This document shows positions 1 to 33,389 of a stretch of 33,389 bases of DNA, in pieces (positions within the stretch are counted from its first letter, which is position 1; each line of letters opens with the position of its first letter). The notes under the pieces were generated by a model, which worked only from the letters and a program-made list of their open reading frames with translations, was not told where the DNA came from and ran no database searches. This DNA comes from Alphaproteobacteria bacterium (GTDB lineage: Bacteria; Pseudomonadota; Alphaproteobacteria; ATCC43930; CGMCC-115725), in contig JASHNY010000149.1 of NCBI GenBank assembly GCA_030041385.1, positions 1 through 33,389 on the forward strand, in the 5' to 3' direction. The position numbers and the translations under genes were made by a program.

Positions 1-7
1 CGGCGGC

Positions 8-1048
8 TTAGCCCGTTACTTCCCGCCGCACGATTGCGGCGCCTTCAGCCAGCGCACGCAGTTTCCCGAACGCCACGTCGCGCGGCAGGTATTTCATGCC
101 GCAATCGGGCGCCGCGACGAGGCGCTCTGGCGCGATGTGGCCGAGCCCGGCCCTGAGCCGAGCCGCTACGTCGTCCGCGGTCTCGACCGCCTCGGTGCCG
201 AGGTCCAGCACCCCCAGCAGGATCGTCTTGCTCGACAAATCCTTCAGCACGCCGAGATCGAGCCGCGGCTGCGCGGCCTCGAGCGAAATCTGCGCGGCAG
301 CGGAATCGGCGAGTTGCGGCAGGAAGGCATAGCCGGACGGCTTGTTATGGACGAGGTGGCCGTAGCCGAGGCAGATATGCACCACCGTGGGGCCGGGAAC
401 GCCGGCAAGCGCGCGGTCGATCGCCTTGACCGCATAGCGCGCCGCCTTGTCCGGTGCGGCGCGCACCCAGGGCTCGTCGAGCTGCACGACATCGACCCCG
501 GTCGACTTCAGCGCAGTCAGCTCCTCGTTGACCGCGACGGCAAAGTCCATCGCCAGCTCTTCCTCGTCCTTGTAGAACCGGTTTTCGCATTGCTGCGCCA
601 AGGTGAACGGCCCCGGCAGCGTGATCTTGGTCGCGCGTGTGGCGTGGCGCAGCAGGAATTCGGCATCGCGCACCTCGACCGGCCCCTTGCGCCGGATCGG
701 CCCGACCACGCGCGGAACCGGCGTCGCCCGGCGGTTGGCACCGATCACCGAACCGATGTTTTCGGTATCGAGCCCGTCAAGCGACAATCCGAAATAATTC
801 GAATAGCTTTCGCGGCGGATTTCGCCGTCGCTGACGATATCGATGCCCGCGCGCTCGATCTCGGCGATTGCGAGGATCGTGGCGTCGTCCTGCGCCGCCG
901 CGCGCCACGGCTCCGCAACACGCCAGATGTCGTGGGCGTGGACGCGCGGCACGCCGTGGTGCTCCAGCGCCCCGCGGTCGATCAGCCACTCGGGCTGCGG
1001 ATAGCTGCCGACGACGGTGGTCGGGATCGGGTGGGTCGGATAGGTCAT
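8..1048 (-). CDS. Single-domain MetE-like (cobalamin-independent methionine synthase family) methyltransferase
   Basis: A 346-residue protein corresponding to only the C-terminal catalytic half of MetE, which is about 750 residues long. The zinc ligands of that half are all visible: H224 and C226 in VHICLGYGH, E257 in ISLEAAQP and C316 in AAPDCGMKYL. The N-terminal GSYPQP and the QLDEP motif (about 189-193) are also typical. Family knowledge says the zinc activates a thiol for methylation. Short stand-alone forms are usually of unproven substrate: some may methylate homocysteine from methyl donors other than folate, others act in carbon-sulfur cleavage. It starts at ATG 1048 with GGGGAG about 10 nt upstream. 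It lies 102 nt downstream of the MFS gene on the same strand, so the pair may be co-transcribed, which would link it to uptake of a small metabolite. The family is clear; the exact reaction is not. Confidence 0.85.
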   Translation of the reverse strand: MTYPTHPIPTTVVGSYPQPEWLIDRGALEHHGVPRVHAHDIWRVAEPWRAAAQDDATILAIAEIERAGIDIVSDGEIRRESYSNYFGLSLDGLDTENIGSVIGANRRATPVPRVVGPIRRKGPVEVRDAEFLLRHATRATKITLPGPFTLAQQCENRFYKDEEELAMDFAVAVNEELTALKSTGVDVVQLDEPWVRAAPDKAARYAVKAIDRALAGVPGPTVVHICLGYGHLVHNKPSGYAFLPQLADSAAAQISLEAAQPRLDLGVLKDLSSKTILLGVLDLGTEAVETADDVAARLRAGLGHIAPERLVAAPDCGMKYLPRDVAFGKLRALAEGAAIVRREVTG

Positions 1049-1150
1049 CGCGTTCGGCGCTCCCCGCCATTGTCACACCACGGGCATGACGGCAGCATAG
1101 CGCCTGCAGCCGCGGACCGCTCCCAAACTTCGATCCGGATCGGCGAAGGG

Positions 1151-2482
1151 TCAGACCCTCTCGTACTCGGCTGAGATGTCCTTGTTGGTGTAGTCGGTCA
1201 GCAATGCCGTCGCGATGATGCCGATGATTGCGCAGGCAAGGATGTAGACACAGATCGGGAAGCTCGAATGGTAAGCCGCGACCAACGCGGTCGCGATGAA
1301 CGGCGACGGCCCGCCGGCGATGATCGAGGCAAGCTGGTAGCCGAGCGAGGTGCCGCTATAGCGCAGCCGCGGCGAGAACGATTCGGCGATCAATGCCGCC
1401 TCGGGCCCGTACATCGTCATGACCGGCAATGCCGACAAGGCGATGGCGACGAAAATCCATATCGGCATACGCGTGTCGAGCAGCGCGTAATAGATGAACC
1501 CGAACACCCCGACAAAGACGCAGCCGATGATGAACATGTTCTTGCGGCCGATGCGGTCGGACAGGTGCCCGGCGATCGTGACCCAGGCGAAGCCGAGAAC
1601 CGCCGAGACCAGCACCGCCGTCAGCAGGAACTCGCGCGGCATGTGCAGGATCGTCGTGCCATAGGTGAACACGAAGGCGCCAAAGATATAGCCGGGCGCC
1701 TGCTCCGGCAGCCGCAGGATCGCCGTCAATGCGACCTGTTTGGGCTGTCGCTTCAGCACTTCGAGCACCGGCACGCGCTCGATCCGCTCTTCCTCGATCA
1801 CCCGCTGGAATACCGGCGTTTCGAGGATGCCGAGCCGGATCCACAAGCCGATCCCGACCATGATGAGGCTGAGGAAGAACGGGATGCGCCAGCCCCAGGT
1901 GGTGAACTGGCTGCCGGAGATCGCGCTGAACACCAGGACCGCCAGGTTGGCCAGGAAGAACCCGGCGGGAGCGCCGAATTGCGGCCACGAGGCGATAAAG
2001 CCGCGGTGCTTGTTGGTCTGCGCCCATTCCATCGCCAGCAAGACCGAGCCGCCCCACTCGCCGCCGACGCCGATCCCCTGGACCAGGCGGATCACGGTCA
2101 GCAGTACCGCGCCCCAGATGCCGATGCTGGCATAGGTCGGCACCAGCCCGACGGCAAAGGTCGCCAGCCCGGTCACCAGCAGGGTCGCGATCAGCGTCGC
2201 CTTGCGGCCGATGCGGTCGCCCCAATGGCCGAAGATCGCCGCCCCGATCGGGCGCCCGACAAATCCGATAAAGAACACACCGAAGGCTTCGAGCACGCCG
2301 ATCAACGGCACCGATTTCGGGAAGTAGAGCGGCCCGAAAACCAGCGCAGTGACCTGGCCGTAAAGCAGGAAATCGTACCATTCGATCGTGGTGCCGACCG
2401 TGCTGGCCAGCATCGCCCGGCGCAATTGCGCGCGATGCTCCGCCTCCGGCAATGAACTTAACGGGATGTCGGCAGTCGTCAT
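1151..2482 (-). CDS. MFS transporter, metabolite:H+ symporter (MHS) type
   Basis: A 443-residue, 12-helix transporter of the inner membrane. The MFS loop motif occurs twice, as GDRIGRK after helix 2 and SDRIGRK after helix 6. The N-terminus (AMLASTVGTTIEWYDFLLYG) and the RLVQGIGVGGEWGGSVL segment are the signature of the MHS family, which includes ShiA, KgtP and ProP relatives. Those carriers import organic acids, shikimate or compatible solutes with protons; the substrate cannot be read here. The start ATG 2482 has a strong GGGGAGGA seven nt upstream. It precedes the MetE-like gene on the same strand and may supply its substrate, which is inference. A possible -10 TATACT lies about 80 nt upstream. 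Confidence 0.92.
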   Translation of the reverse strand: MTTADIPLSSLPEAEHRAQLRRAMLASTVGTTIEWYDFLLYGQVTALVFGPLYFPKSVPLIGVLEAFGVFFIGFVGRPIGAAIFGHWGDRIGRKATLIATLLVTGLATFAVGLVPTYASIGIWGAVLLTVIRLVQGIGVGGEWGGSVLLAMEWAQTNKHRGFIASWPQFGAPAGFFLANLAVLVFSAISGSQFTTWGWRIPFFLSLIMVGIGLWIRLGILETPVFQRVIEEERIERVPVLEVLKRQPKQVALTAILRLPEQAPGYIFGAFVFTYGTTILHMPREFLLTAVLVSAVLGFAWVTIAGHLSDRIGRKNMFIIGCVFVGVFGFIYYALLDTRMPIWIFVAIALSALPVMTMYGPEAALIAESFSPRLRYSGTSLGYQLASIIAGGPSPFIATALVAAYHSSFPICVYILACAIIGIIATALLTDYTNKDISAEYERV

Positions 2483-2560
2483 GGCTGGATCCTCCCCGAG
2501 ATGCGGTGATCCGCCGATTCCGGCCGTTTTTCTTCAAGGTTTTGCTGTTTATTTACCGTG

Positions 2561-2589
2561 AGTATAGGGCGGGCGAGACGGGCCATCCA
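2561..2589 (-). promoter_or_regulatory. Weak candidate promoter for the MHS transporter
   Basis: On the minus strand TATACT (2566-2561) is a good -10 hexamer, with TGGATG 17 nt upstream as a poor -35 (three of six matches). A similar CCTATACTC context lies upstream of the cupin-like gene near 32640. It stands in the 172-nt spacer between the LLM gene ending at 2655 and the MFS start. No operator or terminator stands out in that spacer. Confidence 0.25.
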
Positions 2590-2654
2590 TCTTTAAATTT
2601 CGTTTAACGGTGCGCCCTCACCACCGCGCAACGCGCCGACCGGCGCGCGGCAGA

Positions 2655-3689
2655 TTACTGCGGCAGGCCGCGGTATTGATGCGGGATGCGCTTGATGTCC
2701 TGGACCAGGTCGGGCGGCACCGCGCCGGTGCCCTCGCGGCCGAGGGTCAGGGCGTCGACGAGCCCGCCGAAGCGCGCCGCGATCGCCGCGGCGATCTGGT
2801 CGTGCCGGCCGACCGCGGCGAACAGGTGGGCGACGTCGTCGGGCACCTCGCCGGCAAGTTCGCTCCATTTGCCCTGGCGCACCAGCGCGTTCAGTTTGAG
2901 GCCGAGGTCATCGAGACCATGGGCGGCGAACACCGGGTAATAGGCCGGGGTCGAGCCGTAGAAGGCGACGCGCTGGCGCACCCATTCAAAGCGCTCGGCG
3001 ACCTCCGCGTCGGTCGCGCCGGTGGCGAGAAACCCGCCGCCCGAGATTTCGTACTGGGCGCGGGTGCGGCCGGCCTTGGCCAGCCCCGCCTCGATCCGCG
3101 GCATGATCGTGTCGGTCAGGTATTTGCGGGTGCAGAACCCGTGCAGCTTGACCCCGTCGCATTCCTCGGCGGCGACCTTGAGCATCGCCGGGCCGACCGC
3201 GGCGATCATCACCGCCGGCGGCGGCGCGGCGATCGGCTCGGGATGGAAGTTCGGCGTCATCAGCGTGAAGCGGTAGTGCTGCCCCTCGTAGCTCGGCTTT
3301 TCGCCGGTCTTCCAGTGGCGCCAGATCGCGCGCAAAACCTGCACATATTCGCGCATGCGCGGCGCCGGCGGCGACCACGGCGCCGAAAATCGGCGCTCGT
3401 TATGGGCGCGCACCTGGGACCCCAACCCGACGACAAAGCGCCCGCCGGTCGACCCGGCGAGGTCCCAGCCCACCTCGGCGACCGCCATCGGGGTGCGGGC
3501 AAAAGCGATCGCGACGCCGGTGTGCAGTTCAAGCCGCTCGGTCGCCGCCCCGGCGACGGCAAGCGCGAGGAACGGCTCGTGCTTGTTCTCCATCGTCACG
3601 ATGCCGTCATAGCCGCCGGCTTCGGCAGCGCGGGCGGCCTCGGGAACGAGGCGGAGATTTTCCTGCGGCACGGTCGTCAGAATGCGCAT
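2655..3689 (-). CDS. LLM-class flavin-dependent oxidoreductase, TIGR03617-like
   Basis: A 344-residue luciferase-like monooxygenase fold protein. The run GYDGIVTMENKHEPFLAL, the AIAFARTPMAVAE segment, LGSQVRAHNERRFSAPW and VAFYGSTPAYYPV match the TIGR03617 subfamily well, one of the groups annotated as F420-dependent. Whether this organism makes F420 cannot be seen here, so FMN is an alternative cofactor. The start chosen is ATG 3689, giving MRILTTVPQ, with GGAG about 11 nt upstream. The open frame runs further, to 4295, but only across the divergent gene and a repeat, so that extension is rejected. It is transcribed away from the second LLM gene (3846-4805), with a 156-nt repeat-containing spacer between them. 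The substrate is unknown. Confidence 0.9.
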   Translation of the reverse strand: MRILTTVPQENLRLVPEAARAAEAGGYDGIVTMENKHEPFLALAVAGAATERLELHTGVAIAFARTPMAVAEVGWDLAGSTGGRFVVGLGSQVRAHNERRFSAPWSPPAPRMREYVQVLRAIWRHWKTGEKPSYEGQHYRFTLMTPNFHPEPIAAPPPAVMIAAVGPAMLKVAAEECDGVKLHGFCTRKYLTDTIMPRIEAGLAKAGRTRAQYEISGGGFLATGATDAEVAERFEWVRQRVAFYGSTPAYYPVFAAHGLDDLGLKLNALVRQGKWSELAGEVPDDVAHLFAAVGRHDQIAAAIAARFGGLVDALTLGREGTGAVPPDLVQDIKRIPHQYRGLPQ

Positions 3690-3711
3690 TCCCCGTCTCC
3701 GGTCAGTGCGG

Positions 3712-3729
3712 CCCCGGCGAAAGCCGGGG
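3712..3729. repeat. GAAA-loop hairpin (part of a dispersed intergenic repeat)
   Basis: CCCCGGC, then the tetraloop GAAA, then GCCGGGG: a perfect 7-bp stem in the spacer between the two divergent LLM genes. Hairpins built on a ggcgaaagcc core are a common dispersed intergenic element in alpha- and betaproteobacteria. This one is adjacent to the second repeat type at 3763-3797. There is no T-tract, so intrinsic termination is doubtful. Confidence 0.6.
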
Positions 3730-3762
3730 GAAGCCATCTCGTGCCGAAGAGTCTCGGCCCAT

Positions 3763-3797
3763 CGAGATTGCTTCGTCGCTCCGCGCCTCGCAATGAC
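3763..3797. repeat. Dispersed repeat, single-arm copy (cgagattgcttc...ctcgcaatgac)
   Basis: The end sequences CGAGATTGCTTC and CTCGCAATGAC also occur in the inverted double copy at 25438-25534. The middle differs in sequence and length. The element lies 49 nt upstream of the LLM gene starting at 3846, so it probably forms part of its leader or promoter region. Such repeats are widespread in alphaproteobacterial intergenic DNA and often cause spurious reading frames encoding peptides like ASAAKQS. Confidence 0.75.
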
Positions 3798-3845
3798 AAG
3801 TGCGCGGGATCGGGCCATATTCCTCGCATCTGCAAGGAGGCAGAA

Positions 3846-4805
3846 ATGGTTCGCAAGGTCGCTGTCGGGGTCGGGCTGATGGAGTTTCCGTTTTCCGGGG
3901 CGGATGCCTATTGGCGCTGGGTCGATCTGTGCGAGGCGGGCGGGGTCGATTCGATCTGGCAGACCGACCGGCTGGTCAGCCCCTCCCCGTTTCTCGAATG
4001 CATGAGCGTGATGGCGGCGCTGGCCGGCCGCACGCGGCGCATCAAGTTCGGCGTCAACGTATTGTCGTTGGCGATGCGCGACGCGGTGTTGGTGGCGCGG
4101 CAATGCGCGACGATCGACTATTTGTCGAACGGGCGATTGCTGCCGGCCTTCGGCATCGGCAGCCCGCTCGGGCCCGAGTGGAAAACGCTCAATCTCGACA
4201 CCAAAACCCGCGGTCGCAAGACCGACGAGGGGCTCGACGTGATCCGCCGGCTGTGGAGCGAGGATTCGGTCGATTTCGAGGGCGTCCACTATCATTTGTC
4301 TGGCGCGCAGTGCCTGCCGAAGCCGGTGCAGCCCGATCTGCCGATGTGGATCGGCGGGTCGTCAGAGGCGGCAATCCGGCGCACCGCGCGGTTCGGCACC
4401 GGCTGGCAGGCCGGGCCGGAAACGCCGGCGCAGGCCAGGGAAGTCGTCGCCGCGATCCGCAACGCCGCCGCCGCGGAGGGCCGCACGATCGACGACGACC
4501 ATTACGGCGCCGGCATCCCGTTCCGCTTTGGCCGCGGCGACGAGCCGGGATTGCAGCCGTTGTTCGACGCCTATCGCAAACGCACCGGGCGCGACCCGCT
4601 CGATTACTTCGCGATCGGCGGCGCGGTTGAGATCGCCGACAAGATCGGCGCCTATGTCGCGGCGGGGGTGTCGAAATTCATACTGCGCCCGGCCGCCAAG
4701 GGCGACGACGAGATCATGGCGCAGACCCGCCGCCTGATCGACGAGGTCTTGCCGCTGGTCGCCGCGCGCTGGCCGAGGCCGAAGAAGCGGATGGCGGCGG
4801 AGTGA
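3846..4805 (+). CDS. LLM-class flavin-dependent oxidoreductase
   Basis: A 319-residue luciferase-like (TIM-barrel) flavin oxidoreductase. Visible family features are the N-terminal VGVGLMEFPFSG, WQTDRLVSPSPF, a GRTRRIKFGVNVL strand, LLPAFGIGSPLGPEW and the LPMWIGGSSEAAIRRTARFGTGW segment that closes the barrel. Family members use reduced FMN or F420 to oxidise or reduce small organics. The start at ATG 3846 is fixed by a perfect AAGGAGG (3834-3840) five nt upstream; a longer frame beginning at 2610 runs through the opposite-strand gene and is rejected. It is not a close paralog of the divergent LLM protein. The next same-strand gene is a DadA-like oxidoreductase 78 nt downstream. The substrate is unknown. 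Confidence 0.9.
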   Translation: MVRKVAVGVGLMEFPFSGADAYWRWVDLCEAGGVDSIWQTDRLVSPSPFLECMSVMAALAGRTRRIKFGVNVLSLAMRDAVLVARQCATIDYLSNGRLLPAFGIGSPLGPEWKTLNLDTKTRGRKTDEGLDVIRRLWSEDSVDFEGVHYHLSGAQCLPKPVQPDLPMWIGGSSEAAIRRTARFGTGWQAGPETPAQAREVVAAIRNAAAAEGRTIDDDHYGAGIPFRFGRGDEPGLQPLFDAYRKRTGRDPLDYFAIGGAVEIADKIGAYVAAGVSKFILRPAAKGDDEIMAQTRRLIDEVLPLVAARWPRPKKRMAAE

Positions 4806-4883
4806 CGATGTCCGCAGCAATCGAGGAAGATCCGGGCCGGCGCCGCTTGGATTTGGTTTGTCGCGGCGGGGCAGGCTGATCGG

Positions 4884-6119
4884 ATGCAAGCGGATGTCGT
4901 GGTGTTGGGCGCCGGGATGGTCGGCGTCTCGGTGGCCGTGCATTTGCAGAAGCGGGGCAAGGCGGTGGCACTGATCGACCGCCGCCAGCCGGGCGAGGAG
5001 ACCTCGTACGGCAATGGCGGGCTGGTGCAGCGCGAGGCGGTTTTTCCGCACCCGTTCCCGCGCGAGTTCGCGGAAATCTGGCGCATCGCGAAGAACCGCT
5101 CGGTCGACGCCTATTACCACCTCTCCGGCCTGCCGGGTCTCGCGGGGCCGCTGTTCGGCTATTGGCGCAACTCGGCACCGCGGCGCCATGCCCGGATCGC
5201 CGCGCGCTGGAGCACGCTGATCGCCACCTGCACGGCCGAGCACAAGGCCCTCGCCGAGGAAGCCGGCGCGACCGAATTGCTGCGCCCGGTCGGCTATCTC
5301 CGCGCCTTCACCGACGCCGCGACGATGGACGCCGAGCTGGAGAAGGCCGAGCGGGCACGAACGCTGGGGGTCAATTCCGTCCCGCTGACCGGCGCTGAGC
5401 TGGGCGAGATGGAGCCGCATTTGAGCGGCGGCTTCATCGGCGCGCTGCACTGGACCGATCCCTACGCGGTCGACGACCCGCACGCGCTGACGATGAGTTA
5501 TTTCGGCTTGTTCCAGCGTCTCGGCGGGCAGTTCGCGCTGGGCGACGCCGCGACCCTGCAGCGCAACCGCGGCGGCTGGCGCGTCTCCACCGCGGATGGC
5601 GGGACGGTGGAGGCGGCAGAGGCGGTCGTCGCGCTCGGCATCTGGTCCACCGAGGTCACCGGGCGCTTCGGCTACAAGCCACCGCTCTTCGGCAAGCGCG
5701 GCTACCATCTGCATTTCAAGCCCAGGGGCAATGCCAGCCTCAGCCGACCGGTAGCCTCGAACGGATTTCTGCTGGCGCCGATGCGGCGCGGCATCCGCCT
5801 GACGACCGGCGCCGAATTCGCCCGCCGCACGGCCGCACCGACCCCGGTCCAGCTCGCCCGCGCCGAGCCGATCGCGCGCCGCATTTTCCCATTGGGCGAG
5901 CCGGTCGAGCCGGCGCCATGGATGGGCACGCGGCCGTGCACGCCCGACATGCTGCCGATCATCGGTCGCACACCGGGCCAGCCGCTCCTGTGGTGCGCGT
6001 TCGGTCATGCGCATCAAGGCTTCACGCTCGGCCCGACTACAGGGCGGCTGGTCGCCGAGATGATGACCGGCGACGCGCCGTTCGTGGACCCGACGCCGTT
6101 CCAGGCCGAGCGGTTCTAG
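4884..6119 (+). CDS. FAD-dependent oxidoreductase, D-amino-acid dehydrogenase (DadA)-like
   Basis: A 411-residue DAO-fold flavoprotein. The N-terminal dinucleotide motif GAGMVG (9-14) begins the FAD-binding beta-alpha-beta unit, and TSYGNGGLV follows. The C-terminal WMGTRPCTPDMLPIIGR and HAHQGFTLGPTTGRLV match the second FAD-contact region of DadA relatives. Family members deaminate D-amino acids or oxidise secondary amines such as glycine derivatives, passing electrons to quinone or oxygen. The start is ATG 4884; its ribosome site is poor (GGGGCAGG), and it may rely on reinitiation after the upstream LLM gene. It converges with the DUF72 gene, with three nt between the stops. The specific substrate cannot be assigned. 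Confidence 0.88.
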   Translation: MQADVVVLGAGMVGVSVAVHLQKRGKAVALIDRRQPGEETSYGNGGLVQREAVFPHPFPREFAEIWRIAKNRSVDAYYHLSGLPGLAGPLFGYWRNSAPRRHARIAARWSTLIATCTAEHKALAEEAGATELLRPVGYLRAFTDAATMDAELEKAERARTLGVNSVPLTGAELGEMEPHLSGGFIGALHWTDPYAVDDPHALTMSYFGLFQRLGGQFALGDAATLQRNRGGWRVSTADGGTVEAAEAVVALGIWSTEVTGRFGYKPPLFGKRGYHLHFKPRGNASLSRPVASNGFLLAPMRRGIRLTTGAEFARRTAAPTPVQLARAEPIARRIFPLGEPVEPAPWMGTRPCTPDMLPIIGRTPGQPLLWCAFGHAHQGFTLGPTTGRLVAEMMTGDAPFVDPTPFQAERF

Positions 6120-6122
6120 GCG

Positions 6123-6878
6123 CTACGCCGCCAGCCGCTCGATCAGCGCCCTCGCGGCGTGCGGTGCGCGCACCTTGGCGCCGTTGATGAAATAGACGAA
6201 GCAGTCGCGCCCGGCCTTGGCGTGCTCCCGGAAGCGCTCGGCGAAAGCGGCAATCCTGTCCGGGGCATAGCCGGTCGGCTCGGCCTCCGAGCACTGGCGC
6301 AGCCGGACATAGACGAAATCGGTCGTCACCGTTTCGATCAGCGGCACCTTGTCGTCCTCGACCCAGGCGATCGCCGCCTCATGCCTCTCCATCAGCTTGG
6401 CAAAGGCCGGATCCCTGAAGCTGCTGCTGCGCACCTCCAAGACATGGCGCAGCCTAAGGTTGCCGAGGCTCTTGGGCAGCGCGTCGAGGAACGCCGCGAC
6501 ATTGGCCTCGTCGAATTTGATCCCGGGGGCGAACTGCCACAGGATGGGCCCGAGCTTGGGCCCGAGTTCGGCCATGCCGCTGTCGAAAAACCGCGCCATG
6601 AACGGCGCCGCAGTGGCGAGGTCGTTGCGGTGGGTGATGAAGCGCGACCCTTTGAGCGAGAACACGAAATCCTCGGGCGTCTCATCGTGCCACCGGCGAT
6701 AGCTCGCCGGGTTTTGCAGCCGGTAGAACGTGCCGTTGATTTCGATGGCGGTGACATGGCGGCTGGCATGCGCCAGTTCGTCGGCGTGCTTGAGGGCGGG
6801 CGGATAGAACGTGCCGCGCCAGGGTGGAAACACCCAGCCGCCGATACCGACGCGGATCGTGCCCAATGCCGAGGACAT
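6123..6878 (-). CDS. DUF72 (YecE-like) domain protein
   Basis: A 251-residue protein of the DUF72 family, a TIM-barrel fold of unknown biochemical function widespread in bacteria. Diagnostic segments are RVGIGGWVFPPWRGTFYP near the N-terminus, AIEINGTFYRLQ, DFVFSLKGSRFITH, ILWQFAPGIKFDE and the C-terminal CFVYFINGAKVRAPHAA. Length is usual for the family. I chose ATG 6878 because AGGTGA lies seven nt upstream; GTG 6887 would add three residues. It is transcribed away from the cupin gene through a 130-nt spacer with no evident operator. No function should be inferred from neighbours here. Confidence 0.9.
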   Translation of the reverse strand: MSSALGTIRVGIGGWVFPPWRGTFYPPALKHADELAHASRHVTAIEINGTFYRLQNPASYRRWHDETPEDFVFSLKGSRFITHRNDLATAAPFMARFFDSGMAELGPKLGPILWQFAPGIKFDEANVAAFLDALPKSLGNLRLRHVLEVRSSSFRDPAFAKLMERHEAAIAWVEDDKVPLIETVTTDFVYVRLRQCSEAEPTGYAPDRIAAFAERFREHAKAGRDCFVYFINGAKVRAPHAARALIERLAA

Positions 6879-7008
6879 CGCTGTCACCTAAGCGTTCGGC
6901 GGCGCCGGTGCAATCGCCAGGCGAAAGATTGCGCGCGCCGCCTCGGGCCGCCTATGCTTCGGCCATGTCCGGGCGGCGGCAACGCCGCGATGCAAAGAGG
7001 AGGAAATC

Positions 7009-7434
7009 ATGCCAGTGAAAGCGGGAGTCGTTCGCGCCGGGGCGCGCGCCACGAGGCGGGGCGCCGCCGAGACCTTCACCGGCGTCGTGTTTCAGGACCC
7101 GGTGATCACCGCCGAAGCGCCGTCGCGGCTCGGCGGCTCCGTTGTCACCTTCACTCCCGGCGCCCGCACCGCCTGGCACGCACACCCGGTCGGGCAGACG
7201 CTGTTCTGCCTGTCCGGGGTCGGCCGCATCTGCTTTTCCGGCGAGAAGCCGCAGGTGCTGAATCCGGGCGACATCGTCAACATCCCGCCCAATACCCAGC
7301 ATTGGCACGGCGCCTCGCCGGATCGCCTGTTCTCGCATTTGGCGTTGTCGGAAGCCGGCGAGCAGGGCCAGGGCACCGCCTGGGGCAAGCACGTCACCGA
7401 CGCCGAATACAACGAGCCGGCCACGGGGCCATAG
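7009..7434 (+). CDS. Small single-domain cupin
   Basis: A 141-residue one-domain cupin. Cupin motif 1 reads WHAHPVGQTLFCLSG, with H57 and H59 as metal ligands and Q63 where many cupins have Glu. Motif 2 reads PGDIVNIPPNTQHWHG, with H98 or H100 as the last ligand. Small cupins of this type (QdoI/mandelonitrile-lyase-like group) bind Fe, Mn or Ni and catalyse varied chemistry, or act as binding proteins. The start ATG 7009 has a very strong AGAGGAGG at 6996-7003. It is divergent from the DUF72 gene and converges with ptsP, with nine nt between the stops. Substrate unknown. Confidence 0.88.
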   Translation: MPVKAGVVRAGARATRRGAAETFTGVVFQDPVITAEAPSRLGGSVVTFTPGARTAWHAHPVGQTLFCLSGVGRICFSGEKPQVLNPGDIVNIPPNTQHWHGASPDRLFSHLALSEAGEQGQGTAWGKHVTDAEYNEPATGP

Positions 7435-7443
7435 CGGAAGGCG

Positions 7444-9765
7444 CTACACCGCGACCGCGTGGTCGCGGGCAAAGGCTTCGAGCCGGCCGCGCAATGAGTG
7501 GTCGGGCCGCCCGCCGATCTCGTCGAGATAGCGGGCGAGCGCGCCGGCATCGAGGCTGCGCACCATCGTCTTGACCGGGCCGATCGCGGTCGTGGCCATC
7601 GACAGGGTACGGAAGCCCAGCGCGATCAGGGTCATCGCCTCGATCGGGTTGCCGGCCATCTCGCCGCACATGCTGAGCGGCATCTGCGCGGCGCGGCAGG
7701 CCTCGACCAGCTGCCGGAACAGCGCCAGCATCGGCGCCGACAGCAGGTCGTAGCGGCCGGCGAGGCGGGGGTTGCCGCGGTCGCAGGCATAGAGGAACTG
7801 TACGAGGTCGTTGGTGCCGACCGACAGAAAGTCGATCCGCTCGAACAGGGCCGGCAGTTGCCACAGCAGGGCCGGCACTTCCAGCATCACCCCGACCTTG
7901 AGCGAGCGCGGCGGCGTCCCCCCTTCGGCGGCGGCCCGCGCCAGCTCGGCGTCGAGCAGTTCGCGGGCGCGGTCCAACTCGGCGACCTCGGCGATCATTG
8001 GAAACTTGACCCTGAGGTCGCACCCGGCGGAAGCGCGCACCAGCGCACGCAATTGCTGGCGCAGCATGGCCGGGCGGTCGAGCCCGATACGGATCGCCCG
8101 CCACCCCATCGCCGGATTGTCTTCGGCGGCATTCGTCAGATACGGCAATACCTTGTCGCCGCCGATGTCGAGGGTGCGGAACACGATCGGCTTGCCGTCA
8201 GCCTGTTCATAGGCGCGGCGGTAGAATTCGGTCTGGTCGGCGACATCGGGGAAGGCGTCCCGCGTCAACAGCGGGATCTCGGTGCGAAACAGCCCGACCC
8301 CCTCCGCCCCGGTCGCCGCCAGTTGCGCGACATCGATCAGCAGGCCGGCGTTCAGCAACAAGGAAACCGCCACGCCGTCGCGGGTCACCGCCGGCTGGTC
8401 GCGCAGCGTATCGTAATAGGCGCGGCGCTCGATCCGCGCCGCCACCGTCGCCGCGACGGATTGGTGGATATCCTCGCTCGGGCGGATCAGAACGAGACTG
8501 CGGTCGCCGTCGACGACGACGATGTCGCCCGCCTCTATCCGGTCGGTGGCGTTCTGCACCCGGCCGACGACGGGGATGTCGAAGGCGCGGGCGACGATTG
8601 CGACATGGGCAGTCGGCGAGCCCTCTTCGAGCACAAGGCCGACGACGCGGCGATGGGCGTAATCGAGCAGTTCGGCCGGCCCCATCGCATGCGCGACGAG
8701 GATGAATTCAGGCGGCAGATCGGCCACGGGCGGTCCCGGCGCTTCACCGGACAGGAATTGCTGCAACCGGTTGGCGAGGTCTTCGAGGTCGAACAGGCGC
8801 TCGCGCAGATAGGGGTCGCCGAGCTGGGCCATACGGCTGCGGTTCTCGTCGCTGACCCGTTCGACCGCGGCCTCTGCGGTCAAGCCGGTCTTGATCGCGT
8901 CGCTGATGCGGTCGAACCAGCCCCTGTCGGCCGCGAACATGCGATAGGCCTCGATCACCTCGCGATGCTCGCCGGCGCCGAGTTTGTGGCTGGCGGCAAC
9001 CAGCGCGTCGATCGCCTGCTGCATCGCCGCCATCGCGCGGCGCAGCCGTTCCAGCTCGATGGCGACATCCTCGGCGACCACCTGGCGGATCGCCAGGCGC
9101 GGCTCGTGCAATACCGCGGGCGCGACGGCAAGGCCGGGATTGAGGCTGATGCCGTCGAGCCGCACCGGCAACAGGCCGCCGCCGCGGCCCTGGGCCATTT
9201 CCAGCGGGTTGACCAGGTCGCCGCTGGCGATCAGCTCCGCCACGACCATCGCGATGGTCTGGGCGACCTCGATCTCTTCCTCGGTGTAGCGGCGCGGGGT
9301 GCGGTTCTGCACCACCAGCACCCCGAGCACGCGGCCGCCGCGTAATACCGGCACGCCCATCAGCGAATGGAAGATCTCCTCGCCGGTCTCCGGGCGATAG
9401 GCGAAATCGGGGTGGCTTTGCGCATCGGCGAGCGCGAGCGGCCGCTCGGTCGCGGCGATGACGCCGACGAGCCCCTCGCCGACATGCAGGCGGGTGCGGT
9501 GCACCGCCTCCGGCCGCAACCCGACCGTGGCAAACAATTCCAGCACTTCGCCAGCGCGCATCACATAGGCGGAGCAGACCTCGGCCACCATCTCGGCGGC
9601 GACCAGGGCGACGATGCGGTCGAGCCGCTCCTGGGCGGTTCCCGGGCGGGCCATGATGTCGCGCAGCCGCCGCATCAGGCGGCGGACGCCGGTCACATGC
9701 CCTTCCAGGTTCCCGGCAGCGTTGCCGCCGGCTGGCGGAGCGACGCTTGCCGGTGCGTCGTTCAT
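7444..9765 (-). CDS. ptsP: PtsP, GAF-domain enzyme I of the nitrogen phosphotransferase system
   Basis: A 773-residue enzyme I-Ntr. An N-terminal GAF sensor domain (about 30-175; FHSLMGVPVLRGGRVLGVLVVQN) is followed by the enzyme I phosphohistidine domain with H387 in GSPTAHVAI, then the PEP-binding barrel with GLFRTE (491-496), LDIGGDK (532-538), SVGTNDLVQF and C700 in SMCGEMAG. It takes phosphate from PEP and passes it to NPr (PtsO), then EIIA-Ntr (PtsN), linking nitrogen and carbon status to potassium, stress and transport control. The start ATG 9765 overlaps the TGA of the upstream nitronate monooxygenase (ATGA), so translation is probably coupled; an earlier in-frame start at 9819 is less likely. 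In many alphaproteobacteria ptsP follows lysC directly; here an extra gene stands between. It converges with the cupin gene. Confidence 0.96.
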   Translation of the reverse strand: MNDAPASVAPPAGGNAAGNLEGHVTGVRRLMRRLRDIMARPGTAQERLDRIVALVAAEMVAEVCSAYVMRAGEVLELFATVGLRPEAVHRTRLHVGEGLVGVIAATERPLALADAQSHPDFAYRPETGEEIFHSLMGVPVLRGGRVLGVLVVQNRTPRRYTEEEIEVAQTIAMVVAELIASGDLVNPLEMAQGRGGGLLPVRLDGISLNPGLAVAPAVLHEPRLAIRQVVAEDVAIELERLRRAMAAMQQAIDALVAASHKLGAGEHREVIEAYRMFAADRGWFDRISDAIKTGLTAEAAVERVSDENRSRMAQLGDPYLRERLFDLEDLANRLQQFLSGEAPGPPVADLPPEFILVAHAMGPAELLDYAHRRVVGLVLEEGSPTAHVAIVARAFDIPVVGRVQNATDRIEAGDIVVVDGDRSLVLIRPSEDIHQSVAATVAARIERRAYYDTLRDQPAVTRDGVAVSLLLNAGLLIDVAQLAATGAEGVGLFRTEIPLLTRDAFPDVADQTEFYRRAYEQADGKPIVFRTLDIGGDKVLPYLTNAAEDNPAMGWRAIRIGLDRPAMLRQQLRALVRASAGCDLRVKFPMIAEVAELDRARELLDAELARAAAEGGTPPRSLKVGVMLEVPALLWQLPALFERIDFLSVGTNDLVQFLYACDRGNPRLAGRYDLLSAPMLALFRQLVEACRAAQMPLSMCGEMAGNPIEAMTLIALGFRTLSMATTAIGPVKTMVRSLDAGALARYLDEIGGRPDHSLRGRLEAFARDHAVAV

Positions 9766-10886
9766 CCGGCCGCGTCCCGGCCCCTTGCCGGGGTCGGCGC
9801 TGCGGCCTTGCCGGGGCACCGCCCCCGCGCGCCCAGCGCCGCCAGCGCCTGCGCCACCAATTCGTCGAGAATCTCACGCGTGCTCTGCTCGCGACCGACG
9901 AGGCCGACGCTCTGCCCGGCCATCAGCGAGCCCCCCTCGACATCGCCGTCGATCACCGCACGGCGCAAGGCTCCGGCCCAGAAATGCTCGATTTCGAGCT
10001 GGGCCTCCTTTTGCGTCAATTCGCCCTTGTTGAAGCGCTCGATGACCTCGCGCTGCACGGCCGCGAAACGCTGCGTCGCCGGGTTGACGAGGGCGCGCAC
10101 CGGGATCACCGGAAACCGCGGATCGACCTGCACGGACGGCATCGCGTCGCGCGCCGCCGCGCGGATGAAGGCGCGCTTGAAATGCGGGTGCGCGATCGAT
10201 TCATGGGCGCACACGAACCGCGTGCCGAGCTGAACCCCGGCCGCTCCCATTTCGAGGTAGGAGAGGATCGCCTCGCCGCGGCCGATCCCGCCGGCGACAA
10301 ATACCGGCACCTCGGGCAGGTTCGGCAATACCTCCTGCGCCAGCACTGCGGTCGACACCGGCCCGATATGGCCGCCGGCCTCGCTGCCCTCGATGACGAT
10401 CGCGTCGGCGCCGGCGCGCATCAGTTTTTTGGCGATGACCAGCGCCGGGGCAAAACACACGACGCGGGCGCCGCCCTCGCGGATGCGCGCGATGGCCGCT
10501 GCGCTTGGAATGCCGCCGGCGAGCACGACATGGCTGACGCGCTGCGCCAGGCACACCCCGATCAATTCCATCAGCTGCGGGTGCATCGTGATCAGGTTGA
10601 CGCCGAACGGGCGCCGGGTCAGCGCTGCGGTCGCGGCAATCTCGGCGCGCAGCAGATCGGGCGACATCGAGCCCGAGGCAATGACGCCAAAGCCGCCGGC
10701 GTTTGAAATCGCCGCCACCAGGTTGCGCTCCGACACCCAGGTCATCGCGCCACCCATGATCGCCAATTCGGTGCCGAGGAAATCGCATCCGCGCGCCCAC
10801 AGGCGATCGAGCGCAGCGCGGGGGCTGCCTGGCTCGGTGCGGGGTGCGGCCTCCGTCCGCTGGCCGGTCAGGAAACCGCCGTTCAT
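9762..10886 (-). CDS. Nitronate monooxygenase / FabK-like FMN enoyl reductase family protein
   Basis: A 374-residue FMN TIM-barrel protein. Visible are LGTELAIMGGAMTWVSERNLVAAISNAGG at the N-terminus, the catalytic-type motif EGSEAGGH with H173, FVAGGIGRGEAI and LGTRFVCAHES. Class I nitronate monooxygenases use such a His to oxidise alkyl nitronates such as propionate-3-nitronate; FabK-type enoyl-ACP reductases look similar, so the reaction is not fixed by sequence alone. It overlaps both neighbours by four nt: its ATG (10886) contains the stop of lysC, and its TGA overlaps the ptsP ATG. No Shine-Dalgarno sequence is evident, consistent with translational coupling. The C-terminal 25 residues are Ala/Gly/Arg-rich and probably disordered. 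Confidence 0.88.
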   Translation of the reverse strand: MNGGFLTGQRTEAAPRTEPGSPRAALDRLWARGCDFLGTELAIMGGAMTWVSERNLVAAISNAGGFGVIASGSMSPDLLRAEIAATAALTRRPFGVNLITMHPQLMELIGVCLAQRVSHVVLAGGIPSAAAIARIREGGARVVCFAPALVIAKKLMRAGADAIVIEGSEAGGHIGPVSTAVLAQEVLPNLPEVPVFVAGGIGRGEAILSYLEMGAAGVQLGTRFVCAHESIAHPHFKRAFIRAAARDAMPSVQVDPRFPVIPVRALVNPATQRFAAVQREVIERFNKGELTQKEAQLEIEHFWAGALRRAVIDGDVEGGSLMAGQSVGLVGREQSTREILDELVAQALAALGARGRCPGKAAAPTPARGRDAAG

Positions 10887-12106
10887 CCGACTTCGTCGAG
10901 CCCGTAGGCGGTATGCAGCGCCCTGAGCGCAAGCTCGGTATATTCGGCCGCGATCAGTACGCTGACCTTGATCTCGGAGGTCGAGATCACCTGAATGTTG
11001 ATGCCCCGGTCGGCAAGCGTCTGAAACATCTGCTTGGCAACGCCGGCGTGGCTGCGCATGCCGACGCCGATGACCGAGATCTTGACCACGTTCGAATCGG
11101 GCTTCAGCGCGGTGAAGCCGATCGCCGCGCGCTGCCCTTCGAGCACTGCGAGGGTGCGGTCGAGGTCGGCGCGCGCCACCGTAAAGGTCAGGTCGGTGGT
11201 TTGGCCGTCTTCCGACACGTTCTGCACGATCATGTCGACATTGATCGCGCTGTCGGCGAGCGGGCCGAAAATCGCCGCGGCGACGCCGGGCCGGTCGGCG
11301 ACCCGGGCAACCGTGATCTTGGCTTCCTGGCGGCTATAGGCGATCCCGCTGACGACCCGTTTTTCCACGATCTCATCCTCGTCGACGACGAGCGTGCCCG
11401 GCGCATCGACAAAACTCGACAAAACCTGGAGGCGCACCCGGTGGTTCATGGCCATCGCGACCGAGCGCGGCTCCAGCACCCGGGCACCCTGCGACGCCAT
11501 TTCGAGCATTTCTTCGTAAGTGATTCTACCGAGCTTCCGCGCTTTCGCAACGATGCGCGGATCGGTCGTATAGACCCCGTCGACATCGGTGAAAATGTCG
11601 CAGCGGTCGGCCTTGAGCGCGGCGGCGAGCGCGACCGCCGAGGTGTCCGACCCGCCGCGCCCCAGGGTCGTGACCCGGTTGCGCGGCCCGATTCCTTGAA
11701 ACCCGGCGACGACGGCGATCTGGCCGTCCTTGCAGCGCCGCTCGATCTCAGCGGTCTCGATCGCCTCGATCCGCGCCTTGCCGTGAACTTCGTCGGTCTT
11801 TAACGGTATCTGCCAGCCGAGCCAGGATCGCGCATCGACTCCGAGATCTTGCAAGGCCAGTGCCATCAATCCGGCGGTGACCTGCTCGCCCGAGGCGACC
11901 ACGACATCGTATTCGCGCGCATCGTGCAGGCGGCTGATCTGCCGCGTCCAATCGACGAGCTGATTGGTGGTGCCGGCCATCGCCGAGACGACGACGACGA
12001 CCTCGTTGCCGGCGTCGGCCTCGCGCTTGACCCGTCGCGCGGCATTCTTGATCCGCTCGATATCGGCCACCGAGGTGCCGCCGAATTTCTGGACGATGCG
12101 CGCCAT
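10883..12106 (-). CDS. lysC: Aspartate kinase
   Basis: A 407-residue monofunctional aspartokinase. The amino acid kinase domain starts MARIVQKFGGTSVAD (KFGGTS at 7-12) and contains VASGEQVTAGLM, GRGGSDTSAVALA and DVDGVYTTDPR. Two C-terminal ACT domains (about 265-400) carry feedback-inhibitor binding, with VNVSEDGQTTDLTFTV-like and IQVISTSEIKVSVLI segments. It phosphorylates aspartate, the first step toward lysine, methionine, threonine and diaminopimelate. The start ATG 12106 was chosen because it gives the conserved N-terminus; the frame runs 16 codons further up. It is the first gene of an overlapping minus-strand operon with nitronate monooxygenase and ptsP, and is divergent from ubiG across 92 nt. 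Confidence 0.97.
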   Translation of the reverse strand: MARIVQKFGGTSVADIERIKNAARRVKREADAGNEVVVVVSAMAGTTNQLVDWTRQISRLHDAREYDVVVASGEQVTAGLMALALQDLGVDARSWLGWQIPLKTDEVHGKARIEAIETAEIERRCKDGQIAVVAGFQGIGPRNRVTTLGRGGSDTSAVALAAALKADRCDIFTDVDGVYTTDPRIVAKARKLGRITYEEMLEMASQGARVLEPRSVAMAMNHRVRLQVLSSFVDAPGTLVVDEDEIVEKRVVSGIAYSRQEAKITVARVADRPGVAAAIFGPLADSAINVDMIVQNVSEDGQTTDLTFTVARADLDRTLAVLEGQRAAIGFTALKPDSNVVKISVIGVGMRSHAGVAKQMFQTLADRGINIQVISTSEIKVSVLIAAEYTELALRALHTAYGLDEVG

Positions 12107-12198
12107 GTTGCTACCGTAAAAGGCCCGGTTGCCTGCGCCCGGTTGCGTTCGCATACTCCATTGCGCGGCCGACGGCCACCTTATCCGAGAGAGACGGC

Positions 12199-12939
12199 AT
12201 GGAGCCCCGCGGCAGCACCGCAGACAGCGGCGAGATCGAGCGCTTCGCCGCGCACAGCGCCGGCTGGTGGAACCCGGCCGGCGAATTCGCGCCGCTGCAC
12301 CGGCTCAACCCGGTGCGACTCGACTTCATCCGCGGCGGGCTCATCACCCATTTCGGGCGTGATTCGCGGGCGATGCGGCCGTTCGCCGGGCTGAGCCTCG
12401 TCGATATCGGGTGCGGCGGCGGGCTGATCGCCGAGCCGATGGCGCGGCTCGGCTTTCGCGTCACCGCGATAGACGCCGCCGCCGCCGCGATCGATGTCGC
12501 GCGTGCCCATGCCGAGGCGGGCGGGCTTGCCATCGACTACCGGGTCGCGACCGCCGAGGCGCTCGCTGCGGAGGGCGCACGGTTCGATGTCGCGCTTGCG
12601 CTCGAACTGGTCGAGCATGTCGCCGACCGCGAGGCCTTGTTCGGTGCGATAGGAGCGCTGGTAGCGCCGGGCGGCGCCTTTGTCGGCGCGACGCTCAACC
12701 GCACGCCGCGCGCCTTTGCGCTCGGCATCGTCGGCGCCGAATACGTGCTCGGCTGGCTGCCGCGCGGCACCCATGACTGGCGCCGCTTCGTACGCCCATC
12801 GGAATTCGTGCTCGGGTTGCGCCGCAACGGGCTCCAGGCCACGCGGCTCGCCGGCCTGACCTACGCGCCGGCCCACGGCGACTGGGTGGTGTCGGAAGAC
12901 CTGTCCGTCAACTACATGGTCATGGCGCGGCGGCCCTGA
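12199..12939 (+). CDS. ubiG: UbiG, bifunctional ubiquinone O-methyltransferase
   Basis: A 246-residue SAM-dependent methyltransferase. It begins with the UbiG-type HSAGWWNPAGEFAPLHRLNPVRLDFI, then SAM motif I VDIGCGGG (68-75), VATAEALA, LELVEHVADRE and the late GTHDWRRFVRPSEF segment that separates UbiG from other class I methyltransferases. UbiG performs both O-methylations of ubiquinone synthesis, using 2-polyprenyl-6-hydroxyphenol and 3-demethylubiquinol. GAGAGAG lies seven nt before ATG 12199. It is divergent from lysC, an arrangement seen in several alphaproteobacteria. Its presence indicates a ubiquinone-based respiratory chain. Confidence 0.95.
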   Translation: MEPRGSTADSGEIERFAAHSAGWWNPAGEFAPLHRLNPVRLDFIRGGLITHFGRDSRAMRPFAGLSLVDIGCGGGLIAEPMARLGFRVTAIDAAAAAIDVARAHAEAGGLAIDYRVATAEALAAEGARFDVALALELVEHVADREALFGAIGALVAPGGAFVGATLNRTPRAFALGIVGAEYVLGWLPRGTHDWRRFVRPSEFVLGLRRNGLQATRLAGLTYAPAHGDWVVSEDLSVNYMVMARRP

Positions 12940-12949
12940 CCCGGAAGGC

Positions 12950-13357
12950 TCACGCGTCAGTCCGCGAAATCCACGGGATGCGGCCGACCTTGATGCCTTC
13001 CTCGGTCAATTCGTGCGATTCCTGTTCGGTCGCTTCGCCGTAGATCCCGTGGGCATCGACCTCGCCATAGTGAATGCGTCGCGCCTCTTCGGCAAAGCGC
13101 TCGCCGACGTAATCGCAATTAGTTTCGACCTGGCGGCGCATCTCGAGCAAGGCGGCGCGCAATTGCGCCGGCGTCGGTCCGCTGCGGTCATGCGCGTGCC
13201 CGATATTCGGGGCCATCGGCGCCTTCTCGATCCCGGTGTCACCGCAATGCGGGCAGGCGATCTCGCGGGCTGTCCGCTGCGCCGAAAACTCGTCGCCGCT
13301 GCGAAACCATCCCTCGAATTCGTGCCCGGCGGCACATCGCAATGCGAAACGGATCAT
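12950..13357 (-). CDS. DUF1178 family protein
   Basis: A 135-residue protein of the DUF1178 family, typical of alpha- and betaproteobacteria and of unknown function. It opens MIRFALRCAAGHEFEGWFRSG and has CPHCGD (about 32-37), suggesting a zinc ribbon formed with the N-terminal Cys and His. The C-terminal half contains VETNCDYVGERFAEEARRIHYGE, highly characteristic of the family. The start ATG 13357 is supported by AGGAGG about nine nt upstream. It converges with ubiG, with ten nt between the stops, and is divergent from the SDR gene across 174 nt in which I see no clear operator. Confidence 0.92.
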   Translation of the reverse strand: MIRFALRCAAGHEFEGWFRSGDEFSAQRTAREIACPHCGDTGIEKAPMAPNIGHAHDRSGPTPAQLRAALLEMRRQVETNCDYVGERFAEEARRIHYGEVDAHGIYGEATEQESHELTEEGIKVGRIPWISRTDA

Positions 13358-13531
13358 GAAAGCAGACCTCCTGCACAATTATCTATATACGGCAGGAGGT
13401 TTCAGCAACCACCCTTGTGCTACGCCTTTGGCGCGCTCGGCCGCCCGTCCGCGCAGGGACCATCGCGATGCTTCTGATTTCCGCGACGCCAACAGGGGAT
13501 TTACTGATCGAAAGCGGCCGAGGCTCGACGG

Positions 13532-14221
13532 ATGACGCTGAATAACCAAAGGACAGCCCTGGTGGTTGGGGCGTCGCGCGGCCTGGGCCTCGGGCTGGCG
13601 GCGGAGCTCGCCTCGCGCGGGTGGAATGTCGTCGGCACCGTGCGCGACGAGGCCGGCGCGGCGCGGCTCGCGGCGGCGGGTGCGCGCGTCGAGCGGGTCG
13701 ATATCGCCGACCCCGCTTCGGTCGCAGCGCTGGCCCGGAGCCTCGCCGGCGAGATATTCGACCTCGTGTTCATCAACGCCGGCATCAAGGGGCCCGAGCA
13801 CCAGGATGCTGCGCAAGCGAGCGATGATGAAATCGCGACCCTGTTCCTGGTCAACGCGGTCGCCCCGGTGCGCATCGCCCGCGCCCTGCTGGACCGCGTG
13901 CGCGACGGCATCGGGATCGTCGCCTTCATGAGCTCCGACCTCGGCAATATCGCCGGCAATAGCGACGGCTATATCGAGCTCTACCGGGCCAGCAAGGCGG
14001 CGCTCAATTCGCTCGTGCGCAGCTTCACGGCAAGCATCGGCGGGCGGCGGATCACCGTGCTGGCGGTGCATCCCGGCTGGGTGCGCACCGACATGGGCGG
14101 CGCCGAAGCGCCGCTTTCGGTCGAGGCGAGCTGCCGCGGCATCGCCGATGTGGTGGAGCGCCGCGCCGGCTCGTTGCGGCACGGGTTTGTCGACTACCGC
14201 GGCCGCGATATGGCGTGGTGA
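13532..14221 (+). CDS. Classical short-chain dehydrogenase/reductase (SDR)
   Basis: A 229-residue SDR with a complete catalytic set: the Rossmann glycine motif GASRGLG (about 13-19), INAG (81-84), Ser in AFMSSDLG (134-135), and Y151 and K155 in LYRASKAAL. GWVRTDMGG follows, as in SDRs related to the C-factor/sniffer type. It reduces or oxidises a carbonyl/alcohol with NAD(P)H; the substrate is unknown. The start ATG 13532 has GAGG about ten nt upstream. It converges with the beta-propeller dehydrogenase gene, with six nt between the stops. It is useful as an internal contrast to the two SDRs further along that lack the Tyr. Confidence 0.92.
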   Translation: MTLNNQRTALVVGASRGLGLGLAAELASRGWNVVGTVRDEAGAARLAAAGARVERVDIADPASVAALARSLAGEIFDLVFINAGIKGPEHQDAAQASDDEIATLFLVNAVAPVRIARALLDRVRDGIGIVAFMSSDLGNIAGNSDGYIELYRASKAALNSLVRSFTASIGGRRITVLAVHPGWVRTDMGGAEAPLSVEASCRGIADVVERRAGSLRHGFVDYRGRDMAW

Positions 14222-14227
14222 GGCCGG

Positions 14228-15607
14228 TCAACGGGCGCCGCCGTAGCTGACGCGCCAGATCGTGCCATTGCCGTCCTCGCTGACGAGCAATGCCCCGTCC
14301 TGGGCCACGGCAACGCCGACCGGGCGTCCCCAGATTGCGCCGTTCCCAGTCACGAAGCCGGTCAGGAAATCCTCGTATTCGCCGGTCGGAACGCCGTTTT
14401 TGACGATCACGCGCACGACCTTGTAGCCGGTGCGCAGCCGCCGGTTCCACGAGCCGTGAAAGGCGACGAACGCGTCGCCGCGATAGTCGGCCGGAAACAT
14501 CGCGCCATCGTAGAAGCACATTTCGAGCGGCGCCGAATGCGGCTGCACCAATACGTCGGGCACGGTGACCTTGTCGGCGAGGTCAGGCCGCTCGCCGGGG
14601 TGGCGCGGGTCGGGGTGGCCGCCGATGTAATACCAGGGCCAGCCGTAGAACGCGCCGTCGCGCACCCGTGTCACGTAGTCGGGCGGCAGGTTGTCGCCGT
14701 ACCCGTCGCGCTCGTTGGTCGAGCACCAGAGGTCGCCGGTCGCCGGATCGACCGCGAGCCCGACGCAATTGCGCAGGCCGGTGGCGAAAACCCGCCTGCC
14801 GCCGCCTTGCGGGTCGAACTCCAGCACGTCGGCGCGATCGATCTCGTAGCCCCAGGCAGCGCCGAGCGCATGGTGCGATGCCCAGTCGCGCACTCCCGCG
14901 GCGCTGAGGCGCGGCATGTCTTCGGCGTCGTTGGAGCTCGAACCGACCGAGACGAACATCCGCTTGCCGTCACGCGAAAAGGCGACGTCGCGGGTGAAAT
15001 GCTCGCCTTCGGTCTTCCCCAGCACCGGCACCACGGTCTGCGCCGGACCGCGCGCATGAAGATCGCCGTTCCGGTACGGGAAGCGCAGGATGGCGTTGGT
15101 CGTGCCGACATAGACGAAACCCGGGTCGGGCCCCGGCGGATAGAACGCGATGCCGAACGGGCGGTCGAGCCCGGCGGCGAAGGTCTCGGTCCGCTCGGCC
15201 TTTGCCGCACCCGCCGGCGCCCGCAATACCTCGACCCGCCCGGCACCGGTTTCGGCGACGAAGACATCGCCGTTCGGGGCGACCCGGATCGCCCGCGGAT
15301 TTCGTAGCCCGTTCGCGAACAGCGATATGGCAAAGCCGGGCGGAACGGCGAGATGAGCGCCGGCGGGCGGGGCGACGACCTCGGGAAACACGCTGGCCGA
15401 ACGGGTGGCGAACGGCCGCGGCAGATCGGCCGGGGTGATATGCCATCTAACGCCCGGCGCATCGGCGCGCCAATCGGCAAACGCCGCCTGCCCGGTCAGC
15501 ACCTGCGCCCCAGCGGCGGCCGCGGCAACGCACGCGGCAAACGCAGCCGAAAGGCCGCCGACCGCGGCGAGCGTCAGTCTGCCACGCGCCCGCGACGCGA
15601 GGTTCAG
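14228..15607 (-). CDS. Periplasmic PQQ-type sorbosone/glucose dehydrogenase-like beta-propeller, start uncertain
   Basis: The mature part (from about 15490) is a six-bladed propeller of the glucose/sorbosone dehydrogenase family: LAVPPGFAISLFANGLRNPRAI, GDVFVAETGAGRVEVL, LDRPFGIAFY, ATGLRNCVGLAVDPATGDLW and FVAFHGSWNR. Relatives oxidise sugars or aldoses with PQQ in the periplasm, although many members are uncharacterised. The first usual start codon is GTG 15502, which would give a protein lacking a leader. The frame upstream, to the stop of the VOC gene (15612), encodes a convincing signal peptide: basic ASRARGR, then a hydrophobic LTLAAVGGLSAAFAACVA, ending near QAAFA|DW. It contains no ATG, GTG or TTG. 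CTG 15607, two nt after the VOC stop, is the best candidate start; a sequence error or a rare start codon are alternatives. Confidence 0.75.
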   Translation of the reverse strand: MNLASRARGRLTLAAVGGLSAAFAACVAAAAAGAQVLTGQAAFADWRADAPGVRWHITPADLPRPFATRSASVFPEVVAPPAGAHLAVPPGFAISLFANGLRNPRAIRVAPNGDVFVAETGAGRVEVLRAPAGAAKAERTETFAAGLDRPFGIAFYPPGPDPGFVYVGTTNAILRFPYRNGDLHARGPAQTVVPVLGKTEGEHFTRDVAFSRDGKRMFVSVGSSSNDAEDMPRLSAAGVRDWASHHALGAAWGYEIDRADVLEFDPQGGGRRVFATGLRNCVGLAVDPATGDLWCSTNERDGYGDNLPPDYVTRVRDGAFYGWPWYYIGGHPDPRHPGERPDLADKVTVPDVLVQPHSAPLEMCFYDGAMFPADYRGDAFVAFHGSWNRRLRTGYKVVRVIVKNGVPTGEYEDFLTGFVTGNGAIWGRPVGVAVAQDGALLVSEDGNGTIWRVSYGGAR

Positions 15608-15609
15608 GG

Positions 15610-16032
15610 CTATTCGGCTGCTTCCTTGACCGGGGCGGGAAGCGGCTCGGTGCCCGTCCAGGGATGTTCGGCGACGTCGAACAAGATCCCTTCGGGGCCG
15701 TAGAACTTGACCTCGAACCCGCCGGTGCGCTCGCGATCGGCTTGGTCCATGTAGTGCCGGCCACCGGCCGCCTCGACGATCTTGGCGGCATCGTCGACGT
15801 TCTCGACAAGGATGCCGAAATGGTGCAGGCCGGTGTAGTCGGCCCCCTTGCCGATCTGGTCGGTCTTGAACCTGAGGATCGCCAGGTCGATCGTCCCGTC
15901 GCTCAGGTGATAGCCATAAGCGAGCGGCCCGTCGCTCTTGCGCGCGATCTTAAAGTCGAACGCCTTGATGTAGAACTCGGCCATCGCGTCGGGGTCCTGG
16001 GCGGCGATGGCGATGTGGCGCAATTTGGCCAT
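15610..16032 (-). CDS. VOC (glyoxalase/dioxygenase fold) protein, downstream tandem copy
   Basis: A 140-residue vicinal-oxygen-chelate protein. Two beta-alpha-beta-beta-beta modules are visible, with putative metal ligands H6 in LRHIAIAA, the H of GLHHFGILV and the E of YGPEGILFDVAEH. VOC proteins include glyoxalases, ring-cleavage dioxygenases and resistance proteins; the exact role here is unknown. It is a paralog of the gene 26 nt upstream, with shared motifs along the whole length and an identical PLPAPVKEAAE tail. The start ATG 16032 has AAAGGA upstream. Its stop lies just before the probable start of the propeller dehydrogenase, so the three probably form an operon. Confidence 0.88.
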   Translation of the reverse strand: MAKLRHIAIAAQDPDAMAEFYIKAFDFKIARKSDGPLAYGYHLSDGTIDLAILRFKTDQIGKGADYTGLHHFGILVENVDDAAKIVEAAGGRHYMDQADRERTGGFEVKFYGPEGILFDVAEHPWTGTEPLPAPVKEAAE

Positions 16033-16058
16033 GGCGGATGTCCTTTGGAATTCTCGCC

Positions 16059-16484
16059 CTATTCCGCGGCTTCCTTGACCGGGGCGGGCAGCGGTTCGGC
16101 GCCGGCCCAGCCATGCTCGGCGATGTCGAACAGGATGTGTTCAGGGCCGAAAAACTTCTTCTCGAAATAGCCGGCCTGGTGACCGCCTTGGCCCTGGTCG
16201 ATGTAATGGGTGGCGCCGAGGCTTTCGAGCTTCTTCGAAAATTCTTCGACATCCTCGACCAGCACGCCGAAATGATGGATGCCGCGATAATCCATGCCCT
16301 TGCCGAGCTGGTCGGTCTTGAATTTGAGGATCGCCATGTTGAGCGTGCCGTCGCTAAGGAACACGCCGTCGGCGAGATACCCGTTCGGCCGCCCGACCTC
16401 CTTGAAATCGAACGCCTTCTTGTAGAACTCGGCCATCGCTTCCGGGTCTTCCGCGGCGATTGCGATATGGCGCAATTTGGGCAT
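16059..16484 (-). CDS. VOC (glyoxalase/dioxygenase fold) protein, upstream tandem copy
   Basis: A 141-residue VOC protein, paralogous to the next gene. It shares LRHIAIAA, DPEAMAEFY, KAFDFK, LSDGT, FKTDQ, a GIHHFGVLVEDV strand with His and ILFDIAEH. Differences cluster in the middle loop (about 95-110: QGQGGHQAGYF against the shorter copy's QADRERTGGF), where the substrate pocket of this fold usually lies. The start at ATG 16484 is fixed by AGGAGG six nt upstream; the open frame extends to 16910 but only antisense over the Nudix gene. It is the first gene of a three-gene minus-strand unit. Substrate unknown. Confidence 0.9.
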   Translation of the reverse strand: MPKLRHIAIAAEDPEAMAEFYKKAFDFKEVGRPNGYLADGVFLSDGTLNMAILKFKTDQLGKGMDYRGIHHFGVLVEDVEEFSKKLESLGATHYIDQGQGGHQAGYFEKKFFGPEHILFDIAEHGWAGAEPLPAPVKEAAE

Positions 16485-16533
16485 GGCGGCCTCCTGAAAA
16501 TTGGCTTGCTTCTTCTCTACCATGAGCGGCGGG

Positions 16534-16989
16534 TCAACCCGAAGCGCCGCGTAGCGGATCGAGCGAAATTCGCCCGAGAATTTCCGCCATTCCCTTGCCG
16601 ACGCGGGCGATCGCCTCGTCGCGCGAAAACAGGCCGAAGCGGTCGAACTCCGGCAAAATCGCACCGTCGCGTGCGGTAAAGCACGAGGCGCAATGCAATG
16701 CTTTCGGGTCGGGCAACGCCGCCGCATGCAGGCCGAACAAGGCAAGCGCCTTGTCGCGGCGATAGGCGAAGACCCCGAGCGGCACCAGCGCCTCCTCGGC
16801 GATGACAAGCCCGGTCTCCTCCTCGAGCTCGCGGCGCGCGGCGGCGGCAAGGCCCTCGCCCGGATCGGCGATGCCCTTCGGGATGTCCCAGCGCGGCGAG
16901 CGCGTCGCATGGCCGAGCAGGATCAGCCTGCCGTCGGTGACGACGACGCCGCAGCTCACCGCTTTCGCCGGTGCGCCCGTCTCGCTCAC
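16534..16989 (-). CDS. Nudix hydrolase
   Basis: A 151-residue Nudix protein with a full Nudix box: G, five residues, E, seven residues, then RELEEETGL (within GIADPGEGL...; about 40-60), which binds the catalytic divalent metal. VVVTDGRLILLGHATRSPRWDIPKG precedes it. Such enzymes hydrolyse nucleoside diphosphates linked to another moiety X, for example dinucleoside polyphosphates, NADH or oxidised nucleotides; the RWDIPKG context resembles Ap4A/RppH-like members. The start is GTG 16989, whose GTGA contains the stop of the small lipoprotein gene upstream, so translation is probably coupled. Confidence 0.92.
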   Translation of the reverse strand: MSETGAPAKAVSCGVVVTDGRLILLGHATRSPRWDIPKGIADPGEGLAAAARRELEEETGLVIAEEALVPLGVFAYRRDKALALFGLHAAALPDPKALHCASCFTARDGAILPEFDRFGLFSRDEAIARVGKGMAEILGRISLDPLRGASG

Positions 16990-17126
16990 GGCGATGTTAA
17001 TCCGCCCGAAACCCCGCCATAGAAGCCGCTACGCTGGTCGCGGCCGGAATCCGAATTGTCGTAGGTGCACGCGCCGACCAGCAGGCTGGCGAGCAGCATC
17101 AAGACCAGCGCCGCCGGCAGCCGCAT
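16986..17126 (-). CDS. Micro-lipoprotein (46 residues)
   Basis: A 46-residue gene too short for routine callers. The protein has a clear lipoprotein signal: MRLPAALVLMLLASLLVGAC with lipobox VGAC and C20 as the lipidated residue. The remaining 26 residues are hydrophilic and rich in Asp, Ser and Gly (YDNSDSGRDQ). Its ATG (17126) shares the A of the stop TGA of the preceding small lipoprotein gene (TGATG), and its own TGA lies in the GTGA start of the Nudix gene. Both overlaps support a real, translated, coupled unit. No function is recognisable; small entericidin-like or envelope-stress lipoproteins are possible analogies only. Confidence 0.72.
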   Translation of the reverse strand: MRLPAALVLMLLASLLVGACTYDNSDSGRDQRSGFYGGVSGGLTSP

Positions 17127-17290
17127 CACATCGATCCGCCCGCACCGCCGCCGCCGGCGCCGCCGGACTCGCCGTGGATCGGGCCGTTCTGGTCGTTCTG
17201 CACCGGCTGGTAGGCGGTTCCGGCGCAGCTTGCCATCACGAAGCAGGCGGCCAGGGCCAGCAGGCACCCCCGCCATTTGCGCACGATCAT
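17126..17290 (-). CDS. Micro-lipoprotein with Gly-rich tail (54 residues)
   Basis: A 54-residue predicted lipoprotein. The N-terminus is MIVRKWRGCLLALAACFVMA followed by SC; C22 in MASC is the likely lipidation site, with C16 in LAAC as an alternative. The mature part is short and ends in a Gly-rich run GGAGGGGAGG. The start ATG 17290 has GAGGTGG about five nt upstream. It is the first gene of an overlapping trio with the second micro-lipoprotein and the Nudix hydrolase. I do not recognise a family. The 141-nt spacer upstream (17291-17431) shows no clear promoter. Confidence 0.68.
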   Translation of the reverse strand: MIVRKWRGCLLALAACFVMASCAGTAYQPVQNDQNGPIHGESGGAGGGGAGGSM

Positions 17291-17431
17291 GTCGCCACCT
17301 CGCATCGCTTGCCCGGGCGCCGTTTGTCAGCACACGATCCCGGCGGCCGGCAGAGCCTTACCAATGTGTCGCTCCTCGTCTCGTCGCAGGATAGCGCCGC
17401 GCAGACAGCGTTGTCATCGCGGCGGCGCGGC

Positions 17432-18103
17432 TCATCTCGGCGATTTGATCGGCGTGACCCGCGCCGGTTCGGCGACGATGCGAGTGCCAGCGCGCTCCGG
17501 GATGAAGCGCATCGGCACCTCTGCCTTGCGCTCGCACATGACCAGGGTCCACAGCTCGCTCCACGGCGGGTCCTTGGCCCCGTCTACCGGCGCGCCGTCC
17601 TGCCGCAGATATCGCGTATCGGCCATATATCCGCCCGTGCAACCGCGCGCCCGCACCCCGGCAGTCGTCGCCGCCTCGGCCGCGAATTGAACGCCCGCCT
17701 TCTGCAATTGCGGTCCGGCGCGCGTGGTGCCCGGGAGGATCGGCATCGTCGCCAAGGTCTTGGGTGCGCGCACGACCGCCAGTACGTTCAACACCCGCTT
17801 CGCGCCGCAGCCCTGCTCCTCGACGGTCTGCTTCCAGCTGCCTTTCGCAATATCGCCGGCGCTGTCGAATTCGGGGCGGACGAAGACCACGACTGGGCCG
17901 GTCAGCGAGAAACGAGCCGACGGGCACGGATTATCGGCAACCACCGCCGACCGCTTCGCCGCCGCGAGCACATGCTGCTGCTCACCCGGATCGGCGAGTA
18001 GCCGCTGCACGATCAGCTGGTCCTGGGCGCTTGCGGCCGCCGGCAACTGAGACAGCAGGATCGCGCTGGCAATCAATGGTGCTTGCGTCAACCCCCGCAG
18101 CAT
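17432..18103 (-). CDS. Secreted four-cysteine protein of unknown function
   Basis: A 223-residue exported protein. Residues 1-26 form a Sec signal peptide (LTQAPLIASAILLSQLPAAASA|QD). The mature part has exactly four Cys (C60, C99, C155, C190), compatible with two disulfides in the periplasm. Segments worth noting are FVRPEFDSAGDIAKGSWKQTVEEQGCG and SELWTLVMCERKAEVPMRFIPE. I do not recognise the family, although the pattern of a conserved export signal plus even-numbered Cys suggests a periplasmic fold found in other proteobacteria. The start ATG 18103 has AAGGAGAG upstream. It is divergent from the gamma-glutamyltransferase across 71 nt. Confidence 0.75.
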   Translation of the reverse strand: MLRGLTQAPLIASAILLSQLPAAASAQDQLIVQRLLADPGEQQHVLAAAKRSAVVADNPCPSARFSLTGPVVVFVRPEFDSAGDIAKGSWKQTVEEQGCGAKRVLNVLAVVRAPKTLATMPILPGTTRAGPQLQKAGVQFAAEAATTAGVRARGCTGGYMADTRYLRQDGAPVDGAKDPPWSELWTLVMCERKAEVPMRFIPERAGTRIVAEPARVTPIKSPR

Positions 18104-18174
18104 TGCTCTCCTTGCGCGTTAGCCGCACGCTTGACGACAAGGTACACCGAAGTCACCGCCACGGAGAGGAACGA

Positions 18175-19782
18175 ATGCACCCGCAGCGCTGCTATCGCCC
18201 CTTGATCATCGGCCGGCGCGGCGCCGTTGCGGCGAACCATCCACTCGCCGCGCAGGCCGGGCTGATGGCATTGCGCACGGGCGGCAACGCCGTCGATGCG
18301 GCGGTGGCGGTGGCCGCGAGCCTCGCCGTGGTCGAGCCGATGATGTCCGGCCTCGGCGGCGACGCGTTCTATCATGTGTTCGACGCGAAATCCGGGCGCG
18401 CGAGCGTGTTCAACGGCACCGGCCCGGCCCCTCTGGCGGCGACGCCGGAGCGCTATGCCGCCGGCATCCCGCGCACCGGGCCGCTGTCGGTCTCGGTGCC
18501 CGGCATGGTCGCGGGCCTCGGCATGATGCACCGCGCGCACGGGCGCCTGCCGTGGCGCGACCTGTTCGCCGAAGCCATCCGTCAGGCGCGGGAGGGTTTT
18601 GGCGCGAGCCCGCATTACCGCCATTTCGCCGGCGATTTCGCTGCCGTGTTGCGGGCCGACCGGCGCAGCGCCGAGCGGTTCTTGCACGACGGGGCGGCGC
18701 CGCCGGTCGGGTCGTGGATCGTGCAATCCGACCTCGCGCGCACGCTCGAAGAGATCGCCGCCGAGGGACCGGAGTGCTTCTACCGCGGCCCCCTCGCCCG
18801 CCGCTTCGCGGCCGCCTGCGCCGCTTCCGGCGCGCTCGTCGCCGAGGCCGATCTCGACCGCTTCGAGGCCGAGGAGCAGGCGCCGATTCGCATCGACTAT
18901 CGCGGCTACACCGTGCTGGAGGCGCCGCCCAACTCGACCGGCTTCGTGTTGCTGCAGGAATTGAAGATCGCCGAGAATTTCGACCTCGCCGCGATGGGGC
19001 TCGGCTCGGCCGATCTGGTGCACGTTCTGGTCGAGGCAAAGAAGCTGGCTTTTGCCGACCGCGAACGCTGGGGCGCCGAACCGCGCACGATCGAGCCGCC
19101 GTTCGATGAATTGCTGTCGGCCGAGTATTGCACCCGACTCGCCGCCGGCATCGACCGGCGCCGCGCCGCGCCGCTGCGCGGCATCGCCGACGCCGCCGGC
19201 GACACGACCTATTTCTGCACCGCCGACGCCGACGGCAACGCCGTCTCTGGCATCCAGAGCCTCAACAGCGGCTGGGGTTCGGGAGTGACCGCCGGCGACA
19301 CCGGAATCCTGCTCAACAACCGCATGGCCTATTGGCACCTCGATCCCGGCCATCCCAACCGGTTGCGCCCCGGCCGCCGCGTGCGTCACACGATGAACCC
19401 GCCGCTGGTGTTGAAGGATGGGAAACTGTGGGCCGTGTTCGGCACACCCGGCGCCGACAACCAGGTCCAGGTCAACCTGCAGGTCTTGACGGCGATGATC
19501 GATTTCGGGCTCGACCCGCAGCAGGCCGCCGAACTGCCGCGCTGGACCTCCAACGCCTCCGGCCAGTACGCCAATTATCCGCATGACGGGCCGGACGTGT
19601 TGACGATGGAGCGCCGCTTTGCGGAAGCCGTGCGGCGCGACCTGGCGGCACGCGGCCATCCGGTCGACACGGTCGGCGACCTCGACGGCCCGTGCAGCGT
19701 CGAGATCATCCGCCGCGATGGCGACGGCACGCTTTATGCCGGCTCCGATCCGCGCCGCGACGGCTGGGCGCTCGCCTGGTGA
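18175..19782 (+). CDS. Gamma-glutamyltransferase-family N-terminal nucleophile hydrolase
   Basis: A 535-residue GGT-family protein. The autocleavage site and nucleophile is T344 in AGDTTYFCTAD, followed by DADGNAVSGIQSLNSGWGSG and GDTGILLNNRM as in the small subunit. The large-subunit part shows GGNAVDAAVA (36-45), EPMMSGLGGDAF and SVPGMVAGL. The family cleaves gamma-glutamyl bonds of glutathione or related amides; distant members act on cephalosporin side chains or other amides. No signal peptide is present, unlike periplasmic E. coli Ggt, so it is probably cytoplasmic. The start ATG 18175 has GGAGAGGA four nt upstream; a longer frame to 17764 is antisense to the secreted protein gene. Substrate uncertain. 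Confidence 0.92.
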   Translation: MHPQRCYRPLIIGRRGAVAANHPLAAQAGLMALRTGGNAVDAAVAVAASLAVVEPMMSGLGGDAFYHVFDAKSGRASVFNGTGPAPLAATPERYAAGIPRTGPLSVSVPGMVAGLGMMHRAHGRLPWRDLFAEAIRQAREGFGASPHYRHFAGDFAAVLRADRRSAERFLHDGAAPPVGSWIVQSDLARTLEEIAAEGPECFYRGPLARRFAAACAASGALVAEADLDRFEAEEQAPIRIDYRGYTVLEAPPNSTGFVLLQELKIAENFDLAAMGLGSADLVHVLVEAKKLAFADRERWGAEPRTIEPPFDELLSAEYCTRLAAGIDRRRAAPLRGIADAAGDTTYFCTADADGNAVSGIQSLNSGWGSGVTAGDTGILLNNRMAYWHLDPGHPNRLRPGRRVRHTMNPPLVLKDGKLWAVFGTPGADNQVQVNLQVLTAMIDFGLDPQQAAELPRWTSNASGQYANYPHDGPDVLTMERRFAEAVRRDLAARGHPVDTVGDLDGPCSVEIIRRDGDGTLYAGSDPRRDGWALAW

Positions 19783-19786
19783 GCCC

Positions 19787-19814
19787 CGGAGCGCGGGCTG
19801 CAAACGCCGCTCCG
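19787..19814. terminator. Weak hairpin between convergent genes
   Basis: CGGAGCG (19787-19793) and CGCTCCG (19808-19814) form a perfect 7-bp stem with a 14-nt loop, in the 63-nt gap between the GGT stop and the solute-binding protein stop. No T-tract follows on either strand, so it is at best a poor terminator. Confidence 0.3.
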
Positions 19815-19845
19815 AACCTTCCGGCGTCGGCAGCGGCGCCCTTGT

Positions 19846-21198
19846 TCAGGTCCGCGTGAAGCCCCGCAACTCGGCCGCCGCCCACGCGATTGCATCGTCG
19901 ATGGATTTGCCTTCCTGGGTGCACTGCGTGACCATCTTGACCGTGGTCTCCTGCGCGAACATCAGCGTGCCGACCGCGACCGGCGCCGGGAACCCGGCGA
20001 GCAGCGAGATCACGTCGCCGCGCGGCGGGTAGTTGTAGAGCGTGCCCTTGGGCGGGCCCTCGTCGGCCCAGGTCGGAAAATCGTGCAATTTCTCGAATTG
20101 CGGCAGGTCGTAGCCGTTGCCGGCGGCGACCAGCTGTCCGACCGAATCGCGCTGCGACAGGTAGGTGAGAAGGCTCTTGGCCGCGGCGACGTTGGCGGAG
20201 AAATTCCAGATCCCCCAGAAGCCGAAATTGCCCGGGTCATAGCGGCCCTTGGGGCCTTTCGGGGCGTGGAAGGTCCACAATTTCGCGGCGATGTCGGGGG
20301 CATCCTGCTTGGCCACCGCCCAGGCCGAAGGCGGGTTCATGATCAGGGCACTGTTGCCGGAAATCAGCGCCTTGTTGTTGCTGGCGTTGTCCCAGCTGAA
20401 CACATCCGGCGGCAGGAACGGCACCAGCTTCTGAAACCATTCCAGCACTTGTTTCGTCGCGTCGGACTTGACCGTGACATTGCCGTCCTTGTCGACAAGC
20501 TCGGCACCGTAACTGGCGAAGACCGCGCCGACCCAGTTGACCGAGTCGCTCTGATTGCCGAGCGGCATGCCGAACGGATGGCCGCCCTTGAAGCATTTTT
20601 CCGCGGCGTCGAGAAACGCGTCCCAGGTCCAATTGTCGGCCGGGTCCGGGGTTGGCGCCGGGCCCGCCGGATACATTTTGGTCACGTCAATCCCGGCATA
20701 TTGCTGCATCAGGTCGATGCGGGCGCAGGGAACCAGCGCCGTGCTCAGAATGCAGCTGGGCACCGCGATCCAGTGCCCGTGCTGCTTGCCGATATACTCG
20801 GACGCCTCGCTGACCTTGCCGTACTTCGCGATCAAATCGCCGACGATGTCGTCGACCGGCTCCAGATTGTCGGCCTGAGCGGCGGCGTACCAATCCGGAA
20901 TCTGCAAGACGTCGTGGCCCGATCGCGCGTCGGCCTCGCCGGCGATGGTCAGCAGCAATTTGTCGCCGTTGTTGGTAATGAAATCGAGGCTGATATCGAC
21001 CTTTTCCTTGTCGGCCCACTGATGGCACAGCCGCTTCAGCGCATCGTTGGCGCCGGGCACCCAGTGGTCCCAGAAGCCGCAGCTCAATTTGCCGGCGGCA
21101 TAGGCGCCGTGCACGAACGGCACGGCCAGGGTGCTGGCGGACGCGACGCCGAGCGCACCCGCCTTCAGCACGCTGCGCCGGGTCGGTAAGATTGCCAT
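19846..21198 (-). CDS. ABC-transporter extracellular solute-binding protein, Tat-exported, orphan
   Basis: A 450-residue family 1 type solute-binding protein. The leader contains the twin-arginine motif TRRSVLKAG followed by a moderately hydrophobic stretch and a cleavage site near AYA|AG, so export is by Tat. The mature part has the family features FWDHWVPGANDALKRL, a NWTWDAFLDAAEKC segment, GNSALIMNPPSAW and FGFWGIWNFSANV. Such proteins usually bind sugars or sugar derivatives for an ABC importer. No permease or ATPase gene lies beside it. The start ATG 21198 has GAGGA upstream; the frame extends to 21366 without support. It converges with the GGT gene and follows the exosortase pair on the same strand after 85 nt. 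Confidence 0.88.
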   Translation of the reverse strand: MAILPTRRSVLKAGALGVASASTLAVPFVHGAYAAGKLSCGFWDHWVPGANDALKRLCHQWADKEKVDISLDFITNNGDKLLLTIAGEADARSGHDVLQIPDWYAAAQADNLEPVDDIVGDLIAKYGKVSEASEYIGKQHGHWIAVPSCILSTALVPCARIDLMQQYAGIDVTKMYPAGPAPTPDPADNWTWDAFLDAAEKCFKGGHPFGMPLGNQSDSVNWVGAVFASYGAELVDKDGNVTVKSDATKQVLEWFQKLVPFLPPDVFSWDNASNNKALISGNSALIMNPPSAWAVAKQDAPDIAAKLWTFHAPKGPKGRYDPGNFGFWGIWNFSANVAAAKSLLTYLSQRDSVGQLVAAGNGYDLPQFEKLHDFPTWADEGPPKGTLYNYPPRGDVISLLAGFPAPVAVGTLMFAQETTVKMVTQCTQEGKSIDDAIAWAAAELRGFTRT

Positions 21199-21283
21199 AC
21201 GGGTCCTCGCAGAACGGCCGGTCGAGCCGCGAGTTGACCGTAGCACAGTCGCGCGTGAATGAAAAAAGCGCCGTCCGCCGCAA

Positions 21284-21817
21284 TTACGGGCTCTCGGCCG
21301 TGGCTCCATTCGCGGCAGCCGCGAGGTAGAAGCGGCTCCACGCCTTCCGCCAGTCGATCGCCGCAACGGCAGGGCAATCCGCGGGGACTTCGAGCTGCAA
21401 TAGTTCCCAGGTCGGCCGGTACTGCGTCAGGCCGAACGCCGCGAGGACGTCGTACCTGACCCTCTGAAGCCAGACCTGCACGCGGTGGGGGTGGCTCCAG
21501 CTATGGCCGATATAGACGTATCGCCGGGCATAGCCTTGTTTGGGCGCCACCTGTAAAGGCGGCTCCTCGAAGCTCAGCGAACGTACGACGATCTCCAAAG
21601 GCCGGGCGCAGCCGGGGGCATCAAAAACCAGCTCGCGCACCTGCGTGTTGCGGATTTGCACTTCCTTGCGAAAGATCAGCCCATCGGCACGGGCCGCGCG
21701 CAGCACCGCCGGTTCGAGCCGACCGGGCGGGACGGTCCCGCCGGCGGCCTGCTCGCGGGCCGCAACCGTGCCGATCAGCAAGGCCGCGAAGACGGCATGA
21801 ACCGGCCACGCCCTCAT
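21284..21817 (-). CDS. Exported partner protein of the exosortase-like gene, unknown family
   Basis: A 177-residue protein with an N-terminal signal or anchor (VHAVFAALLIGTVAA, 6-20) and a soluble remainder. Two Cys (C70, C148) could pair. A conserved-looking core reads QGYARRYVYIGHSWSHPHRVQVWLQRV (about 94-120), and the C-terminus has several Trp. Its ATG (21817) overlaps the stop of the exosortase-like gene as ATGA, so the two are translationally coupled. Many exosortases are followed by a short accessory protein such as EpsI (DUF3485). Position and size fit that role, but I cannot recognise the EpsI motif here, and it carries no PEP-CTERM-like C-terminal signal that would make it a cargo. 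Function unknown. Confidence 0.75.
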   Translation of the reverse strand: MRAWPVHAVFAALLIGTVAAREQAAGGTVPPGRLEPAVLRAARADGLIFRKEVQIRNTQVRELVFDAPGCARPLEIVVRSLSFEEPPLQVAPKQGYARRYVYIGHSWSHPHRVQVWLQRVRYDVLAAFGLTQYRPTWELLQLEVPADCPAVAAIDWRKAWSRFYLAAAANGATAESP

Positions 21818-22728
21818 GTCGATGGCCGGGCCGGGCGCGTCCCGCAGAGACTGATCAGCAGCACCGAAAGCGCGGCCCCCAACGCGAAAATCTGGGCGCC
21901 GGCCCCGTCGTGCCAGAATTCGTACTGCGCCAGGCTCCAGGCCATGAAGCTCAGGCGAAGAATATTCCAGCCGACCATGGTCAGCGCGACGACGGCACCG
22001 ATCCACAAATCCCGGCGGTGCCAAAACTGATGCCGCAACCGGCTGATCGTCACCCAGCACAGCATGGCGACCGACAAATTGTGAAAGGCCGAGCACTGGT
22101 CGTACAGCACGATGCCGTAGCCGTCCGGCCCGACGATGACGTTGTTGTGCCACAGCGTGCCGGCGCGAAGGCCTTCGAGGATGGTGCCGACGACGGCGGT
22201 CTCGGCGCAAAGCAGCGGAAAGGCGAACAGGTGAAAGAAGACGTAGCCCCATAACTGCTGCACCGACAGCGCTGCAAGCACGATCGCGGCGGCGCGCAAT
22301 TTGGCGTCGCCGCGATACGTCCACAGCCAGTAGACCGCCATGCAGGTGGCCGCGACCCAGATCACGCGCGGCGTCGGCAACACCAGCGGGATGCAGGCGG
22401 CCGTCGCGATCAGCACGTCTTGCGCGCGGGCGGACGGCCCGGCGTCGCTCGCCATGAGCAGACGAAAGATCGCGTACCAGGCCATGTATTGGAAAAAGCC
22501 GACAGTGCCGAGGTCGGTGGCCAACTGCGCCAGCGGCGTCGAGGCCATCGTCCCGAAAACGCTGAACAGATGGTTGAAGAAAAGCACCGCGCAGACCCAG
22601 ATGAAGAGGTCTCGCCGGGGCAGTTCGAGGGTGCCGCCCCGCGCTCCGCCCGCGGCCCCGGCTGTGCAGAGGCGCAGCAACGCCGGGCGAACCCGCGGAA
22701 ATCCGGACGGCTGCAGCCCTCCTCTCAT
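21814..22728 (-). CDS. Exosortase/archaeosortase-like integral membrane cysteine protease-transpeptidase (atypical)
   Basis: A 304-residue protein with about eight membrane segments beginning near residue 41. The three invariant residues of the exosortase/archaeosortase superfamily are in order and context: C212 in YDQCSAFHNL at a membrane-face loop, R258 in GWNILRLSF and H273 in EFWHDGAGAQIF, followed by a last helix. In known members this Cys/Arg/His triad cleaves PEP-CTERM-like tails of exported proteins and attaches the product to a surface polymer. The usual CSG-type box after Cys is changed to CSAFHN, so this is a divergent type. The first 40 residues are Arg/Gly-rich and cytoplasmic; the start ATG 22728 has GGAG about 11 nt upstream, but a later start is possible. 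No PEP-CTERM-like cargo or polysaccharide locus is in the window. Confidence 0.78.
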   Translation of the reverse strand: MRGGLQPSGFPRVRPALLRLCTAGAAGGARGGTLELPRRDLFIWVCAVLFFNHLFSVFGTMASTPLAQLATDLGTVGFFQYMAWYAIFRLLMASDAGPSARAQDVLIATAACIPLVLPTPRVIWVAATCMAVYWLWTYRGDAKLRAAAIVLAALSVQQLWGYVFFHLFAFPLLCAETAVVGTILEGLRAGTLWHNNVIVGPDGYGIVLYDQCSAFHNLSVAMLCWVTISRLRHQFWHRRDLWIGAVVALTMVGWNILRLSFMAWSLAQYEFWHDGAGAQIFALGAALSVLLISLCGTRPARPST

Positions 22729-22753
22729 GCCCGACTCCGGAACTGACGCCGTG

Positions 22754-22763
22754 GGTATATACC
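22754..22763. promoter_or_regulatory. Short palindrome GGTATATACC in a divergent promoter region
   Basis: A perfect 10-bp palindrome GGTATATACC, 25 nt upstream of the exosortase-like start in the 196-nt gap that separates it from the divergent SDR. It is AT-rich inside a GC-rich spacer and could be a regulator site or part of a -10 element. The rest of the gap holds only GC-rich short repeats. Confidence 0.3.
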
Positions 22764-22924
22764 GTGGTTCTTGTGTGGGGGGCGACTACGCCAAACTACC
22801 GGAACAATACGTAATAGGGTGCAGGCAGCGCCGGCTTGCCGGCCCGCGCGAGTTGACCGGCGCGCGGCGCCGGTGGTTTCCTCCCGCCGGAAATCGCAAA
22901 CGGACCAGAACGGAGGAAGGCGTC

Positions 22925-23686
22925 ATGGCGGAACGGCAGGCCCTGGCGGGCAAGGTCGCGATCGTGACCGGGTCGGGCAAGAACATCGGCAAATGCATCG
23001 CCGAGGCGTTGGCCGCTGAAGGTGCGGCAGTCGTCATCAACGGCCGCGGCGACCGCGCCATCGTCGAAAACACGGCCAGCGCGATCAACCAGGCGGGCGG
23101 CCGAGCGATGCCGTTCATCGCGGACATCTCCAAGCCCGATGCGGTCGCGGCGATGGTGGCAGCGACGGTCAAGGAATTCGGCGGCGTCGACATCGCGGTC
23201 GGCAATGCCGGGCTGCGGCGCCAGACGCCGTTTCTCGAGATGAGCTTCGAGGAATGGCACGAGATCCTGTCGGTCGCGCTCGACGGCGCCTTCATCCTGG
23301 CGAAGGCGACGGTGCCGGAGATGATCAAGCGCGGCGGTGGCACGCTGATCGGCCTGTCGGGCGTATCGCACCATGCCGGCTCGGTCGGACGGGTCCATGT
23401 CAACGCCTCGAAAGCCGGGCTCGAAGGGCTGATGCGCGGTCTCGCCAAGGAATTGGCGCCGCACAACATCACCGCCAACACGGTGGCGCCGGGCTCCATC
23501 GACACGGTGCGCGGCCCCTCGGCCGGCGGCCCCGGCGGGCGCGGCCACTCCGGTTCGATCCCGCTCGGCCGCCAAGGACGGCCCGAGGAGATCGCAGCCA
23601 TGGTCGCCTTTCTTGCCGGCCCCAACGGCCGCTACATCACCGGCCAGACGATCCACGTCAACGGCGGCCTGTTTTTCGGAAAATAG
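22925..23686 (+). CDS. SDR-family protein lacking the catalytic Tyr and Asn
   Basis: A 253-residue protein with an SDR Rossmann fold: TGSGKNIGK (15-23), VGNAG (92-96), LAPHNITANTVAPGSIDT and the C-terminal GQTIHVNGG. The catalytic Ser is present (S145 in LIGLSGVSHH) and Lys is K163, but the Tyr four residues before Lys is V159 (HVNASK), and the Asn normally in the VNLxG segment is A118 (VALDG). H158 sits beside the missing Tyr. NAD(P) binding is likely; classical dehydrogenation by Tyr is not. The start ATG 22925 is set by GGAGGAAGG four nt upstream. It is divergent from the exosortase-like gene and paralogous to the SDR at 27878-28630. It may be a non-canonical reductase, an epimerase-like enzyme or a sensor. 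Confidence 0.88.
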   Translation: MAERQALAGKVAIVTGSGKNIGKCIAEALAAEGAAVVINGRGDRAIVENTASAINQAGGRAMPFIADISKPDAVAAMVAATVKEFGGVDIAVGNAGLRRQTPFLEMSFEEWHEILSVALDGAFILAKATVPEMIKRGGGTLIGLSGVSHHAGSVGRVHVNASKAGLEGLMRGLAKELAPHNITANTVAPGSIDTVRGPSAGGPGGRGHSGSIPLGRQGRPEEIAAMVAFLAGPNGRYITGQTIHVNGGLFFGK

Positions 23687-23716
23687 TCCGCCTCGCCAGA
23701 CCGGCAGCCAGGCGGA

Positions 23717-23742
23717 ACCGGGCGGCGAATTCGCCGCCCGGT
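23717..23742. terminator. Perfect 26-nt palindrome between convergent genes
   Basis: Two 13-nt arms (ACCGGGCGGCGAA and its exact complement) meet at a central GAATTC with no loop. It lies between the convergent stops of the SDR (23686) and the micro-lipoprotein (23756). As RNA it would form a very stable stem from either strand and could act as a bidirectional terminator or mRNA end protector. There is no T-tract. Confidence 0.5.
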
Positions 23743-23755
23743 CGCACCGACTAGC

Positions 23756-23908
23756 CTAGCCTTTCGGTGATGATGCCGGCATCGGCACCGCCCCGTGTTG
23801 CATCGGCATTTGAGCCGAACCCGGCGCTGCCGGTGGTGGTGGCGGTGGGGTCTGCTCCGCACAGGCCACAACGCCGAGGACAGCACACAGCAATAGAGCC
23901 TTAAGCAT
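23756..23908 (-). CDS. Pro-rich micro-lipoprotein (50 residues)
   Basis: A 50-residue lipoprotein. The leader MLKALLLCAVLGVVAC has lipobox VVAC with C16 as the lipid site. The mature part is Pro-rich (six consecutive Pro at 21-26) and contains Met/Gln/His (MPMQHGAVPMP), a composition sometimes associated with metal binding, although that is only suggestive. The start ATG 23908 has GGAGG five nt upstream, strong support for a real gene despite its length. It converges with the SDR gene and is divergent from the MFS transporter across 233 nt. No family recognised. Confidence 0.72.
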   Translation of the reverse strand: MLKALLLCAVLGVVACAEQTPPPPPPAAPGSAQMPMQHGAVPMPASSPKG

Positions 23909-24141
23909 GGTTCCTCCCTGTTCGCTAGTTTTTGGTTGGCTAACGCAAAGCATCTGGAGCCTCTCGTTAATAAGACAAGGGGGCTGCCGCGCGCGGTGAT
24001 CGCCCTGCTTTGCATCCCGATGACCTGTGTCCAAAAAAGCGCGATGCCATGCGGCTTCGTCGGTTGCCGGGTAGCAGTCGGCGCGCTATCAGGGACGGCT
24101 CTGCCCAAAACGCGGGCAATGGCCGATCGAGGAGACACCGG

Positions 24142-25425
24142 ATGCCGGATTCCGGAGTGGTGACGCGGGATCCGAACGCAGGCGCGCGACGGCGCGCCCA
24201 TGCCGCCTCGACACCCGGCTCATGGACCGCGGCCGCGGTCGCGCTGGCGATCTTGTCGTTCTCCTATGGCTCGCCGTTGCTGGTCGTCGTCGGGTTGAAG
24301 CCGATTACCGCGGGGCTCGGCAGCACCCGCGAAATCGTCGTCTTGGCGGCGGCGCTGAGCTGGGTCGGCACCGGGCTCGGCGGCATTCTGATGGGCTGGC
24401 TGGCGGACCGGATCGGCATCCGCCGCACGGTCGTGCTCGGTGCGCTGATGATCGCGGCCGGCCTTGCCGTCTCGGCGACCGGCAGCCTCTGGGCGCTGCT
24501 GATCGGCCACGGGCTGCTGCTCGGGCTGCTCGGAAACGGGGCGATGATGCCGCCGCTGATGGTCTATGTCAGCCGCTGGTTCGAGGCGCGGCGCGGCACG
24601 GCGCTGGCGCTGATCTCCTCCGGCCAATATGTCGGCGGCATGGTATGGCCGAGCCTGTTCGAGCACGCGATGGCGCGGTACGGCTGGCAGGCGACGATGC
24701 TCAGCTACGGCGTGTTCTGCGCGGCCGCGATCGTGCCGCTGGCGTTGCTGTTCCTGCACCCCGCCCCCGATGCCGGGGCGATGCCATCCGAAATGGTCGT
24801 TACGCATAAACAGGTGCGGCGCCGGGTTCTGGGGCTGCCGGCGAACCTGGTCATGGCGGTGCTGTGCATGGCCGGGTTCTGCTGCTGCGTCCCGATGGCG
24901 CTGCCGCAAAGCCATCTCGTCGCGTTTTGCAGCGACGTCGGCATCTCGGCGGCGGGCGGCGCGGCGATGCTTTCGGTGTTGCAGGCCTGCGCCTTTGCCA
25001 GCCGCCAGTTCTGGGGCTGGGTTGCCGACCGCATCGGCGGGTTGCCGACCCTGCTGATGGGATCGGCGTGCCAGGCCCTGGCGATCGTGGCCTTTTCGCT
25101 GACCCAGAACGAGGCCGGGCTGTTCGCGATCTCCGCCGCGTTCGGCCTCGGCTTCAGCGGGATCGTGCCGGCTTATGTGTTGATCGTGCGCGAACTCTAC
25201 CCATCGAGCGAGGCATCATGGCGAGTGCCGCTGGTGTTGTTCGTCAGCATGGGCGGCATGGCGTTCGGCAGCTGGTGGGCCGGGGTGCTGTACGACCATT
25301 TCGGCTTTTACGGCCCCGCCTTCGCCTCCGGCGCCGTCTTCAACCTCGCCAACCTGACGCTGGTCGGCTTCCTGACCCTGCGGCACGGCTGGGGCCGCGG
25401 CGGGATGCGCGAAGCGGCGGCGTAG
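24142..25425 (+). CDS. MFS transporter, monocarboxylate/OFA-like
   Basis: A 427-residue, 12-helix MFS carrier. The loop motif GWLADRIGIRRT follows helix 2, and YVSRWFEARRGTALALISSGQYVGGMVWP (about 155-180) matches the signature of the MCT/oxalate-formate-antiporter group. GWVADRIGG follows helix 8. Members of that group move small mono- and dicarboxylates such as lactate, oxalate or related hydroxy acids. This fits the hydroxy-acid enzyme cluster that begins 117 nt downstream on the opposite strand, although the link is inference. The start ATG 24142 has GAGGAG seven nt upstream; the frame extends to 24010 without support. The 233-nt upstream gap shows no convincing promoter. Confidence 0.9.
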   Translation: MPDSGVVTRDPNAGARRRAHAASTPGSWTAAAVALAILSFSYGSPLLVVVGLKPITAGLGSTREIVVLAAALSWVGTGLGGILMGWLADRIGIRRTVVLGALMIAAGLAVSATGSLWALLIGHGLLLGLLGNGAMMPPLMVYVSRWFEARRGTALALISSGQYVGGMVWPSLFEHAMARYGWQATMLSYGVFCAAAIVPLALLFLHPAPDAGAMPSEMVVTHKQVRRRVLGLPANLVMAVLCMAGFCCCVPMALPQSHLVAFCSDVGISAAGGAAMLSVLQACAFASRQFWGWVADRIGGLPTLLMGSACQALAIVAFSLTQNEAGLFAISAAFGLGFSGIVPAYVLIVRELYPSSEASWRVPLVLFVSMGGMAFGSWWAGVLYDHFGFYGPAFASGAVFNLANLTLVGFLTLRHGWGRGGMREAAA

Positions 25426-25437
25426 CCTTTCGCCCGG

Positions 25438-25534
25438 TCATTGCGAGCGCGGCGAAGCAATCTCGGGCAATAACGGATCGCCCGCCGAGATTGCTTCATC
25501 TCCGCGGGTCAGGCCCGCGGGTTCTCGCAATGAC
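25438..25534. repeat. Dispersed repeat, inverted double copy
   Basis: The left arm (25438-25466, TCATTGCGAG...GAAGCAATCTCGG) and right arm (25485-25534, CCGAGATTGCTTC...CTCGCAATGAC) are inverted copies of the element seen singly at 3763-3797. The right arm carries an extra 7-bp hairpin, CCGCGGG-TCAGG-CCCGCGG (25502-25520). It fills the gap between the convergent MFS and hydroxy-acid oxidase genes and could form one long cruciform or terminator structure. Confidence 0.75.
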
Positions 25535-25542
25535 GCCTCGAG

Positions 25543-26736
25543 TCAGCGGTTGCGCTGCCAGTCGTCCTGCCACAGGAAATCGGGGCCCAATTGGTCGAGG
25601 CTCGGGCAGCCGATCTGGCCCATGACCAGGTCGATCTCGCCGCGGAAGATGTCGACCGCCTTCTTGACCCCGTCGAGCCCACCGGCGACCGCGCCGTACA
25701 ATGTCGGACGACCGAAAAAGCAGAACTCGGCGCCGAGGCACAGCGCGATCAGGATATCGGCGCCGCGGCGCACGCCGCTATCGAGCATGACCGTCATCCT
25801 GTCGCCGACCGCGCGCTTTACCGCCGGCAACACGTCGAGCGATGCCGGCGCCTGGTCGAGTTGCCGGGCGCCGTGGTTCGACACGATAATGCCGTCGCAG
25901 CCGATCTCGGCGCAGCGGATCGCGTCAGCCGGGCTCATGATGCCTTTGACGATCAGCTTGCGCGGGAACAGCTTGCGGTAGTGCTCCAATTCCCGCCAGG
26001 TCTGGGCATGCGCCGGCACCTGCGCCCGGTTGAACTTGATCGTATCTTCCGGGGTCGCGCCATTGGGCAGGTAGGGCAGCCAGTTGCCGAGTGCCGGGGT
26101 GCCGCCGTGCTTGATGTATTCCATGACCCAGCCGGGATGGGTCATCGCCTCGGCCAACAATGACGGCTTGAGGCTCAGGGCGGCGCGCAGCCAGTTGCCG
26201 CGGATGTTGGCGTAGCCGTTGCGGGTGTTGCGCTCGCGCTTGGAATGCACCGGCACATCGACGGTCAAGACCAGCGCATTAAGGCCCGCATCGGCGGTGC
26301 GCTTGATCAGGTCGTCGGAGATCTTGCCGTCCCTCGCGGCGTAGAGCTGGTACCAGGCGTTGTTCGGCGCGACCTTGGCCGCATCCTCGATCGTCTGGTT
26401 GCTGGCGCCCGACATGATGTAGGGGATGTTGGCCTCGCGCGCTGCCTCGGCCAGCATCATGTCGGCGCCGCGGCGGAACAGCCCGGCACTGCCGGTCGGG
26501 GAGATGCCGAACGGGCTGGAGAATTTCTGGCCGAAGATCGTCTGCGACTGGTCGCGCTTCGACACATCGACGAGGTAGCGCGGCAGCAGGTGATGCTTCT
26601 TGAAGGCTTCGGTGTTGCGGTCGAGCCCGCGCTCGTCTTCGAGCCCGCCCTCGATGAAGTCAAAGGCGACCTTGGGCAGGCGCCGCTTCGCCATCCGGTG
26701 CAAGTCTTCGATATTGATGGCGTCGTTCAGTCTCAT
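25543..26736 (-). CDS. FMN-dependent alpha-hydroxy-acid oxidase/dehydrogenase, copy 1
   Basis: A 397-residue FMN TIM-barrel enzyme of the glycolate oxidase/LldD/MdlB family. Catalytic residues are Y132 (WYQLYAARD), D160 (LTVDVPV), K264 (LIVKGIMSP), H288 and R291 (SNHGARQLD). The FMN-site segments DSGVRRGADI and GRPTLYG are intact. The N-terminal Tyr that binds the substrate carboxylate in spinach glycolate oxidase (Tyr24) is F27 here (AFDFIEGG), as in copy 2. EGGLEDERG resembles mandelate dehydrogenases. The enzyme oxidises an L-2-hydroxy acid to the 2-oxo acid. The start ATG 26736 has AAGGAG eight nt upstream. It follows the dehydrogenase gene after 175 nt and may have its own promoter, since it shares an upstream motif with copy 2. 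Confidence 0.92.
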   Translation of the reverse strand: MRLNDAINIEDLHRMAKRRLPKVAFDFIEGGLEDERGLDRNTEAFKKHHLLPRYLVDVSKRDQSQTIFGQKFSSPFGISPTGSAGLFRRGADMMLAEAAREANIPYIMSGASNQTIEDAAKVAPNNAWYQLYAARDGKISDDLIKRTADAGLNALVLTVDVPVHSKRERNTRNGYANIRGNWLRAALSLKPSLLAEAMTHPGWVMEYIKHGGTPALGNWLPYLPNGATPEDTIKFNRAQVPAHAQTWRELEHYRKLFPRKLIVKGIMSPADAIRCAEIGCDGIIVSNHGARQLDQAPASLDVLPAVKRAVGDRMTVMLDSGVRRGADILIALCLGAEFCFFGRPTLYGAVAGGLDGVKKAVDIFRGEIDLVMGQIGCPSLDQLGPDFLWQDDWQRNR

Positions 26737-26787
26737 TCCGGTGTGCTCCTTCGCCGGCGCGCAGGCCGCCAAGTCTCGGCCACAATG

Positions 26788-26800
26788 GCGCATTTCTGCG
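26788..26800. promoter_or_regulatory. Motif GCGCATTTCTGCG upstream of oxidase copy 1
   Basis: Thirteen nt identical, apart from one base, to GCGCATTTCCGCG at 30205-30217 upstream of oxidase copy 2. It is semi-palindromic (GCGCA ... TGCGC) and lies about 50-65 nt before the start codon. It could be a shared operator or leftover homology from the gene duplication. Confidence 0.4.
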
Positions 26801-26911
26801 CAGCGCGACAACGCGGAATCGCGCCGCGCGCAGCAGCCGCGCGCCGGGTGCAATCATTTTGAGAGGCCCGTCTGCCCGCGGCCGGGATCTCCATCGCCCG
26901 TGCGGGCCCGT

Positions 26912-27847
26912 TCAGTATCCCGTCGCCTTGTCGACTTCCTGCAACAGCCGGCCGCCGGCCTCGACATTGCGGATATTCGCGGCGATCTCGGTAACGAGCT
27001 GGGCCACGGTCGGCCGCCGGGCGACGTGCGGCATCACCGTGACCTTGGGATGCAGCCATAGCGGGCTGTTTTGCGGCAGCGGCTCGGGCCACAACGCGTC
27101 GAGCGCGGCATAGGCCAACTGCCCCGAATCGAGCGCCTGGATCAGGTCAGCATCGACGACGTGCTTGCCGCGGCCGACATTGATCAGCATCGCCCCCTTC
27201 GGCATCATCGCAAAGGTGCGGGCGCAGAAGATGCCCTCGGTCTCCCGCGTCAGCGGCAACAGGCAGACGGCGATGTCGGTCTGGTTCAGAAACGGTTCGA
27301 GCTGGCCGGGGCCGTGAAAGATCGGGATCTCTTCGCCCTCGCGCGGATTGCGCACCCAGGCCGAAACCGGGAAGCCGAGCGACTTCAGCACCAGCGCCGG
27401 CCCCTTCGCCATCATGCCGTAGCCGAGAAAGCCGACGCGCCGCTGCTCGGGGCGGACGATCGTCGTGCGGCGCCATTCGCGATTGGCCTGCGCCTGCTGA
27501 TAGCCGGGCATGTCGCGATGAAAGCGCAGGACATGCATGACGACATACTCGGTCATCATCGGGTCGCCGCCCGGCGGCTCGATCTTGCCGAGCGGCACCT
27601 TCGGCAATCGCGGATGGTTGACGAAGGTCTCAACTCCGGCCGAGCGGCTGAACATCGCCTTCAGTTTCGGGAACTCGGGCAGAATATCGAAATTCGGGTG
27701 CATGAAGGCGAGATATTCGATCTCGTCCAGCTTGTTCGCCTCCGGCCAGATGCGGATTTCCATCTCGGGCAGCTGCTCGGCAAACGTGTCGCGCCACAGC
27801 TTCGTGTTGCCGATGTACTTGTCGAGATCGACGATCAGCAGCGCCAT
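26912..27847 (-). CDS. D-2-hydroxyacid dehydrogenase, GhrA-like glyoxylate/hydroxypyruvate reductase type
   Basis: A 311-residue NAD(P)-dependent D-isomer 2-hydroxyacid dehydrogenase. The Rossmann motif is GFLGYGMMAKG, with Ala replacing the third Gly. The Arg of INVGRGKHV, the Glu of LDALWPEPLP and the His of VTVMPHVARRP form the catalytic Arg-Glu-His set. LPLTRETEGIF is typical of the GhrA branch, which reduces glyoxylate, hydroxypyruvate and similar 2-oxo acids to D-hydroxy acids. The start ATG 27847 has GGGAG upstream. It sits 30 nt after the SDR in a same-strand unit between the two L-hydroxy-acid oxidases, which would give the cell enzymes for both stereoisomers of one substrate class (inference). 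Confidence 0.92.
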   Translation of the reverse strand: MALLIVDLDKYIGNTKLWRDTFAEQLPEMEIRIWPEANKLDEIEYLAFMHPNFDILPEFPKLKAMFSRSAGVETFVNHPRLPKVPLGKIEPPGGDPMMTEYVVMHVLRFHRDMPGYQQAQANREWRRTTIVRPEQRRVGFLGYGMMAKGPALVLKSLGFPVSAWVRNPREGEEIPIFHGPGQLEPFLNQTDIAVCLLPLTRETEGIFCARTFAMMPKGAMLINVGRGKHVVDADLIQALDSGQLAYAALDALWPEPLPQNSPLWLHPKVTVMPHVARRPTVAQLVTEIAANIRNVEAGGRLLQEVDKATGY

Positions 27848-27877
27848 CTTTGTCTCCCGCCGCAACGTTCTTATGGC

Positions 27878-28630
27878 TCAGTAATAATTGGCGCCGCCGT
27901 TGACGTGGATCGTCTGGCCGGTGATGAAGCCGCCATCGTCCCCGACCAGGAACAGGCAGGTCGCGGCAATCTCGTCGATCTTGCCCTGCCGCCCGAGCGG
28001 AATGCCGGCGGCGTCGGGCGGGCGGCCGCCGTACCATTCCGGGTTGTCGCGCCGCGTGTCGATGCTGCCCGGGGAGACGACGTTGACCCGGATGTTGTGC
28101 GGGGCGAATTCCGAGGCGAGGCCGCGGGCGAGACCGACCAGCGCCATCTTCGCCGCCGACAGGTGCGCCCGTCCGCTGCCGCGGCCCGAATAGGCGCCGT
28201 CGCCGACGAAAAACAGGATGCGGCCGTATTTGTTCTCGACCATCGGGCCGATCAGCGCGCGCGTCAGGTAGAGCGCGCCGTCGAGCACGACGCCGCGGAC
28301 CAGCTCCCAATCCGCGTCGGTCAACTCGCGGAACGATTTGTGCGGGCGGATCGCTGCGTTGTTGATCAGGATGTCGACACGGCCGAATTCGGCGAGCGCC
28401 TTGGCCGCCATCGCCTCGACCTGGGCCTTGTTCGCCATGTCGGCGAGCACCCCGACCGCCTTGACGCCGCGTTCCTGCGCCTCGCGCACGACGGTGTTCA
28501 GCTCCTGCTCGTTGGCCCGGGCGTTGACGACGACGTTGACCCCCTGCTCGGCCAGTTTAAGCACCGTCGCGCGCCCGATATTGCGTCCTGAGCCGGTGAC
28601 CAGCGCGACCTTGCCCGCAAGCGTGCCCAT
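27878..28630 (-). CDS. SDR-family protein with the catalytic Asn, Ser and Tyr replaced
   Basis: A 250-residue SDR-fold protein. The cofactor part is conventional: TGSGRNIGR (12-20), a NNAAIRP strand end, EFAPHNIRVNVVSPGSIDT and GQTIHVNGG. The active site is not. Counting back from K161 (HLSAAK), the Tyr position is L157 and the Ser position is G143 (FFVGDGAY), and the Asn position in VVLDG is Val. H156 precedes the Tyr position, exactly as in the paralog at 22925-23686 (GRxH pattern). NAD(P) binding is plausible, but standard SDR chemistry is not. The start ATG 28630 has AGGGGGAA upstream. It lies 12 nt after the ABM gene in the hydroxy-acid cluster. Confidence 0.9.
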   Translation of the reverse strand: MGTLAGKVALVTGSGRNIGRATVLKLAEQGVNVVVNARANEQELNTVVREAQERGVKAVGVLADMANKAQVEAMAAKALAEFGRVDILINNAAIRPHKSFRELTDADWELVRGVVLDGALYLTRALIGPMVENKYGRILFFVGDGAYSGRGSGRAHLSAAKMALVGLARGLASEFAPHNIRVNVVSPGSIDTRRDNPEWYGGRPPDAAGIPLGRQGKIDEIAATCLFLVGDDGGFITGQTIHVNGGANYY

Positions 28631-28642
28631 GTGCCGTTCCCC

Positions 28643-28960
28643 CTATGGCTTGAACCAGTAATCCGCCGACGCCGGAAACACCGTGGTGCATCGCGTCGCC
28701 TGGGCCGGGCCGTCAAGCGTGTCGGCGGCCGCACGCCAAACCGCGTAATGCGGCGCCGCGCGATGCGCCTCGAGCGCCGCCTCGTCCCGGTAGACCTCGT
28801 AAAAGTAATAGACGTTCGGGTCCTGCTGGTCCTGCAGCACGTTGAACCGCGCGCAGCCCGGCTCGTCGCGCTCGGAGCCGAGCGCATCGACCTCGATCGC
28901 CTTCAGAAAATCGCCACGCCGCTCCGGCTTGACCTTGACCCGTACCCATATCGCGATCAT
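28643..28960 (-). CDS. ABM-domain (antibiotic biosynthesis monooxygenase / YgiN-like) protein
   Basis: A 105-residue single-domain dimeric alpha-beta barrel protein. IAIWVRVKVKPERRGDFLKAI, DEPGCARFNVLQDQQDPNVYYFYEVYRDEAALEAH and the following Pro/His segment are the core ABM signature. Members include the quinol monooxygenase YgiN and cofactor-free monooxygenases that act on phenolic substrates; others have unknown roles. GGGAGG lies seven nt before ATG 28960. It is 12 nt downstream of oxidase copy 2 and 12 nt upstream of the SDR, so it is firmly part of the operon. Its role in a hydroxy-acid pathway is not evident and could point to an aromatic substrate. Confidence 0.9.
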   Translation of the reverse strand: MIAIWVRVKVKPERRGDFLKAIEVDALGSERDEPGCARFNVLQDQQDPNVYYFYEVYRDEAALEAHRAAPHYAVWRAAADTLDGPAQATRCTTVFPASADYWFKP

Positions 28961-28972
28961 TGCCGACCTCCC

Positions 28973-30166
28973 TCAGCGATTGCGCTGCCACTCATCTTGC
29001 CACAAGAAATCGGGGCCCAATTGATCGAGGCTCGGGCAGCCGATCTGGCCCATGACCAGGTCGATCTCGTTGACGAAGATGTCGATCGCCTTCTTGACCC
29101 CGGGCAACCCGCCGGCCGCGGCACCGTACAATGTCGGCCGACCCATGAAGCAGAAATCGGCGCCGAGGCACAGCGCGATCAATATGTCGGCCCCGCGCCG
29201 CACGCCGCTGTCGAGCAGCAGCGTCAACTTGTCGCCGACCTGCTGCCGGATCGCCGGCAAGACGTCGAGCGAGCCCGGCGCCTGGTCGAGCTGGCGGCCG
29301 CCATGATTGGAAACAAGGATGCCGTCGCAACCGACATCGAGCGCGCGTTGCGCATCGGCCGGGCTCATGATGCCTTTGACGACAAGCGCGCGCGGAAACA
29401 GTTTGCGGTAGGCTTCGAGATCGCGCCACGTCTGCGCGTTGAAGGGGCGCACCGACGAGGCGAATTTGTAGACCTCCTCGGCGTCCGACCCGGCCGGCGC
29501 ATAAGGCTGCCAGTTGCCGAGCATCGGCGTGCCGCCGCCGCGGCGGAAATACTCGACAATCCAGCCCGGATGGGTCATCGCCTCGGCGAGGATCGAAGGT
29601 TTGAGGCTCAGCGCCTGCAACAGCCCGCCGCGGACATTGGCAAACCCGTTGCGGATGTTGCGCTCGCGCTTCGAGCCGACCGGGGTATCGACGGTCAGTA
29701 CCAGCGCCCCCAGTCCCGCATCGGCGGTGCGCTTGATCAGGTCGGCGTTGATCTCCGGCTTCCTCGCGGCATAGAGCTGATACCAGTGGTTCTTTGGCGC
29801 GACCTTGGCCGCCGCCTCGATCGCATCGTTGCTGGCGCCCGACATGATATAAGGGATGTTGGCGTCGCGCGCCGCCTCGGCCAGCATCAGGTCGGCGTGA
29901 TAGCGGAACAGCCCTGCCCCGCCCGTCGGCGAGATGCCGAACGGGCTTGAAAACTTCTGGCCGAAGATCGTCCTCGTCTGGTCGCGAACCGACACGTCGA
30001 CGAGATAGCGCGGCAACAGCCGATGCTTGTGAAACGCCGAGGTATTCGTCTCCAGCCCGCGCTCGTCTTCGAGACCGCCCTCGATGAAATCGAAGGCGAT
30101 CTTCGGCAGGCGACGTTTCGCCATGCGGTGCAGGTCTTCGATATTGACGACATCGTCGAGCTTCAT
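28973..30166 (-). CDS. FMN-dependent alpha-hydroxy-acid oxidase/dehydrogenase, copy 2
   Basis: A 397-residue paralog of the enzyme at 25543-26736, identical in length and very similar throughout, including an identical QLGPDFLWQD segment near the C-terminus. Catalytic residues are conserved (WYQLYAARK, LTVDTPVGSKRE, LVVKGIMSP, SNHGGRQLD), and here the usual SNHGGRQ is kept where copy 1 has SNHGARQ. The glycolate oxidase Tyr24 position is again Phe (AFDFIEGG). It differs from copy 1 in the loop around 205-245 (RRGGGTPMLGN..., SSVRPFNAQ), where substrate-covering loop 4 lies, so substrate range may differ. The start ATG 30166 has GGGGAG nine nt upstream; GTG 30175 is an alternative. First gene of the five-gene cluster. 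Confidence 0.92.
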   Translation of the reverse strand: MKLDDVVNIEDLHRMAKRRLPKIAFDFIEGGLEDERGLETNTSAFHKHRLLPRYLVDVSVRDQTRTIFGQKFSSPFGISPTGGAGLFRYHADLMLAEAARDANIPYIMSGASNDAIEAAAKVAPKNHWYQLYAARKPEINADLIKRTADAGLGALVLTVDTPVGSKRERNIRNGFANVRGGLLQALSLKPSILAEAMTHPGWIVEYFRRGGGTPMLGNWQPYAPAGSDAEEVYKFASSVRPFNAQTWRDLEAYRKLFPRALVVKGIMSPADAQRALDVGCDGILVSNHGGRQLDQAPGSLDVLPAIRQQVGDKLTLLLDSGVRRGADILIALCLGADFCFMGRPTLYGAAAGGLPGVKKAIDIFVNEIDLVMGQIGCPSLDQLGPDFLWQDEWQRNR

Positions 30167-30180
30167 CGGCGTCACTCCCC

Positions 30181-30217
30181 CAAAGCTTTGTTGCCGAGAG
30201 GATCGCGCATTTCCGCG
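30181..30217. promoter_or_regulatory. Palindromes upstream of oxidase copy 2, including the shared motif
   Basis: The 77-nt gap upstream of the operon holds a perfect palindrome CAAAGCTTTG (30181-30190) and the motif GCGCATTTCCGCG (30205-30217), which overlaps an inverted repeat ATCGCG-CATTTC-CGCGAT (30202-30219). The second motif recurs upstream of oxidase copy 1 with one mismatch. These are candidate operator elements for the hydroxy-acid cluster; no regulator gene is adjacent. Confidence 0.4.
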
Positions 30218-30243
30218 ATGGGCAGAACTGCGTTGTGCGGCGG

Positions 30244-30675
30244 TCAGATGTCGGCGACCGGCACCCCCAGCGCGTGTGCCGCCGACGCCGTCGCGCGGTC
30301 GAAGGTCGCGAGCGTCGCGCCGAGCCGTCGGGCAATCGCGATGTGGATCGCATCGGGCGTCCTTAGCGGCAGATCGAGGCGGCGCAGAAACTCCGTTGCC
30401 ATTGCAACGTCGACAGCGGAAATCCCAGCTCTATCCGGTATGGTCGCGATCCAGTGGTCAAACGCCGAGAGCACGAGCTGGGCCTCGTCGATTGGAAGTT
30501 CTCTTGTGCGAACCCGCCGCGCGATAGCGGAGGCAAATTCCGCCGCCCCGAAATCGCTGACGATCAGAATACCACCGTGTGCGTGAGCGAAATCGTCCGC
30601 GCGAGCGCTGGCTGGCTCGGCTGTCAGCAAGGCGACAAGAAAGCTGGCGTCGAGATAGAGGTCTACCTCTCCCAC
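30244..30675 (-). CDS. PIN-domain toxin (VapC-like ribonuclease)
   Basis: A 143-residue PIN-domain protein. Conserved acidic residues of the metal-dependent nuclease site are visible: the Asp of YLDASFLVALL near the N-terminus, the Glu of GAAEFASAIA, the Asp of LRTPDAIHIA and the Asp of LATFDRATA near the C-terminus. VapC toxins cleave tRNA or rRNA and are held inactive by the cognate antitoxin. No ATG is near the domain start; GTG 30675 is the likely start, overlapping the antitoxin gene by 13 nt with GAGGA directly before it. The overlap implies coupled translation. A longer frame to 30864 is out-of-frame antitoxin sequence. Confidence 0.88.
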   Translation of the reverse strand: MGEVDLYLDASFLVALLTAEPASARADDFAHAHGGILIVSDFGAAEFASAIARRVRTRELPIDEAQLVLSAFDHWIATIPDRAGISAVDVAMATEFLRRLDLPLRTPDAIHIAIARRLGATLATFDRATASAAHALGVPVADI

Positions 30676-30917
30676 TCCTCGTCCCGCATCTGGCTGAGCA
30701 GGGTGCCGGCATCGGTCTTTGCTGGAGTTAGCCGTGCCCGATGCGCCTGCAGCCACTCGAAATCGGCCTCGGTCATGCGACGCGGCGCGGATTTGACGGG
30801 CCGCAGCTCGACCACCGGCTGGCCATGGCGGGTGATCACCACGCTCTCGCCCTTGAGCGCGCAATTGATCAGCTCGGAGAGCTTGTTTTTCGCTTCGGCG
30901 ACGCTGTGGGTGCTCAT
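30663..30917 (-). CDS. Phd/YefM-family antitoxin
   Basis: An 84-residue antitoxin. The N-terminal VAEAKNKLSELINCALKGESVVITRHGQPVVELRP is the Phd/YefM DNA-binding and dimerisation domain; the C-terminal half (about 45-84) is charged and would wrap around the toxin. It should bind and neutralise the PIN toxin encoded just downstream and repress the operon. ATG 30917 has no Shine-Dalgarno sequence, and the predicted -10 element ends only six nt before it, suggesting a leaderless transcript. An inverted repeat at 30924-30948 covers the promoter. Confidence 0.92.
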   Translation of the reverse strand: MSTHSVAEAKNKLSELINCALKGESVVITRHGQPVVELRPVKSAPRRMTEADFEWLQAHRARLTPAKTDAGTLLSQMRDEEWER

Positions 30918-30923
30918 GCCGAA

Positions 30924-30953
30924 AATATAGCTATTCGATGGCTATATTGTCGA
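30924..30953 (-). promoter_or_regulatory. Antitoxin promoter with overlapping operator palindrome
   Basis: AATATAGC (30924-30931) and GCTATATT (30941-30948) are perfect 8-nt inverted arms around a 9-nt centre. The same stretch also reads as a direct repeat, ATAGCTAT/ATGGCTAT. On the minus strand TCGACA (30953-30948, five of six to consensus) and TATATT (30929-30924) form a promoter with an 18-nt spacer. The predicted transcription start falls on the A of the antitoxin ATG. The arms cover the -10 box and reach the -35 edge, as expected for an autorepressed toxin-antitoxin operator. Confidence 0.6.
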
Positions 30954-31026
30954 GGGCACGCGCCGCAACTGTTACGGCGGACGGCAGCGAGGTAACGTGC
31001 CGCGGGATCATGAATTGGAGAGGCGG

Positions 31027-31998
31027 ATGGATTACACCACGCTCGGCCGCACCGGGCTCAGGGTCAGCATCGCCGGGCTCGGCTGCGGCGGGTTCAGCCG
31101 GCTCGGGCTCGGCACCGGCAAGAGCGAGGCGGAGGCGATCGCGATCATCCATCAGGCGCTCGATCTCGGCATCAACCTGTTCGACACGGCGGCGGCCTAC
31201 GGCACCGAAAGCGTGCTCGGCAAGGCGCTCAAGACCGTGCCGCGCGACCGCGTCGTCGTCTGCACCAAGGCCCCGTTCAGCGTCAGCGGCGGCGCCTCGA
31301 CGCCGGCGAGCGCCGTCGCAGGGCTCGACAATTCGCTGCGCCAGCTAGGCACCGACACGATCGACGTCTATCAGCTCCACGGCGTCGCGCCGGCGAATTA
31401 CGACCATGCGCTGCGCGACATCGCGCCGGCGCTATTGCGCGAGCGCGACAAAGGCAAGTTCCGCTTTCTCGGGATCAGCGAAACGGCGCCGGGCGACCTC
31501 ACGCACGAGACCCTTCACCGCGCCGCGCAGGACGGCGTCTGGGACGTGGTCATGGTCGGGTTTTCGATGATGCACCAGAATGCGCGCGAGCGCGTGTTCC
31601 CGATGACCCGGGCGCACCGCGTCGGTACATTGCTGATGTTCGCGGTACGCAACATCTTTTCGCAGCCCGGCCGGCTCGCCGCGACGCTCAGGGAGCTGGC
31701 CGCGGACGGGCAGATCGCGCCCGAGCTTGCCGACGACCCGCTCGGCTTTCTCGTGCATCCCGGCGGCGCCAGCAGCATCGTCGACGCCGCCTACCGCTAT
31801 GTCCGGCACGAGCCGGGCGTCGACGTCGTGCTGTTCGGCACCGGCAGCCCCGACCACCTGCGCGCGAATATCGCTTCGCTGCTGAAGCCGCCGCTGCCCG
31901 AGCCCGACCACCGCCGCATCGGGGAGTTGTTCGGCCATCTCGTCGGGGTCGGGCTCGACGCGCCGCATCTCAGCCGCGCCGGCATGGTGCGCTCGTAA
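31027..31998 (+). CDS. Aldo/keto reductase
   Basis: A 323-residue AKR-family TIM-barrel oxidoreductase. The catalytic tetrad is complete: D53 and Y58 (LFDTAAAYG), K81 (VVCTKAPF) and H118 (YQLHGV). The N-terminal YTTLGRTGLRVSIAGLGCGGFSRLG and late VVLFGTGSPDHLRANI (NADPH site) are typical. It reduces an aldehyde or ketone with NADPH; this branch resembles L-galactose dehydrogenase-like and aryl-alcohol dehydrogenase-like AKRs. The start ATG 31027 has GGAGAGG three to four nt upstream; GTG 30997 is a weaker alternative. It is divergent from the toxin-antitoxin pair and ends inside a terminator stem. Confidence 0.92.
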   Translation: MDYTTLGRTGLRVSIAGLGCGGFSRLGLGTGKSEAEAIAIIHQALDLGINLFDTAAAYGTESVLGKALKTVPRDRVVVCTKAPFSVSGGASTPASAVAGLDNSLRQLGTDTIDVYQLHGVAPANYDHALRDIAPALLRERDKGKFRFLGISETAPGDLTHETLHRAAQDGVWDVVMVGFSMMHQNARERVFPMTRAHRVGTLLMFAVRNIFSQPGRLAATLRELAADGQIAPELADDPLGFLVHPGGASSIVDAAYRYVRHEPGVDVVLFGTGSPDHLRANIASLLKPPLPEPDHRRIGELFGHLVGVGLDAPHLSRAGMVRS

Positions 31999-32027
31999 AA
32001 ATGCCCGGCCGGAGCTGGGCATTTTTA
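31996..32027. terminator. Bidirectional intrinsic terminator overlapping the aldo/keto reductase stop
   Basis: TAAAAATGCCC (31996-32006) and GGGCATTTTTA (32017-32027) form a perfect 11-bp stem around a 10-nt loop. The left arm starts with the TAA stop codon of the reductase. The A/T runs at both stem bases supply a T-tract on either strand, so it should terminate the reductase and also transcripts arriving from the cupin-like gene. Confidence 0.85.
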
Positions 32028-32067
32028 CAACGGCGGCGACGGCGCCCGAAAGCGGCGCCGAAGCCGA

Positions 32068-32115
32068 TCACGAGCGGTAATCGCGCTCGAATTCGGCGAC
32101 CTGCCGCAAGGCCAT
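32068..32115 (-). CDS. Possible 15-residue small ORF
   Basis: ATG 32115 to TGA 32068 encodes MALRQVAEFERDYRS. A ribosome-site-like AAGGGGGG lies about seven nt upstream. It sits downstream of the cupin-like gene on the same strand and before the terminator at 31996-32027. It could be a real micropeptide, a remnant of a decayed gene or chance. A 7-bp hairpin CGGCGCC/GGCGCCG at 32040-32060 follows. Nothing else is visible in the 193-nt gap. Confidence 0.25.
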   Translation of the reverse strand: MALRQVAEFERDYRS

Positions 32116-32191
32116 AGACGCGCCCCCCTTCAGACATTCAGAACGGGCCGGCAGCATCGCCGAACGCCCTCAGCCCGTCGCCGAGCGCCGG

Positions 32192-32611
32192 TCACGGATC
32201 GCCGGGGGAGGCCTCGATATCGACGATCTCGACCGATTTCACCGCGTCAGGCTCGCCCGCATAGACCACCAGGCTCACGCTCTCGTCGGCGATCATCGCG
32301 CTGTGCGGCTGGCCTTCCGGGTTCAGGGCATAGCCGCCGGGCGCGGCGACCGGCTTGCCGGATTTGTTCGACCTGCCGCCGCTGAGCGCGAAGACGTGTT
32401 CGTCTGAGCGGGCTACGGCGACGATCTTGATCAATTTGCCCGCAGGCGGCGTCGCCTTCAGTAGATAGGCCACCCCACCGCCCTCACCGCGGCGGTCGCT
32501 CAATGTCTTCAATTCGAGGATCGGTTTGCCGTCGTGCCGTGCCGCCGCGCCGAAAATCTCGGTAGCGGGCGCCCACGGCATCGCGTCGGGGTCGGTTCGG
32601 GTGGTCGCCAT
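32192..32611 (-). CDS. Small cupin-like protein
   Basis: A 139-residue protein with a likely cupin (beta-barrel) fold, judged from the two-strand pattern AYLLKATPPAGKLIKIVAVARSDEHVFALSGG and a later GYALNPEGQPHSAMIADESVSLVVYAGEPD. The classical HxH metal motif is not clear; only single His are at the expected places (DEHVF, QPHSA), so metal binding may be lost. Related proteins are often annotated as cupin or DUF4437-like with unknown function. I chose ATG 32611 because AAGGAGG (32623-32617) lies five nt upstream; ATG 32614 would be too close. The next gene, at 32736, is a transposase on the other strand. Confidence 0.7.
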   Translation of the reverse strand: MATTRTDPDAMPWAPATEIFGAAARHDGKPILELKTLSDRRGEGGGVAYLLKATPPAGKLIKIVAVARSDEHVFALSGGRSNKSGKPVAAPGGYALNPEGQPHSAMIADESVSLVVYAGEPDAVKSVEIVDIEASPGDP

Positions 32612-32681
32612 CATATCCTCCTTGCCATCGATGGCGCCGAGTATAGGCTTGCCCTCCTGACAGCGTTCGGGAATTATATAC

Positions 32682-32710
32682 TTTACTCCCTCGCAAAAAT
32701 CGGTGATAAT
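32682..32710 (+). promoter_or_regulatory. Predicted promoter of the IS1595-type transposase
   Basis: TTTACT (32682-32687), a 17-nt spacer, then GATAAT (32705-32710) preceded by TG, giving an extended -10. It lies in a short AT-rich patch unlike the surrounding DNA and 25 nt before the transposase ATG, as expected inside an insertion-sequence end. I could not identify the terminal inverted repeat, because the other end lies outside the window. Confidence 0.5.
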
Positions 32711-32735
32711 CGCCTTCGTTACGAGGGGTTACGCC

Positions 32736-33389
32736 ATGAGCCGCAGCACGATTTCGATCTTTCAGATTTTCGAGATGTTCCCCAATCAGGAGACCGCGCG
32801 GGTTTATCTGGAAAGCCGGCTCTGGCCGAATGGCGTCCGTTGCCCCGTCTGCGGTCTCGGCGAGCGTATCACGACCCGAAAGGGCGGCTTCTACCGCTGC
32901 AACCAGTGCAAGGAAGACTTCACCGTCCGTACCGGCACGATCTTCGAGCGGTCGCACGTCCCGCTGCACAAGTGGATTTATGCGATGTACCTGGTCGTAA
33001 CGGCCCGCAAGGGCGTCTCGTCCATGCAGCTCGCCAAGGAGATCGGCGTCACTCAGAAGACCGCTTGGTTCATTCTCGGCAGGCTCCGTGAGGCGTGCGG
33101 CGACAAGTTTGAGAAGCTGAGCGGGATCGTCGAAATTGACGAGACCTATATCGGCGGACTCGCCGAGAACATGCACAAGGACAAGCGCGCGAACATGAAG
33201 CCAGGCGGTCTGAGCAAAACCGCCGTCATTGGTATGCGCGAGCGGGGTGGCCGCACGAAGGCAAAGACGATCCCCCGCACTGATCGCGTGACCCTGGAAG
33301 CGGCGATCGTCGAGAGCGTGGAGAAGGGCTCGACCCTGCACACCGACGAAGCGCGCGCCTATCTGGGGCTGACCGCGCTCGATTACGAG
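32736..33389 (+). CDS. IS1595-family (ISXO2-like) transposase, 3' end outside the window
   Basis: An open frame of 218 codons that runs off the end without a stop. The N-terminal zinc ribbon typical of IS1595 transposases has C36-C39 (CPVCG) and C55-C58 (CNQCK). A helix-turn-helix-like region follows (AKEIGVTQKTAWFILGRLR). The DDE-type catalytic core starts with D135 (VEIDETYIGG), with a second Asp, D204 (LHTDEARAY); the last catalytic residue lies beyond the window. It begins at ATG 32736 with GAGGGG upstream. So far it is intact. Family members move by cut-and-paste or copy mechanisms and usually leave 8-bp target duplications. Confidence 0.92.
   Translation, partial: MSRSTISIFQIFEMFPNQETARVYLESRLWPNGVRCPVCGLGERITTRKGGFYRCNQCKEDFTVRTGTIFERSHVPLHKWIYAMYLVVTARKGVSSMQLAKEIGVTQKTAWFILGRLREACGDKFEKLSGIVEIDETYIGGLAENMHKDKRANMKPGGLSKTAVIGMRERGGRTKAKTIPRTDRVTLEAAIVESVEKGSTLHTDEARAYLGLTALDYE

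Follow-up and report, generated by a model that had tools for sequence, protein, structure and literature searches.

A pair of overlapping genes in an alphaproteobacterial draft genome raises the question of whether an exosortase-like membrane enzyme, standing apart from any polysaccharide locus, can form a protein-sorting system together with a partner and a cargo of its own. The window analysed here, i.e. the whole 33,389-nucleotide stretch of DNA, comes from a fragmented assembly (G000; 264 contigs). On its reverse strand, the gene of an exosortase-superfamily membrane protein (21814–22728; 304 aa) is followed by that of an accessory protein, hereafter the partner (21284–21817; 177 aa), which has an N-terminal membrane helix or signal and then an alpha/beta domain. 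The first-pass annotation had placed both open reading frames at these positions and on this strand, with the stop codon of the enzyme gene and the start codon of the partner gene overlapping in the sequence ATGA (21814–21817, reverse strand), and we find them as described. The overlap provides a basis for translational coupling, and the same four-base overlap is found in four other genomes (G035, G166, G363, and G146) and in Blastochloris. The start codon of the enzyme gene is uncertain (alternatives lie around 22680), since conservation is poor over the first ~35 residues, and no promoter-like site was found. The neighbours of the pair belong to ordinary metabolism (a gamma-glutamyltranspeptidase, a solute-binding protein, an SDR, an MFS transporter, and an FMN-dependent dehydrogenase); neither a polysaccharide locus nor a gene product with a tripartite sorting tail is present within the window.

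By its sequence, the enzyme belongs to the exosortase/archaeosortase superfamily (TIGR04178), though it is not a classical EpsH. Its match to TIGR04178 is borderline in hmmscan (E 6e-4; 20.0 bits, against a cut-off of 23) and lies above the 23-bit cut-off in a genome search (23.5 bits), whereas the scores of its relatives range from no hit to 27.9 bits. PF09721, the model of the classical EpsH exosortase, does not match the window enzyme. Of these two models, both among those proposed for the search at the outset, the first thus gives a real but weak match and the second none. Whole families were compared as well: in a profile–profile alignment, the enzyme family matches 29 other alphaproteobacterial exosortases with 95.9% probability (E 6e-9), and C212, R258, and H273 fall in register with the Cys, Arg, and His of these proteins, as had been supposed for the catalytic columns.

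The conservation of these residues is likewise observed directly. Across 14 aligned relatives, whose identity to the window protein is 16–46%, invariance is limited to N196, G203, C212, N255, R258, H273, and G277, and a chance occurrence of Cys, Arg, and His among only seven invariant positions at such low identity can be set aside. The invariants of EpsH are six residues in three motifs, Cys-x-Gly, Asn-x-x-Arg, and His-x-x-x-Gly (Haft 2006; PMC1569441), and five of the seven positions (C212, N255, R258, H273, and G277) correspond to them. Cys212, the presumed nucleophile (codon 22093–22095, reverse strand), lies in the box CSAFHN and aligns with the classical Cys. Arg258 (21955–21957, reverse strand) lies in N255-I-L-R258, an Asn-x-x-Arg motif, and His273 (21910–21912, reverse strand) in H273-D-G-A-G277, a His-x-x-x-Gly motif, both as published (PMC1569441). 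The first-pass annotation had these three residues and their contexts (CSAFHN, NILR, and HDGAGAQIF) right. At the position of the sixth EpsH invariant, the Gly of Cys-x-Gly, the family has Ala, Ser, or Val: the window enzyme reads CSA, and CAG is retained only in G075, one of the 15 family members. Members of the superfamily are expected to have about eight membrane helices; the AlphaFold model of the enzyme has about eight long helices, at a mean pLDDT of only 66. No fold match above background was found among solved structures (best Z 7.5, to a helical protein; also searched with Foldseek), and a sequence search found no solved relative.

Within the superfamily, the enzyme is best read, from its sequence, as a divergent exosortase of a subfamily that as yet lacks a name. 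Neither it nor its partner matches a named NCBIfam or Pfam subfamily, and in a phylogenetic tree the 15 members stand apart from the 29 other alphaproteobacterial exosortases with 99/98 support. Alternatively, the family could be a known, named exosortase type that has diverged beyond the reach of current models, a reading encouraged by the fact that members match several such types below threshold (cyanoexosortases B and C, XrtQ, XrtX, ArtD, and ArtE), with cyanoexosortases B and C and archaeosortases D and E (NCBIfam) providing the best named matches of several members. However, no member reaches, or even approaches, the cut-off of a named NCBIfam subfamily (best 16–32 bits versus 95–300), and we consider this alternative unlikely, even though the tree, which otherwise opposes it, left out other named exosortase types and has long branches.

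The family extends well beyond the window. Two genomes of the same family contain relatives of the enzyme (46% and 24% identical), and a search of the class pointed to about a dozen genomes with relatives, although two of its matches (G385 and G337) are short and weak. Used alone as a query against GTDB contigs, the window protein found no relative, and the 14-row alignment contains no stretch conserved enough for scanning; scanning with three close rows of the alignment did give matches. The pair is present in several alphaproteobacterial families, and the named strains with the enzyme family are Blastochloris sulfoviridis, Rhizobium gallicum, and Microvirga ossetica. In one RefSeq record with gene annotation, that of Rhizobium sp. 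WL3, both genes of the pair are listed as ‘hypothetical protein’. Many of the relatives' pairs sit in polysaccharide loci, and the absence of a polymer locus is therefore a property of the window copy rather than of the family. Acetyltransf_6 (FemAB/CelD-like) genes lie on the contig of the G035 pair (L009:5823-6923) and just upstream of the G392 pair (L055:11178-12290); a link to the pair is possible, but the family is common.

The proposed test of whether the pair is conserved across genomes came out positive. In all 17 two-gene copies (the 14 aligned copies, Blastochloris sulfoviridis DSM 729, and two Rhizobium plasmid loci), the partner gene lies immediately downstream of the enzyme gene, mostly overlapping it. 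The two are joined into a single 479-aa frame, i.e. a fusion, in Microvirga ossetica. That they are always paired, and once fused, favours a physical complex of the two proteins. Taken with the profile matches and the register of the triad, the conserved or fused pair also upholds the proposal made from the sequence at the outset, namely a new exosortase subtype with a dedicated accessory protein.

The partner has two conserved Cys (C70 and C148), and its model shows a fairly confident alpha/beta domain behind the N-terminal helix (pLDDT 77). Searches returned no Pfam or NCBIfam match of note and no clear fold match among solved structures (best Z 5.6; Foldseek was also used). Its position resembles that in exosortases with a fused or adjacent EpsI domain (TIGR02914), in which an extracytoplasmic partner is likewise directly downstream or fused, and the Microvirga fusion has the same layout as exosortase–EpsI fusions. 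An identification as EpsI (TIGR02914/DUF3485) was nevertheless rejected: the Pfam and NCBIfam models gave no hit, and hhalign returned a probability of 0.1% when the partner was compared with what follows the exosortase domain in 23 long exosortases, a region taken as EpsI. The accessory thus has no detectable homology to EpsI in this comparison.

Cargo could be recognised first among the relatives, whose candidate cargo proteins share a C-terminal tail made up of the motif (A/V)PxPxxGxGL, a transmembrane helix, and an Arg cluster. A small exported protein with this tail is encoded directly upstream of the enzyme gene in G243 (...APAPLLGVGLP...), G134 (...MPGPIAGAGLP...), G146 (...APGPDFGLGA...), G392b, Blastochloris sulfoviridis (...APGPDVDIGL...), and Microvirga (...VPGPIAGAGLP...); the last of these was found later and therefore serves as an independent check. 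In G392b, two tail proteins flank the pair, both with ...VPGPLEGVGLP.... Four further genomes (G135, G249, G075, and G235) encode a DUF4114 protein with a tail of similar kind within the polysaccharide locus that holds the pair, and in G166 a DUF4114 protein truncated by the contig end follows the pair. A literature search for exosortases with DUF4114 found nothing. Around the Rhizobium copies of the pair, no cargo was found, and the G134 cargo tail as a query gave no plasmid match. Additionally, G363 encodes two exported proteins of ~220 aa with a PxPxxGxG-type tail (L222:949-1608 and on L235), one of them DUF642/choice-of-anchor-like, so that some genomes hold more than one cargo. G035 has some ten PEP-CTERM proteins of the classical kind that score over the cut-off (L109, L138, and others).

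A tail model built from ten sequences of relatives, none of them from the window's genome, was then applied to that genome. It matched one place at E 1.2e-4 (C117:16785-16877), the next match there having an E of 0.19; earlier models of two and four sequences had missed it. The matched segment coincides exactly with the C-terminus of a signal-peptide-bearing protein of 107 aa (C117:16557-16880), which begins MKTVALALWLSLSVTPAFA and ends HGAPAPLIGLGLQGALAIGGVLLGARLLRRRK (tail in short form: ...GAPAPLIGLGLQGALAIGGVLLGARLLRRRK). The protein is small, exported, and rich in His, Gly, Pro, and Asn. The first-pass annotation had noted that no cargo gene lies beside the pair and had called for a genome-wide scan for proteins ending in a motif, a transmembrane helix, and an Arg cluster. 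Within the window, the absence holds; in the genome, such a protein does exist, on contig C117 and unlinked to the pair. Profile searches found no other exosortase in this genome, no PEP-CTERM cargo over the cut-off, and no DUF4114 cargo, and the window enzyme is consequently the only known candidate for processing the C117 tail.

That the tail travels with the pair was observed in two genome surveys. Across 61 related genomes, at E <= 0.05, C-termini of small exported proteins were matched only in G000, G035, and G008, which are exactly the three carriers of the pair among them; the other matches examined were internal to larger proteins, at the ends of multi-helix proteins, or not in genes, while a few others, close to a contig end or lacking an in-frame start codon, were not classifiable. 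The model is short and included the G035 tail but not those of G000 and G008, and only some of the candidates in each genome were scored (132 of 154 for G000). By hand computation, the chance of two blind matches falling in the two blind carriers, with none in the 58 other genomes, is 1/1770. Across 385 genomes of the class, with the best 21 of 62 candidates scored per genome, every real C-terminal match at E <= 0.003 was in a carrier, most carriers having contributed training tails. These surveys bear on a second alternative, which we also hold to be improbable: that the C-terminal helix of the C117 protein serves only as an anchor, the tail being similar by convergence or composition. Short low-complexity tails do look alike, and an E of 1.2e-4 is modest evidence for one genome, but the restriction of tail C-termini to pair carriers among the 61 genomes speaks against it, as does the near identity of the C117 motif GAPAPLIGLGL to EAPAPLIGYGL in a protein of G035 (...EAPAPLIGYGLP...), the genome whose enzyme is closest to that of the window.

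We therefore consider it highly probable that the two genes supply the enzyme and the accessory of a dedicated protein-sorting system, with the caveat that catalysis and the fate of the cargo are inferred and that there is no biochemical evidence for either. By analogy with the PEP-CTERM system (PMC1569441), the cargo would be exported by Sec, its C-terminal helix keeping it in the inner membrane. The enzyme probably recognises (A/V)PxPxxGxGL, the transmembrane helix, and the Arg cluster on this Sec-exported protein, and Cys212, aided by Arg258 and His273, may cut near the PxP motif on the periplasmic face of the inner membrane; both cleavage and its site are inferences. The cleaved cargo would be passed to the envelope or cell surface, a destination that is again inferred, as are the acceptor and the function of the cargo. 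The partner is predicted to be a membrane-tethered periplasmic protein in complex with the enzyme and presumably holds or positions the substrate or the acceptor, an inferred role in which it would stand to the enzyme as EpsI stands to EpsH. The one small exported protein on C117 would be the cargo in the window's genome. Weighing against the proposal are the borderline TIGR04178 score, the loss of the Gly of Cys-x-Gly, and the lack of linkage between cargo and pair in three genomes (the window's, G035, and G008), together with the limits of the short tail model and its incomplete scoring, the training tails taken from most carriers in the class survey, the fragmented draft, and the Rhizobium copies without a cargo nearby. 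The lost Gly and the many relatives in polysaccharide loci could instead point to a protease-dead exosortase-like protein serving polysaccharide assembly or another membrane function, with a merely structural triad, but this is very unlikely given the invariance of Cys, Arg, and His at 16–46% identity and a tripartite tail that accompanies the pair even without a nearby polysaccharide locus.

A more ambitious version of the sorting-system reading is possible but doubtful: a complete three-part Gram-negative sorting machine that can do without a polysaccharide locus, comprising the enzyme, its cleavage chemistry altered by the loss of Gly, an obligate periplasmic partner whose conserved Cys pair takes part in transfer (bearing the acceptor or in a redox role), and one small His-rich cargo delivered to the surface.

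Exosortases are still known mostly by inference, partly owing to the many cargo proteins of the classical systems. The pair and the C117 cargo look like a small self-contained system that sorts one surface protein and is unnamed in current databases; the titles and abstracts of recent exosortase papers describe no such system. A system of this size (a single enzyme and partner with one or a few small cargo proteins), present in named strains, makes the role of the accessory and the destination of the cargo directly testable. The tail signal, moreover, offers a means of finding cargo in other alphaproteobacteria.

The closest known counterpart is the EpsH/exosortase–PEP-CTERM system (PF09721; PMC1569441), in which a polytopic membrane protein likewise carries Cys, Asn-x-x-Arg, and His-x-x-x-Gly in this order, the cargo tail consists of a motif, a transmembrane helix, and an Arg cluster, and the genes are often found in exopolysaccharide loci. 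The window family differs in its Cys box (mostly C(S/A)(S/A) in place of Cys-x-Gly), in lacking a PF09721 match, in a tail of PxPxxGxGL rather than PEP, in typically having one or few cargo proteins, and in an accessory that is not detectably EpsI. Rhombosortase and its single GlyGly-CTERM protein (PMC3237569) offer a parallel of one enzyme with one target, whose gene is often adjacent; the enzyme is unrelated, however, and the window's genome encodes the target away from the pair.

Elsewhere in the window, all on the reverse strand, 15610–16032 and 16059–16523 encode adjacent paralogues resembling small glyoxalase/VOC-type proteins, and 30244–30917 resembles a PIN-domain toxin and antitoxin pair. 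Two similar FMN-dependent alpha-hydroxy-acid dehydrogenase genes (25543–26736, a Pfam match, and 28973–30166, also reverse strand) are separated by ~2.2 kb containing an SDR and a 2-hydroxyacid dehydrogenase. At 32736–33389, on the forward strand, an IS1595-type transposase gene is interrupted by the end of the contig.
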